The notes under the pieces are model-generated. The model made no database searches, was not told where the DNA came from, and saw only the letters and a program-made list of their open reading frames with translations. The position numbers and the translations under genes were made by a program. From Blastococcus sp. VKM Ac-2987 (GTDB lineage Bacteria > Actinomycetota > Actinomycetes > Mycobacteriales > Geodermatophilaceae): a stretch of DNA of 64,000 nucleotides. Shown piece by piece: positions 1 to 64,000 of this stretch; the stretch's first letter is position 1, and every line of letters begins with the position of its first letter. The DNA lies in contig NZ_JAPVBG010000003.1 of the NCBI RefSeq assembly GCF_026967805.1, positions 1-64,000 on the forward strand. The letters run 5' to 3'.

Positions 1-101
1 AGCAGGGTCACCTGGGCGTCGGGGCGCAGCTCGAGGAGTCGGCGGGCGACCGCCGTCCCGATGATGCCGCCACCGACGACGGCGAAGCGCGAGCGGGTCA
101 T
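1..101 (-). CDS. FAD-dependent oxidoreductase, N-terminal fragment (runs off window)
   Basis: Only the first 33 codons are in the window. The protein begins MTRSRFAVVGGGIIGTAVAR, a beta strand followed by a GxGxxG dinucleotide fold that binds the ADP part of FAD, as at the start of DAO-type or L-2-hydroxyglutarate-oxidase-type flavoproteins. The ATG at 101-99 is preceded on the minus strand by a good GGAGGA ribosome site about 4 bases away, so the start is well supported. It is divergent from the catabolic cluster to its right. Substrate cannot be told from this fragment; the family call rests on the Rossmann motif alone. Confidence 0.75.
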   Translation of the reverse strand, partial: MTRSRFAVVGGGIIGTAVARRLLELRPDAQVTL

Positions 102-236
102 CCGTCCTCCGATCTCGGGCCACCCAGGAGCCTCCGGGCCTGAGGCCCGGCGCGGTAGCCGCTACGGTGCTCCTGTGATCGCAATCACCGAACGTTCCGG
201 CGGGACCAGTAGACCGCGCTCGCAGGGTATCCGCCG
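102..236. promoter_or_regulatory. Divergent intergenic region with two dyads
   Basis: This 135-bp gap separates the divergent flavoprotein and DHDPS-like genes. It holds a perfect 7-bp inverted repeat, CCGGGCC-TGA-GGCCCGG, at 134-150, and a 5-bp dyad, GTGAT-cgca-ATCAC, at 175-188. A TACGGT hexamer at 163-168 fits the loose actinobacterial -10 pattern TAnnnT for the rightward genes and lies directly before the second dyad. An operator for a regulator of the cluster is an inference; no -35 box is convincing. Confidence 0.4.
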
Positions 237-1127
237 GTGAGCGGCGAGCTGCGCGGTGTGCTCCCCATCACACTCACCCCGTTCACCGAGGACGGCGCCG
301 TCGACGAGGGCAGCATCGACACGCTGGTCGAGGACTACCTCGGCGCCGGCTCGCACGGCCTCACCATCCTCGGGATCATGGGCGAGGCCGCCAAGCTCCT
401 CGACGAGGAGCGGGAACGCGTGCTCCGGCGCTACGTGCAGGCGGCCGCCGGCCGGGTGCCCGTCGTCGCCGGGGTGTCGGCACGGGCGACGCGGATGGCG
501 CTGGACTACGCCCGCCGCGCCGAGGACGCCGGCGTCGCGGCGGTGATGCTCGCGCCCCCGGACAACACCAAGAACCTGGAGCTGGTCTTCTCGCACTTCC
601 GGATGGTCGCCGACGCGGTGTCGGTGCCGGTGGTCGTGCAGGACGAGCCGGTGAACACCGGCGTCACCATGCCCGCCGCCTTCCTGGTGCGGCTGCTCGA
701 CGAGATCGAGAACTGCCGCTACCTCAAGCTCGAGGAGACGCCCACGCTGCCGAAGATCACGGCGGTGCGGGACAAGGTCACCTCGCCGGTGGGCATCTTC
801 GGCGGCCTCGGGGGGGTCTACCTGTACGAGGAGCTGCTCCGCGGCGCCGACGGGATCATGACCGGGTTCGGCTTCCCGCAGGTGCTGGTCGGCACCTACG
901 AGCGGTTCGTCGAGGGCCGGCGCAAGGAGGCGCAGGAGTACTTCTTCCGGCACCTGCCGCTGATCCGCTACGAGGCCCAGCTGGGCGTCGGCGGGGTCAC
1001 CATCCGCAAGCAGGTGTTCGCCCGGCGTGGTGCGATCAGCTCGCCGCACGCCCGGTTCCCGGCGCCGCCCGTGGACGACATCACCCTCGCCGAGCTCGAC
1101 GACCTGATCTCCGCCGTCGGGCTCTGA
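237..1127 (+). CDS. Dihydrodipicolinate synthase (DapA) family aldolase/lyase
   Basis: The 296-residue protein has the length and fold markers of the DHDPS/N-acetylneuraminate lyase class I aldolases. The phosphate/carboxylate loop is GIMGEA near residues 46-51, and the Schiff-base lysine is K164 in YLKLEE. In true DapA a Tyr (YNVP context) relays protons near residue 135; here that stretch reads QDEPVN with no Tyr. It is therefore probably not the lysine-pathway enzyme but a catabolic lyase or hydratase of 2-oxo acids. The GTG start follows a weak AGGG site. It opens a cluster with two FAH-family enzymes, which suits cleavage of a ring-fission or oxo-acid intermediate. The substrate is unknown. 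Confidence 0.85.
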   Translation: MSGELRGVLPITLTPFTEDGAVDEGSIDTLVEDYLGAGSHGLTILGIMGEAAKLLDEERERVLRRYVQAAAGRVPVVAGVSARATRMALDYARRAEDAGVAAVMLAPPDNTKNLELVFSHFRMVADAVSVPVVVQDEPVNTGVTMPAAFLVRLLDEIENCRYLKLEETPTLPKITAVRDKVTSPVGIFGGLGGVYLYEELLRGADGIMTGFGFPQVLVGTYERFVEGRRKEAQEYFFRHLPLIRYEAQLGVGGVTIRKQVFARRGAISSPHARFPAPPVDDITLAELDDLISAVGL

Positions 1128-1189
1128 CGGCACCGTCGCCGGAACAGCACGCCCGCTCGCCGCTCGCCCCCCGAGAGAGGTAGGACCCT

Positions 1190-2044
1190 GTGCGACTCAC
1201 GTCCCTGCGGATCGACGGCGCCGAACCAGCCGCGCTGGTCCGGCCGTCCGGCGCCGTGCTGCTCAGCGCCGTCAACGAGGCCCTCGGCACGACCTGGTCG
1301 GGCACCGTGCAGGAGCTGCTGGAGAGGGGCGAGATCGACGCGCTGCGCCAGTGGGTCGGGAGCGCCCCCGCCGGGACGCTGGACGACCTGGCGATCCCCC
1401 AGGACCAGCTGTCCTACGCACCGCTCTACCGGCGTCCCCGCAAGATCTGGGGGATCGGGCTGAACTACGTGGAGCACGCGGCGGACCTGAAGGAGAAGGC
1501 GCCCTCGACCGAGCCGGCCTCCTTCCTCAAGCCCGACACCGCCATCATCGGCCCGGGTGAGGCGATCAGGATCCCGCCCCAGTCGGAGCGGACGACGGCG
1601 GAGGGCGAGCTCGGCCTGATCATCGGGCGGGAGTGCCGGGACGTCGACGAGGCCGACGCGCCCGGCGTGGTCGCCGGCTTCACCACGATCGTGGACATGA
1701 CCGCCGAGGACATCCTCGAGAAGAATCCGCGCTACCTCACCCGGTCCAAGAGCTTCGACACGTTCTTCAGCTTCGGCCCGGAGTTCGTGACCGTCGACGA
1801 GGTGCCCGACGTGGACGCGCTGGAGGTCTCGACGCTGCACAACGGCGAGGTCCACCGGCGCAACGTGGTGTCGAACATGACCTTCCGCCCGTGGTGGCTG
1901 GTGGCCTTCCACTCCCGGGTGATGACGCTGCTGCCCGGCGACATCATCTCCACCGGCACCCCCGGCGCGGTGCACATCCGGCCGGGCGACACCGCCGGTG
2001 TCTCGATCGCCGGCTTCCGTGACCTCACCAACCCCGTGGAGTGA
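1190..2044 (+). CDS. Fumarylacetoacetate hydrolase (FAH) family protein
   Basis: A 284-residue FAH-fold protein with a short N-terminal domain (1-75) followed by the catalytic domain. The family entry motif IWGIGLNY is near residue 90. Metal ligands are in the EGELGLIIG segment and the DMTAED segment, and the C-terminal STGTPG loop closes the site. FAH-superfamily enzymes hydrolyse or isomerise C-C bonds of 1,3-dioxo acids, for example 2-hydroxyhepta-2,4-diene-1,7-dioate isomerase. The GTG start has a clear GGTAGGA ribosome site. It lies 4 bases before the SDR gene and is one of two different FAH proteins in the cluster, so two consecutive steps or a paralogous substrate pair is likely. Confidence 0.88.
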   Translation: MRLTSLRIDGAEPAALVRPSGAVLLSAVNEALGTTWSGTVQELLERGEIDALRQWVGSAPAGTLDDLAIPQDQLSYAPLYRRPRKIWGIGLNYVEHAADLKEKAPSTEPASFLKPDTAIIGPGEAIRIPPQSERTTAEGELGLIIGRECRDVDEADAPGVVAGFTTIVDMTAEDILEKNPRYLTRSKSFDTFFSFGPEFVTVDEVPDVDALEVSTLHNGEVHRRNVVSNMTFRPWWLVAFHSRVMTLLPGDIISTGTPGAVHIRPGDTAGVSIAGFRDLTNPVE

Positions 2045-2048
2045 ACCG

Positions 2049-2837
2049 ATGGACCTGCAACTGACCGGCAAGGTCGCGCTCGTCACCGCCGCCAGCAAGG
2101 GCCTGGGGCGGGCCACCGCCACCCAGCTCGCCGCCGAGGGAGCCCGGGTGATGATCTCCAGCCGCGGCGAGGAGCAGCTGGCGAAGACCGCCGCCGAGAT
2201 CGCCGAGGCCACCGGCGCGCAGGTCGAGCACTGCGCCGCCGACGTCGCCGACGCCGACGACGTCGCCCGCCTGCTCGAGGAGACCCAGCGGCGCCTGGGC
2301 GGGGTGGACGTGCTGGTCGCCAACGCCGGTGGCCCGCCACCGGGTGGGTTCGACGCGGTCGACGACGCGAAGTGGTACCAGGCGCACGACCTGAACCTGA
2401 TGAGCACGGTGCGGCTGATCCGCGGGGTGCTGCCGCACATGCGCGAGCAGAAGTGGGGCCGCATCGCCGTCGTCACGTCGTCGTCGATCAAGCAGCCGAT
2501 CGACAACCTGCTGCTGTCCAACACCTACCGGGTCGCCGTGGTCGGCCTGGCCAAGTCGCTGGCCATCGAGTTCGCCTCCGAGGGCGTGCTGGTCAACACC
2601 GTGGGCCCGGGCCGGATCGCCACCGACCGGGTGGCCTCGCTGGACGCCAACAAGGCCAAGCAGACCGGCCAGTCGGTGGAGGAGGTGCGGGCCCAGTCGG
2701 AGAGGGGCATCCCTCTGGGGCGGTACGGCACCGCCGAGGAGTTCGGCCGGGTGGCGGCGTTCCTCGTCTCCGGCGCGAACACCTACCAGACCGGGCAGAA
2801 CCTGCTCGTCGACGGCGGAATGGTCCGGGCCATCTGA
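2049..2837 (+). CDS. Short-chain dehydrogenase/reductase (SDR) family protein, atypical active site
   Basis: A 262-residue SDR with an N-terminal cofactor motif TAASKGLG (a variant of TGxxxGIG), the NAG motif in VANAGG and a C-terminal LLVDGG strand typical of FabG-like members. The ATG at 2049 was chosen because it begins the first Rossmann strand and lies 4 bases after the preceding stop; a longer in-frame start would run into the upstream gene. Where classic SDRs have YxxxK, this protein reads SNTYR: aligning on the GLAKSLA helix puts Ser at the catalytic Tyr and Arg at the Lys. The catalytic mechanism may therefore differ, although a displaced Tyr lies three residues on. The stop overlaps the next start as ATGA. 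Confidence 0.87.
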   Translation: MDLQLTGKVALVTAASKGLGRATATQLAAEGARVMISSRGEEQLAKTAAEIAEATGAQVEHCAADVADADDVARLLEETQRRLGGVDVLVANAGGPPPGGFDAVDDAKWYQAHDLNLMSTVRLIRGVLPHMREQKWGRIAVVTSSSIKQPIDNLLLSNTYRVAVVGLAKSLAIEFASEGVLVNTVGPGRIATDRVASLDANKAKQTGQSVEEVRAQSERGIPLGRYGTAEEFGRVAAFLVSGANTYQTGQNLLVDGGMVRAI

Positions 2838-3610
2838 TGCGCATCGTCCGGTACACCACCGCCGGGAACGGCGAGCCCGCCTACGGCGTGGTCGACGGGG
2901 ACGGCGACGCCGCCGCCGTCGACCGGCTCGAGGGCGCTCCCTACGACGGCCTCCGGCGGACCGGGGACCGCACGCCGCTGGCCGAGGTCACCCTGCTGGC
3001 GCCGGTCGACCCGTCCAAGGTCGTCGCCTTCGGTCGCAACTACGCCGAGCACGCCAAGGAGCTCGGCAACGAGGTGCCCGAGATCCCGATCGTCTTCCTC
3101 AAGCCCTCCACCTCCGTGATCGGGCCGGGAGCCGAGGTGGCGTACCCGGCGCTCACCTCCGACCTGCACTACGAGGGTGAGCTGGCCGTCGTCATCGGCC
3201 GCCGGTGCAAGGCCGTCGACGCCGCGGACGTCCCCGGCGTCGTCTTCGGCTACACGGTGGCCAACGACCTGACGATGCGCGACATCCAGAAGTCCGAGGG
3301 GCAGTGGACCCGCGGCAAGGGCTTCGACGGGGCCTGCCCGCTGGGACCCTGGGTGGAGACCGAGATCGACCCGTCGGCGCTGTCGCTGCGGTCCACCGTC
3401 AACGGGGAGCTGCGCCAGGACGGGACGACCGCGGACATGCTGCGCGACGTCGCGGAGTGCGTGTCGTGGGTGAGCCAGGCGATGACCCTGCTCCCCGGTG
3501 ACGTGGTGCTCACCGGCACCCCGGCCGGGGTGGGGTCGCTGCAGCGCGGCGACGACATCGAGGTGACCATCGAGGGCATCGGCACGCTGGCCACCCGCAT
3601 CACCGGCTGA
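2837..3610 (+). CDS. Fumarylacetoacetate hydrolase family protein, second copy
   Basis: A 257-residue FAH protein, more canonical than the copy at 1190. It shows VVAFGRNYAEHA near residue 60, FLKPSTSVIGPG, the metal-binding YEGELAVVIG, NDLTMRD and TGTPAGVG. This pattern is close to 2-hydroxyhepta-2,4-diene-1,7-dioate isomerase and 5-carboxymethyl-2-hydroxymuconate isomerase relatives, and to acylpyruvases. The ATG at 2837 overlaps the SDR stop by four bases (ATGA), so the two genes are translationally coupled. A longer open frame to the left is only a read through the SDR gene in another frame. Its stop codon lies inside a short hairpin shared with the convergent TetR gene. Confidence 0.88.
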   Translation: MRIVRYTTAGNGEPAYGVVDGDGDAAAVDRLEGAPYDGLRRTGDRTPLAEVTLLAPVDPSKVVAFGRNYAEHAKELGNEVPEIPIVFLKPSTSVIGPGAEVAYPALTSDLHYEGELAVVIGRRCKAVDAADVPGVVFGYTVANDLTMRDIQKSEGQWTRGKGFDGACPLGPWVETEIDPSALSLRSTVNGELRQDGTTADMLRDVAECVSWVSQAMTLLPGDVVLTGTPAGVGSLQRGDDIEVTIEGIGTLATRITG

Positions 3611-3622
3611 GGCGGGGCCTCA
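3608..3622. terminator. Short bidirectional hairpin spanning two stop codons
   Basis: TGAGGC-GGG-GCCTCA forms a 6-bp stem with a 3-base loop. The left arm begins with the TGA stop of the FAH gene, and the right arm ends with the TCA that is the stop of the convergent TetR gene. No T tract follows, so it would be a weak or factor-assisted terminator. Confidence 0.45.
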
Positions 3623-4345
3623 CGGCCGGACGGGCAGGCCGAGGGCCTGGGCCCACAGCCGGGTCATCGTCCCCACCAGGCGGTCCTGGTCGAAGTCGGC
3701 GCCCAGGACCAGCCAGTAGTGCACCAGGCCGTTCACCATGGCGACGAGTGCGTGCGCGCTGTACTCGGCGTCCAGGCCGGCGTCGACCAGTCCCTCGGCC
3801 TGGAGCTGCTCGATGCTGTGCCGGACGCGGCCGACCATCCGCTCGCGCGCGGCCTGCCGGAGGGCGCGGACCTCGGGATCGAAGGTGGTCACCTGCTCGA
3901 ACAGCGCCATCAGCGCGGTGTTCTCCCGGTACATGGCGACGAACCGCCGGTTGGCCCGCTCGATGCCCTGCACGGCGTCGTGCAGCCGGTCGGGAGCGCG
4001 CCGCCCGTGCTCCGGGGCCGCGCCGCCCAGCGAGGCGTAGAGCTCGTCCATGGTGCCGGCGACCAGGGCCCGGAACACCTCGGTCTTCGACCGGAAGTAG
4101 GTGTAGAAGCTGCCGTGCGCGACGCCGGCCGCCGCGGAGATGTCGGTGACGCGGGCGTCGAGGAAGCCGTCCCGCTCGAACACCTCGCGGGCGGCGACGA
4201 GCAGCCGCGCGCGCATCTGCCGGCCGCGCTCGGTGGCCGGGAGGGGGACGGTGACGCCGCCGTCCGCGGAGGTCCGCGGCGGGCTCTGGCCGGCGGGCTC
4301 CCGCAGCGCCCGGGCCGGCCCGTCGGGGGGGCGTGGATCGGGCAC
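3620..4345 (-). CDS. TetR/AcrR family transcriptional regulator
   Basis: A TetR-type regulator with an N-terminal helix-turn-helix. Helix 1 is in RARLLVAAREVFERDGF and the recognition helix in VAHGSFYTYFRSK, followed by a variable ligand-binding half. The start is uncertain. I prefer GTG at 4345, which has a strong GGAAGGGGGG ribosome site and gives 241 residues. An ATG further in gives the more usual length of about 198. A TTG at 4411 would put the operator dyad inside the coding region. The gene is divergent from the acyl-CoA synthetase and shares with it the dyad at 4388-4413, so autoregulation and control of the synthetase operon are likely. The effector is probably an acyl-CoA of the pathway (inference). 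Confidence 0.9.
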   Translation of the reverse strand: MPDPRPPDGPARALREPAGQSPPRTSADGGVTVPLPATERGRQMRARLLVAAREVFERDGFLDARVTDISAAAGVAHGSFYTYFRSKTEVFRALVAGTMDELYASLGGAAPEHGRRAPDRLHDAVQGIERANRRFVAMYRENTALMALFEQVTTFDPEVRALRQAARERMVGRVRHSIEQLQAEGLVDAGLDAEYSAHALVAMVNGLVHYWLVLGADFDQDRLVGTMTRLWAQALGLPVRP

Positions 4346-4387
4346 CGCGGCCCCCCTTCCCGCCACCGGAGCCAGCCCACCGGCGGC

Positions 4388-4413
4388 AGTTGACACTGAC
4401 GTCGATGTCAACT
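4388..4413. promoter_or_regulatory. 26-bp operator-like dyad between tetR-type gene and acyl-CoA synthetase
   Basis: AGTTGACA and TGTCAACT are perfect 8-bp arms around a 10-base centre whose middle six bases, GACGTC, are themselves palindromic on the same axis; 22 of 26 positions are symmetric. TTGACA at 4390-4395 is a consensus -35 box, with a plausible TTAGCT or TAGCTC -10 at 4413-4419 for the rightward operon. A bound dimer or dimer pair would cover the -35. The site is the best candidate target of the adjacent TetR protein. Confidence 0.7.
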
Positions 4414-4458
4414 TAGCTCTTGGTACCCGCCCCGTCGCCTCCCCGGAAGGGGCATCCG

Positions 4459-6603
4459 TTGGCAGTGCCGTCGACCGACGCCCGGCCCGACGGGCTGCGC
4501 GCCCTCCTGCGCCCCCGCGGCATCGCCCTGCTCGGCATCTCCGGGCGGGCCGAGAACCTCATCTCCCGCCCGCTGCGCTACCTGGTGGAGCACGGGTACG
4601 AGGGCGGGATCTACCCGGTCAACCCGAACTACGACGAGCTGGTCGGGCAGAAGTGCTACCCGACCCTCGCGGACGTCCCGGGCCCGGTCGACCTGGTGCT
4701 GGTGCTCGTCGCCGCCGACCGGGTGGAGGACGCCATCCGGCAGGCCGCGGCCGTCGGCGCCTCGGCCGCGGTGGTCTACGCGTCCGGGTTCGCCGAAGTG
4801 GGGCCGGAAGGGGTGGCGCTGCAGCAGCGGCTGGCCGCCGTGGCCCGGGAGACCGGCGTGCGCGTGCTGGGCCCCAACTGCCAGGGCTTCCTCTACGCAC
4901 CGACCGGTGTCGTCGCCACGTTCACCGCTGCCGCCGACCGGCCGCTGGCGCACGACAGCGGCGTCGCGTACGTCGGGCAGAGCGGCGCCGTCGGCGGCTC
5001 GGTCCTCGACCTGGCCACCGACATGGGGCTCGGGCTGGCCGCCTGGGTCAGCACCGGCAACCAGGCCGACCTCGACCTGGTCCAGGTGTCGGAGGAGCTG
5101 CTGGTCGACCCGGCCGTCCGGGTGCTGATGCTCTACGTGGAGGCAACCGACGACGGGCAGGGCTACGCCGCCCTCGCCCGCCGGGCGCGCGAGGCGGGCA
5201 AGCACCTGGTCGTGCTGCGGTCCGGCCGCTCCAGCGCGGGGCGTCGTGCGGTCGCCAGCCACACCGGCTCGATGCTCGGGGACGACGTCGCGTTCGTGCT
5301 CACCTCCGAGGAGCACGGCGTCGTGCTGGTGCACGACATCGACGAGCTGCTCTCCGTGGCCGCGCTGCTGGCCACCGGCAAGCGGTCGGAGGGCAGGCGG
5401 GTCGCCGTCGTCACGACCTCCGGCGGTGCCGGCAGCCTGGCCGCCGACCAGTGCGACGACCTCGGGCTGGAGATGCCGGAGCTCGCCGCGGGCACCCAGG
5501 ACCGCCTGCGCCCCCTCATCCCCGCCTTCGGCGCCCTGGCCAACCCGGTCGACGTCACCGCCCAGCTGTTCAACCGCGGCGCGCACGCCTTCGGCGACGT
5601 CTGCCGGATCGTCGCCGACGACCCCTCGGTGGACGCCGTCGCCGTCTTCGTCACGATGGTGGTCGGCGACGCCGGCGCGCGGCTGGCCGAGGACCTGGTG
5701 GTCACCGCGGGGAAGCTGCCGGTGCCCCTCCTGGTCGGCTGGATCGCCGGCCAGGAGCTCACCACCGAGGGGCGCCGGGTGTTCCGCGACGCGGGCATCC
5801 CGGTCTTCGGCTCGGTCGGCGACGTCGCCCGGGCCGCCGCCCGGATGGCCCCGCCGGCGCACCGCGGCACCGCACCGGCGCTGCCCCCGGCCGCCGAGGT
5901 ACCCGCGGGGCGGGTCCGGGAGCTGCTCGGGACCGAGGTGGTGGACGGCGCCGGGCTGCTGGACGCGATCGGCATCGGCCAGCCCTCGTCCACGCTCGTC
6001 ACCACCCCCGAGGCGGCCCGCGAGGCGGTCGCCGCGCTGCCGGGCCCGGGCGTGCTCAAGCTGGCCGCTGCGGACCTGGCGCACAAAAGCGAGGTCGGCG
6101 GGGTGCGGGTCGGCGTCCCGGCCGAGGAGGCCGCCGCGGTCTTCACCGAGCTGGTCGAGGCGGCCCGCCACCACCACGTGCCCGGCGTCGAGGGGGTGCT
6201 GGTGCAGGAGCTGATCCCGCCGGGCACCGAGCTCATCCTGGCGGCGACCGCCGGGCGCGACGGCTTCCCCCCGGTGGTCACCGTCGGGCTCGGTGGGGTC
6301 ACCACCGAGCTCTACCGCGACATCGCCTCCGGGCTGGCCCCGGTGACCCCGGAACGGGCCTGGTCGATGCTGCGCAGCCTGCGCGCCTGGCCGCTGCTGG
6401 CCGGCTTCCGCGGCGCCCCGCCCGCCGACGTCGCCGCCGCCGTGGACGCGGTGGTGCGGCTGTCGCAGGCCGCGGCCGTCGCCGGGGACCGGCTGGTCGA
6501 GCTCGAGGTCAACCCGCTCATCGTCGGGGCGCGCGGGGGCGGGGCGACCGCCGTCGACGTCCTCGTCCGCACCGCCGGACACCGCGCTCCGCTCGGCGAA
6601 TAG
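4459..6603 (+). CDS. Acyl-CoA synthetase (NDP-forming) / acetate-CoA ligase family
   Basis: A single-chain, 714-residue ADP-forming acyl-CoA synthetase. It has a CoA-binding Rossmann domain (GIALLGISGRAE, then the VNPNY segment), succinyl-CoA-ligase-like middle domains with SHTGSM, where these enzymes carry the phosphorylated His region, and a C-terminal ATP-grasp domain (LKLAAADLAHKSEVGGV, with E and N metal ligands in LVELEVNPL). It joins a carboxylic acid to CoA, or runs in reverse. The TTG at 4459 is preferred because GGAAGGGG lies 6 bases upstream; GTG at 4465 is the alternative. It is the first gene of the operon leading to the selenoprotein and lies directly behind the TetR dyad. It ends in TAG, showing that UAG is also an ordinary stop here. 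Confidence 0.88.
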   Translation: MAVPSTDARPDGLRALLRPRGIALLGISGRAENLISRPLRYLVEHGYEGGIYPVNPNYDELVGQKCYPTLADVPGPVDLVLVLVAADRVEDAIRQAAAVGASAAVVYASGFAEVGPEGVALQQRLAAVARETGVRVLGPNCQGFLYAPTGVVATFTAAADRPLAHDSGVAYVGQSGAVGGSVLDLATDMGLGLAAWVSTGNQADLDLVQVSEELLVDPAVRVLMLYVEATDDGQGYAALARRAREAGKHLVVLRSGRSSAGRRAVASHTGSMLGDDVAFVLTSEEHGVVLVHDIDELLSVAALLATGKRSEGRRVAVVTTSGGAGSLAADQCDDLGLEMPELAAGTQDRLRPLIPAFGALANPVDVTAQLFNRGAHAFGDVCRIVADDPSVDAVAVFVTMVVGDAGARLAEDLVVTAGKLPVPLLVGWIAGQELTTEGRRVFRDAGIPVFGSVGDVARAAARMAPPAHRGTAPALPPAAEVPAGRVRELLGTEVVDGAGLLDAIGIGQPSSTLVTTPEAAREAVAALPGPGVLKLAAADLAHKSEVGGVRVGVPAEEAAAVFTELVEAARHHHVPGVEGVLVQELIPPGTELILAATAGRDGFPPVVTVGLGGVTTELYRDIASGLAPVTPERAWSMLRSLRAWPLLAGFRGAPPADVAAAVDAVVRLSQAAAVAGDRLVELEVNPLIVGARGGGATAVDVLVRTAGHRAPLGE

Positions 6604-6647
6604 CCGCACGACAGACTCGGCACATAGCCGCACAACAGAGAGGCAGG
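6600..6647 (+). repeat. Two-copy 24-bp direct repeat in the leader of the crotonase gene
   Basis: ATAGCCGCACGACAGA at 6600-6615 recurs as ATAGCCGCACAACAGA at 6624-6639 (15 of 16 bases identical), a 24-base period that includes the synthetase TAG stop. It fills most of the 52-base gap before the crotonase. The second copy runs into the ribosome site AGAGAGGCAGGA. Function unknown; a duplication is the simplest reading. Confidence 0.6.
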
Positions 6648-6655
6648 ACTGCCCC

Positions 6656-7393
6656 GTGGGACAGGTACACCTGGAGAAGCAGGGCGGCGTCGCCGTCCTG
6701 ACCGTCGACAACGTCGAGGTCAAGAACGGCCTGACGCCCGAGATGGGCATGCAGCTGTCGGAGCTGTGCGAGGACATCGACCGGGACGCGACCATCGGTG
6801 CCGCCGTCGTCCGGGGCAAGGACGGCATGTTCTGCTCCGGTGCCGACCGCCGCCGCTGGACGGCGGGCTCGGACCAGGCCGAGGACAAGACCTACAAGGA
6901 GCTCGGTGCCGTCTACGAGGCGTTCCGCCGGGTGGGCGTGCTGCAGGTGCCGACGATCGCCGCCGTCCGGGGCGCCGCGGTGGGCGCCGGCATCAACCTG
7001 GCGCTGGCCACCGACCTGCGCGTCGTGTCGGAGCGGGCGCGGCTGATGGCCGGCTTCCTCCGCATCGGGCTGCACCCCGGCGGGGGCTACTTCACCATCA
7101 GCTCCCGGACGGCCGGCCGCGAGGCCACCGCCGCGATGGGGCTGTTCAGCGAGGAGATCGACGGCGTCCGTGCCGCCGAGATCGGGCTGGCGTGGAAGGC
7201 CGTGCCCGACGAGGAGGTGGAGGACCTGGCGCTGGAGCTCGCCGGCCGTGCCGCCAAGGACCCCGAGCTCGCCCGCGAGGCGGTGCGCTCCTTCCGGACC
7301 GAGGCCGGTCCGCCCGGGATCGGCTGGGAGGCCGCCCTGCACTTCGAGCGGGCCACCCAGATGTGGTCCCAGCGGCGGCGCGAGACCGCCTGA
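6656..7393 (+). CDS. Enoyl-CoA hydratase/isomerase (crotonase) family protein
   Basis: A 245-residue crotonase-fold protein. The first oxyanion-hole segment is near MFCSGADRRR and the second at VRGAAVGAGINLALA. The two glutamates that add water in classical enoyl-CoA hydratases are not evident: the first site reads GAGINLALA and the second GLHPGGG. It may be an isomerase, decarboxylase or C-C hydrolase rather than a hydratase. The GTG start has an AGGCAGGA site upstream. A decayed copy of the same subfamily is at 61004-61746 and a tail fragment at 48260-48382, so this lineage has been duplicated locally. It lies between the acyl-CoA synthetase and two acyl-CoA dehydrogenases. Confidence 0.87.
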   Translation: MGQVHLEKQGGVAVLTVDNVEVKNGLTPEMGMQLSELCEDIDRDATIGAAVVRGKDGMFCSGADRRRWTAGSDQAEDKTYKELGAVYEAFRRVGVLQVPTIAAVRGAAVGAGINLALATDLRVVSERARLMAGFLRIGLHPGGGYFTISSRTAGREATAAMGLFSEEIDGVRAAEIGLAWKAVPDEEVEDLALELAGRAAKDPELAREAVRSFRTEAGPPGIGWEAALHFERATQMWSQRRRETA

Positions 7394-7449
7394 CCTCGCC
7401 GCCGGGCCGCCTCCGGGCGGTCCGGCGGACCCCTACCGAGAGGCCGGCC

Positions 7450-8589
7450 ATGCAGTTCGCCGCCACCACCCTCAGCTCGGCCGAGGAGTCGCTGCGCGCC
7501 GAGGTGCGCGAGTTCCTGGCCGCCGAGCTGCCTCCGGACCACCGGCCCGCGCTCGGCTTCGCCGGGCGGCACGACCCCGCCTTCTCCCGCCGGCTCGCGG
7601 CGCGCGGGTGGGTGGGCATGGCCCTCCCGCCGAAGTACGGCGGGCACGGGCGCAGCGCGGTGGAACGGTTCATCGTCGCCGAGGAGCTCCTGGCCGCCGG
7701 TGCCCCGGTCGGTGCCCACTTCGTGGCCGACCGGCAGACGGGCCCCGCGCTGTTGCACTACGGCACCGAGGAGCAGCGCCGCCGATTCCTGCCCGGGATC
7801 GCGGCGGGGGAGATCTACTTCTCCCTCGGCATGAGCGAGCCGGACTCGGGCTCGGACCTCGCGTCGGTGCGCACCCGCGCGACCCGGGTCGACGGCGGGT
7901 GGGCCGTCACCGGCACCAAGGTCTGGACCAGCGAGGCCCACCACAACCACTTCTTCGCCGTCCTGTGCCGGACGTCGCCGATGGAGGAGGGCAACAAGCA
8001 CGCCGGGCTGTCGCAGCTGATCGTCGACCTGCAGGCGGACGGCGTGAACATCTCACCCATCCCGTACCTCGACGGCTCGCACCACTTCAACGAGGTCGCG
8101 CTCGAGGACGTCTTCGTCCCCGACGACATGGTCCTCGGCGAGATCGGGTCGGGCTGGCAGCAGGTCACCAGCGAGCTGGCCTACGAGCGCAGCGGCCCCG
8201 ACCGGTGGCTGTCGACGTTCCCGGTGCTGCGGGAGTTCCTGCGCGAGGGGCCCGGGAAGGCGGCCTCCGACGAGGAGGCGACGATGATCGGCCGGTTCGC
8301 CGCGCGGTTCTGGGCGATCCGGCAGCTGTCGCTGTCGATCGCCCGCGCCCTCGACGCCGGGCAGGCCCCGGTGATCGAGGCGGCCGTGGTGAAGGAGGTC
8401 GGCACCCGGTTCGAGCAGGACCTGGTCGAGGCGCTGCGCGTCGCGGCCGAGACCGAGCTGGACCAGGGCTCGGGGTCGCTGTTCGGCGAGCTGCTCGCCG
8501 AGGCGGTGATCACCTCGCCGAAGTACACGTTGCAGGGCGGGACGACGGAGATCCTGCGGTCGGTGGCGGCGAAGGGGCTGGGGCGATGA
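7450..8589 (+). CDS. Acyl-CoA dehydrogenase family protein
   Basis: A 379-residue flavin-dependent acyl-CoA dehydrogenase. Visible family signatures are the FAD/substrate segment YFSLGMSEPDSGSDLASV near residues 120-140, VTGTKVWTS and the C-terminal TLQGGTTEILRSVAAKGLGR, which contacts FAD. It oxidises an acyl-CoA at the alpha-beta bond and passes electrons to ETF. The ATG at 7450 follows a GAGAGGCC site. It overlaps the next dehydrogenase by ATGA; such pairs of a full-length and a shorter, divergent dehydrogenase often form heteromers in actinobacterial sterol and side-chain degradation (known for FadE pairs; inferred here). Confidence 0.92.
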   Translation: MQFAATTLSSAEESLRAEVREFLAAELPPDHRPALGFAGRHDPAFSRRLAARGWVGMALPPKYGGHGRSAVERFIVAEELLAAGAPVGAHFVADRQTGPALLHYGTEEQRRRFLPGIAAGEIYFSLGMSEPDSGSDLASVRTRATRVDGGWAVTGTKVWTSEAHHNHFFAVLCRTSPMEEGNKHAGLSQLIVDLQADGVNISPIPYLDGSHHFNEVALEDVFVPDDMVLGEIGSGWQQVTSELAYERSGPDRWLSTFPVLREFLREGPGKAASDEEATMIGRFAARFWAIRQLSLSIARALDAGQAPVIEAAVVKEVGTRFEQDLVEALRVAAETELDQGSGSLFGELLAEAVITSPKYTLQGGTTEILRSVAAKGLGR

Positions 8590-9665
8590 GCGAGGACCGG
8601 CGGATGCTGACCGAGGTGGCGACCTCGGTCCTGCGCGACCTCTGCACGCCCGAGGACGTCGTCGCCGCCGAGGCGAGCGGCTGGAGCGAGCCGCTGTGGT
8701 CGGCGCTGGCCGAGGCGGGCTTCCCGTACGTGTCGGTGCCCGAGGAGGCGGGCGGCTCGGGTGGGGACGTCGCCGACGCGGTGGCCCTGCTCCGCGTGGC
8801 CGGGCGGTTCGCCGCACCGGTACCGCTGGCCGAGGCCGGGCTGCTGGGCGGCTGGGCGCTGGCCGCGGCGGGTCTCCCGTTGCCGGAAGGCCCGCTGTCG
8901 GTGGCGGTCGGCCGGCCCGGCGACCGGGTCGACCTCACCGGCGGACCCGGCGGCTGGCGGCTGACCGCGCGGGTGCAGCGGGTGCCGTGGGGCGGGCGTG
9001 CCGAGCGGGTGGTGCTGCTGACCGGGTCCGGCGGCGAGCGGTACGTCGTGTCGGCGCCGCGCGGCGCGGCCGTCGTGGAGCCCGGCCACACCCTCGCCGC
9101 GGAGCCGCGCGACACGCTCTCCTGGGACGACGTCGAGCTGCCCGACGACGCGGTCGCGGCCGCGCCGGGCGGTGTCGACGGCGACGCGCTCCGGCTGCGC
9201 GGCGCCCTCGGGCGCGCGGCGCTGATCTCCGGGGCGCTGGAGCGGGTGGCCGAGCTGACGGTGCGCTACACCGGTGAGCGGCACCAGTTCGGCCGGCCGG
9301 TCGCGCGGTTCCAAGCGGTGCAGGCCCACCTGGTGACGATCGCGGAGGAGGCGCACCTGGCCGGGCTGGCGACCGAGGTGGCCGCGGGCAACGCCCGGCC
9401 CGATCCGGTCTTCTTCGACGTCGCGGCGGCCAAGGCGGTGGCGAGCGAGGCGGCGACCGTCGCCGCCCGCGCGTCGCACCAGGCGCACGGGGCGATCGGC
9501 ATGACCAAGGAGTACGAGCTCGGCCAGCTCAGCCGCCGGCTGTGGTCCTGGCGCGACGAGTTCGGCAGCGAGCGGTACTGGAGCCGGGAGCTCGGCCGGG
9601 CGCTGGCCGGGTCCGGCGCCGACGAGCTGTGGCCGCGGATCTCGACGGGACTGGTGAGCGCATGA
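8586..9665 (+). CDS. Acyl-CoA dehydrogenase family protein, partner subunit
   Basis: A 359-residue, more divergent acyl-CoA dehydrogenase. It has the N-terminal helical domain (LAEAGFPYVSVPEEAGG), a shortened beta-barrel domain and a C-terminal helical bundle containing RYTGERHQFGRPVARFQAVQ, the classic ACAD helix, and HQAHGAIGMTKEYELGQLSR near the end. It starts in an ATGA overlap with the preceding dehydrogenase and ends in an ATGA overlap with the flavoprotein-selenoprotein, so expression is tightly coupled. It is probably the second subunit of a heteromeric acyl-CoA dehydrogenase. Confidence 0.9.
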   Translation: MSEDRRMLTEVATSVLRDLCTPEDVVAAEASGWSEPLWSALAEAGFPYVSVPEEAGGSGGDVADAVALLRVAGRFAAPVPLAEAGLLGGWALAAAGLPLPEGPLSVAVGRPGDRVDLTGGPGGWRLTARVQRVPWGGRAERVVLLTGSGGERYVVSAPRGAAVVEPGHTLAAEPRDTLSWDDVELPDDAVAAAPGGVDGDALRLRGALGRAALISGALERVAELTVRYTGERHQFGRPVARFQAVQAHLVTIAEEAHLAGLATEVAAGNARPDPVFFDVAAAKAVASEAATVAARASHQAHGAIGMTKEYELGQLSRRLWSWRDEFGSERYWSRELGRALAGSGADELWPRISTGLVSA

Positions 9666-11122
9666 GCGCCGGAGGGGACAGCTCCTACGACGTCGCCGTC
9701 GTCGGGGCCGGTGTCGCGGGGCTCTCGGCGGCCCGGGCGGCCGCGGAGGCCGGCCTGCGGGTGATCGCCTACGACCGGCTCTCCCCCGGGGGTCAACTGG
9801 TCAACCTGACGCGGCTGCACGACCACCCGCAGCCCGGGATGTCCACGGAGGCCTGGCCGGTGGTCTCCGAACTGGTGGCGAAGGCCGAGGCCGCCGGCGT
9901 GGAAATGGGCTTCGACGAGGTCACCGGGGTGCGGGCCGGAGAGCCGGTCGTGGTGTCGACCGCCGGTGGCGAGATCACCGCCGGGGCGGTCGTGGTCGCG
10001 ACCGGGTTGTCCGCCGGCCGGCTGGGGCTCCCCGGCGAGGAGGAGCTGGTCGGGCGTGGGGTGTCCACCTGCGCCGGCTGCGACGGCCCGCTCTACCGCG
10101 GCAAGGCCGTCGCCGTCGTCGGGGACGACGACTGGACGGCGGAGGAGGCCCTCGAGCTCGCCGAGGTGGCGGCCGCGGTGACCGTGCTGGTGCCGGGCGA
10201 ACCGCGCTGGACGGCGCACCGGGCCGGCCGGCTGGCCGCGACCGACCACGTCGAGGTGCTGACCGGGGCGACCGTGACCGGGCTGCGTGCGGACGGGGTG
10301 CTGTCCGGCGTCGTCGTCCGGACCGCCGACGCCGAGCGCACCCTGCCGGTGCAGGGCGTCTTCCCCTACGTGGGGCGGCGGGGGCCGGCCGGGCTGGTCG
10401 AGGGCGTGCCGGCCGACGAGGTCGGTGCGCTGCGCACGTCGGACGGCGTGCGGACCGTCGCGGCGCGCGTGTTCGTCGCCGGTGACTGCGGGGCCGGCGC
10501 CACGCAGACCGTGGCGGCGGCCGTCGCCGGCGGGATCGCGGCGGGGGAGGCCGCGGCGGCGGCGGTGCGCCCGGCAGCGGGTCCGGGGCTGCGGATCGTC
10601 GATCCCACGGCCGGTGTCGAGCCGGCGGGCACCGACGCCGAGGAGCACGCGAGCGGGACGGCGGAGTGGACCGAGGTCGCGCTCTTCTCCAACTCCAAGC
10701 CGAACGCCACCGAGCTGCTGCGCGGGGTGGGGGAGCGGCTGCAGGCGCACTGGGAGCTGCCGGAGCTGGGCTTCGCCAGCAAGCCCAACGCGTCGGCGGC
10801 GGCCGACAAGGACGTCATCGACTGGCTGTCCCAGCGCTACAAGATGGTGCTGGTGGCGGTCGGTGATTAGGGCTCGTGCTCGTCGTGGAGTCTCCACGAC
10901 TCGGTGGAACTGGAGAAGCGTGGCGTCGTGGCACCGCTGCTGGTGACCTCGACGTTCCTGCCGCTGGTCGAGGCGCAGGCGAAGGCGCGGCGGGTCACCC
11001 CGCGCGTCATCGTGGTGCCGCACCCGGTGGGCGGGCTGAACGAGGGCGAGCTGGCGGAGCGGATCGACGCCGCCGCCGGAGCGTTGCTGCCGCTGGCCGA
11101 CGAGGCGCGGGGGGACGGATGA
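9662..11122 (+). CDS. Thioredoxin-reductase-like/UGSC fusion selenoprotein, Sec probably encoded by TAG
   Basis: The protein has 486 residues if the in-frame TAG at 10868-10870 (residue 403) is decoded. Residues 8-300 are a thioredoxin-reductase-like flavoprotein: FAD motif VVGAGVAG, redox pair C137-A-G-C140 before DG, and VFVAGDC near 271-276. The usual second GxGxxA NAD(P)H motif is degenerate (VVGDDDWTAEEAL), so the electron donor may not be NADPH. Residues 310-486 are a UGSC-family domain (LRIVDPT, FSNSKPNATELL, VLVAVGD-stop-GSC, VELEKRG, VVPHPVGG). In this family the motif is Sec-Gly-Ser-Cys or Cys-Gly-Ser-Cys, and the TAG occupies exactly the Sec place. Reading through ends at a TGA overlapping the next ATG as ATGA, like every other junction of the operon; stopping at TAG would leave a 248-base gap. 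Conventional calling would truncate it at 10870. Confidence 0.85.
10868..10870 (+). other. In-frame TAG recoding site (proposed selenocysteine codon, residue 403)
   Basis: The codon sits between GGT GAT and GGC TCG TGC, giving VGD-X-GSC, the family's invariant motif with X as Sec. At least four other genes in the window end normally in TAG (6601-6603 and 57459-57461 on the plus strand, 28069-28067 and 53424-53422 on the minus strand), so decoding here must depend on local context. In UGA-using relatives this codon is TGA. Confidence 0.82.
10882..10900 (+). promoter_or_regulatory. SECIS-like hairpin downstream of the TAG codon
   Basis: GTCGTGG (10882-10888) pairs perfectly with CCACGAC (10894-10900) around the five-base loop AGTCT. 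Counting the T of TAG as 1, the loop G is 23 and U is 24, the positions of the SelB-contacted G23/U24 in the E. coli fdhF SECIS; bases 23-26 (GUCU) are identical to fdhF. The bulged U17 of fdhF is not reproduced, since position 17 is a paired C. The element lies inside the coding sequence, as bacterial SECIS elements do. Confidence 0.7.
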
Positions 11123-12150
11123 GCGCGGAGGTGATTGAGCTCCCCGGGGTGACCGAGGAGAACTGGCACGAGGTCGCCTGGGAGCGCGGCTGGGGCGACG
11201 GGTTGCCGACCGTGCCACCGACCCCGCAGCGGGTGGCGGCGGCGCTCGCCGCGATCGACGGCGTCGACCTGGAGCTGGGGCCGGTGCCGCCGTCCGGGCT
11301 GGTGCCGACCCGGGAGAGTTTCGCGGCGAACGCGGTGATGGCCGGCTGCCGGCCGGCCGACCTGCCGGTGGTGCTGGCGGCGGTGCGCGCGCTGCTGGCG
11401 CCGGAGTACAACCTGCACGGCGTGCTTGCGACGACGCACCCGTGCGCACCGCTGGTCGTGGTGAGCGGCCCGGCGCGGACGTCGCTGGGGATCAACTGCG
11501 GCACGAACTGCTTCGGCCAGGGCACCCGGGCCAACGCGGTGATCGGCCGGGCCGTGCAGCTGGTGACCACCCACATCGGCGGGGCCCGGCCGGGGTCGAT
11601 GGACCGGTCGACGCAGGGCAACCCCGCCAAGTACACGTGGTGCTTCGGCGAGAACGAGGAGGAGAGCCCGTTCCCGCCGTTCTCGGTGCGCCGCGGGTTC
11701 GAGCCGGGGGAGTCGGTGGTGACGGTGGCGGCGTGCGAGGGCCCGCACAACATCAACGACCACGGCAGCACGACCGCCGAGGGGCTGCTGATGACCATCG
11801 CCGGGACGATGGCGCAGACCGGGTCGAACAACCTCTACGTGAAGGGCCCGCACTTCCTGGTGCTCGGGCCGGAGCACGCGGCGACCCTGCACCGCGACGG
11901 GTGGACCGCCGAAGCGCTGCGCGACCGGCTGTGGGAGCAGGCGCGGATCCCGGTCGGGAAGGTGTCGGAGGAGAACCACCGCCAGTTCGAGGACTGGGGG
12001 GTGAAGCCCGACGGCGACTTCTTCACGGTCAGCACCGGGCCGGAGATGCTGCACGTCCTCGTCGCCGGCGGTGCGGGCAAGCACTCGGCGTGGATCCCGT
12101 CGTTCGGGGCGACGGCCGCCGTGTCGCGCGCGGTGCCGGCTCCCCGGTGA
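11119..12150 (+). CDS. Conserved protein of unknown function, paralog A of a tandem pair after the UGSC selenoprotein
   Basis: A 343-residue protein whose family function I do not recognise. Marker segments are WGDGLPTVPPT near residue 25, LELGPVPP, AGCRPADLPVV, a double-Cys stretch INCGTNCFGQGTRANAVIGRA and NPAKYTWCF. No signal peptide or membrane segment is evident. It starts in an ATGA overlap with the read-through end of the selenoprotein. About half its length aligns with the next gene, so the two are ancient tandem duplicates and may form a heteromer. The conserved cysteines and the tight linkage suggest a reductive step with the flavoprotein-selenoprotein (inference). Confidence 0.85.
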   Translation: MSAEVIELPGVTEENWHEVAWERGWGDGLPTVPPTPQRVAAALAAIDGVDLELGPVPPSGLVPTRESFAANAVMAGCRPADLPVVLAAVRALLAPEYNLHGVLATTHPCAPLVVVSGPARTSLGINCGTNCFGQGTRANAVIGRAVQLVTTHIGGARPGSMDRSTQGNPAKYTWCFGENEEESPFPPFSVRRGFEPGESVVTVAACEGPHNINDHGSTTAEGLLMTIAGTMAQTGSNNLYVKGPHFLVLGPEHAATLHRDGWTAEALRDRLWEQARIPVGKVSEENHRQFEDWGVKPDGDFFTVSTGPEMLHVLVAGGAGKHSAWIPSFGATAAVSRAVPAPR

Positions 12151-13214
12151 CCGGGCCGGACCGGCCGCTGGTCGACGCCGACGCCGATCCGGCGGAAGTG
12201 CTGGTCGAGCTGCTGGCGGCCGGGCACGGGGACGGTCTCCCGGTCGTCCCGCCGACCGCGGCCCGGGTGCAGCAGATGCTGGCCGGTGCCGGGGAGCCCG
12301 ATGCGGAGCTGGGGCCCGTGCCGCCGCTGTTCGGGGCGCTGACGGTGCGCGCGGTCGCCTGGTACGCGGTGCTCGCCGGCTGCCGGCCGGCGGAGCTGCC
12401 GGTGGTGGTGTCCGCCTGCCGGGCGGCGCTGGACGACTCGTTCAACCTGCTGGGCATCTCGACGACGACCGGTGCGCCGGCGGTGGCGGTGCTCGTGCAC
12501 GGCTCGGTCGCCGCCCGGCTGGGGATGACGTCGGCAGCCGGCGGGCTGGGGACGGGGAACCGGGCCAACGCCTGCATCGGGCGGGCGGTATCCATGGCGC
12601 TGGCCGGGATCGGCGGTGCGACCGCCGGGCTGACCGACATGGCGACGATCGGCTCCCCGGCGAAGTACACCTGCTGCACGGCGGAGGGCACGAGGCCGCT
12701 GCCGTCGCTCGCGCAGCGCCGCGGGTGGGGGGTGGACGTCGACGCGGTGACGGTGATCGGGGTCGGTGGCACGGTTGAGGTGCTGCCGGGGGAGGGCTAC
12801 CGCGAGCCGCCGTCGGTGCTGGGGCCGGCCGCGGCGGCGATGGCGGGCGTCGTCCTCGCGTCGGGGCAGCCGGAGCGGGGCGCGCTCGGTGAGCAGTTCC
12901 TGCTGCTGCCGCCGGAGCCGGCGGAGCTCCTGGCGATGCACGGCTGGGGCCACGAGCGGATCGCGGAGTTCCTGTTCGAGCAGGGCAGCGCGCTGCTGCA
13001 GGCAGCGTCGTCGTCGCTGGCCTTCCGCGCCGGGATACCCGCGTACGCCGCGGGCGGGCTGACCGTGGCCGGGTCACCGGCCGACGTGCAGGTCGTCGTG
13101 ACGGGTGGAGCCGGGGTCAAGATGCTGCTGCTGCCGACGTGGATGGGCGGCTCCCGATCGGTGACGGCGCCGGTGCTGCCGCTGGGGCCGACGGCCGGCG
13201 GCGGAACGGCCTGA
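12147..13214 (+). CDS. Conserved protein of unknown function, paralog B of the tandem pair
   Basis: A 355-residue protein starting at a GTG that overlaps the preceding stop (GTGA). It shares GDGLPVVPPT, AELGPVPP, AGCRPAELPVV, GNRANACIGRAVS and GSPAKYTCC with the gene before it, in the same order and spacing. It lacks the INCGTNC pair but has adjacent cysteines in YTCC. The C-terminal half contains GGAGVK, as does paralog A. It is soluble by inspection. It is the last gene of the coupled operon; a convergent gene begins 22 bases on. Function unknown; probably a partner of paralog A. Confidence 0.85.
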   Translation: MTGPDRPLVDADADPAEVLVELLAAGHGDGLPVVPPTAARVQQMLAGAGEPDAELGPVPPLFGALTVRAVAWYAVLAGCRPAELPVVVSACRAALDDSFNLLGISTTTGAPAVAVLVHGSVAARLGMTSAAGGLGTGNRANACIGRAVSMALAGIGGATAGLTDMATIGSPAKYTCCTAEGTRPLPSLAQRRGWGVDVDAVTVIGVGGTVEVLPGEGYREPPSVLGPAAAAMAGVVLASGQPERGALGEQFLLLPPEPAELLAMHGWGHERIAEFLFEQGSALLQAASSSLAFRAGIPAYAAGGLTVAGSPADVQVVVTGGAGVKMLLLPTWMGGSRSVTAPVLPLGPTAGGGTA

Positions 13215-13235
13215 TCGCCGCCCGCTGCCGTCGCG

Positions 13236-13856
13236 TCACACCGTCTCGGGGACCCGCAGCTGGGCCACGACGAGCTCGAAGGTCTCGACCTCGAGCACCT
13301 GGGCGGACGTGTGCCGGGTGAAGTCCTGGCGCAGCTGGGTCGCGCGGTCCAGCGCGTCGTGCATCGCCTGGCGGCTGTCGTAGGTGACAGCGGTGGTGGC
13401 CCGTCCCTGGACGGGGTCGACGAGCACGCTCACCGCGCAGAAGCCGGGGATGTCCTCCAGCCGCGGGACGATGCTCATCCGGAAGGCGTCGGTCATCTGC
13501 TCCAGCCGCTCCGGCCGGCCGCGGGTCCAGGTGACGCGGGCGCAGGCGCCGTCCGGTGCCGGGTGCGCGCGGTGCAGCACGGCGATCGACCAGTCCTCCA
13601 CGACCGCCGGCCCGCCGAGGACCTCGGCGGCGCGGGCCCGCATGGCCTTCACCTGGTCGGCGCTGCGGCGCATGGCCGTGCCGTCCTCCCAGGCCGTGGT
13701 GACGATGCAGCGCCCGGAGTGCCGGTCGGCCAGCATGGAGAGGCCGATGAAACCGTCCATGCCCATGACGGCGGGGAGCACGCGGTCGCGGATGTAGACG
13801 ATCCCCTTGTCGATGTTCGCCGGGAGGCCGGAGATCGTGGTCGAGCGCGCGTCCAT
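13236..13856 (-). CDS. ABM-like tandem-domain protein, paralog 1 of 4
   Basis: A 206-residue soluble protein made of two similar halves, each resembling the dimeric alpha-beta barrel (antibiotic biosynthesis monooxygenase-like) fold. The first half runs from MDARSTT to about residue 100 (MDGFIGLSMLADRHSGRC) and the second from about 105 (DGACARVTW, IPGFCAVSVLVD). The C-terminus LRVPETV matches HLRVPEL or HLRVPEM in the other three copies at 47523, 48429 and 52569. ABM folds bind small aromatics or haem and some cleave or oxidise them; no residue here proves catalysis. The ATG was chosen at the conserved MxARSTT start with GAGAGGAA upstream. A dyad lies about 41 bases before it, as in its paralogs. 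Confidence 0.82.
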   Translation of the reverse strand: MDARSTTISGLPANIDKGIVYIRDRVLPAVMGMDGFIGLSMLADRHSGRCIVTTAWEDGTAMRRSADQVKAMRARAAEVLGGPAVVEDWSIAVLHRAHPAPDGACARVTWTRGRPERLEQMTDAFRMSIVPRLEDIPGFCAVSVLVDPVQGRATTAVTYDSRQAMHDALDRATQLRQDFTRHTSAQVLEVETFELVVAQLRVPETV

Positions 13857-13888
13857 GCGGCGGTTCCTCTCGCGAGCAGGCGAGCCCC

Positions 13889-13905
13889 GGACGGTGTCGC
13901 CGTCC
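13889..13905 (-). promoter_or_regulatory. 17-base leader dyad of ABM-like paralog 1
   Basis: GGACGGTG-T-CGCCGTCC (one G-T wobble) is centred at 13897, 41 bases before the start at 13856. Its sequence differs from the dyads of the other three paralogs, but length, single-base centre and position are the same. Confidence 0.5.
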
Positions 13906-13966
13906 TCCCTACTGTCCTCCGGCGCATGCCGGTTGGGAACGGTTCCGGACGCGCCGGTTCCGCCGG

Positions 13967-15493
13967 TCAGCAGCGCAGCCGGTCCCGGGGGAGCTCTTCC
14001 TCCCACCACGGTGGATCGGGCTCCGGGTCGTGGCACCAGCCCGGGGGCATGGTCACCCGGGACACGCCGCTCGGCGTGCGGACGACGAGCCGGCCGTCGT
14101 CCAGCAGCTCGAACCGCCAGCCGCGGGCGAACGTCTTGATCCGGTGATGGCGTCGGCACAGGCAGCAGAGGTTCCAGCACGTCGTCGGGCCGCCGTCGCC
14201 GTGGGCCACCCCGTGGTCGATGTCGCAGCGGGCAGCGCGCCGACGGCACCCGGGCATGCGGCAGCACCGGTCGCGGGTGCGGGTGAAGCGGCGTTGCGCG
14301 GCAGTGGGCCGGTACGCCGAGGTGGCCGGCGGCGGTCCGAGGCCCGGGCCGTCAGCGGGGATGTCCACGGCGCTACCGGAAGGTCCGGCGCCGTCCCCGC
14401 GTCGGGATCGGCGGGTCCGGCCGGCCGCCCGCTGCAGCTCGCTGCGGGTGGCGACGGCGACGAGCCGACCGCTCACCGGATCGCCCACGGCCACCTGCAC
14501 GCACCCGCCGGCCGGCGCGGACCGCACCCCGAGCATGTCCAGCTCGCGGAGCAGGTCCCGGCACTGGGCTGCGGTGACGACGTGCCCGGCGACCTCCGCG
14601 GCCGGTGCCGTCGCCGATCCAGCGGTGTCGGAGTCGGTGTCGTGGAGGGAGCGCAGCGGTGCGTGCACCTCCAGGCGAGCCGTGACCGGCGGCCGGGAGG
14701 TGTCCCACGGCCGCAGCACCAGGTCGGCTGCCACGCCCGACCGGATCACGCCGATGGGCCGGAGATCGCCGTCGGCGCGGAGCAGCTGGGCGTACTGGTC
14801 GACGGCGTCGACACACGCCGCCGCCTGGGGCAGCGGCATGTCGATCACCACCTGACCCATGCCGTCGGCGGTGGGCCGCATGACGACGTCGGCGCGCCGG
14901 GCGGCCTCCTTCCGGCGCTCTTCCAGCGCCTCGGCGTCGAGCCGGGCCAGGGCCCGCCGCACCCGGTGCCGGAGCTGCGGCACGGTGAGGCGGCCCGCCT
15001 CGGGCAGGACGCGCCGCTCGATCTCTGCGACGACCGCGGGCTTCGCCGGGCCGAGCAGGTCGACGAGCGCGCGCATCTTGCGCACATCGATCTCGCCGAC
15101 GTAGAGGGCATCCCACGTGCCGACGAGCAGCGTGGTCAGGAGGATCGACTCGACCGCCAGAGCTTCTGCTTGGGCCTCCGAACACCCTCGGATGAGAGCC
15201 AGCTCGGACACGAAGGTCTCGCTGACCTGTGCGAGCACCGGCGACCGGCGCAGCCGGCTGTCCAGCCCCGGGCCCCCGAGGTGGCCGAACTCGCGGTCGC
15301 GCTCGATGGCGCGCCGGCGGGCCAGGGCGGCGATCGCAGTCGCCCGTTCGGCTGCGTGACGGGCCTCCCGGGCGTCAGCGGCCCAGATGTCGGCGACCAG
15401 CTCCAGATCGCTCAGACCGGGGGCGACGCTGTCGGGCGGCTCCGGGATCCGGACGCCCTCCTCCGGTGCGCGGGGAGGCTCGTCGTCGAACAC
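13967..15493 (-). CDS. HNH endonuclease, DUF222/13E12-repeat-type
   Basis: A 508-residue actinobacterial DUF222 protein with a C-terminal HNH nuclease domain. The N-terminal 350 residues are helical and Arg/Glu-rich (SDLELVADIWAADAREARHA, FVSELALIRGCSEAQAEA). The nuclease domain shows the treble-clef pattern CRMPGCRRRAARCDIDHG, then a His-containing stretch and CWNLCCLCRRHHRIKTF. These 13E12-like genes occur in many copies in Geodermatophilaceae and Mycobacterium and behave like mobile or homing elements; the host function is unsettled. The GTG at 15493 gives the family's usual full length. I see no inverted repeats bounding it. Confidence 0.9.
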   Translation of the reverse strand: MFDDEPPRAPEEGVRIPEPPDSVAPGLSDLELVADIWAADAREARHAAERATAIAALARRRAIERDREFGHLGGPGLDSRLRRSPVLAQVSETFVSELALIRGCSEAQAEALAVESILLTTLLVGTWDALYVGEIDVRKMRALVDLLGPAKPAVVAEIERRVLPEAGRLTVPQLRHRVRRALARLDAEALEERRKEAARRADVVMRPTADGMGQVVIDMPLPQAAACVDAVDQYAQLLRADGDLRPIGVIRSGVAADLVLRPWDTSRPPVTARLEVHAPLRSLHDTDSDTAGSATAPAAEVAGHVVTAAQCRDLLRELDMLGVRSAPAGGCVQVAVGDPVSGRLVAVATRSELQRAAGRTRRSRRGDGAGPSGSAVDIPADGPGLGPPPATSAYRPTAAQRRFTRTRDRCCRMPGCRRRAARCDIDHGVAHGDGGPTTCWNLCCLCRRHHRIKTFARGWRFELLDDGRLVVRTPSGVSRVTMPPGWCHDPEPDPPWWEEELPRDRLRC

Positions 15494-15540
15494 ACCCGCA
15501 CCGTACGAGCCGCCTACGACACTTTTCGCTGGTCAGCCGG

Positions 15541-16455
15541 TCAGTCGTAGGGATTGGTGAGAACGGTGCGGGCCTGGAGGACGTCGAAGGTGACCGGTGG
15601 GCCGTCGGTGGTGGTGGTGCCGGGGACGTCGGCGGCGGCGCTGCCGTCGACGCTGAAGGTTGCGCCCCACGTGACGGTGAGGGAGGCGGTGTAGGTGCCC
15701 GATCGGTAGGAGTGCTCGATCGTCTGGTCGGGGTAGGGCGCGCCCGGGCCGGTGGTGGTGATCGAGCCGGCCGAGTCGCCGGTGTGCCAGGTGAACTGTT
15801 CGGCGGTGGCTGCGATGGTGACGGAGAAGCCGCGGATGTCGACGGTGAAGGTCTGGGTGGGTGAGTCGGTGTAGAAGATGACCGGCAGGCCGGTGAGGCC
15901 GTCCCCGGGTGGCTGGTGCTGGGTGGTGAGCTCCGGGAGCGGGAGGCGCTGGAAGTAGCTGAACACCTCGGCCGGCGACGGCGGCGGGTTCAGCGGCGTG
16001 ATGTCGATGCAGCCCTGCCGGTCGTCCATCCAGTCTCCTACCGGATCCCCCGGACCTAAGCCGTCGGGCACGGATACCGGTGTTCCGTCCGCGCGCGGGA
16101 CAACGGTGCCGTCGGGGCGGACGACTCGACGCTGTTGCACCACGAGGTATTGGACGACCCGTCCCGGCTCTTGGGGGCACTCACGGAAATCCATGGCCGA
16201 GCAGCCGCCCTGGCGTTCGTCTGAGAGGACGCACAGATGCTGCAACCGCCAGATGTAATTGACCGTCCCCTCCGGGCTGCCGGCGACGAGCTCCCCGACG
16301 CGCGGTCCGGAAAATCCGACGTCGACAGTCCCGTCGCCGACGTCGGTGCTCCCGCAATCATCAAACGAGCATGCCAGCACGGGGGAGATGCCGACGAGCA
16401 TCGTCCCCAGAGTCCACACAAGGACGGTGAGCACTCGAGCCGTGTGCCGAGTCAT
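15541..16455 (-). CDS. Secreted protein of unknown function with PKD-like C-terminal part
   Basis: A 304-residue protein with a clear signal peptide (charged MTRHTAR, hydrophobic VLTVLVWTLGTMLVGI, then SPVLAC). The Cys after it could be a lipid anchor but the context is not a clean lipobox. The mature part has paired cysteines and a proline-rich linker (PLNPPPSPAEV). Its C-terminal beta-rich region (SYRSGTYTASLTVTWGATFS) resembles a PKD-type Ig strand pattern. It is encoded downstream of a lipoprotein with an ATGA overlap, so the two form an operon and are likely co-localised at the cell surface. Function unknown. Confidence 0.8.
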   Translation of the reverse strand: MTRHTARVLTVLVWTLGTMLVGISPVLACSFDDCGSTDVGDGTVDVGFSGPRVGELVAGSPEGTVNYIWRLQHLCVLSDERQGGCSAMDFRECPQEPGRVVQYLVVQQRRVVRPDGTVVPRADGTPVSVPDGLGPGDPVGDWMDDRQGCIDITPLNPPPSPAEVFSYFQRLPLPELTTQHQPPGDGLTGLPVIFYTDSPTQTFTVDIRGFSVTIAATAEQFTWHTGDSAGSITTTGPGAPYPDQTIEHSYRSGTYTASLTVTWGATFSVDGSAAADVPGTTTTDGPPVTFDVLQARTVLTNPYD

Positions 16456-17036
16456 CCGAGCGTGAAGCTCTTCACGAGCCAGGAGCGGTCTGGCTCGGAC
16501 CAGACGAGCGTGATGCCTGAGCTGAGATTCGGAGCCGCTTCACGACGCGATTCCAGGACGGCCCCGCTTCGGCCGATCAGAGCGACAGGTTCGCGTCGCG
16601 CGCCGAAGGCGATCATCGCCTCGTCCGCGTCAAACTCCGGAGCGGTGGCGTCGTTGAGGCTGAGCTCTCCGCCGTCATAGCGATCTCCGGCGGCGGCGGC
16701 ATCGTCGTAGTTGCCAGCAATCCGCACACATTCCTGGCACTCCGGTCCCAGCTCTCGGATGGGTCCTCCGGCGGGAATGGCTCGCTGCCGGTTGAGCAGG
16801 TCGATCCAGTAGCGCAGGAAGGCTTCGGCGCCGGCGGCGTCCTTGGTGCGGGCCTCGTCGGGAACAGGGAAGTCGGCCGGCCCCAGGACCGGCAGCTCCG
16901 GCGTCGTCTCGCTGGCCGAAGGAGCGGGCAGGGCGGTGCTCGCCTCCTGCTTCTCCGCGCACCCGGTGAGCAGCAACGCCCCGGCCATGAGGCCGCCGAG
17001 CGCCGTCCGGACAGTGGCTCCCCGAAGATCACGCAC
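16452..17036 (-). CDS. DUF6318-like lipoprotein
   Basis: A 194-residue lipoprotein. The signal (LGGLMAGALLLTGC) ends in a lipobox LTGC, and a Ser/Thr/Pro-rich linker follows (AEKQEASTALPAPSASETTP). The globular part has FLRYWIDLLNRQRA, a Cys pair in PECQECVRI and a C-terminal strand pattern ending VWSEPDRSWLVKSF, matching small NTF2-like actinobacterial lipoproteins (DUF6318 type). The GTG start at 17036 supplies the basic n-region. Its stop overlaps the start of the secreted protein by four bases. Function unknown. Confidence 0.8.
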   Translation of the reverse strand: MRDLRGATVRTALGGLMAGALLLTGCAEKQEASTALPAPSASETTPELPVLGPADFPVPDEARTKDAAGAEAFLRYWIDLLNRQRAIPAGGPIRELGPECQECVRIAGNYDDAAAAGDRYDGGELSLNDATAPEFDADEAMIAFGARREPVALIGRSGAVLESRREAAPNLSSGITLVWSEPDRSWLVKSFTLG

Positions 17037-17187
17037 AGCGGGAGACTACGCAGGGTGCGGGCGTATCCGGTTCCGTAACTGTGGACAACCGGGCACTGCC
17101 GCCGGATCGGGTGACCGCCCCCTCCGACGAGACGTGGCTCACCGGCGCACAATCCGACCGGATCAGGCCATCGGAACTGGGGGACGC

Positions 17188-18729
17188 ATGGGCACGGACG
17201 ACGTCGCGACGGGCACCTACCCGTTCGACACCCGCGGCATCGAGACCGGTGCCGACGGCATCCGCCGGTACACCGCCCTGCCGGTCAACATCGTGCGCAT
17301 GCTCGCCGACGTTGTCGAGGCCCGCGGCGAGCGGACCGCCATGGTCGAGCTCGGCGGCGGCCGGCTCACCTATGTGCAGCTCTGGCAGCGGGCCAGGCGC
17401 GTCGCCGGTGGCCTCCGCGACGCCGGCGTGGGCACCGGCGACCGGGTCGCCGTCCAGCTGCCCAACGGAGTCGACTGGGTGCTCGCGTTCTGGGGAGCCC
17501 AGCTCGCCGGTGCCGTCGTCGTCCCGATGAACACCCGCCTGGCCCCGGCCGAGGCGGACTTCATCCTCGCCGACTGCGGTGCCGCCCACGTCGTCCGCCC
17601 GGGTGAGCCGCTGCCCGACGGCGAGCCGCGGGAGCTGCCCGACCCGGCGCACGCCGACGTCGCCGCGCTCTTCTACACGAGCGGCACGACCGGCCGCCCC
17701 AAGGGCGCGATGACCACCCACGAGAACTTCCTCAGCAACATCGAGTCGGTCATCCGCTGCCGCGACCTCAGCCGCGACCCGCAGGTACGTCACGCCACGC
17801 TCATCTCGGTACCGCTCTTCCACGTCACCGGCTGCAACTCGCAGTTCCTCACCCAGATCGCCCTGGGCGGCACCTCGGTGCTGATGCCACGCTTCGACGC
17901 CACGGCCTTCCTGGCCGCCATCCCCGAGCACGGCGTCACGCTGCTCACCAGCGTCCCGACGATCTACGAGCTGGTGCTGCGCCACCCCGCGCTCGCGACC
18001 ACCGACGTCTCCACCGTCCGCACGCTCAGCTACGGCGGCGCGCCGATCGCCCCCGAGCTGGTGCACCGGCTGCGGACGGCGTTCCCGAACGCGCGCCTCG
18101 GCAACGGGTTCGGCCTCAGCGAGACCTCGGCGCTGGCCACCTTCCTCCCGCACGACCACGCCGAGACCCACGCCGACGCCGTCGGCTACCCGACGCCGGT
18201 CAACGAGGTTCGCCTCGACCGCCCCGACCCGGGAACGGGGGTGGGCGAGCTGCTGGTGCGCGGCCCGAACGTCGTCGCCGGCTACTGGGGCGACCCCGCG
18301 CGGACGGCGGAGACGTTCGTCGACGGCTGGCTGCACACCGGTGACCTGGCCACGATCACCGACGGCATCGTGCGGATCGTCGACCGCGCCAAGGACATGA
18401 TCAACCGCGGCGGCGAGAACGTGTACAGCGTCGAGGTGGAGAACGCCCTCGCCGAGCACCCCGACGTCCTCGAGGTCGCCGTCGTCGGCGTCCCCGACCC
18501 GGTGATGGGGGAGAAGGTCGGCGCCGTCGTCCTGCCCCGGCCGGGGATCACCGCCGACGAGCTCGTACCGGCCCTGTGCGGGTTCGCCGGCGAGCGGCTG
18601 GCCGACTTCAAGTGCCCGCAGTTCGTGCGGGTGATCGAGGGGCCGCTGCCGCGCAACGCCGGCGGCAAGGTGCTGAAGAGCTCGCTGCGCGAGGCCGAGG
18701 GCTGGATCGCCGTCCCGCGCCTGCGGTAA
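17188..18729 (+). CDS. AMP-dependent acyl-CoA synthetase (long-chain-type ligase)
   Basis: A 513-residue ANL-superfamily enzyme that activates a carboxylic acid as acyl-AMP and transfers it to CoA. The ATP-binding P-loop is YTSGTTGRPKG from residue 163, the A5 motif GFGLSETSALAT, the A7/A8 hinge HTGDLATI...DRAKDMINRGGENVY, and the A10 lysine is in NAGGKVLKSSL. The ATG at 17188 follows CTGGGGGACG; a much longer open frame upstream has no family similarity. It is divergent from the lipoprotein operon, with a 151-bp shared promoter region. The acyl substrate is not evident; an F420-type oxidoreductase follows. Confidence 0.92.
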   Translation: MGTDDVATGTYPFDTRGIETGADGIRRYTALPVNIVRMLADVVEARGERTAMVELGGGRLTYVQLWQRARRVAGGLRDAGVGTGDRVAVQLPNGVDWVLAFWGAQLAGAVVVPMNTRLAPAEADFILADCGAAHVVRPGEPLPDGEPRELPDPAHADVAALFYTSGTTGRPKGAMTTHENFLSNIESVIRCRDLSRDPQVRHATLISVPLFHVTGCNSQFLTQIALGGTSVLMPRFDATAFLAAIPEHGVTLLTSVPTIYELVLRHPALATTDVSTVRTLSYGGAPIAPELVHRLRTAFPNARLGNGFGLSETSALATFLPHDHAETHADAVGYPTPVNEVRLDRPDPGTGVGELLVRGPNVVAGYWGDPARTAETFVDGWLHTGDLATITDGIVRIVDRAKDMINRGGENVYSVEVENALAEHPDVLEVAVVGVPDPVMGEKVGAVVLPRPGITADELVPALCGFAGERLADFKCPQFVRVIEGPLPRNAGGKVLKSSLREAEGWIAVPRLR

Positions 18730-18795
18730 CCGGACAGGGGACGGCGGGTTTCGCTACGTTGCGGGTACCCGTTCCCTCGTCGGCAGGAGCTCCCC

Positions 18796-19845
18796 GTGCG
18801 CATCGGCATGCCCATCTCCTACAGCGGGGGGTTCGACCGGACCACCGCCGTCATCGCCGAGTACGAGAGCGCCGGTCTCGACACCGTCTACGTCGCCGAG
18901 GCCTACTCGTTCGACGCCGTGAGCCACCTCGGCTACCTCGCCGCGAAGACCACGACGGTGGAGATCGCGTCGGGGATCCTCAACATCTACTCGCGGACGC
19001 CGACGCTGCTGGCCATGACCGCCGCCGGCCTGGACTTCCTCTCCGGCGGCCGCTTCACCCTCGGCATCGGCGCCTCCGGGCCGCAGGTGGTCGAGGGCTT
19101 CCACGGCGTGCCCTACACCGCCCCGCTGGCCACGACCCGCGAGGTGGTGGAGGTCTGCCGCACGGTGTGGCGCCGGGAGAAGGTCGACCACCACGGCGAG
19201 CACGTCGACGTGCCGCTCACGCCCGAGCGCGGCGGCAGCGGGCTGGGCAAGCCGCTGAAGCTGATCAACGAGCCGGTGCGGCCGCGGATCCCGATGCTGC
19301 TGGCCGCCATCGGCCCCAAGAATGTCGCGCTCGCCGCGGAGCTCTTCGAGGCGTGGCAGCCGGCGTTCATGCTGCCCGAGGGCAGCGAGACGGCGTTCGG
19401 GGAGGCGCTGGCCGAGGGGACGGCGAAGCGGGACCCCGCGCTCGGGCCGCTGGAGATCTCCGCCGACACCCAGCTGCTGATCAGCGAGGACGCCGCCGAG
19501 CAGGCCGCGGCGCTGGACCAGGTGCGCGCGAAGATCGCGCTCTACGTCGGCGGCATGGGGGCGCGCGGGAAGAACTTCTACAACGACCTGGCCGTGCGCT
19601 ACGGCTACGCCGACGCGGCCGCCACCGTGCAGGATCTCTACCTCGCCGGGCGCAAGGACGAGGCGGCCGCCGCGCTGCCGGAGGAGTTCGTCCGGGGCGT
19701 CTCGCTGGTCGGCCCGCAGAGCTACGTCGCCGAGCGGGTCGCCGCCTTCGCCGACGCCGGCGTCACCACGCTGAACGCCGTGCCGCTCGCCGCCGACCAC
19801 GCGCAGCGGCTCCGCGCGATCGAGCAGCTGAAGGCCATGGCCTGA
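18796..19845 (+). CDS. LLM-class F420-dependent oxidoreductase (Rv3520c-like)
   Basis: A 349-residue bacterial-luciferase-like TIM-barrel protein. It has MRIGMPISYSGGFDRT at the N-terminus, TVYVAEAYSFDAVSHLGYLA and GRFTLGIGASGPQVVEGFHG, a pattern typical of coenzyme-F420-dependent actinobacterial oxidoreductases close to the Rv3520c group. It probably uses F420 (or FMN) to transfer hydride on an unknown substrate. The GTG start has GGCAGGAGC upstream. A TACGTT hexamer lies in the 66-bp gap after the acyl-CoA ligase, so it may have its own promoter. A strong inverted repeat follows the stop. Confidence 0.88.
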   Translation: MRIGMPISYSGGFDRTTAVIAEYESAGLDTVYVAEAYSFDAVSHLGYLAAKTTTVEIASGILNIYSRTPTLLAMTAAGLDFLSGGRFTLGIGASGPQVVEGFHGVPYTAPLATTREVVEVCRTVWRREKVDHHGEHVDVPLTPERGGSGLGKPLKLINEPVRPRIPMLLAAIGPKNVALAAELFEAWQPAFMLPEGSETAFGEALAEGTAKRDPALGPLEISADTQLLISEDAAEQAAALDQVRAKIALYVGGMGARGKNFYNDLAVRYGYADAAATVQDLYLAGRKDEAAAALPEEFVRGVSLVGPQSYVAERVAAFADAGVTTLNAVPLAADHAQRLRAIEQLKAMA

Positions 19846-19852
19846 CCGCACC

Positions 19853-19882
19853 GCCCGGGCGGGGGGACGGAGCCGCCCGGGC
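19853..19882 (+). terminator. Strong inverted repeat after the F420-type oxidoreductase gene
   Basis: GCCCGGGCGG (19853-19862) and CCGCCCGGGC (19873-19882) are perfect 10-bp arms with a 10-base loop, between two convergent genes. There is no T tract, which is common for actinobacterial terminators. Confidence 0.6.
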
Positions 19883-19900
19883 CCGCCGCCCGCGGCCGCG

Positions 19901-20338
19901 TCAGCCGGTCCAGACGCCGGACGGCGCGGCGACGAGCGGCAGCACGCTGCCGCCGGCGGCCAGGTGCAGGGTCCAGGTGCCGGCCACCCGGTCGTCGTCG
20001 AGGACCGAGCGCAGCGCCTCGGCCCAGTCGTCGTCGGCCGCGGTGATCGCCGGCTCGCCGGGCCGGCACAGCGCCAGGGCGAGGTGGCCCGCCCCGCCGA
20101 GCTGGTCGCCGACGACCGACCCGTGCACCTCCCGCAGCCCGACCAGCAGCACGGGGTCGGGCACGAGCGGCAGGTCCTCGACCGGGACCACCACCGGCAG
20201 CTGGCGGCCGTCGGCGCCGAACCAGGTCAGCCACAGGCTGCGCCGGTCGAACTCGGCGGAGCCGAGGACGGCGTGCCAGCGGCCGGTGAGGTCGTCGGCG
20301 GATCGGACGGGGGCATCGGCGAGCGGGGGTGTCTTCAT
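19901..20338 (-). CDS. Hypothetical protein
   Basis: A 145-residue soluble protein from the ATG at 20338 (MKTPPLADAPVRSADDL); a GTG nine bases earlier is also possible and neither has a strong ribosome site. The sequence is rich in short hydrophobic strands (SLWLTWFGADGRQLPVVVPVEDLP, LLVGLREVHGSVVGD), and codon use is like its neighbours. Convergent with the F420-type oxidoreductase and downstream of nothing obvious, it is likely a single-gene unit. I do not recognise the family. Confidence 0.65.
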   Translation of the reverse strand: MKTPPLADAPVRSADDLTGRWHAVLGSAEFDRRSLWLTWFGADGRQLPVVVPVEDLPLVPDPVLLVGLREVHGSVVGDQLGGAGHLALALCRPGEPAITAADDDWAEALRSVLDDDRVAGTWTLHLAAGGSVLPLVAAPSGVWTG

Positions 20339-20449
20339 GCCCGACACCGTGGCAGGCCGCGGGGACCCGCCGCGGCGTTGTCCACAGGCAGGCAGCCGCG
20401 GACGACACCCGGGCAGAACCCCGCAGCGGCGCCGGCCCCGTCCGGTGGA

Positions 20450-22006
20450 TCAGCCGAGAGCGGGCGGCGACGGCGGCGCGAAGACGTGCTGCTCGAAGGC
20501 GTGGGATGCGCGCAGGACCGTCCGCTCGTCACCGTGCCGGCCGACGAGCATCATCCCCACCGGCAGCCCCGCCTCGGACATCGCGCAGGGCACGTTCATG
20601 GCCGGGTGCCCGGTGATGTCGAACGGTGCGGTGTTCACGATCATCTCCAGCCCGCGCGCGACCACGTCGGCCGGGGACGCGTCCGCCGGGGGCAGCACGG
20701 TGGCCACCATCGGCAGGGTCGGCATCACGAGCAGGTCGAAATCGGCCAGGACCGCGTCGTACGCGGCGATCGCCACGGGCACCAGGTTCATCGCCTTGGC
20801 GTAGTAGGCGCCGCCGTAGGTGTCGAGCATCCACTGGCCGGCCAGCAGGGTGAGCTTGACGGTGTCGGACAACTGGTCCGCCTTGTCGCGCCGTCCCTGC
20901 GCGAAGTGCTCCAGCAGGTCGGTCGTGTAGCGGCCCCGCCAGCCGGTGCCCATGCCGTTGCCGCGGATCATGGTGTTGGCCATGCCCTCGCTGGCGACCG
21001 CGCTCCAGACCGGCATGGCGGCGCTGTGCCAGGGGATGGACACCTCCTCCGCGACGGCGCCCAGCTCCGTGTACCGGGCGATCGCCTCCCGGACGGCCGC
21101 ATCGACCTCCGGCTCCGAGAGCCCCTCGATGGCGAAGCCCTCACGGACGACCGCCAGTCGCAGGCCGGAGACGTCCCCGGTCAGCGCGTCGGTGTACGAC
21201 GTCTGCCGGGGCGGTGCCGACTGCGGACCTCCCTGGCGCGGGTCCATCCCGTCGGCGCCGGCGATGACCTCCAGGAGCAGGGCGACGTCGGCGGTGGTGC
21301 GCGCCATCGGGCCCAGGTGGTCGACGGTCGGCTCGATCGGCATCGCGCCGGTGTAGGGCACCAGGCCCCAGGTGGGCTTCAGCCCGTAGATGCCGGTCCA
21401 CCCGGCGGGCATGCGCACCGAACCGCCCTGGTCCCCGCCGATGGCCATGTCGACCTCGCCGGCGGCCACGAGCGCGGCCGACCCGCTGGAGGATCCCCCG
21501 GCGGAGCGGGTGAGGTCGTAGGGGTTGCGCACCGGGCCGGTGTCGGAGGTGTGGCTGCCGCCGGAGAAGCAGAGCGCCTCGCAGACCGACTTGCCCAGGA
21601 TCGTGCCGCCGGCGGCCAGCACCCGCTCGACCACGGTGGCGTCGAGCTCGGGCACGTATCCCTCGAGCGTCACGGTGCCGTTCATCATCGGGACACCGGC
21701 GACGCAGACGTTGTCCTTGATCACGAGGGTCCTGCCGGCCAGGGGACCCTCGGGCGCGCCCTCGATTCGGCAACGGACGTACCAGGCGCCGTAGAGGTTG
21801 TCCGCGTCATCGGGCCGCTCGGCCGGGCCGCGCGTGTAGCGCACCTCCGGGGCGGGGTCCTCCATCTCGTCGAGCGCGTCGTAGCCGACCCACGGGCCGG
21901 CCTCCAGGAGATCGCCGAAGGCCTTCAGCTGGTCGGGATCGAGCGTGAAGTGGAACTGCTCGGCGATCCGGGACAGGTCGGCGGCGGACGGACGGGCGAC
22001 CGGCAT
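20450..22006 (-). CDS. Amidase (amidase signature family)
   Basis: A 518-residue amidase-signature enzyme. The catalytic Lys is in VIKDNV, the cis-Ser in the loop RSAGGSSSGSAALV and the nucleophilic Ser in GGDQGGSVRMPA, which is the Ser-cisSer-Lys triad. GDQGGSVR resembles the enantioselective amidases found with nitrile hydratases in rhodococci rather than GatA. It hydrolyses an amide to acid and ammonia; no nitrile hydratase is next to it. The ATG at 22006 has GAGAGG upstream. Confidence 0.92.
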   Translation of the reverse strand: MPVARPSAADLSRIAEQFHFTLDPDQLKAFGDLLEAGPWVGYDALDEMEDPAPEVRYTRGPAERPDDADNLYGAWYVRCRIEGAPEGPLAGRTLVIKDNVCVAGVPMMNGTVTLEGYVPELDATVVERVLAAGGTILGKSVCEALCFSGGSHTSDTGPVRNPYDLTRSAGGSSSGSAALVAAGEVDMAIGGDQGGSVRMPAGWTGIYGLKPTWGLVPYTGAMPIEPTVDHLGPMARTTADVALLLEVIAGADGMDPRQGGPQSAPPRQTSYTDALTGDVSGLRLAVVREGFAIEGLSEPEVDAAVREAIARYTELGAVAEEVSIPWHSAAMPVWSAVASEGMANTMIRGNGMGTGWRGRYTTDLLEHFAQGRRDKADQLSDTVKLTLLAGQWMLDTYGGAYYAKAMNLVPVAIAAYDAVLADFDLLVMPTLPMVATVLPPADASPADVVARGLEMIVNTAPFDITGHPAMNVPCAMSEAGLPVGMMLVGRHGDERTVLRASHAFEQHVFAPPSPPALG

Positions 22007-22116
22007 GGCGCACCTCTCAGGGAGGGAGGGGAGTCGACGGGTGGAGCATCCCGTTCCTCCCGCGTTCCGTGCCAGGTGAACGCCGCTGATCCGCCGGCCG
22101 GCCGGCCTGGCGGCGG

Positions 22117-23184
22117 TCAGCGGTGGCCGATCCCGCCGGGGCCGTGGTCGGCGGGCACCTGCTCGTCGGCCGGCGGGGGCCCGGGCGGGGTGCCGTCGCC
22201 GAAGGGCCGGTCGCCGAGCTGCTCGCGGTTGTGCGCCATCAGCCAGCCGGAGGTGTCGGGGCCCTTCGGGATGATCTGCGTCGGGTTGATGTCGGCGTGC
22301 ACCACGTAGTAGTGCTCCTTGATCTGCGGGAAGTCGATCGTGTCACCGAACCCCGGGGTCTGGAACAGGTCGCGCGCGTACGCCCACAGCACCGGCATCT
22401 CGCTCAGCTTCTGCCGGTTGCACTTGAAGTGGCCGTGGTAGACGGTGTCGAACCGCGCCAGGGTGGTGAACAGCCGGACGTCGGCCTCGCTGATCTGACC
22501 GCCCATGAGGAAGCGGCGGTGCTCGAGCCGCTCGCTCAGCCAGTCCAGCGTCGTGAACAGCCGGTCGTACGCCTTGTCGTAGGCGCGCTGGGAGCCGGAG
22601 AACCCGCAGCGGTACACCCCGTTGTTGACCTCGGTGTAGACCCGCTCCATGACCTCGTCCATCTCGTCCCGCAGGGGCTCGGGGTAGAGGTCGGGGGCGC
22701 CCGCCCGGTGGTGGGCGGTCCACTGGGTGGAGAAGTCCAGGGTCATCTGCGGGAAGTCGTTGGTGACGACGGCGCCGCTCGGCACGTCGACCATCGCCGG
22801 CACGGTGATGCCGCGCGGGTACTCGGGGTCGCGGGCGAGGAAGGCCTCCTGCAGCCGCTCGTAGCCCAGCACGGGGTCACGGCCGCCGGGGTCCAGGTCG
22901 AAGGTCCAGCTGCGCTCGTCGTGGGTCGGGCCGCACATCCCCATCGAGATGGCGCCCTCCAGGCCCAGCAGCCGGCGCACGACCACCGAGCGGTTCGCCC
23001 ACGGGCAGGCCCGGGCGACGACGAGCCGGTACCGCCCCGCCTCGACCGGCCAGCGGCCGGAGCCGTCGCTGGTGATGCGGTCGGAGATGTACTTGGAGTC
23101 GCGCGAGTACTCCGCCTCGACGTAACCGGACCCACTGCTCGATTGGCTCACCGGGAAGGCGTGCCCGGCACGGGAGCGGCTCAC
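22117..23184 (-). CDS. Glutathionyl-hydroquinone reductase-like protein (GST xi/omega class)
   Basis: A 355-residue thioredoxin-fold transferase. The N-terminal domain carries the catalytic Cys in ARACPWANRSVVVRRLLGL, and the all-helical C-terminal domain includes NNGVYRCGFSGSQRAYDKAY, characteristic of the YqjG/PcpF group. These enzymes reduce S-thiol conjugates of hydroquinones. Actinobacteria use mycothiol, so a mycothiol conjugate is the probable substrate (inference). The C-terminus is a Pro/Gly-rich tail. A decayed copy of this C-terminus is present at 61841-61945. The GTG start at 23184 is weakly supported. Confidence 0.9.
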   Translation of the reverse strand: MSRSRAGHAFPVSQSSSGSGYVEAEYSRDSKYISDRITSDGSGRWPVEAGRYRLVVARACPWANRSVVVRRLLGLEGAISMGMCGPTHDERSWTFDLDPGGRDPVLGYERLQEAFLARDPEYPRGITVPAMVDVPSGAVVTNDFPQMTLDFSTQWTAHHRAGAPDLYPEPLRDEMDEVMERVYTEVNNGVYRCGFSGSQRAYDKAYDRLFTTLDWLSERLEHRRFLMGGQISEADVRLFTTLARFDTVYHGHFKCNRQKLSEMPVLWAYARDLFQTPGFGDTIDFPQIKEHYYVVHADINPTQIIPKGPDTSGWLMAHNREQLGDRPFGDGTPPGPPPADEQVPADHGPGGIGHR

Positions 23185-23244
23185 ACCCCGAGGTCGATTG
23201 CGTTCCGGTGACCCTCGTCCGGGTCCCGCTGACCGGCCGGTGCG

Positions 23245-23664
23245 TCAGAGCCGACTCGTGGTCGCCTCGTCCTCGGCACCGGCGAAGAAGTGGTCGAGCA
23301 CCTCGCGGAAGACCGGCTGCTCCGGCGCGGCGCGGGCGAACAGCGTCATCGACGAGCGCAGCTTCTGCGCGTCGATCGAGCCCATGACCCGCACCGGGTC
23401 GTCGGTGTCCAGCGCGGTGAGCGCCCGGGAGCACTCGACCAGCCGGCGGCCCAGCACCGGGTGCGCGAGGTAGGCGCGGGCCTCGTCCAGTCCCGAGAGA
23501 GCGAACCGCTGCGCCATGCCGCTGCGGCCGAGCCCGGCGATCTGCGGGAAGACGAACCACATCCAGTGGGTGCGCTTCTCCCCGGCGCGCAGCTCGGCCA
23601 GGGCCTGGTCGTAGGTCTGGGCCTGGGCGTCGACGAACCGGCGGAGGTCGGAGGAATCGCTCAC
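23245..23664 (-). CDS. DUF1810 domain-containing protein
   Basis: A 139-residue single-domain protein of the DUF1810 family, at the family's usual size. Conserved features are RFVDAQAQTYDQALAELRAGEKRTHWMWFVFPQIAGLG near the start and DAQKLRSSMTLFARA near the C-terminus. Related folds resemble calpastatin-like or NADAR-type proteins; no activity is established that I can name. The GTG at 23664 matches the family N-terminus and lies in a 54-bp gap from the divergent TIGR03086 gene. A longer open frame on the same strand is spurious. Confidence 0.88.
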   Translation of the reverse strand: MSDSSDLRRFVDAQAQTYDQALAELRAGEKRTHWMWFVFPQIAGLGRSGMAQRFALSGLDEARAYLAHPVLGRRLVECSRALTALDTDDPVRVMGSIDAQKLRSSMTLFARAAPEQPVFREVLDHFFAGAEDEATTSRL

Positions 23665-23718
23665 CCCGGCCCCTTGCCCACGCCGATGAGTTCCACACCG
23701 CGAGCCGGTCTGACCGGC

Positions 23719-24297
23719 ATGGAGACGACGACGCTCGACCTGGGCCCGCAGACCGCCGAGGTGGCCCGCGTGGTGGCCGGGGTGCGGGACGAGCAGCTGG
23801 GCGACCCGACGCCGTGCGAGGGCATGCCGGTCGCCGGCCTGCTCGACCACCTGGTGGGCCTGACGCTGGCGTTCCGGTTCGCTGCGGAGAAGACCGCGTT
23901 CGAGGGCGGCCCCTCGGCGGACGCGGCCGCCCTGCCCGCGGACTGGCGCACCCGGCTGCCCGCGCAGCTCGAGGCGCTGGCCGCCGCCTGGCGCGAACCG
24001 GCCGCGTGGGAGGGCGAGGTGGAGGTGGCCGGCGTGCGGATGCCCGCGCCGGCGATGGCCACCGTCGCCCTGGACGAGGTGCTGGTGCACGGCTGGGACC
24101 TCGCCGTCGCCACCGGCCAGGGCTACCGGCCCGACGACGCCGCCGTCCAGGCGTGCCTGGAGTTCGTCGGCGACCGCAGCGACCCCTCGGGGGAGCCGGC
24201 GGGGCTGTTCGGGCCGCCGGTGCCCGTGCCCGACGACGCGCCGGCGTTCGACCGGCTGCTGGGGCGCACCGGCCGCGATCCGCGTTGGCGGCGCTGA
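23719..24297 (+). CDS. TIGR03086-type metal-binding protein (DinB/maleylpyruvate isomerase N-terminal domain)
   Basis: A 192-residue protein of the four-helix DinB_2/MDMPI group. The divalent-metal histidines are in LLDHLVGL near residue 50 and VLVHGWDLAV near residue 132, as in mycothiol-dependent maleylpyruvate isomerase. Members are thought to be mycothiol-dependent transferases or isomerases; the exact role is unknown. The ATG at 23719 begins the family N-terminus METTTLDLGPQTAEVARVV. It is divergent from the DUF1810 gene and followed by a clear hairpin. Confidence 0.85.
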   Translation: METTTLDLGPQTAEVARVVAGVRDEQLGDPTPCEGMPVAGLLDHLVGLTLAFRFAAEKTAFEGGPSADAAALPADWRTRLPAQLEALAAAWREPAAWEGEVEVAGVRMPAPAMATVALDEVLVHGWDLAVATGQGYRPDDAAVQACLEFVGDRSDPSGEPAGLFGPPVPVPDDAPAFDRLLGRTGRDPRWRR

Positions 24298-24304
24298 ACG
24301 CACG

Positions 24305-24340
24305 GGTCCGGCGCCACCCCAGGGCGGGCGACGCCGGACC
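24305..24340. terminator. Inverted repeat between convergent genes
   Basis: GGTCCGGCG (24305-24313) and CGCCGGACC (24332-24340) are perfect 9-bp arms with an 18-base loop, placed between the convergent TIGR03086 and amine-oxidase genes. It is probably a bidirectional terminator. Confidence 0.6.
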
Positions 24341-24357
24341 GGTGTGCGGCTCGCGGG

Positions 24358-26409
24358 TCAGCCGTGCCCGTGCCCGTTCTCGGCGAGCGGGAGCCCGCGG
24401 TGGGTCTCGGAGTGCCCGCAGGTGCAGGCGCCCGCGGGGCAGTGCGAGCACGACGCGCTCGGCGGCAGGTCGAGCGCCGGGTTGCCGTCGAAGAAGCCGA
24501 CCGGCTTGAGCATGAAGCCGATGTAGGCGCACGGCATGACCGGCCAGTCTTCCGGTCGCACCACGTGGTGGGCGCCGACGGTGTACCAGAGCACGACGTC
24601 GGTGTCCTCCAGCGGCGCGTCGTCGGCGAGGTACTCGGGCAGGCCCTGGGCGTCGGGGCTCTGGTACGGGTAGTCGCCGGCGGCGTACAGCTCCCGGGGC
24701 TCGTACCTCGTCACCCACAGGTTGTGCTGCACGAAGCGCGCCCGGTCGTAGATGGCCGAACCTTCCTGCAGCATCGAGGGGACGACGTCGCGGGGCATCA
24801 GCTTGTAGCCGACCGGGCTGCCGAGCTCGTTGACCTTCGAGGGGTTGACCACCTTCCAGTACCGCGCGGTGGAGAACTCCCAGTCGCGGGCGCCCTCGGC
24901 CTCCGACGCCACCAGCGTCTCCCGGGTGATCCAGGCGTTGGAGTGCGGGTTGAGGGCCGGGTCGGGCTCGGGGACCGAGTCGACCTCGTAGACGCTGTTG
25001 CCCGGACCGTCCACGCACATGTCCATGCGGACGTTGAAGTGGTGCTGGTGGTGCGGCCCGTAGAGGCCGGGGGCGACGAGGTTGCCGTACCGCGGCTTCT
25101 CGCCCTCGGCGATCGCGCCGGTGGTCAGGACGCCGGTGAGCTTCACCTCGTACTCGATGTTCCCGTCGGTGTAGAGGTACCAGAAGAAGCCGTACTCGTA
25201 GTTGCCGACGGTGGCGATGAAGGAGATGACCAGCCGTCGGGAGCGGCGGACCTCGACGACGCCGGTGCGGAAGTCGGTGTGCTTCCAGGCGATGCCGTAG
25301 TCCTCCTCGTGCATGCAGATGGCATTGGGGATGGTGACGGCGTTGCCCAGGGAGTCGTTGACGACGCCGTCGAAGTAGAAGATCTCGCCGAGGCAGTCGC
25401 AGCCCAGGGTGAGGGGGTTGGCCATCAGCCCCATCCCGACCTCGCCCATGTCGAACACGTTCTTGTTCCAGTGGGTGGGCGCGGTGTCGCCGTAGGGGAC
25501 GACCATCTCCGACAGTGCCGCCCGGTACATGATCGGCCGCTCGACGCCGCGGTCGGTGTAGCTGAGCTGGTGCAGCACCAGGCCCTCGCGCGGGTTGAAC
25601 CCGACCCGCAGCGCCCACTTCTGCCACGTCACGGAGTGGCCGTCGACGGTGAAGCTGGGGCCCTCGGGCTGGGTGATCTCGATCGGCTTGAGGTCGTCGC
25701 GGAACTGGCTGAACGCCGGGCGGTTGCCCTCGCGGAACAGGAACCGTTCCTCGTAGTTCCCGGCGTACCGGGGGAGCGGCACCACGCCGTGGTCCTCGAC
25801 GTCGACCACGGCCATGGCGTCCAGGTCGAAGGTGACGATGACCCCCTCGACCGGCCGCGCGTAGCCGTGCTCGCCGGGCTCGGAGCGGATGAACGTCAGC
25901 GGCCGGCAGAGCAGGGGGGAGTTGTCGTAGTGGTCCTGCGCGCCGTAGTAGCCAGTGGGCCACGGGTCCACCATCGCCAGGTCGAAGTCGGTGACCCCGC
26001 GCTTGCGCATCGCCTCCTGCCAGCGCGGGTCCTGCACCACCACCTTCTCCACGCCGTCCATGTGCTCGGCGAGGTAGGAGGGGAACCGGCCGGGCACCGG
26101 CGTCCAGGAGGCGAGCATCCCGGCGTCGAGGTCGACGACCCCTTCGAAGATGAGCTTCCGGGCGCCGTCGTAGGCGACGACGAAGGCCTGCCGGGGCGGG
26201 ACGTCGGCGGGGTCGAAGGCCAGGCCGGCCGGCTTGACCGGCTCGGCCAGCGAGATCATCACGAACCGCAGGGTGGGGGTGGCGTGCTCGCTCGCCCCCA
26301 CGATCGAGGCGGTGCGCTCGATCTCTTCGCCGCTGAGCGGGTCCAGCGGGTGGGGCGCGGCGGCGGTGGGGGCGCCGGGCAGATCGGTCAGTGCGGTGTC
26401 GACGGCCAT
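24358..26409 (-). CDS. Primary-amine oxidase (copper amine oxidase)
   Basis: A 683-residue copper/topaquinone amine oxidase that converts primary amines to aldehydes with release of ammonia and hydrogen peroxide. The topaquinone precursor is Y404 in GNYEYG, the catalytic base is probably D320 in FDMGEVGMG, and copper ligands are the His-Q-His in HHQHHFNVRMD near 454-456 plus a His in VGAHHVVRPEDW. No signal peptide is present. After the normal end of the fold is an unusual tail, CSHCPAGACTCGHSETHRG followed by NGHGHG, rich in Cys and His. GAGGAGCC precedes the ATG. The broken amino-acid permease next door may have imported the amine. Confidence 0.95.
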   Translation of the reverse strand: MAVDTALTDLPGAPTAAAPHPLDPLSGEEIERTASIVGASEHATPTLRFVMISLAEPVKPAGLAFDPADVPPRQAFVVAYDGARKLIFEGVVDLDAGMLASWTPVPGRFPSYLAEHMDGVEKVVVQDPRWQEAMRKRGVTDFDLAMVDPWPTGYYGAQDHYDNSPLLCRPLTFIRSEPGEHGYARPVEGVIVTFDLDAMAVVDVEDHGVVPLPRYAGNYEERFLFREGNRPAFSQFRDDLKPIEITQPEGPSFTVDGHSVTWQKWALRVGFNPREGLVLHQLSYTDRGVERPIMYRAALSEMVVPYGDTAPTHWNKNVFDMGEVGMGLMANPLTLGCDCLGEIFYFDGVVNDSLGNAVTIPNAICMHEEDYGIAWKHTDFRTGVVEVRRSRRLVISFIATVGNYEYGFFWYLYTDGNIEYEVKLTGVLTTGAIAEGEKPRYGNLVAPGLYGPHHQHHFNVRMDMCVDGPGNSVYEVDSVPEPDPALNPHSNAWITRETLVASEAEGARDWEFSTARYWKVVNPSKVNELGSPVGYKLMPRDVVPSMLQEGSAIYDRARFVQHNLWVTRYEPRELYAAGDYPYQSPDAQGLPEYLADDAPLEDTDVVLWYTVGAHHVVRPEDWPVMPCAYIGFMLKPVGFFDGNPALDLPPSASCSHCPAGACTCGHSETHRGLPLAENGHGHG

Positions 26410-26462
26410 GCGGGAAGGCTCCTCGGACGAGTGGAGAATCGGAAGGGGGACGGCGGCCGGGT

Positions 26463-28018
26463 TCAGACCGGATCGCCGGCTGACGTGGAGCGCTGCTGCG
26501 GCAGCTCGAGCACGGCCAGGTGGGCGAGGGCGTCGGGTGCGCTGAGCTTCGCCGCCGAGCGCCGTCCGAAGACGTAGACCAGCACGCCCACGAGCAGGGC
26601 CACGGCCACGATCGAGCCGAGCCAGGTCATCCAGGTCGACGCCGGGACGTCGATCCAGGGCGTGGCGAAGGAGTAGTAGATGCCGGCCGTGGTGCTCAGC
26701 GAGCCGATGACGGCGACGGCCCAGACGGCGGGCATGCCGCCGGGGATCCGCCAGAAGTCCTCGGTGGCGTAGCGGTCCGCGTACTTCTTGCGGGCCCGCA
26801 CCAGCGGCACGAAGAAGAAGAAGCCGGACACCAGCCAGATGACGCTGAGCGCACCGGTCAGGTAGACGGTGACGTTGGCCAGGCTGGACTGGGAGAACAG
26901 CGCCACCATGACCGTCGAGGACAGGGCTCCCTGGACCAGCAGCGCGGTGACCGGATTGCGGGTGCGCGGGTTGAGGTGGGTGAAGATCCGGGGCAGGTGC
27001 CGCTCGAGGCCGGAGACGAAGATCAGCCGGGAGTAGGCGATCTGGTAGGTCACCAGGGCCACGAAGACGATCGCGGCGAGGACGACGGCGGCGACCTCCA
27101 TGAGCCCGGGGAAGCCGGCGACGTCGAGCATCCCGATGACACCGGTGACCGGGTCGATCTGCTCGGACGGCAGCGCCATCATCGTGCCCAGCGTGGTGAG
27201 CAGGTAGATGGCGATCAGCGCCAGCGAGCCCCAGCCGATCATGCGGGTGGCGCTGCGCTTCACCGACAGGAACTCCGCGCCCATGTTGAACGGCGTCTCC
27301 ACGCCGACCAGGTACAGCAGCACGGTGCCGAAGAGGAAACCGCCGACGGCGAAGTTCGGGATGAGCGCGTCGCGGGCGACGAATTCGGTGGCCGGCCCGC
27401 CGTTGTTCACCGCGTACAGGGCGCCGGCCACGAAGATCACCGCGGTCAGCGCGCCGTACGTGAGGAAGGCGAGGTCATGATCCGCTGGTTGGCGGCCAGC
27501 TTGGCCAGCGCCAGCCCGATGACCACCCAGAGGATGAGCAGCTGCAGGATGATGCTCAGCGTGATGCCGATCTCGGCGTGGAACGCCAGGAGCAGCAGCT
27601 GCACCACGATGGCCGGCGACGCGGCGCCGTTGAGGATCACCGGCATCCAGGACAGGTAGCCGCCGAAGAAGGCCATCGGCTCGTTCATCGTGCGGTAGGC
27701 CCAGATGTAGACCCCGCCCTGCCCGGGCCACAGGTTTCCGAGCTCGGCGACGGCGAGGCCGGCCGGGGCGAGGAAGAGCACGATGCCGAGCACCCACATC
27801 GGGATCGCGTTCCACCCGCCGGTGGCCATCACCGAGGAGCCGGTGATCCAGCAGATGATGAACACGTAGGTGGCGGTGAGGCCGAACGTGCTCATCACCT
27901 TGGGCAGCACCTGCTCGGGCACCAGCTCGGTGGTCATGAGCTGCTCGCGCGGCGGGGGCGTGGTCGGCGGAGAAGTCGTCGGCGGGGCGGCGGACGTCGG
28001 CAGGGCATCGGCGGACAT
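26463..28018 (-). pseudogene. APC-superfamily amino-acid/amine permease, frameshifted near 27476
   Basis: Two reading frames together make one permease of about 518 residues. The first (ATG at 28018, GGAG 5 bases upstream) encodes an N-terminal tail and six or so membrane helices, with the APC motif ITGSSVMATGGWNAIPMW, up to LAKLAANQRIM. The second resumes at once with LAFLTYGALTAVIFVAGALY and continues through VETPFNMGAEFLSVKRS to a normal C-terminus at 26463. A single missing base near 27470-27480 restores the frame (NQRIM-x-LAF). No slippery heptamer is present, so programmed frameshifting is unlikely; a mutation or an assembly error is. It lies behind the copper amine oxidase, suggesting amine or amino-acid uptake. 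Confidence 0.82.
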
Positions 28019-28066
28019 GGGCACTCCAGGGCGTCGGGCAGGGGGGCGGGCGGGTGGGTCGGGCGG

Positions 28067-28801
28067 CTAGTGCGCGCCCTCGATGGCGCCGTCGGTCATG
28101 CGGACGACGCGGCTGGCCTGCTCGGCGACCGTCGGGTCGTGCGTGCTGGCGACGACTGTGACGCCGAGGTCCGAGCACAGCTCGCGGAGCAGGCGGACGA
28201 CCGTCGCGCCGGTGCGGTGGTCGAGGTTGGCCGTGGGCTCGTCGGCGAGGATCAGCTGCGGGTTGCTGATCAGCGAGCGGGCGATGGCGGTGCGCTGCTG
28301 CTCGCCGCCGGACATCTTGGTGGGGGAGTGGTCCACCCGGTGGCCCAGGCCGACCAGGTCGAGCAGCTCCAGGGCGCGCTTCCGGAGCGCCGCCCGGTCG
28401 TAGGGCTCGAACATCAGCGGCAGCTCGACGTTCTCGACGGCCGACAGGAACGGGATCAGGTTGTAGCTCTGGAAGATGAAGCCGACGGTGTCGTGGCGCA
28501 GGGCGGCGAACTGGCTCTCGGTGAGCGTCGCGGTGTCCGTGCCGTTGATGACCACGGTGCCCTTGGTCGGCCGGTCCAGCCCGCCGATGATGTTGAGCAG
28601 CGTGGACTTGCCGCTGCCGCTGGGGCCCATCAGGCAGACGAACTCACCGGGCAGCACGGTGAGGTCGGCGGCGACGAGCGCCCGGACCACCTCGTCGCCG
28701 AGCTTGTGCAGCTTCCAGGCGCCGGTCACCTGGACGACGGGGCGGGCGGTCGCCGGCGTCCCGTCGGGGCTCGCGGTGCCGGTGTCGGGGGCGAGGGTCA
28801 T
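28067..28801 (-). CDS. ABC transporter ATP-binding protein (MacB/LolD type)
   Basis: A 244-residue ATPase with Walker A GPSGSGKST near residue 59, Q-loop FQSYNLIPF, signature MSGGEQQR, Walker B LILADEPTANLDH and an H-loop in ASTHD. The LNIIGGLDRPT segment and short length match the MacB/LolD group that works with FtsX-fold permeases as a mechanotransmission exporter. It follows the two permease genes on the same strand with a 2-base gap, so all three form one unit. The stop is TAG. Confidence 0.93.
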   Translation of the reverse strand: MTLAPDTGTASPDGTPATARPVVQVTGAWKLHKLGDEVVRALVAADLTVLPGEFVCLMGPSGSGKSTLLNIIGGLDRPTKGTVVINGTDTATLTESQFAALRHDTVGFIFQSYNLIPFLSAVENVELPLMFEPYDRAALRKRALELLDLVGLGHRVDHSPTKMSGGEQQRTAIARSLISNPQLILADEPTANLDHRTGATVVRLLRELCSDLGVTVVASTHDPTVAEQASRVVRMTDGAIEGAH

Positions 28802-28803
28802 GG

Positions 28804-29376
28804 TCAGGCTCCAGACGAGAGGGATCGGATCGGCGGACGGGAGGCGGCCCGCCAGGTCGGCAGGATGCTGGTGGCCACCGCGGCGACGGCGCTGACGAGG
28901 ACGGCGACCAGCACCCCGACGGCGGTGCCGGCGGCCGACACCCCCGAGGCGGCGGCCCCGGTCGCGGCGAGGACCGCCGCGGTGCCGACGGCGGCGACCG
29001 CGCCGAGGACGGCGCCGAGGACCGAGGCGATCACCGGCTCGACCAGCAGCGCGGCGACCACCGGCGGGCGGGGTACGCCGGTGGCGCTGAGCACGCCGAG
29101 CTCGCGGGTGCGGTGCACGACGGTGCGGGTGGTGGACACCGCCACCTCCACGACGCCGACCAGCAGCACCGTGACGGCGATGAGCACCACGGCCCGCTCG
29201 ATCGCGTCGGCGTGGCCGAGCGCGGCGGCCTGGGCGCTGATGCCCGAGGCCATGCCGAGCACCAGGACGAGGAGGAAGGCGCCGGTCGCGGTCGTGAGGA
29301 TGGGCAGCGCCAGCGCCCCGGCGCGGCGGCGGGTGGAGAGCAGGCCGTAGGCCAGGCCGAGCCTCAACTGGTTCAT
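28804..29376 (-). CDS. ABC transporter permease, short FtsX-type
   Basis: A 190-residue membrane protein with four predicted helices (GALALPILTTATGAFLLVLVL, VVLIAVTVLLVGVVEVAV, IASVLGAVLGAVAAVGTAAVLA, VGVLVAVLVSAVAAVATSI). RTRELGVLSATGVPR between helices 2 and 3 is the FtsX-domain signature. Unlike its partner it has almost no extracytoplasmic domain. It starts in an ATGA overlap with the larger permease and is followed by the ATPase. The pair would form an asymmetric exporter. Confidence 0.87.
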   Translation of the reverse strand: MNQLRLGLAYGLLSTRRRAGALALPILTTATGAFLLVLVLGMASGISAQAAALGHADAIERAVVLIAVTVLLVGVVEVAVSTTRTVVHRTRELGVLSATGVPRPPVVAALLVEPVIASVLGAVLGAVAAVGTAAVLAATGAAASGVSAAGTAVGVLVAVLVSAVAAVATSILPTWRAASRPPIRSLSSGA

Positions 29377-30569
29377 GCGGAGTCCCCGAGGAGCTGGACC
29401 GGCCGCTGCTGCAGCAGCCGGTGGACCGGTACGAGTGCGCCGACGATCGCCATCGCCGGCAGGTAGGCGGCGACGGTGCCGGCGGCGGCGAGCCAGGCGA
29501 CGGGGGTGGCGATCTGCGGCACCACCAGCCAGACGGCGATCCCGGCGAAGGTGATGCCGAGCAGGTAGGCCGAGACGAAGACCAGTGCGGACTCGACGAG
29601 GAAGAAGTAGAGGACCTCGTCGGCCAGGCCGATGCTGGCCATGATCCCGAACTCCCGGCGGCGTTCCTGCACCGCGGCGAGGAAGGAGGAGATGGCGATG
29701 ACGAACCCGAGCACCAGCCCGATCACCGAGATCAGCCCGAACGCCGAGCTGGTCACCTGGCCGGAGAAGAGGGCGGAGAACTCCTGCTCGAAGGTCGTCG
29801 ACCCGCCGCCGCCGACCGCGTCGTAGATCAGCCCGCCGCCGCCGGCCTCGGGCTGGACGGCCGGGTTGGTGGTCGAGGGCAACCCGGTCTCCGCCGACAG
29901 CAGCGCGCCCAGGTCGTTGCGGCCGGCCTGGTCGGCCGGTTCGGTCACCGTCCACCAACCGTCGTCCCCGACGACGTCGACGGCGAGCGCCTCCGGGACG
30001 GCGACCACCGCGTCGTCGCCGCCGACGGTGACCGCCAGGTCGGCGCCGCCGAAGGCGAGGGTGTCGCCGCCGGCCAGCCCGAGCGTCGCGGCGGCCTGCG
30101 CGCCGAGGACGGCGGTGCCGTCGGCGATGGCGTCGCTGCCGTAGACCGGCAGGTCACCGGCGTCCGACGACCAGACGCCGGTGACGGTGCGGGCCGCCGT
30201 CCAGCCGTCGGGGACGGTGAGGTCGGGCGCCGGGCCGTCGGCGACGATCGCGCCCGCGTCGCTGTCGTAGTGGACGCCGGCCGCGGGCACCGCCCACAGC
30301 GAGGCGCCGTCGAGGACGCGGGTCACCGAGTCGCTGCCGGTGATGGCGAAGCTCGAGGAGATGGTGCGCACCACGGTCACCGAGAGGATGGCCAGGGCGA
30401 TGCCGAAGACGGCGAGGGCGAACCGCTCCGGGCGCCGGCGCACGTTCGCGAGGGCGAACCGGAGCAGCCGGACCGATGTGCTGTTCCGCAGGCTCCGGGC
30501 GGCTGCCTCGATCTGCACCGGGTGCCCGAGCGCGCCGCCGCGGGTCTCCTGGACCGTCGTCACTGCCAT
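29373..30569 (-). CDS. ABC transporter permease, FtsX/MacB-type with large outer domain
   Basis: A 398-residue permease. A first helix (FALAVFGIALAILSVTVVRTI, after a basic ANVRRRPER stretch) is followed by an extracytoplasmic MacB-like domain of about 190 residues and three C-terminal helices. ERRREFGIMASIGLADEVLYFF is the FtsX signature. With the short permease and ATPase downstream it forms a MacB-type exporter; the substrate may be a peptide, lipid or drug and cannot be read from sequence. It is the first gene of the unit, and the 103-bp gap upstream must hold the promoter. Confidence 0.9.
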   Translation of the reverse strand: MAVTTVQETRGGALGHPVQIEAAARSLRNSTSVRLLRFALANVRRRPERFALAVFGIALAILSVTVVRTISSSFAITGSDSVTRVLDGASLWAVPAAGVHYDSDAGAIVADGPAPDLTVPDGWTAARTVTGVWSSDAGDLPVYGSDAIADGTAVLGAQAAATLGLAGGDTLAFGGADLAVTVGGDDAVVAVPEALAVDVVGDDGWWTVTEPADQAGRNDLGALLSAETGLPSTTNPAVQPEAGGGGLIYDAVGGGGSTTFEQEFSALFSGQVTSSAFGLISVIGLVLGFVIAISSFLAAVQERRREFGIMASIGLADEVLYFFLVESALVFVSAYLLGITFAGIAVWLVVPQIATPVAWLAAAGTVAAYLPAMAIVGALVPVHRLLQQRPVQLLGDSA

Positions 30570-30672
30570 GCCGGAACTGTGCGGGCGGGTTGTTTCCCCT
30601 GTTCGAACCGCGATCTTCCGTGCTGGTGAACGGGCAGACCACCGCGTGAACGCCGCGTTCCGGAGTTCGCAC

Positions 30673-31068
30673 TCAGCGGCGGGCGGTCGCCCCTGCGGCG
30701 AGGGTGGCGGCGACCAGCTGCGCGCCGACCAGCCCGAGCCCCAGCCACATGAGCGGCGCGGGGCCTGCCGCGTGCACGTGCCCAGATGGCGGGGCGAGCA
30801 TCTGCAGGTGGATGGCGAGCATCGCGGCGTCCACGGCAGCCGTCATCGCCCAGACCCGCCCCGACGGATTCCGCCACAGGTGCCAGCCGCAGGGCAGGCA
30901 GGCCAGCGCCATGCCGAGCATGGCCAGCGAGCCGAGGGAGGACGCGTCGACCAGCAGCAGGTGGACGACGGCGGAGCCGAACGCCAGGAGGGCGGCGGCC
31001 CGGCCGAGGGCACGGACGCCGGCGGGCACGGCGAGGACGGCGGTGCCCTCGCGCGGGAACGTGGTCAT
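30673..31068 (-). CDS. Small four-helix membrane protein, unknown function
   Basis: A 131-residue protein with about four hydrophobic helices (AAALLAFGSAVVHLLLV, SLAMLGMALACLPCGW, AMTAAVDAAMLAIHLQML, LMWLGLGLVGAQLVAATLA). Histidines lie in or near the membrane in each helix (VVHLLL, GWHLW, AIHLQM, GHVHAAG), a pattern seen in metal- or haem-binding membrane proteins, though this is only suggestive. It lies upstream of the ABC exporter on the same strand but separated by 103 bp. Confidence 0.7.
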   Translation of the reverse strand: MTTFPREGTAVLAVPAGVRALGRAAALLAFGSAVVHLLLVDASSLGSLAMLGMALACLPCGWHLWRNPSGRVWAMTAAVDAAMLAIHLQMLAPPSGHVHAAGPAPLMWLGLGLVGAQLVAATLAAGATARR

Positions 31069-31292
31069 CGGGTCTCCCGGTGGTCGCCGGCGCCCGGTCG
31101 GCGCCGCCGGTCACCGACCCTGTCCGCCGGTCGTTTCCGCAGCATCTCGGCTCCGGCACGTTCCGGCGACACCCGCGCGCCCCGCCACCGGTGGTGCGGC
31201 ACATGTCGAAGCCGTGTCATCTGCCGCCGGCCCAGCTGCTGCGACCTCCGGAGGGGAACCCGGGGGAGGACGGCACCGCACGAGGAGGAGAC

Positions 31293-31514
31293 ATGCACAG
31301 GAGCACACGGATGGTCGCCGGCGCGCTGCTGGCCGCGGGCCTGGGGCTGAGCGGCTGCGGCCAGGACGACGAGGTCGACGAGGGCCCCGGCGTCCCGGAG
31401 GTGTTCCAGAGCGAGGAGGTCGGCAGCCCCGACCCCGTCGACGGCGGCGAGGAGGATGCCGACGGCGTCGACCGCGGCACCGGCGGCATCGACGAGGACG
31501 ACGACACCGACTGA
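31293..31514 (+). CDS. Small acidic lipoprotein
   Basis: A 73-residue protein with a strong GAGGAGG ribosome site, a signal RMVAGALLAAGLGLSGC ending in lipobox LSGC, and a mature part that is almost entirely Asp/Glu/Gly (DDEVDEGPGVPEV, DGGEEDADGVDRGTG, IDEDDDTD). It has no recognisable fold; it may be a disordered, cation-binding envelope lipoprotein. The stop codon lies in the first unit of an 18-bp tandem repeat that would, if translated, add in-frame PPTPAD repeats. Confidence 0.75.
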   Translation: MHRSTRMVAGALLAAGLGLSGCGQDDEVDEGPGVPEVFQSEEVGSPDPVDGGEEDADGVDRGTGGIDEDDDTD

Positions 31515-31583
31515 CCCGCCGACACCGGCCGACCCGCCGACACCGGCTGACCCGCCGACACCGGCTGACCCGCCGACACCCCG
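31512..31583 (+). repeat. 18-bp minisatellite, about four units
   Basis: The unit TGACCCGCCGACACCGGC begins at 31512, 31530 (first base C), 31548 and 31566 (partly degenerate at its end). The first unit's TGA is the stop of the acidic lipoprotein. The period is a multiple of three and the units stay in the lipoprotein's frame. No spacers are present. Confidence 0.85.
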
Positions 31584-31689
31584 GGTGACGACAGCGAGAT
31601 CGGTCACGGTGCCATGAGCCGGCGCGCCTGCCGATGAGCCTTCGTGGGTGACGGTCCTTCGCGATCCCCGTCGCCCGGGGGTGCACGGC

Positions 31690-33099
31690 ATGAGCGAGCG
31701 ACGACGTCGTCTCGGCGACGGGCTGGCCGTCCTGGCGGGCGCGCGTCCGGACGTGCTGGCGGCCGCGCCCGGGGCGCGGCCCCGGTTCGTGGCGCTGGGT
31801 GGCGTGCTGCTGAGCACCGGTGCGCTGGCCGCGGTGTCGGCCGCCTTCGCCGTCGCGATGGCGCTGGGCGTGTGGTGGCCGCTGGCCCTGCTCGTGGGCC
31901 TGGGCTGGGGCGCGGTCGTGGTCAACCTCGACCGGATGCTGCTGGTCGGGATGGCGCACGACTCCTCGCTGAAGCGGAACCTGGCGATGGCCGTGCCCCG
32001 CGTCGGGCTGGCGCTGGTGCTCGGCGTCGTCGTCGCCACGCCGCTGACGCTGCAGGTGTTCCACAAGGAGATCGACGCCGAGATCGTCGTGATGCAGGCC
32101 GAGGCCGCCGACGCGCACCGGCAGACCCTCGAGGCCGACACCCGGTTCGCCGGGCTGCCGGAGCTGGAGGAGCGGATCGCCGCGCAGGAGGCGGTCGTCG
32201 CCACCGGCGGTGCCAGCGATCCCGGGCTGGCCGCGGTCCGCGACGCGGTGACCGCCGAGCAGGCGGTGCTGGACTCGGCGCTGGTGCTGTCCCGCGAGCT
32301 CGACGCGAAGGCCCAGTGCGAGCTGGACGGCACCTGCGGCACCGGCGACGCCGGCACGGGGGAGGCCTACGCGCAGGCCCGCGCTGCCGCCGACGCGCAG
32401 GCCGCCGTCGTCGCCGCGGCGCGCAGCGAGCTCGACGCCGCCGTCGCCGCGGTGGGTGCGGCCGAGGGCCGCAGCGCGCAGCTGGCCACGTCGTCGCTGG
32501 ACGGCGACCGGGCCGAGTTCACCCGGCTGACCGCCGAGCTGGACCGGCTGCAGGCCGCCTTCGACGCCCAGAACGAGGGCTCGGGCGGGATCCTGCTGCG
32601 GCTGGAGGCGCTGGACCGGCTGGGGGACGAGAACGGCACGCTGGCCGCCGCGCAGTTCATGCTCTCGCTGCTGTTCATGTGCGTCGAGGTGCTGCCGGTG
32701 CTGATGAAGCTGCTGCTGAACTTCAGCCCGCCGACCGCCTACGACCGGCTGGCCGCCATGCGCGACTCCGGCGACGTCGACCTGGAGGAGATGGCCCAGG
32801 AGTCGCGGCGGACGGTGGCGCAGGCGAAGGAGGAGCTGCTGGTGCTCGCCGAGAAGGAGCGGGTCGACCGGCAGAAGGAGGCGATCCTCGCGCGGCGCCG
32901 GGCGGCGCTGGCCGAGGTGGCGGCCCGGGTGGAGCGCGAGCGGCAGGTCGAGCCGGCCCCCGTCGAGCCGGCCGTCGGCGAGGAGCCGCGGCAGCTGTGG
33001 GACACCGGCCCGATCCGCGAGCTGGCCCGCAGCGCCGCCGTCCGGACGGTGCGCTCGGTCCGCCGGCGTCCCACCGACCGGACGCCGACTACCGTCTGA
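31690..33099 (+). CDS. DUF4407 domain-containing membrane protein
   Basis: A 469-residue protein with the DUF4407 layout. Two N-terminal helices (FVALGGVLLSTGALAAVSA, LALLVGLGWGAVVV) precede the family motif NLDRMLLVG, and a third helix (VGLALVLGVVVATPLTLQVF) follows. Next is an Ala/Glu-rich coiled coil of about 160 residues, a fourth helix (LSLLFMCVEVLPVLMKLLL) and a charged C-terminal coiled coil. The ATG at 31690 starts the MSERRRRLGDG cytoplasmic tail; an upstream GTG is possible. Function unknown; the two long coiled coils suggest a scaffolding or mechanosensing envelope protein. Confidence 0.88.
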   Translation: MSERRRRLGDGLAVLAGARPDVLAAAPGARPRFVALGGVLLSTGALAAVSAAFAVAMALGVWWPLALLVGLGWGAVVVNLDRMLLVGMAHDSSLKRNLAMAVPRVGLALVLGVVVATPLTLQVFHKEIDAEIVVMQAEAADAHRQTLEADTRFAGLPELEERIAAQEAVVATGGASDPGLAAVRDAVTAEQAVLDSALVLSRELDAKAQCELDGTCGTGDAGTGEAYAQARAAADAQAAVVAAARSELDAAVAAVGAAEGRSAQLATSSLDGDRAEFTRLTAELDRLQAAFDAQNEGSGGILLRLEALDRLGDENGTLAAAQFMLSLLFMCVEVLPVLMKLLLNFSPPTAYDRLAAMRDSGDVDLEEMAQESRRTVAQAKEELLVLAEKERVDRQKEAILARRRAALAEVAARVERERQVEPAPVEPAVGEEPRQLWDTGPIRELARSAAVRTVRSVRRRPTDRTPTTV

Positions 33100-33210
33100 G
33101 CCCTGGCGGGGTGCCTTCCGCCTGCGTCCTGATCACCCGGACGGGGTGAACCGGGCGCGACGGCGATCCGACCGCTGAAGTTCCGGTTTCGAGAGGTCGA
33201 GATCCTCCCC

Positions 33211-35016
33211 ATGCAGATCAGCCGGATGGCCCCCGAGGTGGCCACCCCGCGGGTGGTCGCCCGGACCGCCGGGCTGCTCACCACCACGGGCGGCCTGGCA
33301 GCCGTCGCGCTGGTGCTCGGCACGCCCGGCGGGCTGCGCGAGATGCACCCGGCCGTCGTCGGCATGGGGCCGGTCACCACCCTGCTGGGGCTGGCCGTTA
33401 TCCGCTGGGGGCACCTGGTGCCGCGGATCTTCTTCCAGGTGCTGGTCGCCGTCGGCGCGGTGGGCATCGGGGTCGTCGCCGTCGCCTCGCCCACCGCGCA
33501 CGGCGCGGTGGCGGTGCTGGCGCTGATGACGTTCGCCTCGATGGACGCCTTCCTGTTCTTCCCGCTGCTCTGGGCGCTGGGGTTCCTCGCCGAGCTGCTG
33601 GTCATCGGCGCCGTCGTCGTCGTGCTCCGGGGCGACGTCGCCACCGGGCCGGCGCTGGTCCTGGGGCTGCTCGTCGTCGGCTCGGCCGGAGCCGTCGGCG
33701 TCCTGGCGCGGCGGGCGGCCAGCGCGGCCGAGGACGCGCTCACCGGCCTGATGAACCGGCGCGGCTTCGACGAGGCGCTGGACTCCGCGGTGCGGACGGC
33801 GCTGCGCACCGGCGAGCCCCTGGCGGCGGCGCTGTTCGACCTCGACCACTTCAAGACCGTCAACGACACCCACGGCCACGCGGCCGGCGACGAGATGCTG
33901 CGCACGGTCGCGGGCGCCTGGCGGTCGTCGCTGCCGCGCGGCGCCGTCCTCGCGCGGCACGGCGGCGACGAGTTCTCCCTGCTGCTGCCCGGGCACGACG
34001 GCGACCGGGCGCTGGCCTGCGCGGAGCGGCTGCGGGCGGCGCTGCCGGAGATCGGCACGTCGGTGGGGGTGGCCGAGTTCGAGCTGGGCGACTCGCCGGC
34101 CGACGTGATGCGGCGGGCCGACGCCGCGCTGTACCGGGTGAAGACCTTCGGCCGCGGGCGCAGCGAGCTCGACGCCGGCGGCCGCAGCCCGATGGCACGC
34201 GACCTGGCCGCCGCGCTCGCCGACGGGCCGGCCGGTGGGCTGTCGGTGCACCTCCAGCCGATCGTCACCCCGGTCGACGGCGCGATCGCCGGCGTCGAGG
34301 CGCTGGTGCGGTGGACCCACCCCGAGCGCGGGCCGGTGCCGCCCGTCGAGTTCGTGCCGGTGGCCGAGCAGGAGGGCCTGGTCGGCGCGCTCGGCGCCTT
34401 CGTGTGGACGGCGGCCTGCCGGGACGCCCGCACGCTCTCCGACGCCACCGGGCGCGCGCTGTTCCTCACCGTCAACGTGTCGGGGCTGGAGCTCGACGAC
34501 CCCGGCTTCCCCGACCGGGTGCTGGCCACGCTGGCGGCGACCGGCTGGCCGGCGTCGCGCACCGTCGTCGAGGTGACCGAGAGCCTGGTGGAGGCGGAGA
34601 CGACGCGGTCGGTGGCGGCGCTGCACGTGCTGCGCGAGCACGGGCTGCGGGTGGCGATCGACGACTTCGGCACCGGCTACTCCGCGCTGGCGCGGCTGGA
34701 CACGCTGCCCACCGACTACCTGAAGCTGGACAACTCCTTCGTCTCCTCGATCACCACGTCGAACCGGCGGGCGCGGCTGCTGCGCAGCGTCATGGCGCTC
34801 GCCGACGCGCTGGACCTGGTGCTGATCGCCGAGGGCGTGGAGACGGCGGAGCAGGCGCAGACGCTCACCGCGCTGGGCTGCCCGTTCGCGCAGGGCTACC
34901 TGTACAGCCGGCCCCGCCCGGTGGCCGAGCTGGTCGCCGAGTTCGCGCAGGGTGGCCCGGGTCACGTCCCGGTTGCCCTGTCCGCACCGGCGGCATCGGC
35001 TAGACAGTCCTCATGA
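33211..35016 (+). CDS. Membrane-bound GGDEF-EAL protein (cyclic-di-GMP turnover)
   Basis: A 601-residue protein with about six N-terminal membrane helices (residues 15-165). A GGDEF diguanylate cyclase domain (DALTGLMNRRGFDEAL, intact RHGGDEFSLLL) and an EAL phosphodiesterase domain follow. The EAL part has VEALVRW, NVSG, EVTESLVE, DDFGTGYSALARLD, KLDNSF and EGVET, all the metal and catalytic residues one expects. Both activities look intact, so it probably makes or breaks c-di-GMP in response to a membrane signal. A paralog with the same N-terminus (PEVATPRV) is at 49209-50963. Its last codons overlap the next start as ATGA. Confidence 0.93.
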   Translation: MQISRMAPEVATPRVVARTAGLLTTTGGLAAVALVLGTPGGLREMHPAVVGMGPVTTLLGLAVIRWGHLVPRIFFQVLVAVGAVGIGVVAVASPTAHGAVAVLALMTFASMDAFLFFPLLWALGFLAELLVIGAVVVVLRGDVATGPALVLGLLVVGSAGAVGVLARRAASAAEDALTGLMNRRGFDEALDSAVRTALRTGEPLAAALFDLDHFKTVNDTHGHAAGDEMLRTVAGAWRSSLPRGAVLARHGGDEFSLLLPGHDGDRALACAERLRAALPEIGTSVGVAEFELGDSPADVMRRADAALYRVKTFGRGRSELDAGGRSPMARDLAAALADGPAGGLSVHLQPIVTPVDGAIAGVEALVRWTHPERGPVPPVEFVPVAEQEGLVGALGAFVWTAACRDARTLSDATGRALFLTVNVSGLELDDPGFPDRVLATLAATGWPASRTVVEVTESLVEAETTRSVAALHVLREHGLRVAIDDFGTGYSALARLDTLPTDYLKLDNSFVSSITTSNRRARLLRSVMALADALDLVLIAEGVETAEQAQTLTALGCPFAQGYLYSRPRPVAELVAEFAQGGPGHVPVALSAPAASARQSS

Positions 35017-35546
35017 CCGAGGTGACGACGGCGACCGGTGGCGGCATGCTCTCCCGCGAGGAGATGGACGCCGCGCGCGAGCGGCTGCCCATCGTGTACG
35101 TCGACGTGGTGCCCGTACGGGTCGACGACCACGGCACGGTGATCGCCGTCGGCCTGCTGCTGCGGGCCGGCGAGGACGGGCAGATCAAGCGGGCTCTGGT
35201 CTCCGGGCGGGTGCTGTACCACGAGCGCATCCGGGCGGCGCTGCTGCGGCACATCGAGAAGGACCTCGGTCCGCTCGCGCTGCCGCGGCTGCCCCCTGCG
35301 CCGCAGCCGTTCACCGTCGCCGAGTACTTCCCGACGCCGGGCGTGACGCCGTTCCACGACCCGCGGCAGCACGCGGTGTCGCTGGCCTACGTGGTGCCGG
35401 TCGAGGGCGACTGCGCGCCGCAGCAGGACGCGCTGGAGCTGACCTGGTTCTCGCCGCTGGAGGCGCGGGACCCGGCGGTGCTGGCCGAGCTGATGAACGG
35501 GCAGGCGACGCTGCTGCTGCAGGCGCTGGCGCACCTCGGCGTCTGA
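35013..35546 (+). CDS. NUDIX-like (DUF4916-type) protein
   Basis: A 177-residue protein resembling the actinobacterial DUF4916 family with a NUDIX-like fold. It has IVYVDVVPVRVDDHGTVIAVGLLLR near the start, a REEMDA helix, a strand-loop region VLYHERIRAALLRHIEKDLGP where NUDIX enzymes have their box, and a C-terminal LTWFSPLEA typical of NUDIX ends. The canonical NUDIX box GX5EX7REUXEEXGU is not intact, so hydrolase activity is doubtful. It is translationally coupled (ATGA) to the GGDEF-EAL gene, which could link it to nucleotide signalling. Confidence 0.75.
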   Translation: MTEVTTATGGGMLSREEMDAARERLPIVYVDVVPVRVDDHGTVIAVGLLLRAGEDGQIKRALVSGRVLYHERIRAALLRHIEKDLGPLALPRLPPAPQPFTVAEYFPTPGVTPFHDPRQHAVSLAYVVPVEGDCAPQQDALELTWFSPLEARDPAVLAELMNGQATLLLQALAHLGV

Positions 35547-35586
35547 CGCGTCGACCCGCCCGTTCCACGGCGCGGCCGGCCGGTGG

Positions 35587-36420
35587 TCAGGTCCGGGAGG
35601 CGACCGGCTGGTTGCTGGCCCACAGCAGGAAGCGCGTCGCCTGCTGCAGATCGGGGATGTCGTTGCCGACCAGCGACCGGAGCAGGTCGTTGCTCCAGGT
35701 GGCCAGGCGGCCGATCGTCCAGGTGGTCTTCGCGGCCGGCGGCAGGTCGAGGTCGAAGACCAGCTTGGCGATCTCCTTCTTGCCGTCCGTCGGGGCCGAG
35801 TACCGCAGCACCGGCAGCCACCGGTCGGGCTCGACGACGCAGAGCACCTTGGTCAGCAGCGGCTCCTTGTTGAACGACGGGAAGCCGACGGCCTTGCCGT
35901 CGATCAACCGGGTGAGCCGGTCCTCCAGGGGCACCGTCTCGGGGCCGTGCAGCAGGTAGCCGATCGACTCGCGCACCTTCTGCGCCGCCGTGTCCGGGCC
36001 CTGGGTCTTCCAGGTCCGGTTGAGGCCGGACATGTTGCCGGGCGAGGCGATCGTGCTGGAGTTGGCGAAGTGCAGCAGGTCCTCGGCGGGTGCGGTGGGG
36101 AGACCGTCCCGACTGAACAGCTCCTGGTAGCGGTCGCGGTACCCGGCGACCTCCGGGTCGGGCTCGGGCCGGTCGAGCAGGAACTCGGCCTGCAGCAGGG
36201 CGACCCGGTCGCGGATCTCGTGGCGGACGGCGGTGGCCGTGGGGAAGTCGGCGCGCAGCGAGTCGATCGTCTGCACGGCGGGCCGGCCGGGGTCGCGGCG
36301 GACCTCGCCGCGCAGCCACTCGGTGCCGCAGTCGTTGCAGTGGATGAGCAGTCGGCTGTCGGCCTGGGGCGTGCCGTTGATGTCTTCGCTCGAGCAGTTC
36401 GGGCAGGCGATGAGCGCCAT
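35587..36420 (-). CDS. Zinc-ribbon protein of unknown function
   Basis: A 277-residue protein whose first 35 residues form a zinc ribbon (CPNCSSEDINGTPQADSR, then HCNDCGTEW). A mixed helical region follows with FANSSTIASPGNMSGLNRTWK, LLHGPETVPLEDRLTRLIDG and VLCVVEPDRWLPVLRY. The last pattern is reminiscent of domains in restriction-associated or DUF-type nucleic-acid proteins, but I cannot assign a family. The ATG at 36420 has GAGGA 6 bases upstream. It is a single-gene unit between unrelated neighbours. Confidence 0.75.
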   Translation of the reverse strand: MALIACPNCSSEDINGTPQADSRLLIHCNDCGTEWLRGEVRRDPGRPAVQTIDSLRADFPTATAVRHEIRDRVALLQAEFLLDRPEPDPEVAGYRDRYQELFSRDGLPTAPAEDLLHFANSSTIASPGNMSGLNRTWKTQGPDTAAQKVRESIGYLLHGPETVPLEDRLTRLIDGKAVGFPSFNKEPLLTKVLCVVEPDRWLPVLRYSAPTDGKKEIAKLVFDLDLPPAAKTTWTIGRLATWSNDLLRSLVGNDIPDLQQATRFLLWASNQPVASRT

Positions 36421-36616
36421 GGAGGTCCTCGTTCTCAATCGGTCTTGTGCAACGAGCACCGGCGGCTTGGTGCGCCTCGTCATCGAGGACGTCGACCGGC
36501 ACGGCGAGCCACGGGGCGTCCGCCGTCCGCCGGTCGGGTCAAGGTTCCCACGGCGCGAGCCGCAGGGCGCCGCCCGGAGGCGGCGACCCGGTCGAGGTGG
36601 GGCGGTCGCTCCGGGA

Positions 36617-37900
36617 TCAGCCGATGCGCGCCGTCCGCTCCGGGGCGCGGGCGGACTCGACGAACTCCCGCAGCACGGGGTAGACCTCGGCCTCCCAGCG
36701 GGAGCCGCTGAACACGCCGTAGTGGCCCACGCCGTCCTGCAGGTGGTGGCGCTTGCGCTCCGCCGGGATCCCGGTGCACAGCTGGTGGGCCGCCTCTGTC
36801 TGGCCGGGGGAGCAGATGTCGTCGTTCGCGCCCTCCACGGTGAGCAGCGCGGTGTCCCGGATGGCGCCGGGGTCGACCGGCCGGCCCCGCCAGGTGAAGC
36901 GCCCGGTGGCGAAGTCGTGCTGCTGGAAGATGCGGGCGACCGTCTCCAGGTAGAACTCGGCGGGGACGTCCATCACCGCGCCGTACTCGTCGTAGAAGGC
37001 GCGGGTGGTCGCGGCCGCGGCCTCGTTGCCGGCCACCAGATCGCGGTACATGCGGGCGTGCGCGGTGAGGTGCCGCGTGGTGTTCATCGACATGAAGGCG
37101 GTGAGCTGGACGACGCCGGGGTACACCCGCCGCCCGGCGCCGGCGTACCGGCGGGGCACCGTGTCGACGACCCGGCGCTCGTACCAGGTGATCGGCCGGG
37201 TGGCGGCCGCGGTGTTGACCCGGTTCGGGTTGACGCGGGTGTCGACCGGGCCGGCCATGAGCGTGACGCTGCGGGGCTGGGCGGGGTCGTCGGCCTCCGC
37301 GAGCAGGGCCACGGCGGACAGGACGGGGACGGCGGGCTGGCAGACGGCCACGACGTGGGTGTCGGGGCCCAGGGAGCGCAGCGCCTCCATCACGTGCTCG
37401 ATGTACTCGTCCAGCCCGAACGGCCCGTGCTCGGCCGGGACGTCGCGGGCGTTGTGCCAGTCGATGACGTGCACGTCGTGGTCGGACAGCAGCGTGCGGA
37501 TCGTCGGCCGGATGAGCGTGGTGAAGTGGCCGGACATGGGGCCGACGACGAGCACGCGGGGCTGGGGAGGGGCCGACGGCTTGGCGAAGTGCAGCAGGGT
37601 GGCGAACGGCGTGGTCAGCGTCGGCTGCTCGACGACCTGCACGTCGCGGTCGCCGACCCGGACGGCGTCGATGCCGAACTCCGGGCGGTCGTGCGTGGGC
37701 CGGGCCTTGGCGAGGATGTCGCAGGCCGCCCGCACGTGCCGGACGCCGGCAGCCTTGGCCAGCGGGGCGGGGAGGGCGTGCAGTGCCCGCGCAGTCAGCT
37801 CGGACGCCGCGACGACGGGCGCTCCCGCTCGACGGTTCATCTCGTACGCGGTGTAGAGCATCGGCCTGCCGTTCGCGAGGGAGTCGGTGACGGACGTCAC
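36617..37900 (-). CDS. phaZ: Intracellular polyhydroxyalkanoate depolymerase (PhaZ-like)
   Basis: A 427-residue alpha/beta hydrolase matching the intracellular PHB depolymerase family. The nucleophile elbow has Cys rather than Ser (C187 in VAVCQPAVP), as in the Ralstonia-type PhaZ. An oxyanion region VVGPMSGHFTTLIRPTIRTLL precedes it; D and H are probably in EGANDDICSPGQT and VGHYGVFSG. It degrades stored poly-3-hydroxybutyrate to oligomers or monomers. GAGAGGGTG lies before the ATG. No other PHA gene is adjacent; the gene upstream on the chromosome is a divergent zinc-ribbon gene region. Confidence 0.88.
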   Translation of the reverse strand: MTSVTDSLANGRPMLYTAYEMNRRAGAPVVAASELTARALHALPAPLAKAAGVRHVRAACDILAKARPTHDRPEFGIDAVRVGDRDVQVVEQPTLTTPFATLLHFAKPSAPPQPRVLVVGPMSGHFTTLIRPTIRTLLSDHDVHVIDWHNARDVPAEHGPFGLDEYIEHVMEALRSLGPDTHVVAVCQPAVPVLSAVALLAEADDPAQPRSVTLMAGPVDTRVNPNRVNTAAATRPITWYERRVVDTVPRRYAGAGRRVYPGVVQLTAFMSMNTTRHLTAHARMYRDLVAGNEAAAATTRAFYDEYGAVMDVPAEFYLETVARIFQQHDFATGRFTWRGRPVDPGAIRDTALLTVEGANDDICSPGQTEAAHQLCTGIPAERKRHHLQDGVGHYGVFSGSRWEAEVYPVLREFVESARAPERTARIG

Positions 37901-37975
37901 CCTCTCAGGACGGTAACCGGAACCACCGACGGCGGCACGCAGGGGCCCGGGCGGCGTGGCGGGGGCGCCGGCCGG

Positions 37976-42484
<4,509 letters not shown>

Positions 42485-42557
42485 GGCGCCCCCGTGTGAC
42501 GACGGTCACTGCAGACGGTACGTCGTCAGGGGGACGGGAGCAGCACCCCGCGGCGCG

Positions 42558-42764
42558 TCAGGTGCGGTCCTTCTTCGCCTGACGGTCCGCGTGCGTCTCG
42601 CCGGCGACCGCGATGTCGGTCGGCGGCACCTCGACGATCCAGGCCCGGACGGTCTCCGGCGGTGCGCCGATGCTCTCGGTGGTGGCCTGGCTGACCGCGG
42701 CGAGCAGGTCGCGCTTCTGCTGCTCGGTGCGGCCGGCGATCATGGTGATCTGGATGAAGGGCAT
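42558..42764 (-). CDS. 4-oxalocrotonate tautomerase family enzyme
   Basis: A 68-residue tautomerase with the family start M-P-F-I-Q-I-T, where Pro becomes the catalytic N-terminal base after Met removal, and IAGRTEQQKRDLLAAVSQA as the first helix. The family's catalytic Arg is probably in VRAWIVEVPPTDI. These enzymes interconvert enol and keto acids. The ATG at 42764 fits the family length; a longer in-frame start is spurious. Confidence 0.88.
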   Translation of the reverse strand: MPFIQITMIAGRTEQQKRDLLAAVSQATTESIGAPPETVRAWIVEVPPTDIAVAGETHADRQAKKDRT

Positions 42765-42810
42765 GCCGGTATGCCTAGCAGCCACCGGCCGGCGCCGCGA
42801 CGACTCCGGA

Positions 42811-43044
42811 TCAGGCCGCGGTCGCGACCGGCGGGTCCACCCGGCGGGGGAGCTCCAGGGTGGCCGGTCCGGCACCCGCGTCGGTCCTCCGCGACATGCC
42901 CCTCACCGGCGCTCCGGCGGCCGGGACGCCGAGAGAGCGGGCCACCGCGTCGAGGTGGCGGAGCGCCTCGTCGTGCAGCTCCTGGAGAGCGGCCGCCGCC
43001 GCTGCGTGCGCCTCGTCCACGGTGCCGGCAGATCCACTGGTCAT
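42811..43044 (-). CDS. Small hypothetical protein
   Basis: A 77-residue open frame beginning MTSGSAGTVDEAHAAAAAAL, with a helical N-terminal half (LQELHDEALRHLDAVARSL) and a Pro/Arg-rich tail. The ribosome site is weak (GAGACCACC). It is not overlapped by a better frame, and its Ala/Glu helix looks natural, so it may be real. I do not recognise it. Confidence 0.45.
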   Translation of the reverse strand: MTSGSAGTVDEAHAAAAAALQELHDEALRHLDAVARSLGVPAAGAPVRGMSRRTDAGAGPATLELPRRVDPPVATAA

Positions 43045-43095
43045 GGTGGTCTCATCGGCGGGCGGCCGGTGCTCCGTGACCGGGGCGCCGGTTCC

Positions 43096-43344
43096 CTACC
43101 GGCAGGCGTCGTCCTGTTCCGGGCGGACGACGACGGCGGGGAAGGCGCCCGGCCCCGAGGTCGCGACCATCCTCGCGTTCGCCCCGAACTGGCCCTTCGG
43201 GTACATGGTGGTGGCCAGGAAGCTGACGCCCTGGCCGAAGGCCTTGCAGCCGCCGGAGCCGGGGTCCGCCGACGCGGCGGTCGCCGGCGCGACCAGCAGC
43301 ACGGTGGCGGCTGCCGTGGTGATCAGTGGGCGTCGAACGGACAT
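43096..43344 (-). CDS. Small secreted protein
   Basis: An 82-residue protein with a textbook signal peptide (MSVRRPLITTAAATVLLVAPATAASA, cleavage before DPG). The mature part of about 56 residues contains two Cys (GGCKAFGQG near its start and DDAC at the C-terminus), which could form a disulfide. GGGAGG lies 7 bases before the ATG. The GCKAFG...SFLATTMYP pattern recurs in small actinobacterial secreted proteins of unknown role. A monocistronic unit. Confidence 0.75.
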   Translation of the reverse strand: MSVRRPLITTAAATVLLVAPATAASADPGSGGCKAFGQGVSFLATTMYPKGQFGANARMVATSGPGAFPAVVVRPEQDDACR

Positions 43345-43499
43345 GGTGGACCTCCCGTGCCATCGCGGAGCCGGCTGATGGACGACGATGCTGGCCGCGA
43401 GCCGGCTCCGTGCCCAGGGGTCCGGGGAGCGCGGGCTTCACGACGGGGCGAGGCGACACGCTCCGTCGTCCTCGGGCGGTGCACCGTCACCGGCCGTCG

Positions 43500-44336
43500 T
43501 CAGGGGACGACGTCCGGCACGATGTTCTGGCTCTCCCGGGGCGGGCGCACGTAGTCGCTCTCGATCGGCGGCCGGGGCGGTAGCTCCGGAGCCTCGGGCG
43601 TGAGGTCCTCGTACGGCACCTGCGCCAGCAGGTGGGTGATGACGTTGAGCCGGGCCCGTTTCTTGACCTCGGCGTCGACCACCCACCACGGCGCCTCGGG
43701 GATGTCGGTGGCGGCGAACATCGCGTCCTTCGCGCGGGAGAAGTCGACCCAGCGGTTGCGGGCCTCGAGGTCCATCGGGCTGAGCTTCCAGCGCTTGGTC
43801 GGGTCCTCGACCCGGCCCTGGAAGCGCTTCTCCTGCTCGGTGTCGCTGACCGAGAACCAGTACTTGATCACCTGGATGCCGCTGCGGATGAGCATCCGCT
43901 CGAACTCCGGGCAGGAGCGGAGGAACTCCTCGACCTCCGCGTCGGTGGCGAAGCCCATGACCCGCTCGACGCCGGCGCGGTTGTACCAGGAGCGGTCGAG
44001 CAGGACCATCTCGCCGGCCGCGGGCAGGTGGGCGACGTAGCGCTGGAAGTACCACTGGGTCTTCTCGCGCTCGGTCGGCGCGGGCAGCGCGACGACGTGG
44101 GCGGCGCGGGGGTTGAGGCTCTCGGTGATCCGCTGGATCGCCCCGCCCTTCCCGGCGGCGTCGCGCCCCTCGAAGATGACGACCACCTTGAGGCCCTTGG
44201 CGCGGATGAACTCCTGCTGCTTGACCAGCTCGACCTGGAGCCGGGCCAGTTCCTCCTCGTAGTAGGCCTTGTCGACCTTGCGGGTCGAGGTCGGGGTGTC
44301 CTCGACGGAACGGGCGGTCGTACCGGGTGCGGCCAT
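43500..44336 (-). CDS. ppk2: Polyphosphate kinase 2
   Basis: A 278-residue PPK2-family kinase that transfers phosphate between polyphosphate and nucleotides. The Walker A-like loop is FEGRDAAGKGGAI near residue 56, followed by the lid helices and DRSWYNRAGVERVMGF (Walker B region). KYWFSVSDTEQEKRF and RWKLSPMDLEARNRWVDF are diagnostic PPK2 segments. It has a single domain, typical of the group using nucleoside di- or triphosphates. The ATG at 44336 begins a short disordered tail. Confidence 0.95.
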   Translation of the reverse strand: MAAPGTTARSVEDTPTSTRKVDKAYYEEELARLQVELVKQQEFIRAKGLKVVVIFEGRDAAGKGGAIQRITESLNPRAAHVVALPAPTEREKTQWYFQRYVAHLPAAGEMVLLDRSWYNRAGVERVMGFATDAEVEEFLRSCPEFERMLIRSGIQVIKYWFSVSDTEQEKRFQGRVEDPTKRWKLSPMDLEARNRWVDFSRAKDAMFAATDIPEAPWWVVDAEVKKRARLNVITHLLAQVPYEDLTPEAPELPPRPPIESDYVRPPRESQNIVPDVVP

Positions 44337-44384
44337 GGGTCAGCATCGCGCCGGGCGCGCGGCGGTGGCAACCCCGGCGCCTGC

Positions 44385-45641
44385 TCAGGCCGGGACGGGC
44401 TCGGGGTCCCGCTCGGGCTGCGTGGCGGCCCGCGGCTGCGACAGCGCGTACGCCGCCGCGGACGCGACCACGAGGGCGGCGGCCAGCGCGGGTGCGGCGA
44501 GCGCGGTGGTCACACCCAGCCGGTCGACGACGACGCCGGTGACCGCGGAGGCAACCGCCTGGCCGACGACGACCGCGGAGTTGAGCATCGTCATGGTGGT
44601 CGCCGAGCGGCCGGCCGGGCTCAGCGTCGCGCCGAGGCTGTACAGGGTGACCAGCGTCGGCCCGATGCCGCAGCCGAGCACCGCCAGGGCGACGACGAGG
44701 CCGGTGCCGGACCGGGCGAACGCGTAGCCGATCGCGGCGGCGAGCAGCAGCGACCCGAAGGCGAGCCACCGCGCCGTCAGGGTGAACCGCTCCGGCAGGG
44801 CGGCGGTGCCGAGCGCGAGCACGGCCGAGCCGATGCCCATGACGCCGTAGAGCAGGCCGGCGCTGTCGCCGTCGCCGTCGACGGCGAGGAAGCCGGTGAG
44901 CGAGGTGAGCGTCGCGCCGAAGAAGATGCCAACGCCCAGCGTGCCGACCACGACGGTGAGCAGCCGGAACCGGAAGAGCTCCCGGGCCGGCGCTTGGGAG
45001 GTGGCCGAGTGCTCCGTGCCGGGGTGGAGCCGGCCGGTGGGGTGCAGGGCGAACGCGGTGACGAAGACGAAAGTGAGCGCCGAGGCGCCGGCGATGGCCA
45101 CCCACGGGGCGATCGCGACGGCGAGCAGCCCGACGAGGAACGGGCCGACGATGAAGACCATCTCGTCGGCGGCGGACTCGTAGGCCATCGTGCCGTTGAG
45201 CACCTTCTCGCGGCGGTCCTGCCGCACCGAGCGGCGGATGATGGCCATCAGCCGGGTGCGCGACATGGGGGCGATCTGCGGCGCGGAGGCGCCGATCAGC
45301 ACGGACAGCGCGAGGAGCGTCGCGTTCGCGGCGGTGCTCGCGACGACGAACGGGAAGGCGCCGAGCAGGGCGGCGTTGACCAGCCCCACCGGGACGAGCA
45401 CCCGGCGCTGGCCGAAGCGGTCGGCGGCGGCGCCGAGCAGCGGGCCGGCGATCGCGGTGCCGATGCCGGCGACGGCCGAGTTGAGGCCGCCGAGGGTCAC
45501 CGACCCCCGCTCGGCGACGACGAGGGTGAGGACGCCGACGGTCATCATCGCGAAGGGCAGCCGAGCGATGAAGGCGATTGGGAAGTAGGAGAGACCGGCC
45601 GAGCGGATGAGCACTGAACTGGTCGGGCGCGTGTGGAACAT
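44385..45641 (-). CDS. MFS transporter
   Basis: A 418-residue major facilitator protein with about 12 helices in two halves. The MFS loop motif is visible between helices 2 and 3 (GPLLGAAADRFGQRRVLVPVG), and a related one in the second half (LPERFTLTARWLAFGSLLLA). The substrate is unknown; the sequence resembles drug or sugar efflux members without a helix-specific signature. The 154-bp upstream gap carries its promoter. It is followed 48 bases downstream by PPK2 on the same strand, so both may be cotranscribed. Confidence 0.9.
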   Translation of the reverse strand: MFHTRPTSSVLIRSAGLSYFPIAFIARLPFAMMTVGVLTLVVAERGSVTLGGLNSAVAGIGTAIAGPLLGAAADRFGQRRVLVPVGLVNAALLGAFPFVVASTAANATLLALSVLIGASAPQIAPMSRTRLMAIIRRSVRQDRREKVLNGTMAYESAADEMVFIVGPFLVGLLAVAIAPWVAIAGASALTFVFVTAFALHPTGRLHPGTEHSATSQAPARELFRFRLLTVVVGTLGVGIFFGATLTSLTGFLAVDGDGDSAGLLYGVMGIGSAVLALGTAALPERFTLTARWLAFGSLLLAAAIGYAFARSGTGLVVALAVLGCGIGPTLVTLYSLGATLSPAGRSATTMTMLNSAVVVGQAVASAVTGVVVDRLGVTTALAAPALAAALVVASAAAYALSQPRAATQPERDPEPVPA

Positions 45642-45795
45642 GACCTCTGCTGCTGCGGATCGGGCGTGCCGCCTTGATCCGCCGGTGGGCCGGCAGCAGG
45701 TAGTTACACACGGACGTTCGGAACGGTCACGACCTTAACGTGCCGGTGGTGATCGCGACCCTGGACGCATCGCTCGACCGGGTGGCCGCCGAGCG

Positions 45796-46683
45796 CTACG
45801 ACCAGCGGTTGATGAACTCGACCGCCGCGGCGTTCACGACCTCGGGGTGGGTGGCGCTGAGGAAGTGCTGGCCGCCCTCGACGACGCGGAGCTCGGCGGC
45901 GGCGCTGTTGACGAAGAGACCGATCTCGGCCTCGGCGTTCGCCACCGAGTAGACCCGGTCCGCCGTGCCGTGCATCCACAGGACGGGGCACCGCACGCTG
46001 TCCAGCCGGCCGTGCAGGCCGTCCCGGTCACGCAGGTTGATGCTGCTGATCCGGAGCCGCTGCCGCCCGGCGTCGCCGGCGTAGTTCTCCTGGTGCGTCT
46101 GGTGCCAGAACTCCCGCTCGTCGGCCGGGACGTCGTCGCCCATGCCCTCCGCGAGGGTGGCGTCGACGAGCTCGACCGGGACGGCCCAGTCGTCGCCGAC
46201 GGGCTCGGCGAGTGCGTCGATGGCGGGGGTGCAGAACGCGACCCCGTCCCAGCAGCCCAGGTCGCGGCTGCGCTGGCTCTCGAAGTCCATCGAGGTGCCG
46301 AGCGGGACGATGCCCTTGATCCGGTCGGGGGCGAGCATCGCCATGCGGGCCGCGATCCAGCCGCCCTGCGAGGTGCCCAGCACGAAGGCCGCGGGGATGC
46401 CGAGCGCCTCGAGCACCTGCAGCCCGGCGATGGCCGTGTCCCAGTAGGTGAACTGCCCGTACGAGGTGCGGGTCTTCCCGTGCCCGTAGGGCTCGATGGC
46501 GAGCAGGTTGGCGGTGGCGGAGAGCTGCTCGTCCGCGAACTGGGGCCGGTACAGCTCGACGGAGGTGGTGAAGGAGTTGACCATCACGAGAGTCGGGAGC
46601 GACGCGTCGTAGGCGCTGCCGAACCGGTAGCCGATGGTGGAGCCACCGAGGTGCGGGATCTGGATCGTCTCCGTGGCGCTCAT
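45796..46683 (-). CDS. Alpha/beta hydrolase
   Basis: A 295-residue alpha/beta-hydrolase. The first strands are LPTLVMVNSFTTSVELY, the nucleophile elbow is GTSQGGWIAAR (Ser in GxSxG), the acid is probably in WMHGTADRVYSV and the His in EGGQHFLSATHP. LLAIEPYGHGKTR matches enol-lactone-hydrolase and esterase relatives. The substrate is unknown. The ATG at 46683 has GAGGGA 6 bases upstream; an earlier in-frame start adds only four residues. Confidence 0.9.
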   Translation of the reverse strand: MSATETIQIPHLGGSTIGYRFGSAYDASLPTLVMVNSFTTSVELYRPQFADEQLSATANLLAIEPYGHGKTRTSYGQFTYWDTAIAGLQVLEALGIPAAFVLGTSQGGWIAARMAMLAPDRIKGIVPLGTSMDFESQRSRDLGCWDGVAFCTPAIDALAEPVGDDWAVPVELVDATLAEGMGDDVPADEREFWHQTHQENYAGDAGRQRLRISSINLRDRDGLHGRLDSVRCPVLWMHGTADRVYSVANAEAEIGLFVNSAAAELRVVEGGQHFLSATHPEVVNAAAVEFINRWS

Positions 46684-46772
46684 GGTGTCCCTCACGGTTC
46701 TCGCAGGTCGGTCGCCGGTCCGGCCATCGTGGCGTCCGGCTCAGCAGGGGTCAATCGTCGCGGGTCGCCGTC

Positions 46773-47090
46773 TCACCGGGGTCGCGGCAGGTCGTCGAGG
46801 TCGAAGGCGGCATGGAGGGCTGCGGTCAGTTCGACCTCCTGCTCCGGGAGCAGCCGACCGATCTGCCGGCCGAGGGCCGTCGCGAGCACGGTGACGATGG
46901 TGTCGCAACTGACGACGCTGGAGTGGTCGACTCCGTTCTCCGGACCGACGGGGACCTCGGTGGACAGCCCGCGGACGGTGCTCGTGATCGGTGCGACGGT
47001 CACCCGCGTCATGTGCGGCCGGACCAGCTCCCGGGTCAGCACCAGTACCGGTCGGGTCTTGTCCAGCTGCGCGAGATGGATCGGTCGCAT
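46773..47090 (-). CDS. MazF/PemK-like toxin of a type II toxin-antitoxin pair
   Basis: A 105-residue protein of the MazF/PemK endoribonuclease family. It has a KTRPVLVLTREL strand-loop near the N-terminus, VTVAPITSTVRGLSTEVPV and SVVSCDTIVTV, the three family segments (compare RPxVVLS, IPITS and SVVxxDQIxTV). MazF toxins cleave mRNA at short sequences. Its ATG overlaps the antitoxin stop by one base (TGATG), the usual arrangement with antitoxin first. Catalytic Arg and Thr are present in the expected places, so it may be active. Confidence 0.87.
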   Translation of the reverse strand: MRPIHLAQLDKTRPVLVLTRELVRPHMTRVTVAPITSTVRGLSTEVPVGPENGVDHSSVVSCDTIVTVLATALGRQIGRLLPEQEVELTAALHAAFDLDDLPRPR

Positions 47091-47323
47091 CAGGTCAGGT
47101 CGTCGAGTGGCGTCCGGGCGGCGTGCCGGGCCAGGGCGTCGAAGTCGTCGTCCCCGCCACCGGCCAGGATCGCTGCGTCGCGCGCGGCGACCTGTCGCCG
47201 GCGCTCGCGGTGCAGCGCCCGGCTGACCACCGCCGCTCGGGATTCGGCCTTGCCTTCGGCGACGAGTTGATCGATGAACTGCACGAGCTCCTCGGGGAGC
47301 CGGACGGCGATCTGGGTGCTCAT
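47090..47323 (-). CDS. Ribbon-helix-helix antitoxin of the MazEF-like pair
   Basis: A 77-residue protein whose first 45 residues form a ribbon-helix-helix DNA-binding domain (STQIAVRLPEELVQFIDQLV, then EGKAESRAAVVSRAL). An acidic C-terminal tail (ILAGGGDDDFDALARHA) would wrap the toxin. The ATG at 47323 starts the DNA-binding strand; a longer in-frame extension to the left has no homology-like pattern. Two TGGGATG repeats lie about 20-37 bases upstream and are the likely autoregulatory operator. Confidence 0.87.
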   Translation of the reverse strand: MSTQIAVRLPEELVQFIDQLVAEGKAESRAAVVSRALHRERRRQVAARDAAILAGGGDDDFDALARHAARTPLDDLT

Positions 47324-47341
47324 CGACCCACGGTACCGCTC

Positions 47342-47360
47342 TGGGATGCATAGTGGGATG
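47342..47360 (-). promoter_or_regulatory. Paired TGGGATG repeats upstream of the antitoxin
   Basis: TGGGATG at 47342-47348 is repeated at 47354-47360, a 12-base spacing that suits two ribbon-helix-helix dimers side by side. On the minus strand the spacer contributes a TATGCA hexamer, a plausible -10 box, so binding would block the promoter. The rest of the 199-bp gap from 47324 to 47522 shows no further gene. Confidence 0.5.
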
Positions 47361-47522
47361 TGTCGGGCGTACACCCCGGTCACCGTGGCATCGGTGCTGG
47401 TGGAACGGCGCGCCCAGGTCCGGGGGGATGGCCGGGTCCTCAGCGACAAGAAGCTGGCGGCGAGGTAAGCCGGGCGGTGGCGCTGTGGATCCGGTCCCTG
47501 GAGGGCTGAGGTCCGCGCTCGC

Positions 47523-48146
47523 TCAGACCAGTTCGGGGACGCGCAGGTGGGGCAGGACGACGTCGAACTCGGCCACGTCGGTGGCTGCCATGCGCAGCGC
47601 GCGGCGGAACTCGTCGCGGATGTACATGGCCCGCTGGCGGGAAGCCTCCATGGCGCGCCGGTCGGCGTAGACGGCGGTGAGGGAGTTGTCGCCGGTCTGC
47701 CGGTCGAGCATCAGGCTGAGGCTGCAGAAGCCGGGCATCTCGTCCATCCGGGGGATGAGGTCCCTGCGGAAGACGTCGAGGACCTTGTCGACGGAGGCCG
47801 GGTCGACGCGGGACCAGGTGACCCGGGCGCAGGAGTCGTCGCCGGCGGGGTGCAGCCGGTGCATCGCCGCGATCTCCCACTCCCGCACCTCGGGCTCGGG
47901 AGCACCGAACTGCTCGGTGGCCTGCTCACGCATCCGGCGGACCGCCTCGCGGGTCGCGGCCATCGCCTCCTCGCTCTCCCAGGCGGTGGTGACGATGCAG
48001 CGGCCGGAGTCGCGGTCGCACAACATCGACAGCCCGACGCAGCCGTCCATGCCGCTCACGGCGGGCATGACGTTGTCGCGGACGTCGGCGATGCCGGCGT
48101 CGATGCGGTCCGGGTCGGCGGTGATCGTGGTGGTGCGGGCGTGCAT
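47523..48146 (-). CDS. ABM-like tandem-domain protein, paralog 2 of 4
   Basis: A 207-residue paralog of the protein at 13236, closest to the copy at 48429. The two ABM-like halves contain MDGCVGLSMLCDRDSGRCIV and MPGFCSLSLMLDRQTGD. The conserved joint EVREWEIAAMHRLHPAGDDSCARVTWSR and the C-terminus PHLRVPELV are present. The start MHARTTTITADPDRIDAGI aligns with the other copies, and GGGAGGG precedes the ATG. A leader hairpin is centred 45 bases upstream. The conserved Cys, Arg and His in each half could line a small-molecule pocket; function unknown. Confidence 0.82.
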   Translation of the reverse strand: MHARTTTITADPDRIDAGIADVRDNVMPAVSGMDGCVGLSMLCDRDSGRCIVTTAWESEEAMAATREAVRRMREQATEQFGAPEPEVREWEIAAMHRLHPAGDDSCARVTWSRVDPASVDKVLDVFRRDLIPRMDEMPGFCSLSLMLDRQTGDNSLTAVYADRRAMEASRQRAMYIRDEFRRALRMAATDVAEFDVVLPHLRVPELV

Positions 48147-48182
48147 GACGCCCTCCCTTCCGGGGACGGACGCGCGGCGCCC

Positions 48183-48199
48183 CGACGGCGTCGCCGCAG
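48183..48199 (-). promoter_or_regulatory. 17-base leader dyad of ABM-like paralog 2
   Basis: CGACGGCGTCGCCGCAG is centred at 48191, 45 bases before the start at 48146. The inner 11 bases are perfectly symmetric; two outer positions are mismatched. It is followed toward the gene by the same GGCGCC block as in paralogs 3 and 4. Confidence 0.55.
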
Positions 48200-48259
48200 G
48201 TCATCGTGCTCAGGTGCCGACCGCTGTCAACTGGAGCGCGCGCGGTAGTGCCCGTGCCG

Positions 48260-48382
48260 TTGCCGCCGCCGACCCCGGAGCCGGCGCGGATCGCGGTGAG
48301 CAACCTCTGCGAGGAGGCCGTCACGGGCGCGATCCCGTGGGACGTCGTCATGCCATTCGAGCGCCCGGCCAAGGGACGGTAG
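48260..48382 (+). pseudogene. 3' fragment of a crotonase (enoyl-CoA hydratase-like) gene
   Basis: From 48275 a reading frame gives PEPARIAVSNLCEEAVTG then AIPWDVVMPFERPAKGR and a TAG at 48380-48382. It is nearly the same DNA as 61612-61700 in the frameshifted crotonase pseudogene and matches the C-terminus of the intact gene at 6656. Only the last 36 or so codons are present and there is no start, so it is a relic left in the 282-bp gap between two ABM-like genes. Confidence 0.8.
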
Positions 48383-48428
48383 CGGCGCGGAACCGAGCGG
48401 CGGTCCCGGTGCCGCGCCGCCGTCCTCC

Positions 48429-49055
48429 TCAGACCAGCTCGGGGACGCGCAGGTGGTGGATCACGAGATCCATCTCGGCGACCTCGGTGATGTCGACGGG
48501 CATCCGGCTGCTGAACTCGTCCCGCATGCGATCGCCCATCTCCCGCGAGGAGTCCATCGCCTCGCGGCTGTCGAACGTCACCGTGCTGACTCCCCGCCCC
48601 TGCGCGCGGTCGACCATCAGGCTCACGCTGCAGAACCCGTCCGTCTCGTCCAGGCGGGGAAGGATCGCTGCCTTCCAGGCCTCGATGACGCGGTCGATCT
48701 GGGCGGTGTCGTGCAGGCGGCTCCAGATCACCCGCGCGCAGGCGCCGTCGCCGGCCGCGTGGGCCCGGTGCACGGTGGCGATCTCCCACTCCCGCACCTC
48801 GGGTTCGTGGCCGCCGAACTGCCGCACGGCGCGGTCGCGCATCGAGCGGACCCGCTCCCGGGTCGCGGCCATCGCCTCCTCGGACTCCCAGGCGGTCGTG
48901 ACGATGCAGCGGCCGGAGTCGCGATCGCACAGCATCGAGAGCCCGACGCAGCCGTCCATCTCCAGGACGGCGGGCATCACGTCGTCGCGGATGTCGGCGA
49001 TGCCGTCGTCCATGCGGGCCGGGTCGGCGGTGAGGGTGGTGGAACGGGCGTACAT
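48429..49055 (-). CDS. ABM-like tandem-domain protein, paralog 3 of 4
   Basis: A 208-residue paralog with start MYARSTTLTADPARMDDGI, first-half motif MDGCVGLSMLCDRDSGRCIV, joint EVREWEIATVHRAHAAGDGACARV and second-half motif TDGFCSVSLMVDRAQG, ending HHLRVPELV. It is most similar to paralogs 2 and 4, so they probably arose by local duplication. The ATG at 49055 is supported by GGGAGGGCG and by alignment; a longer in-frame start upstream would read through the leader hairpin. The fold suggests a monooxygenase-like or haem/aromatic-binding role, unproven. Confidence 0.83.
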   Translation of the reverse strand: MYARSTTLTADPARMDDGIADIRDDVMPAVLEMDGCVGLSMLCDRDSGRCIVTTAWESEEAMAATRERVRSMRDRAVRQFGGHEPEVREWEIATVHRAHAAGDGACARVIWSRLHDTAQIDRVIEAWKAAILPRLDETDGFCSVSLMVDRAQGRGVSTVTFDSREAMDSSREMGDRMRDEFSSRMPVDITEVAEMDLVIHHLRVPELV

Positions 49056-49088
49056 GACGCCCTCCCTTCCAGGAGGAGCGCGGCGCCC

Positions 49089-49105
49089 CTGCGGCGTCGC
49101 CGCAG
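49089..49105 (-). promoter_or_regulatory. 17-base leader dyad of ABM-like paralog 3
   Basis: CTGCGGCG-T-CGCCGCAG is a perfect dyad centred at 49097, 42 bases before the start at 49055. It is identical to the element before paralog 4, while the surrounding sequence has diverged. Confidence 0.65.
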
Positions 49106-49208
49106 ACGTCATCGTTCTCCGCCGCCCGGCGCTGACGACAGGTGCGGAGGTCCCGCATCGGGAACCCGCGTGGGCGAGGCGCGGCCGGTCGTCGTCGTCC
49201 TGGGGCGG

Positions 49209-50963
49209 TCAGACGGGCAGGGCGGGCGCCCGGGCAGAACGGATGTCCAGCAGTTCCACGACGTCCGCCAGCGGTGCGGGCCGGCCGAAGTGCCAGCCCT
49301 GGCCGAAGCTGCAGCCGACCGCGCGGAGCTGGGCGTCCTGCTCGGCCGTCTCGACGCCCTCGGCGACGACGTCCAGACCCAGTCCGTGGGCCATGCCCAC
49401 GATGCTGCGCAGCATCGTGGCCCGCCGCGGAGAGCTGGTGATCGTCGCGGTGAACGACGCGTCGAGCTTGAGGATGTCCAGGGGCAGGGTGTCCAGGCGG
49501 CTGAGGGACGAGTAGCCGGTGCCGAAGTCGTCGATGGCGACGATGAATCCCAGGGCGCGCAGCTCGTGCAGCGTGGCGACGGCGACGGAGGACTCCGCCT
49601 CCAGGAGGCTCTCGGTCACCTCGAGCACGGTCTCGCCGGCCCGCCAGCCGGTCTCGGCGAGCACGGCGCGGACCCGCTGTGCGTAGCCGGGGTCGGACAG
49701 CTCGCGGCCGGACACGTTGATGCCCACCCGCAGCCGCCGTCCCGTAGCGGCGTGCAGCGCGGCCAGCTCGGTGCAGGCGGTGCGGAACACGTGCTCGCCC
49801 AGGCGGGGCATGAGGCCGTGCTGCTCGGCGACGGCGACGAACTCGTCCGGCGGCACCGGGCCACGCTCGGGGTGCGTCCAGCGGGCCAGCGCCTCCACGC
49901 CGACGACCTCGTCGGCGCGCAGGTCGAGGATCGGCTGGAAGTGCACCGTCACCGCGCCGGTGTCGAGCGCCGCGGCGAGGTCGGTGGCCAGGTCGGAGGT
50001 GGGTCCGCACTCGAGCCGGCACCCGCCCCGGCCGGCCGCCTTGACGCCGTAGAGCGCCAGGTCGGCGCGGCGCATGAGCTGTGCGGCGCTGTCGCCGGGG
50101 CGGTGCTCGGCCACGCCGCAGGACATGCCGATGTCCGGGTGCAGGGCGCGGACGCGGCGGACGACGTCCAGGGCGGCCGGGCCGGTCAGGCCGGGCAGCA
50201 GCAGGGCGAACTCGTCACCCCCGTGCCGGGCGAGAAGGGCCGGCGCCGGCAGGGCCGTGCGCCAGACGTCGGCCACCCGCTGCAGCACCCGGTCCCCGAC
50301 GTCGTGCCCCTGGGAGTCGTTGAGGGCCTTGAAGTGGTCGAGGTCGAGGAGCGCCGCCGACATCGGCTCGCCGGTGCGGGCGGCCGCCGCCATCGACTGG
50401 TCCATCGCCTGGTCGAAGCCGCGCCGGTTGGCCAGGCCGGTGAGCGGGTCGCGGCTGGCGCTGGAGGCGCACATCACCAGGGCGCGGGTCACCGTGCTCA
50501 GCCCGATGACCACCGCGACCAGCGCCAGGGCGGTGGGCAGAGCGACGTCGCCGCGGAGCAGCAGGGCGGTCGTGACGCTGCCGAGAGCCGCGAGCACGTG
50601 GACGACGGCGAGCCGGAGGCTGAAGAAGCAGGCGTCGATCGCGATGAAGCTGACCAGGGAACCGATCACGACGGCCGTCACCGGATCGGGGCTCAGGGTG
50701 ACGGCGGCGACGACGACCGCGGTCGCCAGGGGGATCGCGACGTGGAAGGCCTGCCGGGGCCAGCGCTGCCCCCACCGGAAGGCGATGGCGGCGCCGACGA
50801 GCACACCGCCGGCGAGGGTGACCAGCACGGGGCGCGACGGGCTGCCCGGGTCGGCGCCGAAGGTGGCGAGCATGCCGGTGGTGCCGCCGATGAGGTAGAG
50901 GACGGCGAGGGTCCGGGTCATGACACGCGGGGTCGCCACCTCGGGGACGCCTGACCACCTCAT
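49209..50963 (-). CDS. Membrane-bound GGDEF-EAL protein, second copy
   Basis: A 584-residue paralog of the protein at 33211. It has about six N-terminal helices, a GGDEF domain (DPLTGLANRRGFDQAM, ARHGGDEFALLLPG, intact) and an EAL domain (GVEALARWTHPERGPVPPDE, NVSGRELSD, EVTESLLEAE, DDFGTGYSSLSRLD, KLDASF, EGVET, intact). The ATG at 50963 was chosen because MRWSGVPEVATPRV aligns with the paralog's MQISRMAPEVATPRV; a longer open frame exists. Its ribosome site is poor, as in the paralog. It is expected to control c-di-GMP level, with a different sensory input from the helices. Confidence 0.92.
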   Translation of the reverse strand: MRWSGVPEVATPRVMTRTLAVLYLIGGTTGMLATFGADPGSPSRPVLVTLAGGVLVGAAIAFRWGQRWPRQAFHVAIPLATAVVVAAVTLSPDPVTAVVIGSLVSFIAIDACFFSLRLAVVHVLAALGSVTTALLLRGDVALPTALALVAVVIGLSTVTRALVMCASSASRDPLTGLANRRGFDQAMDQSMAAAARTGEPMSAALLDLDHFKALNDSQGHDVGDRVLQRVADVWRTALPAPALLARHGGDEFALLLPGLTGPAALDVVRRVRALHPDIGMSCGVAEHRPGDSAAQLMRRADLALYGVKAAGRGGCRLECGPTSDLATDLAAALDTGAVTVHFQPILDLRADEVVGVEALARWTHPERGPVPPDEFVAVAEQHGLMPRLGEHVFRTACTELAALHAATGRRLRVGINVSGRELSDPGYAQRVRAVLAETGWRAGETVLEVTESLLEAESSVAVATLHELRALGFIVAIDDFGTGYSSLSRLDTLPLDILKLDASFTATITSSPRRATMLRSIVGMAHGLGLDVVAEGVETAEQDAQLRAVGCSFGQGWHFGRPAPLADVVELLDIRSARAPALPV

Positions 50964-51049
50964 GGGAACGACATCGACCGGAAAGTCCGCGCCGTTGACC
51001 GGGCTCCCTCGTCCGGGGGAGCGAGGGGCGGCGGGAGGCCGCTGCCTGC

Positions 51050-51841
51050 GTGTCGACAGCGCGGAGCGACACGGCAGCATCCGGGGACGTGACCGCTCCC
51101 GCACCGCACCGCTTCGTGGCCCACGTCGTCGAGGAGTCGACCAACAAGATCCACGAGGACGACGTCGCGCGGCGGTACGGCTTCTCCGGGGCGCTGGTTC
51201 CCGGCGTCGAGCTGTTCGCCCGCACGACGACGCCGCTGGTGGCGGCCTGGGGAGCCGAGTGGCTCTCCCGGGGCCGGATCGACCTGCGCTTCCGGCGGCC
51301 CACCTACGACGGCGACGAGCTGCTGGTCGAGGCGGCGGACGGCCGGCTCACGGTCAGCGACCCGGTCGGGGAGCTGCGGTGCGTCGGCTTGGCAGGGCTC
51401 GGCGCGGACCGCCCCGACCTCACCGGCTACCGGCAGGTCGCAGCGCCGTCCGACCCGGTGTCCGACCCGGTCGTCGGCCCGCTGGGCAGCGTCTCGGAGG
51501 CCGGCACCGTGGAACGCAACGACTGGTACCTGGATGCGATCGGCGAGCCGCTGGAGCTGTACCGGCAGGAGGCGCTGGTGCACCCCGGGCTGCTGCTCCG
51601 GCTGCTCAACGAGCTGCTCATGCAGAACGTCGCCCTGGGGCCCTGGATCCACACGTCCAGCGACTGCCGGTTGCTCGACCTCGCCCGGCTGCCGGTGCGG
51701 CTGACCGCGCACGGGCGGGTCACCGGCGTGGGCCGCCGCGGCCGTCACGACGAGGTGCGCTACGACGCGCTGGTGCTGGCCGGCGACGAGCCGGTGCTGC
51801 AGGTGCACCACACCGCGCTCTACCGGCTCGGCGCGGACTGA
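51050..51841 (+). CDS. Hotdog-fold (MaoC-like dehydratase) protein
   Basis: A 263-residue protein whose first half contains the MaoC/R-hydratase signature (ESTNKIHEDDVARRYGFSGA, LVPGVELFA). The Asp and His in IHEDD and the GALVPG loop are the usual catalytic site for hydration of 2-enoyl-CoA. The C-terminal half (EALVHPGLLLRLLNELLMQN, then LHVHHTALYRLG-like ending) is a second hotdog domain without the signature. The GTG start overlaps the 5' side of the divergent GGDEF-EAL gene region. It may act on a thioester in lipid metabolism; the substrate is unknown. Confidence 0.8.
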   Translation: MSTARSDTAASGDVTAPAPHRFVAHVVEESTNKIHEDDVARRYGFSGALVPGVELFARTTTPLVAAWGAEWLSRGRIDLRFRRPTYDGDELLVEAADGRLTVSDPVGELRCVGLAGLGADRPDLTGYRQVAAPSDPVSDPVVGPLGSVSEAGTVERNDWYLDAIGEPLELYRQEALVHPGLLLRLLNELLMQNVALGPWIHTSSDCRLLDLARLPVRLTAHGRVTGVGRRGRHDEVRYDALVLAGDEPVLQVHHTALYRLGAD

Positions 51842-51972
51842 TCCCGCCGGCGCGCGGCTGCGCGCTGCGCGGCGACCCGGGTGAAGTCGTCGTTCCGCTC
51901 GGCCGGCACCGGGGCGACGTCGCTCGGGCGTGGGGTCACGACGTCGCCGTCGGTCTCCGTGGCGGGACGGCG

Positions 51973-52335
51973 TCAGGCCTTGGCGAAGGTCTCGGCCGTC
52001 TCGCTCTCGAACTCCAGGCCCAGGAGCGGCTCGTCGCCCACGACCCACGCATCGTGTCCCGGTTCGAGCCGGTAGGTGTCGCCGGCGCCGAGGTCGGTCT
52101 CGGCGCCGTCATCTGCCTTGATGTGGATCCGGCCCGAGATGACGAAGCCCAGGTGGGCGGCCTGGCAGCTGTCCGTGCCGACGAGCGGCTTCAGGCAGTC
52201 CGACCACCTCCAGCCGGGCTGCAGGGTGTAGCGGGCGACGGTGGCATCGCCCAGGTGGACGACGTCCATCCGGGTCTTCTCCGGGGTCCGGGACTCGTCG
52301 GGACGGTCCATGTTCTTGCTCTCGATGCTGACCAT
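51973..52335 (-). CDS. Cupin-domain protein
   Basis: A 120-residue single-cupin protein (HLGDATVARYTLQPGWRWSD, HLGFVISGRIHIKADDG, TDLGAGDTYRLEPGHDAWVVGD). The first cupin motif keeps only part of the metal-binding set (H in AHLG and E missing), so metal binding is uncertain. The ATG at 52335 is chosen because MVSIESKNMDRPDE begins the conserved part; a longer frame runs through a tandem repeat. It may be a sensor or a small enzyme; the partner is not evident. Confidence 0.82.
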   Translation of the reverse strand: MVSIESKNMDRPDESRTPEKTRMDVVHLGDATVARYTLQPGWRWSDCLKPLVGTDSCQAAHLGFVISGRIHIKADDGAETDLGAGDTYRLEPGHDAWVVGDEPLLGLEFESETAETFAKA

Positions 52336-52398
52336 CACCTGGTCCTCTTCGCTGGGCACAGCAGAACCCGAGGTGACCGGGCCGCACCCCCGGACGGC

Positions 52399-52450
52399 GC
52401 TGCCCTGCGGCGTCGGGCGACGCTGCCCTGCGGCGTCGGGCGACGCTGCC
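52399..52450. repeat. 23-bp tandem repeat upstream of the cupin gene
   Basis: GCTGCCCTGCGGCGTCGGGCGAC occurs twice in a row (52399-52421, 52422-52444) with a partial third copy to 52450. The core CTGCGGCGTCGG resembles half of the ABM leader dyad CTGCGGCGTCGCCGCAG, but has lost the complementary half, so it cannot form the hairpin alone. Confidence 0.8.
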
Positions 52451-52568
52451 CGGCCGATCCGAAGAGTCCTCGCACCCCGGCGGGGAATCAAGGCCTCCGG
52501 TCCCGGGATCGCCGTGGGATCAGGCGGTCCCGGGCACCCGGAAGTGGGCCGGCACCGGCCGGTGTCCC

Positions 52569-53189
52569 TCAGGCCATCTCGGGAACGCGCAGGTGGTGGA
52601 TCACCAGCTCGAACTCGGCCATGTCGGTGATCTCCAGGCCCATCTGCTGGGTGAACTGCTCCCGCATCCCGCGCACCGCCTCGGCGGACCGCTCCAGAGC
52701 GCCCCGGTCGTCATAGGCGGCGGTGGTGACGCCCATGCCGGTCTGCCGGTCGCCCATCATGCTGACGCTGCAGAATCCGGGGACCTCGTCGAGCCGCGGG
52801 ATCAGGCCGGTGCGGAACGTCTCGGTCATGTCGTCCATCCGGGCGGGATCGCCGCGCGTCCACGTGACGCGGCACCAGGCGCCCTCGGGTGCCCGGTGCG
52901 CGCGGTGCAGGACGGCGATCTCCCACTCCCGGACGTCGAACTGGCCGCCCATGACGTCGGCGGCCCGCTCCCGCATCGCGCGGACCGCGTCCCTGCTGGC
53001 GCTCATCGACTCCTGGGAGTCCCAGCTCGTCGTGACGATGGACCGTCCGGCCTGGCGGTCGCACAGCATGGACAGGCCCATGCAGCCGGGCATGCTCAGC
53101 ACCGCGGGCATGACCTCGTCGCGGGCGAAGGCGATGCCGTCGTCCATGCGCTCCGGGTCGGCGTGGACGGTGTTCGATCGGGCGTACAT
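52569..53189 (-). CDS. ABM-like tandem-domain protein, paralog 4 of 4
   Basis: A 206-residue paralog with start MYARSNTVHADPERMDDGI, first-half motif MPGCMGLSMLCDRQAGRSIV, joint DVREWEIAVLHRAHRAPEG and second-half motif VPGFCSVSMMGDRQTGMGVT, ending HHLRVPEMA. The ATG at 53189 lies behind GGAGGGCGG. A perfect 17-base dyad is centred 42 bases upstream. It is the most divergent of the three local copies but keeps the full two-domain layout. Function unknown. Confidence 0.83.
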   Translation of the reverse strand: MYARSNTVHADPERMDDGIAFARDEVMPAVLSMPGCMGLSMLCDRQAGRSIVTTSWDSQESMSASRDAVRAMRERAADVMGGQFDVREWEIAVLHRAHRAPEGAWCRVTWTRGDPARMDDMTETFRTGLIPRLDEVPGFCSVSMMGDRQTGMGVTTAAYDDRGALERSAEAVRGMREQFTQQMGLEITDMAEFELVIHHLRVPEMA

Positions 53190-53222
53190 GCCGCCCTCCT
53201 CTCGGGATGGCGGGCGGCGCCC

Positions 53223-53239
53223 CTGCGGCGTCGCCGCAG
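53223..53239 (-). promoter_or_regulatory. 17-base leader dyad of ABM-like paralog 4
   Basis: CTGCGGCG-T-CGCCGCAG is centred at 53231, 42 bases before the start at 53189, and is identical to the element of paralog 3. The remaining 180 bases upstream to 53421 show no gene. Confidence 0.65.
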
Positions 53240-53421
53240 CGGCCATGCTGCTCGCGGTCGGGAGGCTGTCAACGGCTCCGCGCGCGGGCCGGGACGCCGC
53301 TTCGCAGAAGCCAGACGGCGGACCGTGCGCCGCTACCGCCGGTCGGTTCGACCTGATCGACGGTGACGCGGGCGCGTCTTCGCCCTCGACGCCGTGGTCG
53401 CGTTCCTGGCTCGCCTCCTCG

Positions 53422-54450
53422 CTACGCCGGCCCCGGACGGGATGGCGCCGAGGAAGGGTCCACGCCGCGGCAGTCGCGCAGGTAGGCGTCCCAGTCCCAG
53501 CCGGCCAGGAACTCGCGCGCGGCCCGCGCGCCGGCCGCGACCAGCCGGGCCCGCTCGGCCGCGTCGATGTCGAACTCGGTGAGCCCGGTGCCGGTGGTGC
53601 CGACCGAGAATGCCCGGCGGCGCACGCAGGGGTCGGCCAGGTAGGTGCGGTCCCGCCCGGTGACCGTGGTGGCGACCAGGGAGTCCAGCAGCCGCAGCGG
53701 CGGCAGCAGGTGCCGGCCGCCGAACACCGAGACGTCCTCGTCGGCGAGCGTGTCGCCCACCCCCACGCCGAAGGTCGGCCAGCGCGGGGTGGCCGCGTCG
53801 GTGCGGTCGAAGATCTCGATCGGGAAGTTGGACAGCACCCCGCCGTCCACCAGCGTCGACCGCCGCCCGGTGCGCGGGTCCCGCAGGCTCCGGGGTGCGA
53901 GGAAGTAGGGGATCGCCAGGGACGCACGGACGGCGTCGGCCACCGGCTGGCGGTCAGGATCCAGGCCGAACTCGCGGTAGTCCCACGGCAGTCGCAGCAG
54001 CCGGCCCCGGGTCACGTCGGTCGCCGTCACCACCAGCCGGTAGCGCTGCCACGGCTCCAGCGCGGGGTCGTCGCCGGGGTCCTCGCGGCGCAGGTCCCTG
54101 AAGGTCACGATGCCGAGGTCGGCCAGCTCCCGGCGCACCCACTCGGTGATGTAGCGGCCGGGGTGCAGTCCGGATCGGAGCAGCAGCCCCGCCGCCGGCG
54201 CCAGCAGGGGCACCGGCGCCCAGGAGTCCGGGATGCGGTCGTACTCCAACCGGGCCGCTGCTGCCCGGATCCCGTCGGCGGAGAGGCCTGCGGCGAGGAA
54301 GGCGGCGAGGACAGCGCCCGCCGAGGAGCCGGCGACCCGCTCGAACCGGTACCGGCCGAGCAGTTCGACGGCGGCGCCCGTGAGCGCGATGCCCTTGACT
54401 CCGCCGCCCTCGAGCACCAGGTCGGCCGGCAAGGGGCCCGGCGAGGTCAT
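53422..54450 (-). CDS. Patatin-like phospholipase
   Basis: A 342-residue patatin-fold lipid acyl hydrolase. The oxyanion loop is LEGGGVKGIAL near residue 15, the nucleophile Ser is in AGSSAGAV (GxSxG) and the catalytic Asp in VDGGVLSNFP (DGG). It cleaves acyl chains from phospholipids or related esters, at the membrane or in the cytosol; no signal peptide is present. The ATG at 54450 starts MTSPGPLPADLVLEGGG directly before the oxyanion loop; the much longer open frame upstream is a shadow of the peptidase gene. It ends in TAG. Confidence 0.9.
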   Translation of the reverse strand: MTSPGPLPADLVLEGGGVKGIALTGAAVELLGRYRFERVAGSSAGAVLAAFLAAGLSADGIRAAAARLEYDRIPDSWAPVPLLAPAAGLLLRSGLHPGRYITEWVRRELADLGIVTFRDLRREDPGDDPALEPWQRYRLVVTATDVTRGRLLRLPWDYREFGLDPDRQPVADAVRASLAIPYFLAPRSLRDPRTGRRSTLVDGGVLSNFPIEIFDRTDAATPRWPTFGVGVGDTLADEDVSVFGGRHLLPPLRLLDSLVATTVTGRDRTYLADPCVRRRAFSVGTTGTGLTEFDIDAAERARLVAAGARAAREFLAGWDWDAYLRDCRGVDPSSAPSRPGPA

Positions 54451-54548
54451 GCCCCACCGTAGGACCGTCCCTGGGTCCCGCGCTGTGCATCCGGGCGGGC
54501 GGGCACGGCTTGCCGGTGAGGCCCGTGGCGACCCGCTGCCGGACCGAA

Positions 54549-56474
54549 TCAGCCCGGCCGCAACCGGTCGTACAGGAAGCGGGTGGTCGCGGCGGCCAGC
54601 TCCTTGCGGGAGGACGCCCGGCGGAAGACGTGCCCCTCGCCGGGCAGCTCCAGGTACTCCACCGGCCGGTCGAGCGCCCGCAGCGCCGCGACGATCTGGT
54701 GCGCCTCCCCGATCGGCACGTTGGTGTCGTGCTCGCCGTGCACGACGAGCAGGGGGACGTCGATGCTGCCCGCCGAGGCCAGAGGTGAGATGTCCTCGAG
54801 GAGTGCTCGGTCGCGCTCGGGGTGCCCGTACTTGGTCACCGCGGCCGCGGCGATCCACGGCTCGCTGTCGCGGTAGAAGGTGACCAGGTCGGACATGCCG
54901 CAGATGTCCACCCCCGCGGCGAAGACCCCCGGCGAGAAGGCCAGGCAGGCGAGGGTCAGGTAGCCGCCGTAGGAGCGGCCGGTGACCGCGAGCCGTCCGG
55001 GTTCGGCGATGCCGGCTTCCACGAGGTGCTCGGCGGCGGCCAGGACGTCGGCGAAGGCGTCGTACCGGCCGTGCAGGTCGTCGGCGTGCACGAACTCGCG
55101 GCCGAAGCCCGACGAGCCGCGGATGTTGAGCGCGAACACGCTCAGGCCCGCGGCGGCCAGCGCCTGGTGCTGCGGTGCGAAGGCGGGACGCTCCTGGTCC
55201 TCGGGCCCCCCGTGGAGGTAGACCACGACCGGGCCGGCGCCGTTGAGCCGGCCGGGGGCGCGGTAGAGCCAGCCGCTCAGCGGCAGGCCGTCGCGCCCCT
55301 GGAACGTCTCCAGGGTCGGGACGACCAGCCGGCGCCTGGGCAGTGGCGGGGCGGAGGTGACCCGCGTCCAGGCGTGGGTGGTGGTGTCCAGGTGCCACAG
55401 CTCCCGCGGGCGCGTGGGCCCCTGCACGCCGAGCACGACGCCGGAGCCGTCGCGGCTGAGCACCGGGTCGGCGGCCACCAGGCCCGGGAGACCGGAGATG
55501 GCGGTGCGCCCGCCCGTGGCCGTGTCCAGGAGCTCCAGCTCGCTGCGACCGGCGACGTTCCACACCAGCAGCAGCAGCCGGCCGGCGTCGTCGGCGTCGA
55601 TGCACTCCAGCTCGGCGTCCTCCCGGGCCGCGAGTGTGCGCGGCTCGCCGCGCCAGCCGTTGGGGCCGAACGGCAGCCCGATGAGCTGGCGGCGGGGCAG
55701 GCCCACGTCGGAGGCGAGGTAGACGTACACCGGCCCGGCGTGGTCGTCGGGGGCCGGGCGGATCAGGGCCACCTCGGTGGACCCGGTGGCGCCGTGCGGC
55801 AGCGCGCTGAAGTCCTCGTCCATGAGCCGGTCGACGACGCTGACGTACTCCTGTCCGCGCTCCCCATCGCGGAGGACGATGAACCGTTCCTCCAGCGAGA
55901 TGTCGAGCACGTGGACGAGGTCGCCCTCGGCGAGCGGGTCGAGGCGGCCGGTGGAGGGGTCGGCGAGGTAGGCGCGGGTGGGTGCGCCGGGCACCGTGCC
56001 GGGGACGGTGACCACGAAGCGGTGACCGCTGCGGGTCCACGGGCCCAGCTCGGCGTGCTCGTCGGTGCCGCCGGCGACCCGGCGGGCGTCGGAGCCGTCG
56101 GGCCGGACCACCCAGACCGCCGTCCGGACGCCGCCGTCGGTCGCGACCTCGCAGGCCAGCCAGCGGCTGTCGGCCGCCCACCGCACCGAGATCACCGGGT
56201 CCTCGGACAGGGGCACGTGCCGGGCCGGCGGCTGCGCGCCGTCGAGGACGACGTCCTGGATCCACAGCTGCGGGCTGCCCGAGCGGTCGCTGATGAAGGC
56301 CACCTGTCGGGCATCCGGCGTCATGTTGGGGCCCCAGCTGCCCCAGGCGTCGACCAGCCCTTCGGCGAGCGCCACGGCGTCCTTCACCGTGCTGGTCGGG
56401 ACCCGGACGCCCGCTCCCGGGCCGTCGGCTTGCTCTCCAGCGGAGGGCACAGCTGTCCCGATGTCCGCAGTCAC
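54549..56474 (-). CDS. Prolyl oligopeptidase family (S9) serine peptidase
   Basis: A 641-residue S9-type peptidase with an N-terminal beta-propeller (repeats such as DARQVAFISDRSGSPQLWI and DSRWLACEV) and a C-terminal alpha/beta-hydrolase domain. The triad is S501 in GRSYGGY, D583 in HGEHDTNVP and H615 in GEGHVFR. YLHGGPEDQERP is the usual oxyanion strand. It resembles acylaminoacyl-peptidases or dipeptidyl-peptidases acting on short peptides in the cytosol; no signal peptide is evident. The GTG at 56474 with GGAGGG upstream is preferred; earlier in-frame starts have an unnatural low-complexity region. Confidence 0.9.
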   Translation of the reverse strand: MTADIGTAVPSAGEQADGPGAGVRVPTSTVKDAVALAEGLVDAWGSWGPNMTPDARQVAFISDRSGSPQLWIQDVVLDGAQPPARHVPLSEDPVISVRWAADSRWLACEVATDGGVRTAVWVVRPDGSDARRVAGGTDEHAELGPWTRSGHRFVVTVPGTVPGAPTRAYLADPSTGRLDPLAEGDLVHVLDISLEERFIVLRDGERGQEYVSVVDRLMDEDFSALPHGATGSTEVALIRPAPDDHAGPVYVYLASDVGLPRRQLIGLPFGPNGWRGEPRTLAAREDAELECIDADDAGRLLLLVWNVAGRSELELLDTATGGRTAISGLPGLVAADPVLSRDGSGVVLGVQGPTRPRELWHLDTTTHAWTRVTSAPPLPRRRLVVPTLETFQGRDGLPLSGWLYRAPGRLNGAGPVVVYLHGGPEDQERPAFAPQHQALAAAGLSVFALNIRGSSGFGREFVHADDLHGRYDAFADVLAAAEHLVEAGIAEPGRLAVTGRSYGGYLTLACLAFSPGVFAAGVDICGMSDLVTFYRDSEPWIAAAAVTKYGHPERDRALLEDISPLASAGSIDVPLLVVHGEHDTNVPIGEAHQIVAALRALDRPVEYLELPGEGHVFRRASSRKELAAATTRFLYDRLRPG

Positions 56475-56660
56475 CGCCCCGAGCCCTCCAACCTCCGCAG
56501 CCAGATCTGCAGGAAGGCAAGGTCCCACAGTGCCTTCGAGCCGAGGTGGTCCGGGTGGCGTCGGGCGCGTGCTGCACAGCCGCCACGGGGCTCGGGCGGT
56601 ACCGGCCACGCCCAGGTCGTACGGGGCGAGAGCGATGGCGATCCCGGCGGGGCAGGAGGT

Positions 56661-57461
56661 ATGGCGGCCCCGACGCCTGTGGTGAGCCAGGTGGTCGCTG
56701 CTCCTGGCGGGACGGGAGAGAGGAAAGGGGTTCGGAGTCGGCCGAGCGGCATCCCCGGTACGCCGTTCTCCGTGCCTACGGTCCAACTCGTGGTCGACGA
56801 CGCGCAGTACGAGTTCACGTCCGTGCAGGCGATCCGCGGCACCGAAGCCAAGACGATCGCGAAGTGGAGGACGGACGGCTGGGAACTCGACAGCCGGGAC
56901 CAGGGACTGCTGCGCACGGAGTTGACCTTCCGCCGCGTGAAGCCGGTGACGTTGGGCGCCCGAGCGTGGGCGGCCTTCGGCCGGTTGGAGCCGAAGGCAC
57001 AGCGCGGTCTGGTGGCCGCGGCGGGTGTGCTGGTCCTGCTCGTGATCTCCGGCGGTGTCGTCATCGGGGTGCAGGCTGGGGACGGCACTTCCGTGTCGCC
57101 CGCGTCAGCGGCAGTGGCTGCAGCCGAGGCCACGCCGACTGAGCAGCCGTCCGAGGTCGCCGTCCGAGCCCCGGAGGCGACCACGCCGGCGGAGCCGGAG
57201 GTCGCGTCCCCGGCACCACAGGCGCCGGAGACCTCGGCCCCGGCGCCCGTCGTCCCGGAGCCGCAGACCCTTGCTCCGGCTCCGCCCCCTGCTCCGGCCC
57301 CTGCTGCGGCGCATCCGGCGTACGAGCCCCCGGCCAGCACGGACACATTCTTCGAGAACTGCGACGCCGCACGGGCCGCAGGAGCCGCTCCGGTGATGCG
57401 TGGTGACGCCGGCTACGGGTCACACCTGGACCGCGAGGGCGACGGCATCGGCTGCGAGTAG
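56661..57461 (+). CDS. Excalibur calcium-binding domain membrane protein
   Basis: A protein of up to 266 residues. A cytoplasmic domain (VQLVVDDAQYEFTSVQAIRG, KWRTDGWELDSRDQGLLRTEL) precedes one membrane helix (AAAGVLVLLVISGGVVIGV). A Pro/Ala/Glu-rich extracytoplasmic linker of about 90 residues follows, then a C-terminal Excalibur domain (FENCDAARAAGAAPV, HLDREGDGIGCE). Excalibur domains have a calcium-binding DxDxDGxxCE-like loop. The start is uncertain: ATG at 56661 is only one base from AGGAGG, and a later GTG is possible. It may be a cell-wall-facing nuclease-like or adhesion accessory protein; the gene is divergent from the peptidase. It ends in TAG. Confidence 0.8.
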   Translation: MAAPTPVVSQVVAAPGGTGERKGVRSRPSGIPGTPFSVPTVQLVVDDAQYEFTSVQAIRGTEAKTIAKWRTDGWELDSRDQGLLRTELTFRRVKPVTLGARAWAAFGRLEPKAQRGLVAAAGVLVLLVISGGVVIGVQAGDGTSVSPASAAVAAAEATPTEQPSEVAVRAPEATTPAEPEVASPAPQAPETSAPAPVVPEPQTLAPAPPPAPAPAAAHPAYEPPASTDTFFENCDAARAAGAAPVMRGDAGYGSHLDREGDGIGCE

Positions 57462-57620
57462 CGCCGTTCGATTGGCGATGGACCCCCGTCGCCCCGCGGT
57501 GCTCACGCTCGGGCGTGTGAGGGTTGGTCTCCCGGTTGTGTCACTGGTATCGGCTAGACCTCTCGGCGGTACAGGAGTCGCCCCGCAGCGGCCGACGACG
57601 ACGATGCGGAAGGGCGCGGG

Positions 57621-60600
57621 ATGCAGCGACTCGACGGACGGCTGGTGCTCAGCCCGACCGATCTGACCTCCCACCAGGAGTGCCGGCATCTCACCCGGCT
57701 CGACCTGGGCGTGGCCGCGGGGGAGTGGGTGGCGCCCTCGGACGGGGCGACGCCGGAGACGCAGTTCGTCTTCGACCGCGGCATGGCGCACGAGGAGAAG
57801 TACCTGGCGTCGCTGCGGGCTGCAGGGAAGACGATCGCCGAGATCGACACCGCGTTCGACGCCTCTGGGCGGCGTGCGGCCGAGGCGCAGACGGTCGAGG
57901 CGATGCGCCGCGGCGTCGACGTCGTCTACCAGGGGACGTTCTTCGACGGCGCCTGGGGCGGGCAGGCCGACTTCCTGCTCCGCGTCGAGACGCCGTCCCT
58001 CCTCGGCGCCTGGTCGTACGAGATCGCCGACACGAAGCTGGCGCGGAAGCTGAAGGTCGCCGCGCTGCTTCAGATGGCGACCTACGCCGAGCGGCTCACC
58101 GTGCTGCAGGGGGTCGAGCCGGCGCGGATCCACGTCGTCACCGGCGACGGCGGGTCGCGGCCGTGGCGGCTGGTCGACGTCGCCGCGTACGCCCGGCGCG
58201 CGCGGGCCCGGCTGGAGAGCTTCGTCGACGCGCCGCCGGAGACCGGCCCCTCGCCGATCGGCCACTGCGAGCAGTGCCGCTGGGCCGAGCGGTGCAACGC
58301 GGAGCTACGGGAAGCGGACGACCTCGGCCTGGTGGCCGGCATGCGCGGTGACCACCGGGACGCGCTGCGGGCGGTCGGCATCTCGACGATGGCGGCGCTG
58401 GCGTCGGCGTCGCCGGAGCGGCTGAAGTCCTCGGGGATCGGTGCCGATGCGCGCACCCGGCTGCAGCAGCAGGCGGCCGAGCAGCTTCGCGAGCGCACCA
58501 CGGGGGAGTCGTCGCGGACGCTGCTCGACCCGGTGGACGGCCTGGGGCTGCTCCGGCTGCCGCCGCCGAGCGCCGGCGACCTGTACCTCGACTTCGAGGG
58601 CGACCCCTGGTTCGAGGACGGCGCCGGCATCGAGTACCTCGCCGGGATCGGCGACCGCTCCGGCGGGTTCACTCCGCTGTGGGCGCACGACCGCCCCGCG
58701 GAGAAGCAGCTGGTCGCCGACCTCATCGACCGGATCGTCAGGGCGGCGCAGGCCGACCCGGCGATGCACGTCTACCACTACGCGCCCTACGAGGTGACCG
58801 CGCTCAAGAAGCTGACCGGCGGCTACGGCGTCCGCGAGGCGGAGCTGGACCAGCTGCTGCGCGAGGAGCGGTTCGTCGACCTCTATCCCGTCGTCCGGCA
58901 GTCGATGCGGATCAGCAAGGAGTCGTACTCGATCAAGCAGGTCGAGGCGTTCTACGGGCGGTCGCACGAGGGGGCGGTGGCCAGCGCGCTGGGCAGCGTC
59001 CTGGAGTACGAGGCCTGGCTGGAGGACGGCGACCAGGCGCGGCTGGACGGCATCGAGGCCTACAACAAGGACGACGTCGACTCGACCCGCGAGCTGCACG
59101 AGTGGCTGGAGCAGCAGCGCGCCGTGCTGGAGGCGCTGCACGGGCCGTTGCCGCGGCCGGTGGTCTCGGTGGTGGCGCCGGACGCGAGGATGACGGAGGC
59201 GCAGGCCGCCGAGCAGGAGCTGACCGACCGGCTGCACGCGGCCGGGCACGGGCTGCTGGGTGACCTCGTCGGCTGGCACCGCCGCGAGGACCGGCCGGCG
59301 TGGTGGGAGGTCTACCGGCTGCAGGACCTCGACGCCGAGGAGCTGGAGCGGGACGGGACGGCGCTGGGCGGGCCGGCCTTCGTCCGGTACCTCGGGCCGG
59401 AGAAGCGGAGCCACCTGTACGAGTACTCGTTCCCGGCTCAGGACACGAAGGTCACCACCGGCGAGGCTCTCGACGTGGACACTGCGAAGAAGGTGGGCGA
59501 GGTCTTCCAGTTCGACGCTGCAGGCGGGCGGCTGGTGCTGAAGACGACAGCGACGGAACCGCCGCGTCCGCGTGGGCTCGGGCCGGGCGGGCCGCTGAAC
59601 ACCAAGGGCCTGCGCGAGGCAATCCAGGCGACGGGCGAGGACGTGCTGGCCGGCCGCGACTGCCTTGGTCAGGCGCTGGTCGAGCGGCGCGTTCCCGCGG
59701 GAACGCAGCTGCGCGAGGGGGAGACGACGACCGCCGCCGTCGTGCGGCTCGGGCTGGCGCTCGACGGTGAGGTGCTGGCCATCCAAGGCCCGCCGGGGAG
59801 CGGCAAGACGACCGCCGCGGCGGAGTTGATCCGGGAGCTGCTGGACGCCGGGAAGAAGGTCGGCGTGACCGCGACGTCCCACGCGGTCATCGGCAACCTG
59901 CTGAAGGCGGTGGGGCGGCCGGCGCTGCAGAAGTGCGAGGAGCACCAGCACTGCGGCGCGGACGGGGTGGCGTGGTCGAAGGACAACGTCTTCGTGGCGC
60001 GGGCGCTGGCGGACGGCGACGCGCGGCTGGTCGGCGGGACGGCATGGTTCTGGACCCGGGCCGACGTGGCGGAGGCCGTGGACGTCCTGGTGGTCGACGA
60101 GGCCGGGCAGTTCTCGCTGGCCAACGCCGTCGCCGTGGCGCGGGGCGCGCGGTCGATAGTGCTGCTGGGCGACCCGCAGCAGCTGGCGCAGCCCACCCAG
60201 GCGGTGCACCCGGGCGGCTCCGGGGCGTCGGCGCTGGAGCACCTGCTCGACGGCCACGCGACCATCCCGGCCGACCGCGGTGTGTTCCTCGACCGCTCGT
60301 ACCGGATGCACCCTTCGCTGACGGCGTTCGTCTCCGATCTGGCCTACGAGGGCCGGCTGGAGGCGGCGGAGGGACGGGAACGGGTGGCGGTGCTGGGGGA
60401 GGGGCTGCTGGCCGGCAGCGGGCTGCGGGTGCACCCGGTCGAGCACGTGCTGACTGCGGCGGACAAGAGCCAGCAGGAGGCGGACGCCGTCGCGCTGTTG
60501 TGGCACTCGGTGCAGGGTTCGATGTGGCGGAACCACCTGGGGGAGGAGGCGCCGATCGGGCCGGCGGACGTGCTGGTGGTGGCGCCGTACAACGCGCAAG

Positions 60601-60899
60601 TCTCGCTGATCAAAGCGGCGCTGCCGGACGGGGCGCGGGTCGGCACGGTGGACAAGTTCCAGGGTCAGGAGGCGCCAGTGGTGATCTACTCGATGACCAG
60701 CACCAGCGCCGATGACGCACCGCGGGGCGTGTCGTTCCTCTACGACCTCAACCGGCTCAACGTGGCGGTGTCGCGGGCGCAGGCGCTGGCGGTCGTGGTG
60801 CTCAGCCTGCTGCTGCTCGACGCGCCGGTGCGGACGCCGGAGCAGCTGCGGCGGGTCAACGCGCTGTGCCGGCTGGTGTTGTCGGCGACCGTCGTCTGA
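57621..60899 (+). CDS. TM0106-family RecB-like nuclease/Dna2-type helicase
   Basis: A 1092-residue protein joining three parts. The N-terminal TM0106 RecB-like nuclease region has Cys in HQECRHLTRLDLG and CEQCRWAERC, which may hold an iron-sulfur cluster as in AddB or Dna2. A middle RNase-H-like (YprB-type) domain shows LYLDFEGDPWFEDG and YNKDDVDSTRELHEWL. The C-terminal SF1B helicase has Walker A GPPGSGKTT at 723-731, Walker B VLVVDEAGQF, LLGDPQQLAQP, a motif near LDRSYRMHPSL and the late motif VDKFQGQEAPVVIYSM. It is likely a DNA or RNA end-processing factor; Dna2/NAM7-like relatives act in repair or RNA surveillance. The ATG at 57621 follows GGAAGGGCGCGGG. Confidence 0.9.
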   Translation: MQRLDGRLVLSPTDLTSHQECRHLTRLDLGVAAGEWVAPSDGATPETQFVFDRGMAHEEKYLASLRAAGKTIAEIDTAFDASGRRAAEAQTVEAMRRGVDVVYQGTFFDGAWGGQADFLLRVETPSLLGAWSYEIADTKLARKLKVAALLQMATYAERLTVLQGVEPARIHVVTGDGGSRPWRLVDVAAYARRARARLESFVDAPPETGPSPIGHCEQCRWAERCNAELREADDLGLVAGMRGDHRDALRAVGISTMAALASASPERLKSSGIGADARTRLQQQAAEQLRERTTGESSRTLLDPVDGLGLLRLPPPSAGDLYLDFEGDPWFEDGAGIEYLAGIGDRSGGFTPLWAHDRPAEKQLVADLIDRIVRAAQADPAMHVYHYAPYEVTALKKLTGGYGVREAELDQLLREERFVDLYPVVRQSMRISKESYSIKQVEAFYGRSHEGAVASALGSVLEYEAWLEDGDQARLDGIEAYNKDDVDSTRELHEWLEQQRAVLEALHGPLPRPVVSVVAPDARMTEAQAAEQELTDRLHAAGHGLLGDLVGWHRREDRPAWWEVYRLQDLDAEELERDGTALGGPAFVRYLGPEKRSHLYEYSFPAQDTKVTTGEALDVDTAKKVGEVFQFDAAGGRLVLKTTATEPPRPRGLGPGGPLNTKGLREAIQATGEDVLAGRDCLGQALVERRVPAGTQLREGETTTAAVVRLGLALDGEVLAIQGPPGSGKTTAAAELIRELLDAGKKVGVTATSHAVIGNLLKAVGRPALQKCEEHQHCGADGVAWSKDNVFVARALADGDARLVGGTAWFWTRADVAEAVDVLVVDEAGQFSLANAVAVARGARSIVLLGDPQQLAQPTQAVHPGGSGASALEHLLDGHATIPADRGVFLDRSYRMHPSLTAFVSDLAYEGRLEAAEGRERVAVLGEGLLAGSGLRVHPVEHVLTAADKSQQEADAVALLWHSVQGSMWRNHLGEEAPIGPADVLVVAPYNAQVSLIKAALPDGARVGTVDKFQGQEAPVVIYSMTSTSADDAPRGVSFLYDLNRLNVAVSRAQALAVVVLSLLLLDAPVRTPEQLRRVNALCRLVLSATVV

Positions 60900-61003
60900 T
60901 CCCGACCGCGGTGGGAGAGGTCGTGGGGTCCCGTGGAGTGATGCCAGTCAGGTGATGTCCGCGTCGGCGCCGGGGCCGGTTCGCTCGGCAGGTTGGTGGG
61001 CTC

Positions 61004-61746
61004 ATGGCCGGTACCGGTGAGGTTCAGCTCGAGGTGGACGGCGGCGTCGCGATCGTGACGCTCAACGCCCCTGACCGGCGCAACGCGCTGACGCCCGGGA
61101 TGGCCGACGAGCTGATCGCCACGTTCGACGAGGTGGACGCCAAGCCGGAGGTCGGCGCGCTGGTCATCCGGGGTGTCGGCATGTCGTTCTGCGCTGGTGG
61201 CGACGTCGCGACGCTGACCTCGGCGGGCAAGGACCCAGCGGCACCTGACGCCTACGAGGGCATGGGGAAGATCTACTACTCCTTCTACCGGCTGGGGCAG
61301 GTGAAGGTGCTGACGGTGGCGGCGGTGCGCGGCTCGGCCGTGGGCGCCAGCATGAACATGCTGCTGGCGACCGACCTGCGGATCAACGCCGGGAGGCGCG
61401 GCTGCTGGTCGGCTTTCTAAAGCGGGGATGCATCCGGGCGGAGGGCAGTTTGTGATCCTGTCGCGCCTGATCGGCCGCGAGGCGGCCGCGGCGATGGCGC
61501 CGTTCGGCGAGGAGATCAACGGTGCGAAGGCCGTCGATCTCGGGCTGCCCTGAGCAGCGCCGGACGACGTCGGGTCGAGGACCGGGCGCGGGAGCTGGCG
61601 GCGCGGGTCGCCGCAGACCCGGAGCTGGCGCGGATCGCGGTGAGCAACCTCGCACGGGAGCCGTCACCGGCGCGATCCCGTTGGACGTCGCGATGCAGTC
61701 AGAGCGCCCGGCACAGATATGGTCCATGCGCCGCTCGGCGAGCTGA
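61004..61746 (+). pseudogene. Crotonase-family pseudogene, multiply frameshifted
   Basis: An intact-looking N-terminal part of 138 residues (MAGTGEVQLEVDGGVAIVTL, CAGGDVATL, GSAVGASMNMLLATDLRINA) runs into a wrong frame and a TAA near 61420. The remainder is spread over other frames: REARLLVGFLKRG, then GMHPGGGQFVILSRLIGREA, GEEINGAKAVDLGLP, VAADPELARIAVSNL and finally IPLDVAMQSERPAQIWSMRR to a TGA at 61744-61746. At least four frameshifts are needed, so it is a true pseudogene. It belongs to the same subfamily as the gene at 6656 and matches the fragment at 48260. Confidence 0.88.
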
Positions 61747-61840
61747 TCAGCGAGGAACCACGGCGTAGAACGGCGGCTCATCCGGTCCGGGTCGGTCCGC
61801 CTAGCTGCTCACCGGCACGTCAGCGGCGGTCGAAGTCTGG

Positions 61841-61945
61841 CTACATGCTCGTCGGGCACTCGCTCGTCGGCGGGCGGCGGACCCGGGAAATGCCGTCGCC
61901 GAACGGTGAGCTGCCGAGCTGCTCGCGGTGGTGCAGGATTAGCCA
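61841..61945 (-). pseudogene. C-terminal remnant of a glutathionyl-hydroquinone-reductase-like gene
   Basis: On the minus strand the frame reads WLILHHREQLGSSPFGDG, then a Pro/Arg-rich tail and a TAG. This matches WLMAHNREQLGDRPFGDG and the tail of the intact gene at 22117-23184. Only the last 35 or so codons remain. The matching sequence ends at about 61945, just before the AT-richer DUF262 gene, so the rest was probably lost when that gene was inserted. Confidence 0.8.
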
Positions 61946-61969
61946 GTATGCATTCCGCCTCGCGGAAGG

Positions 61970-63748
61970 TCAGGTCAGTGGAAACCGAGCGATCACTCTT
62001 TCCGCCAGGGCTTTCGTGCGATCTTCTATATCCTCCACGGTCCAGGATTCCTTCGTGGCGAGTTGCTGGTTAAGCGAGAGTCCGTTCCGATAGCCGATGA
62101 AGCGGCCCTTGGCATCGGTTCGGTCGCGCTTCTCCGTGAAAGACTTATTGCTGAGAGTACTGTTGTAGGCGGTGATCGTCAGGTTTCCAAGCCGATGAAC
62201 ATCTGCCCGCTGGGCTGCAGCCGCCGCCTCGGCTCCGCCGAGCATCTCCTTCCATTCGGTTGGTAGATTGTGCCCCTGTGGCAGTATGTGTTCGATGGTC
62301 CACACGAAGTGGCCCTTCTCCTGGGCCCACAAATCCTTCCAAGTCTCCTTCGTCATTGCGTCTTCTGATATGGCGGTGAGTATGAACCGGGCTACGTCTG
62401 TGTTCTCGTCGTAGATCGGTCCCTCGAGGAGCTTGCGGAACTCGTCGTCGCTCGATGAGGCGTCCGCGAGTAGGTGTGTAACGGCGCTGGTGACCCCGTC
62501 GGCGGTATGGCCAACGACCTCCTTGATGATCGTCATAAACAGTTTGGGCAGAGCGTACGTCTGCGGGTAACCGGTCAGATTGCGACGAACGAAGAAGCTC
62601 GTGAGCCGATCGACGACCTCAGCGACGTGGGTTTCGGTCATCGCCAAGTCCGGACGCTTGCTGAGCAACCACATCACGAGAACATAGGAGGGTGCGCCTT
62701 GGGCGCGCATGAGCTGGCGCAGGGAGACGTCGAGCTGATTCGACGAGTCGCCCTCGGCGACGCACGTGACCCGGCCGTAGATCTTGCTGGCCTCCACCAG
62801 CGCCTCGACGCCTGACTTGATGTTCTCTCCGAGCAGCGTTTCGTAGATGCGGATCAGCTTCGTCCGAGTGGCGACCGGCGCGTTAGGCACTTCGGGCAAC
62901 TCCGACTTGAACGCGTTGTAATAGTGGCGTAGGAAGCGCTCTTGAACGGGATAGTTGTCGCCGAGGTTCGTCAGCATCTCGTTCCAGAGCTTGAACGCAT
63001 CGTCCACGTTCATGACGCCCTTGCGTTCCGACTCGGCCAGTAGGTGGTTCTTGATGAGGTCGACCGGGGTTAGAGGCATGCCTCGGTTGTTCAAGGACTC
63101 GAAAAGGACGAATGCGTCGGCGTGGCTTGCCACCTCTATCTTGACCACGATGGCATGCTTGACGGCGTTCAACACCCGCATTGCGACCTTTACCGCACTG
63201 GTGTCATCGGTCCCCGACAACTCCGCAATCGAAGCACGGAAGAATTGAAAGCACTTATAGATGCGTCGCATCGGATAGTACGGCTTCTTGTGCGGGTCAA
63301 TTTGCAGTCCCGCCTCGGCAAGTACCGTGCGGTAGTCGTCGCGGTTGCTCCCCTGAGTCTGTGGCGTGACCCGTGGCTCCCCGTCCGCCTTTCGGATGAG
63401 CTGTCGACCGAGATTCACCATGTCGGTCCGCGTGTCGTCATCCAGGTCGTCCTGGTTTTCCTTCAGCACCGAGTAAATGGCCGCCAACAGCAGAGTCAAC
63501 GTCGTCGCCCGCTGCTGACCATCGATGACCTCCAGCACGCCGCTATGAACCGCATCTGTTGTTTGATTCAAGGTGATTATGGTGCCGAGGAAATGGGCAC
63601 CCTCCGCTTCGATCAGGTCCTGGAACAAGGCCTCCCACTGCCCCTTCTGCCAGGAGTATTCGCGCTGGTACGGCGGAATTCGGTACACGAGGTTGCTCTC
63701 ATGGCTGAACAGAACGTGGACCGGGTACTGGTTGGCCGACTTGATCAC
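61970..63748 (-). CDS. DUF262/DUF1524 protein (GmrSD-like modification-dependent nuclease)
   Basis: A 592-residue protein with the two-domain GmrSD layout. The N-terminal DUF262 domain has IPPYQREYSWQKGQWEALF and the NTPase-like motif IDGQQRATTL at about residues 75-84. The C-terminal DUF1524 HNH-like nuclease has IEHILPQ (H487), then RLGNLTITAYNSTLSNKSF. Related proteins restrict phage DNA with modified cytosines, and the family is common in defence islands. The codon usage and base composition are visibly less GC-rich than its neighbours, suggesting horizontal acquisition. The GTG at 63748 has no strong ribosome site. Confidence 0.9.
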   Translation of the reverse strand: MIKSANQYPVHVLFSHESNLVYRIPPYQREYSWQKGQWEALFQDLIEAEGAHFLGTIITLNQTTDAVHSGVLEVIDGQQRATTLTLLLAAIYSVLKENQDDLDDDTRTDMVNLGRQLIRKADGEPRVTPQTQGSNRDDYRTVLAEAGLQIDPHKKPYYPMRRIYKCFQFFRASIAELSGTDDTSAVKVAMRVLNAVKHAIVVKIEVASHADAFVLFESLNNRGMPLTPVDLIKNHLLAESERKGVMNVDDAFKLWNEMLTNLGDNYPVQERFLRHYYNAFKSELPEVPNAPVATRTKLIRIYETLLGENIKSGVEALVEASKIYGRVTCVAEGDSSNQLDVSLRQLMRAQGAPSYVLVMWLLSKRPDLAMTETHVAEVVDRLTSFFVRRNLTGYPQTYALPKLFMTIIKEVVGHTADGVTSAVTHLLADASSSDDEFRKLLEGPIYDENTDVARFILTAISEDAMTKETWKDLWAQEKGHFVWTIEHILPQGHNLPTEWKEMLGGAEAAAAAQRADVHRLGNLTITAYNSTLSNKSFTEKRDRTDAKGRFIGYRNGLSLNQQLATKESWTVEDIEDRTKALAERVIARFPLT

Positions 63749-64000
63749 TGCTAGAGCCTACGGGCGCTCGAGGCAGAGCGTGTAGATGCGATTCGGCAAG
63801 CCGCGTCGACCCCGCTGAGAGGCGACTTTCGAAGCGGTGGCCTGTGCGTGGGACCGCACCACTCTCTCAACCGATCGCCGTCCGCTGCGGAGGCTTCTAC
63901 GCGGCCTACCTGTTCGAGCTTGCTGGCGGTGCCGCCGACCTGACGCCTGTCCCGTGTCAGTACAAGCCCCTCAGGTGCGCCGCGACAAAGGTTGAGCGGG
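63749..64000. other. Unresolved window end, possible partial minus-strand frame
   Basis: The minus strand stays open from 64000 to a TAG at 63753-63751, just before the DUF262 start, giving 82 codons of Arg/Ser-rich sequence with no family pattern. It could be the 3' end of a preceding gene of the same island or chance in AT-richer DNA. On the plus strand only short frames occur. I see no repeat or RNA gene here. Confidence 0.3.

Follow-up and report, generated by a model that had tools for sequence, protein, structure and literature searches.

An in-frame UAG codon predicted to encode selenocysteine in a flavoprotein–UGSC fusion of Blastococcus, and the distribution of selenocysteine codons among Geodermatophilaceae

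The gene at positions 9662–11122 of the window, the whole 64,000-nucleotide stretch of DNA that we analysed from the soil actinobacterium Blastococcus sp. VKM Ac-2987, encodes a flavoprotein–UGSC fusion whose UAG codon 403 is very probably read as selenocysteine (Sec) by the host's own tRNA-Sec(CUA), with decoding likely guided by a SECIS hairpin. This reading draws on an open frame and its TAG, a hairpin, a tRNA, and selA, selB and selD, all present in the genome, and on the conservation of both TAG and hairpin among relatives. UAG-encoded Sec in FDH and UGSC proteins of Geodermatophilaceae has already been published: the accessible text of PMC5330540 attributes to an earlier report (Mukai 2016) UAG-Sec with tRNA-Sec(CUA) in FDHs and UGSC-motif selenoproteins of this family, and itself adds an AhpC with UAG-Sec. 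The initial annotation had named that report, which is thereby supported second-hand, and our case resembles it, as described there, in family, tRNA-Sec(CUA), UAG, UGSC and FDH. The new elements here are a survey of 112 genomes that places the UGA/UAG split inside Geodermatophilaceae, including genera with a UCA anticodon; a TrxR-UGSC-P1-P2 gene module; a remote likeness of UGSC to GrdB; and a relative that is a candidate for using two Sec codons.

The fusion gene and conservation of its UAG codon

Translation of 9662–11122 revealed 402 codons, a TAG at codon 403 that is the sole interruption of the open frame, 83 further codons and a closing TGA at 11120–11122. The TAG sits within the UGSC motif (GD-TAG-GSC); taken separately, the two halves score 45.7 and 54.0 bits with Pfam UGSC, and the read-through gives one continuous match of 122 bits (gathering score 25). 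Both the translation and this match across the TAG bear out the initial proposal that a flavoprotein gene is interrupted exactly at the UGSC Sec site. The frame was also said to run on for 84 codons: it is indeed open, but for 83 codons, the figure of 84 counting the stop. The features of the gene are as follows.

9662–11122, + strand: thioredoxin reductase (TrxR)-like flavoprotein fused to a UGSC domain, 486 residues, about 49 kDa, with predicted Sec403 (open frame with a single in-frame TAG; PF07992, PF24696)
9662–10591, + strand: flavoprotein domain (profile matches), with GAGVAG (9704) and CAGC (residues 137–140, 10070–10081), which we take to be the FAD motif and the dithiol motif
10592–11119, + strand: UGSC domain, predicted flavodoxin-like alpha/beta fold (AlphaFold2 model, fold comparison)
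10868–10870, + strand: UAG codon 403, predicted Sec (TAG kept in 18/18 full-length copies)
10882–10900, + strand: predicted bSECIS hairpin, 8-bp stem GTCGTGGA/TCCACGAC and loop GUC, with G and U at positions 23 and 24 from the codon (computed pairing, relatives)

The flavoprotein part matches PF07992 with 97.0 bits. Against the thioredoxin reductase equivalog TIGR01292 it scores 185.7 bits, below the cut-off of 343.45, so that by profile score it is TrxR-like only and the name "thioredoxin reductase" first given to it is too specific. The UGSC equivalog NF041046 (UGSC_fam) has a cut-off of 125 bits that is reached neither by the fusion (109.7) nor by its UGSC domain (110.8), which on these scores is related to that family but lies outside its core group. 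In the AlphaFold2 model of the UGSC domain (mean pLDDT 89.4), residue 403 falls between a strand and the next helix, just ahead of the helix.

The fusion is present in 19 of 112 Geodermatophilaceae genomes, and TAG occupies the site in all 19: 18 of these are single full-length matches with exactly one TAG each, and the remaining one (genome G005) is split into two overlapping matches, of which the second contains the TAG. All 18 full-length copies, the host gene included, stay open for 83 codons past the TAG and close with a TGA overlapping the ATG or GTG start of the next gene; the decay past the TAG that sister strains might have displayed is thus seen in none. Selection on the UGSC domain appears similar on the two sides, with pN/pS of 0.51 ahead of the TAG and 0.45 past it.

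Wider sampling revealed a sharp division of codons at this site. Among 97 UGSC matches in 397 genomes of the order, those from Geodermatophilaceae comprise 53 with one TAG, none with TGA and 11 stop-free, and those from other families none with TAG, 14 with TGA and 19 stop-free. Wherever the position of the stop was read (24 of the 53 TAG and 9 of the 14 TGA matches), it stands directly before GSC, and in the 17 stop-free relatives read with a GSC motif the alignment places Cys at the site. A scan of named genomes, queried with P1, the protein encoded directly after the fusion, gave the same picture: in the best 80 of 387 loci the UGSC site was readable in 79, one being lost at a contig end, with TAG in 14/14 Geodermatophilaceae (6 Blastococcus, 8 Geodermatophilus) and TGA in 65/65 loci outside the family, from Pseudonocardia and Actinomycetospora to Reyranella. 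Residue 403 therefore aligns with the Cys of Cys-type UGSC proteins and with a TGA codon in other taxa, as the proposed check had anticipated.

Among 1,030 homologues of the fusion, the 120 listed, which include the window's own short frame, are 320–414 residues long, cover at most 83% of the read-through product and contain nothing past the TAG; most of the source names given read thioredoxin reductase or NAD(P)/FAD-dependent oxidoreductase. The expectation that automatic annotation would truncate this protein agrees with these listed homologues, whose coverage ends at the TAG: because UAG is read as a stop, database proteins end at the likely active site.

A predicted SECIS hairpin and the decoding machinery

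Downstream of codon 403, a hairpin begins 11 bases past the TAG and comprises eight pairs closed by a three-base GUN loop. The loop G23-U24 occurs in 23/23 distinct Sec sequences, whether TAG or TGA, versus 4/17 distinct Cys relatives, and all eight stem pairs form in 20/23 Sec sequences (the remaining three form 6, 6 and 7) versus 0/17 Cys relatives. In the 79 readable loci among the best 80 of 387, G23-U24 was present in all and at least seven of the eight pairs formed. Pairs 20-28 and 21-27 are each seen as both G-C and C-G, a compensatory change, and one 42-base stretch is identical between a TAG genome and a TGA genome.

Codon-level statistics point in the same direction. Synonymous sites are nearly frozen over the 15 codons past the TAG (pS 0.062, versus 0.25–0.36 elsewhere), and redrawing synonymous codons recovered the full eight-pair stem with a GU loop in 77 of 200,000 draws. 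The serine codon AGT at the loop is invariant in 18/18 copies, and AGT accounts for 1 of the 138 serine codons in seven genes of the window. In the Escherichia coli fdhF SECIS, U17 is bulged and the bases G23 and U24 matter. When the two sequences are compared, the loop bases G23 and U24 are equally far from the Sec codon in both; the fdhF codon, however, is UGA rather than the UAG of the fusion, and the bulged U17 has no counterpart in the UGSC stem. Taken from these sequence patterns, the hairpin past codon 403 is a predicted bSECIS that likely guides UAG decoding.

The host genome (4.61 Mb, 12 contigs, completeness 99.7) contains one tRNA-Sec, on contig C1, with a CTA anticodon and 67.7 bits against RF01852 (gathering 47); the other match above that cut-off is a tRNA-Ser. 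ARAGORN labels this CUA tRNA tRNA-Pyl. Adjoining it are selA (TIGR00474, 414.3 bits, cut-off 267.9), selB (TIGR00475, 284.3 bits, cut-off 242.25) and selD (TIGR00476, 387.6 bits, cut-off 125), so that the search recommended at the outset, for a tRNA-Sec with a CUA anticodon together with selA, selB and selD, returned every component, the sel genes exceeding their curated cut-offs. UAG occupies a Sec site in three host genes: the fusion, a second UGSC gene (C6:663230) and an FDH (C1:1648480). The second UGSC gene uses UAG for Sec and UAG again as its terminator, which indicates that UAG is not reassigned genome-wide. In the proposed mechanism, SelB would bring Sec-tRNA-Sec(CUA) to the ribosome and outcompete termination at codon 403, and UAG elsewhere in the genome would keep its stop function; since UAG is still a terminator in the host, part of the fusion chains would be expected to end at codon 402.

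It is very improbable that the TAG is simply a true stop, leaving a truncated flavoprotein and a 3′ part that is decaying or separate. The listed homologues, which cover nothing beyond the TAG, would fit such a stop, as would the use of UAG for termination elsewhere in the host, but the 83-codon 3′ frame is kept in 18/18 copies, its pN/pS resembling the value for the domain's 5′ part. A 3′ frame of its own would have a GTG at 10904 as its sole listed start, beyond the conserved GSC, and elsewhere the codon-403 site carries TGA or Cys. Insertion of pyrrolysine at UAG, a reading that the ARAGORN label tRNA-Pyl for CUA tRNAs might encourage, can be set aside almost entirely: the tRNA matches the tRNA-Sec model with 67.7 bits, adjoins selA and selB and, beyond the anticodon, shows few differences from a tRNA-Sec(UCA) of Geodermatophilaceae, and a site that is Cys or TGA in relatives likewise speaks against it.

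A further proposal accepts Sec and adds regulation, with UAG acting as a selenium switch that yields a useful 402-residue flavoprotein at low selenium and the fusion when selenium is available. The 402-residue part does contain the whole flavoprotein domain, and other taxa carry a stand-alone flavoprotein gene directly ahead of UGSC (47 of the best 80 loci). We nonetheless regard this switch as unlikely, because the sequence carries no sign of function for the short form, and truncation leaves half a UGSC domain and breaks the four-base coupling to P1. Sec insertion at codon 403 by tRNA-Sec(CUA) remains our preferred interpretation; the public homologues listed reach no further than the predicted catalytic residue, and the tRNA is called tRNA-Pyl by ARAGORN.

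The TrxR-UGSC-P1-P2 module and its possible chemistry

The fusion gene lies in a run of genes on the same strand, listed below.

4420–6603, + strand: CoA-ligase-like gene (name read from the sequence)
6656–7393, + strand: enoyl-CoA-hydratase-like gene (name read from the sequence)
7450–8589, + strand: second acyl-CoA dehydrogenase-like protein (name read from the sequence)
8586–9665, + strand: acyl-CoA dehydrogenase-like protein, with a four-base overlap with the fusion gene (PF00441, PF02771)
11119–12150, + strand: P1, 343 residues, uncharacterised family (directly after UGSC in 79 readable loci)
12147–13214, + strand: P2, 355 residues, GTG start, a paralogue of P1 (38% over 324 residues; sequence comparison)

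Four-base ATGA/GTGA overlaps mark each of the junctions at 8586, 9662, 11119 and 12147, in keeping with the operon structure first described, and the gene starting at 11119 overlaps the TGA that closes the fusion frame. The CoA ligase and the hydratase were matched in 14/14 Geodermatophilaceae loci and both dehydrogenases in 13/14, and in loci outside the family these upstream acyl-CoA genes are not kept as a block within the 6-kb flanks. The neighbouring acyl-CoA genes suggest a catabolic role in Geodermatophilaceae.

The UGSC-P1 pairing also occurs outside the family. P1 follows UGSC directly in 79/79 readable loci among the best 80 of 387, and a separate P2 match lies downstream of P1 in 74 of the best 80. 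Flavoprotein and UGSC share one frame in 14 of the best 80 loci, all Geodermatophilaceae; 47 have a separate flavoprotein gene immediately ahead of UGSC, and in 19 the flavoprotein was left unplaced by the frame test, six of these giving an upstream tblastn match. UGSC is joined in one frame to P1 in Pseudonocardia acaciae (locus L201) and to a P1-like protein, its likeness judged by eye, in a second UAG subfamily (L100). P1 itself has no Pfam match up to E 10, and its structure model gave no clear fold match; of its 3,063 homologues at E 1e-5, none of the 120 listed has a Pfam domain, and the named ones are called "hypothetical". Adjacency and fusion suggest that P1 and P2 may be substrate-holding subunits.

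A possible parallel for the chemistry is offered by GrdB and PrdB (PF07355, TIGR04483), which share with UGSC a Sec-G-[ST] after a strand, an E-L-E-[KR]-x-G stretch and a later P-x-G segment. Profile alignment of UGSC with GrdB places Sec on Sec. A 134-sequence UGSC profile scored 32.7 against the GrdB Sec segment. None of 200 controls with shuffled columns exceeded 24.0, and P1 scored 15.1. The HHalign probability for this UGSC profile against GrdB was 28.7%, within a range of 1 to 59% that varied with the UGSC set. One UGSC protein matched PrdB weakly (E 0.1), and a comparison of UGSC with the GrdB family PF07355 gave no match up to E 10. These alignments weakly suggest that UGSC may be remotely similar to the Sec domain of GrdB. 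The two nevertheless differ in size (about 430 residues in GrdB, about 170 in UGSC) and in partners: UGSC pairs with P1 and P2, whereas GrdE is the usual partner of GrdB. Within the phylum, 16 of 296 genomes gave GrdB matches, 13 of which are full-length with TGA at the Sec site.

The likeness of the Sec segments would point to a Sec nucleophile that receives its electrons from the fused flavoprotein and takes part in reductive cleavage. Electrons would pass from NADPH to FAD, to the CAGC dithiol and on to a Sec403–Cys406 pair, the step from dithiol to Sec being proposed by analogy; this pair would serve as a reductive nucleophile, as Sec does in glycine and proline reductases, acting on a substrate that P1 and P2, as paralogous subunits, would hold.

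The UGSC-containing selenoproteins of the 2008 GOS paper (PMC2398784; PF24696, NF041046), as its accessible text describes them, resemble the present protein in their UxxC motif and single domain of about 170 residues, and they include UGSC joined to an uncharacterised domain, Unknown_1. In that account the codon is UGA, whereas here it is UAG and the domain carries an N-terminal flavoprotein fusion; the predicted flavodoxin-like fold of our UGSC model is a further difference from the text of that paper.

Selenocysteine codons across Geodermatophilaceae

tRNA-Sec was found in 108 of the 112 Geodermatophilaceae genomes, with at least one anticodon read in each: CUA in 101 (75 by pattern, plus 14 and 12 by further reading) and solely UCA in 7, all from three genera of the family (g5, g6 and g7). 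With an FDH of genus g7 carrying TGA at its Sec site, UCA in these genera and CUA in the rest, the UGA/UAG split falls within Geodermatophilaceae. Across 397 genomes of the order, the CUA pattern, which misses the whole of genus g2 and is therefore not exhaustive, was detected in 62, every one from this family.

FDH genes follow the same usage. The actinobacterial FDH model (NF041513) gave 121 matches in 100 of the 112 genomes, with exactly one TAG in 116, and all 11 FDHs read (10 loci and the host gene) have the TAG at the Sec site, followed by G23-U24. Four matches are partial and stop-free, and begin downstream of where Sec probably lies (about model position 187). The exception is genome G079, in which one FDH copy has two TGA, and the TAG of the other, counted among the 116, stands at the 3′ end of that copy rather than at the Sec site; both copies lack the stretch holding the Sec codon.

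One genome of the family, G058, combines the two systems. It possesses a resident selB-selA-tRNA-Sec(CUA)-selD locus, an FDH with TAG and a UGSC gene with TAG, together with a second tRNA-Sec (anticodon UCA, 81.8 bits) near the start of contig C17; among the 112 genomes, only G058 has both the CUA and the UCA pattern. About 300 bases from the tRNA-Sec(UCA) lies an AhpD-like frame with TGA exactly at the U of a CFYU motif. Its read-through product matches TIGR01926 (112.6 bits, cut-off 81.8) and Pfam CMD (28.2 bits, cut-off 23), neither half alone matching Pfam, and scores 51.8 bits against NF041238 (AhpD_rel_CFYUT), short of the cut-off of 175. The TGA is followed by a 7-bp hairpin with a GUU loop, which lies two bases closer to the codon than the UGSC hairpin does.

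The first 6 kb of C17 have a G+C content of 0.62–0.66, versus 0.70–0.79 in the other full 3-kb windows of the contig; IS30 and IS21 transposases lie at about 7–8.5 and 13.6–14.8 kb, and tblastn of C17 returned no selA, selB or selD. The start of the contig may thus be island-like, and the contig may alternatively be chimeric. Among the papers listed by a literature search, none was a case of a natural genome with two Sec codons.

We consider it about evenly balanced that the tRNA alone sets the Sec codon in Geodermatophilaceae, changing it from UGA to UAG with the SECIS unchanged, and that G058 reads both codons through one SelA/SelB. G058 would do so because a mobile island brought in the tRNA-Sec(UCA) together with the gene for a UGA-containing AhpD-like selenoprotein. 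If the tRNA alone determines the codon, Sec codons would be swappable or could be doubled, and G058, if this holds, would be an example from nature of a genome using two Sec codons. The UAG/UGA split is clean, and one SECIS sequence is shared without change by a UAG genome and a UGA genome, which makes the evolution of a Sec-codon switch testable in close relatives. The conserved TrxR-UGSC-P1-P2 module constitutes an uncharacterised selenoenzyme system in Actinomycetota and Alphaproteobacteria.

Paralogous proteins P1 and P2 and additional UGSC genes

The two genes directly 3′ of the flavoprotein–UGSC fusion gene encode paralogous proteins that are tied to UGSC selenoproteins.

11119–13214 of the window, + strand: P1 and P2, paralogous proteins

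Pfam searches up to an E value of 10 returned no match for either protein, and fold comparison of P1 gave no clear match; homologues of P1 numbered 3,063 at an E value of 1e-5.

The same genome carries another UGSC gene, in which TAG serves in two roles, as Sec codon and as terminator.

L130 8498–8743 (contig C6, near 663500): second UGSC gene

In Pseudonocardia and Actinomycetospora, a second UGSC-like frame lies upstream of the main TrxR-UGSC-P1-P2 module (L195, L196, L198, L199, L200, L202, L209 and L245; near 3070–3304). There, TGA precedes GSCM and is followed by approximately 460–480 more codons; the main-group hairpin was not seen at equal spacing, with 4–5 of the 8 pairs and without G23-U24.

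tRNA-Sec labels and formate dehydrogenase gaps

ARAGORN labels tRNA-Sec(CUA) as tRNA-Pyl at L001 (1497–1592) and at other tRNA loci of the family, a likely origin of false pyrrolysine annotations. In the relative G079, both formate dehydrogenase (FDH) copies (L293, L178) lack the Sec-codon stretch and change frame at that point, reflecting either decay or an assembly fault over a strong hairpin.

UGA and UAG within Geodermatophilaceae

The relative G058, whose native Sec codon is UAG, carries two adjoining features at a low-GC end of contig C17, with IS transposases close by.

L069 1173–1263: tRNA-Sec(UCA)
L069 1579–2157: AhpD-like gene, in-frame TGA at the CFYU site

G058 is a candidate genome with two Sec codons, UAG and UGA.

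Within one genus of the family (g7), the FDH Sec site is TGA in three genomes: L126 (G074), L125 (G073) and L124 (G071). tRNA-Sec(UCA) is present in G073 and G074; a search for tRNA-Sec in the 74% complete G071 genome found none. The boundary between UGA and UAG thus lies inside Geodermatophilaceae itself.
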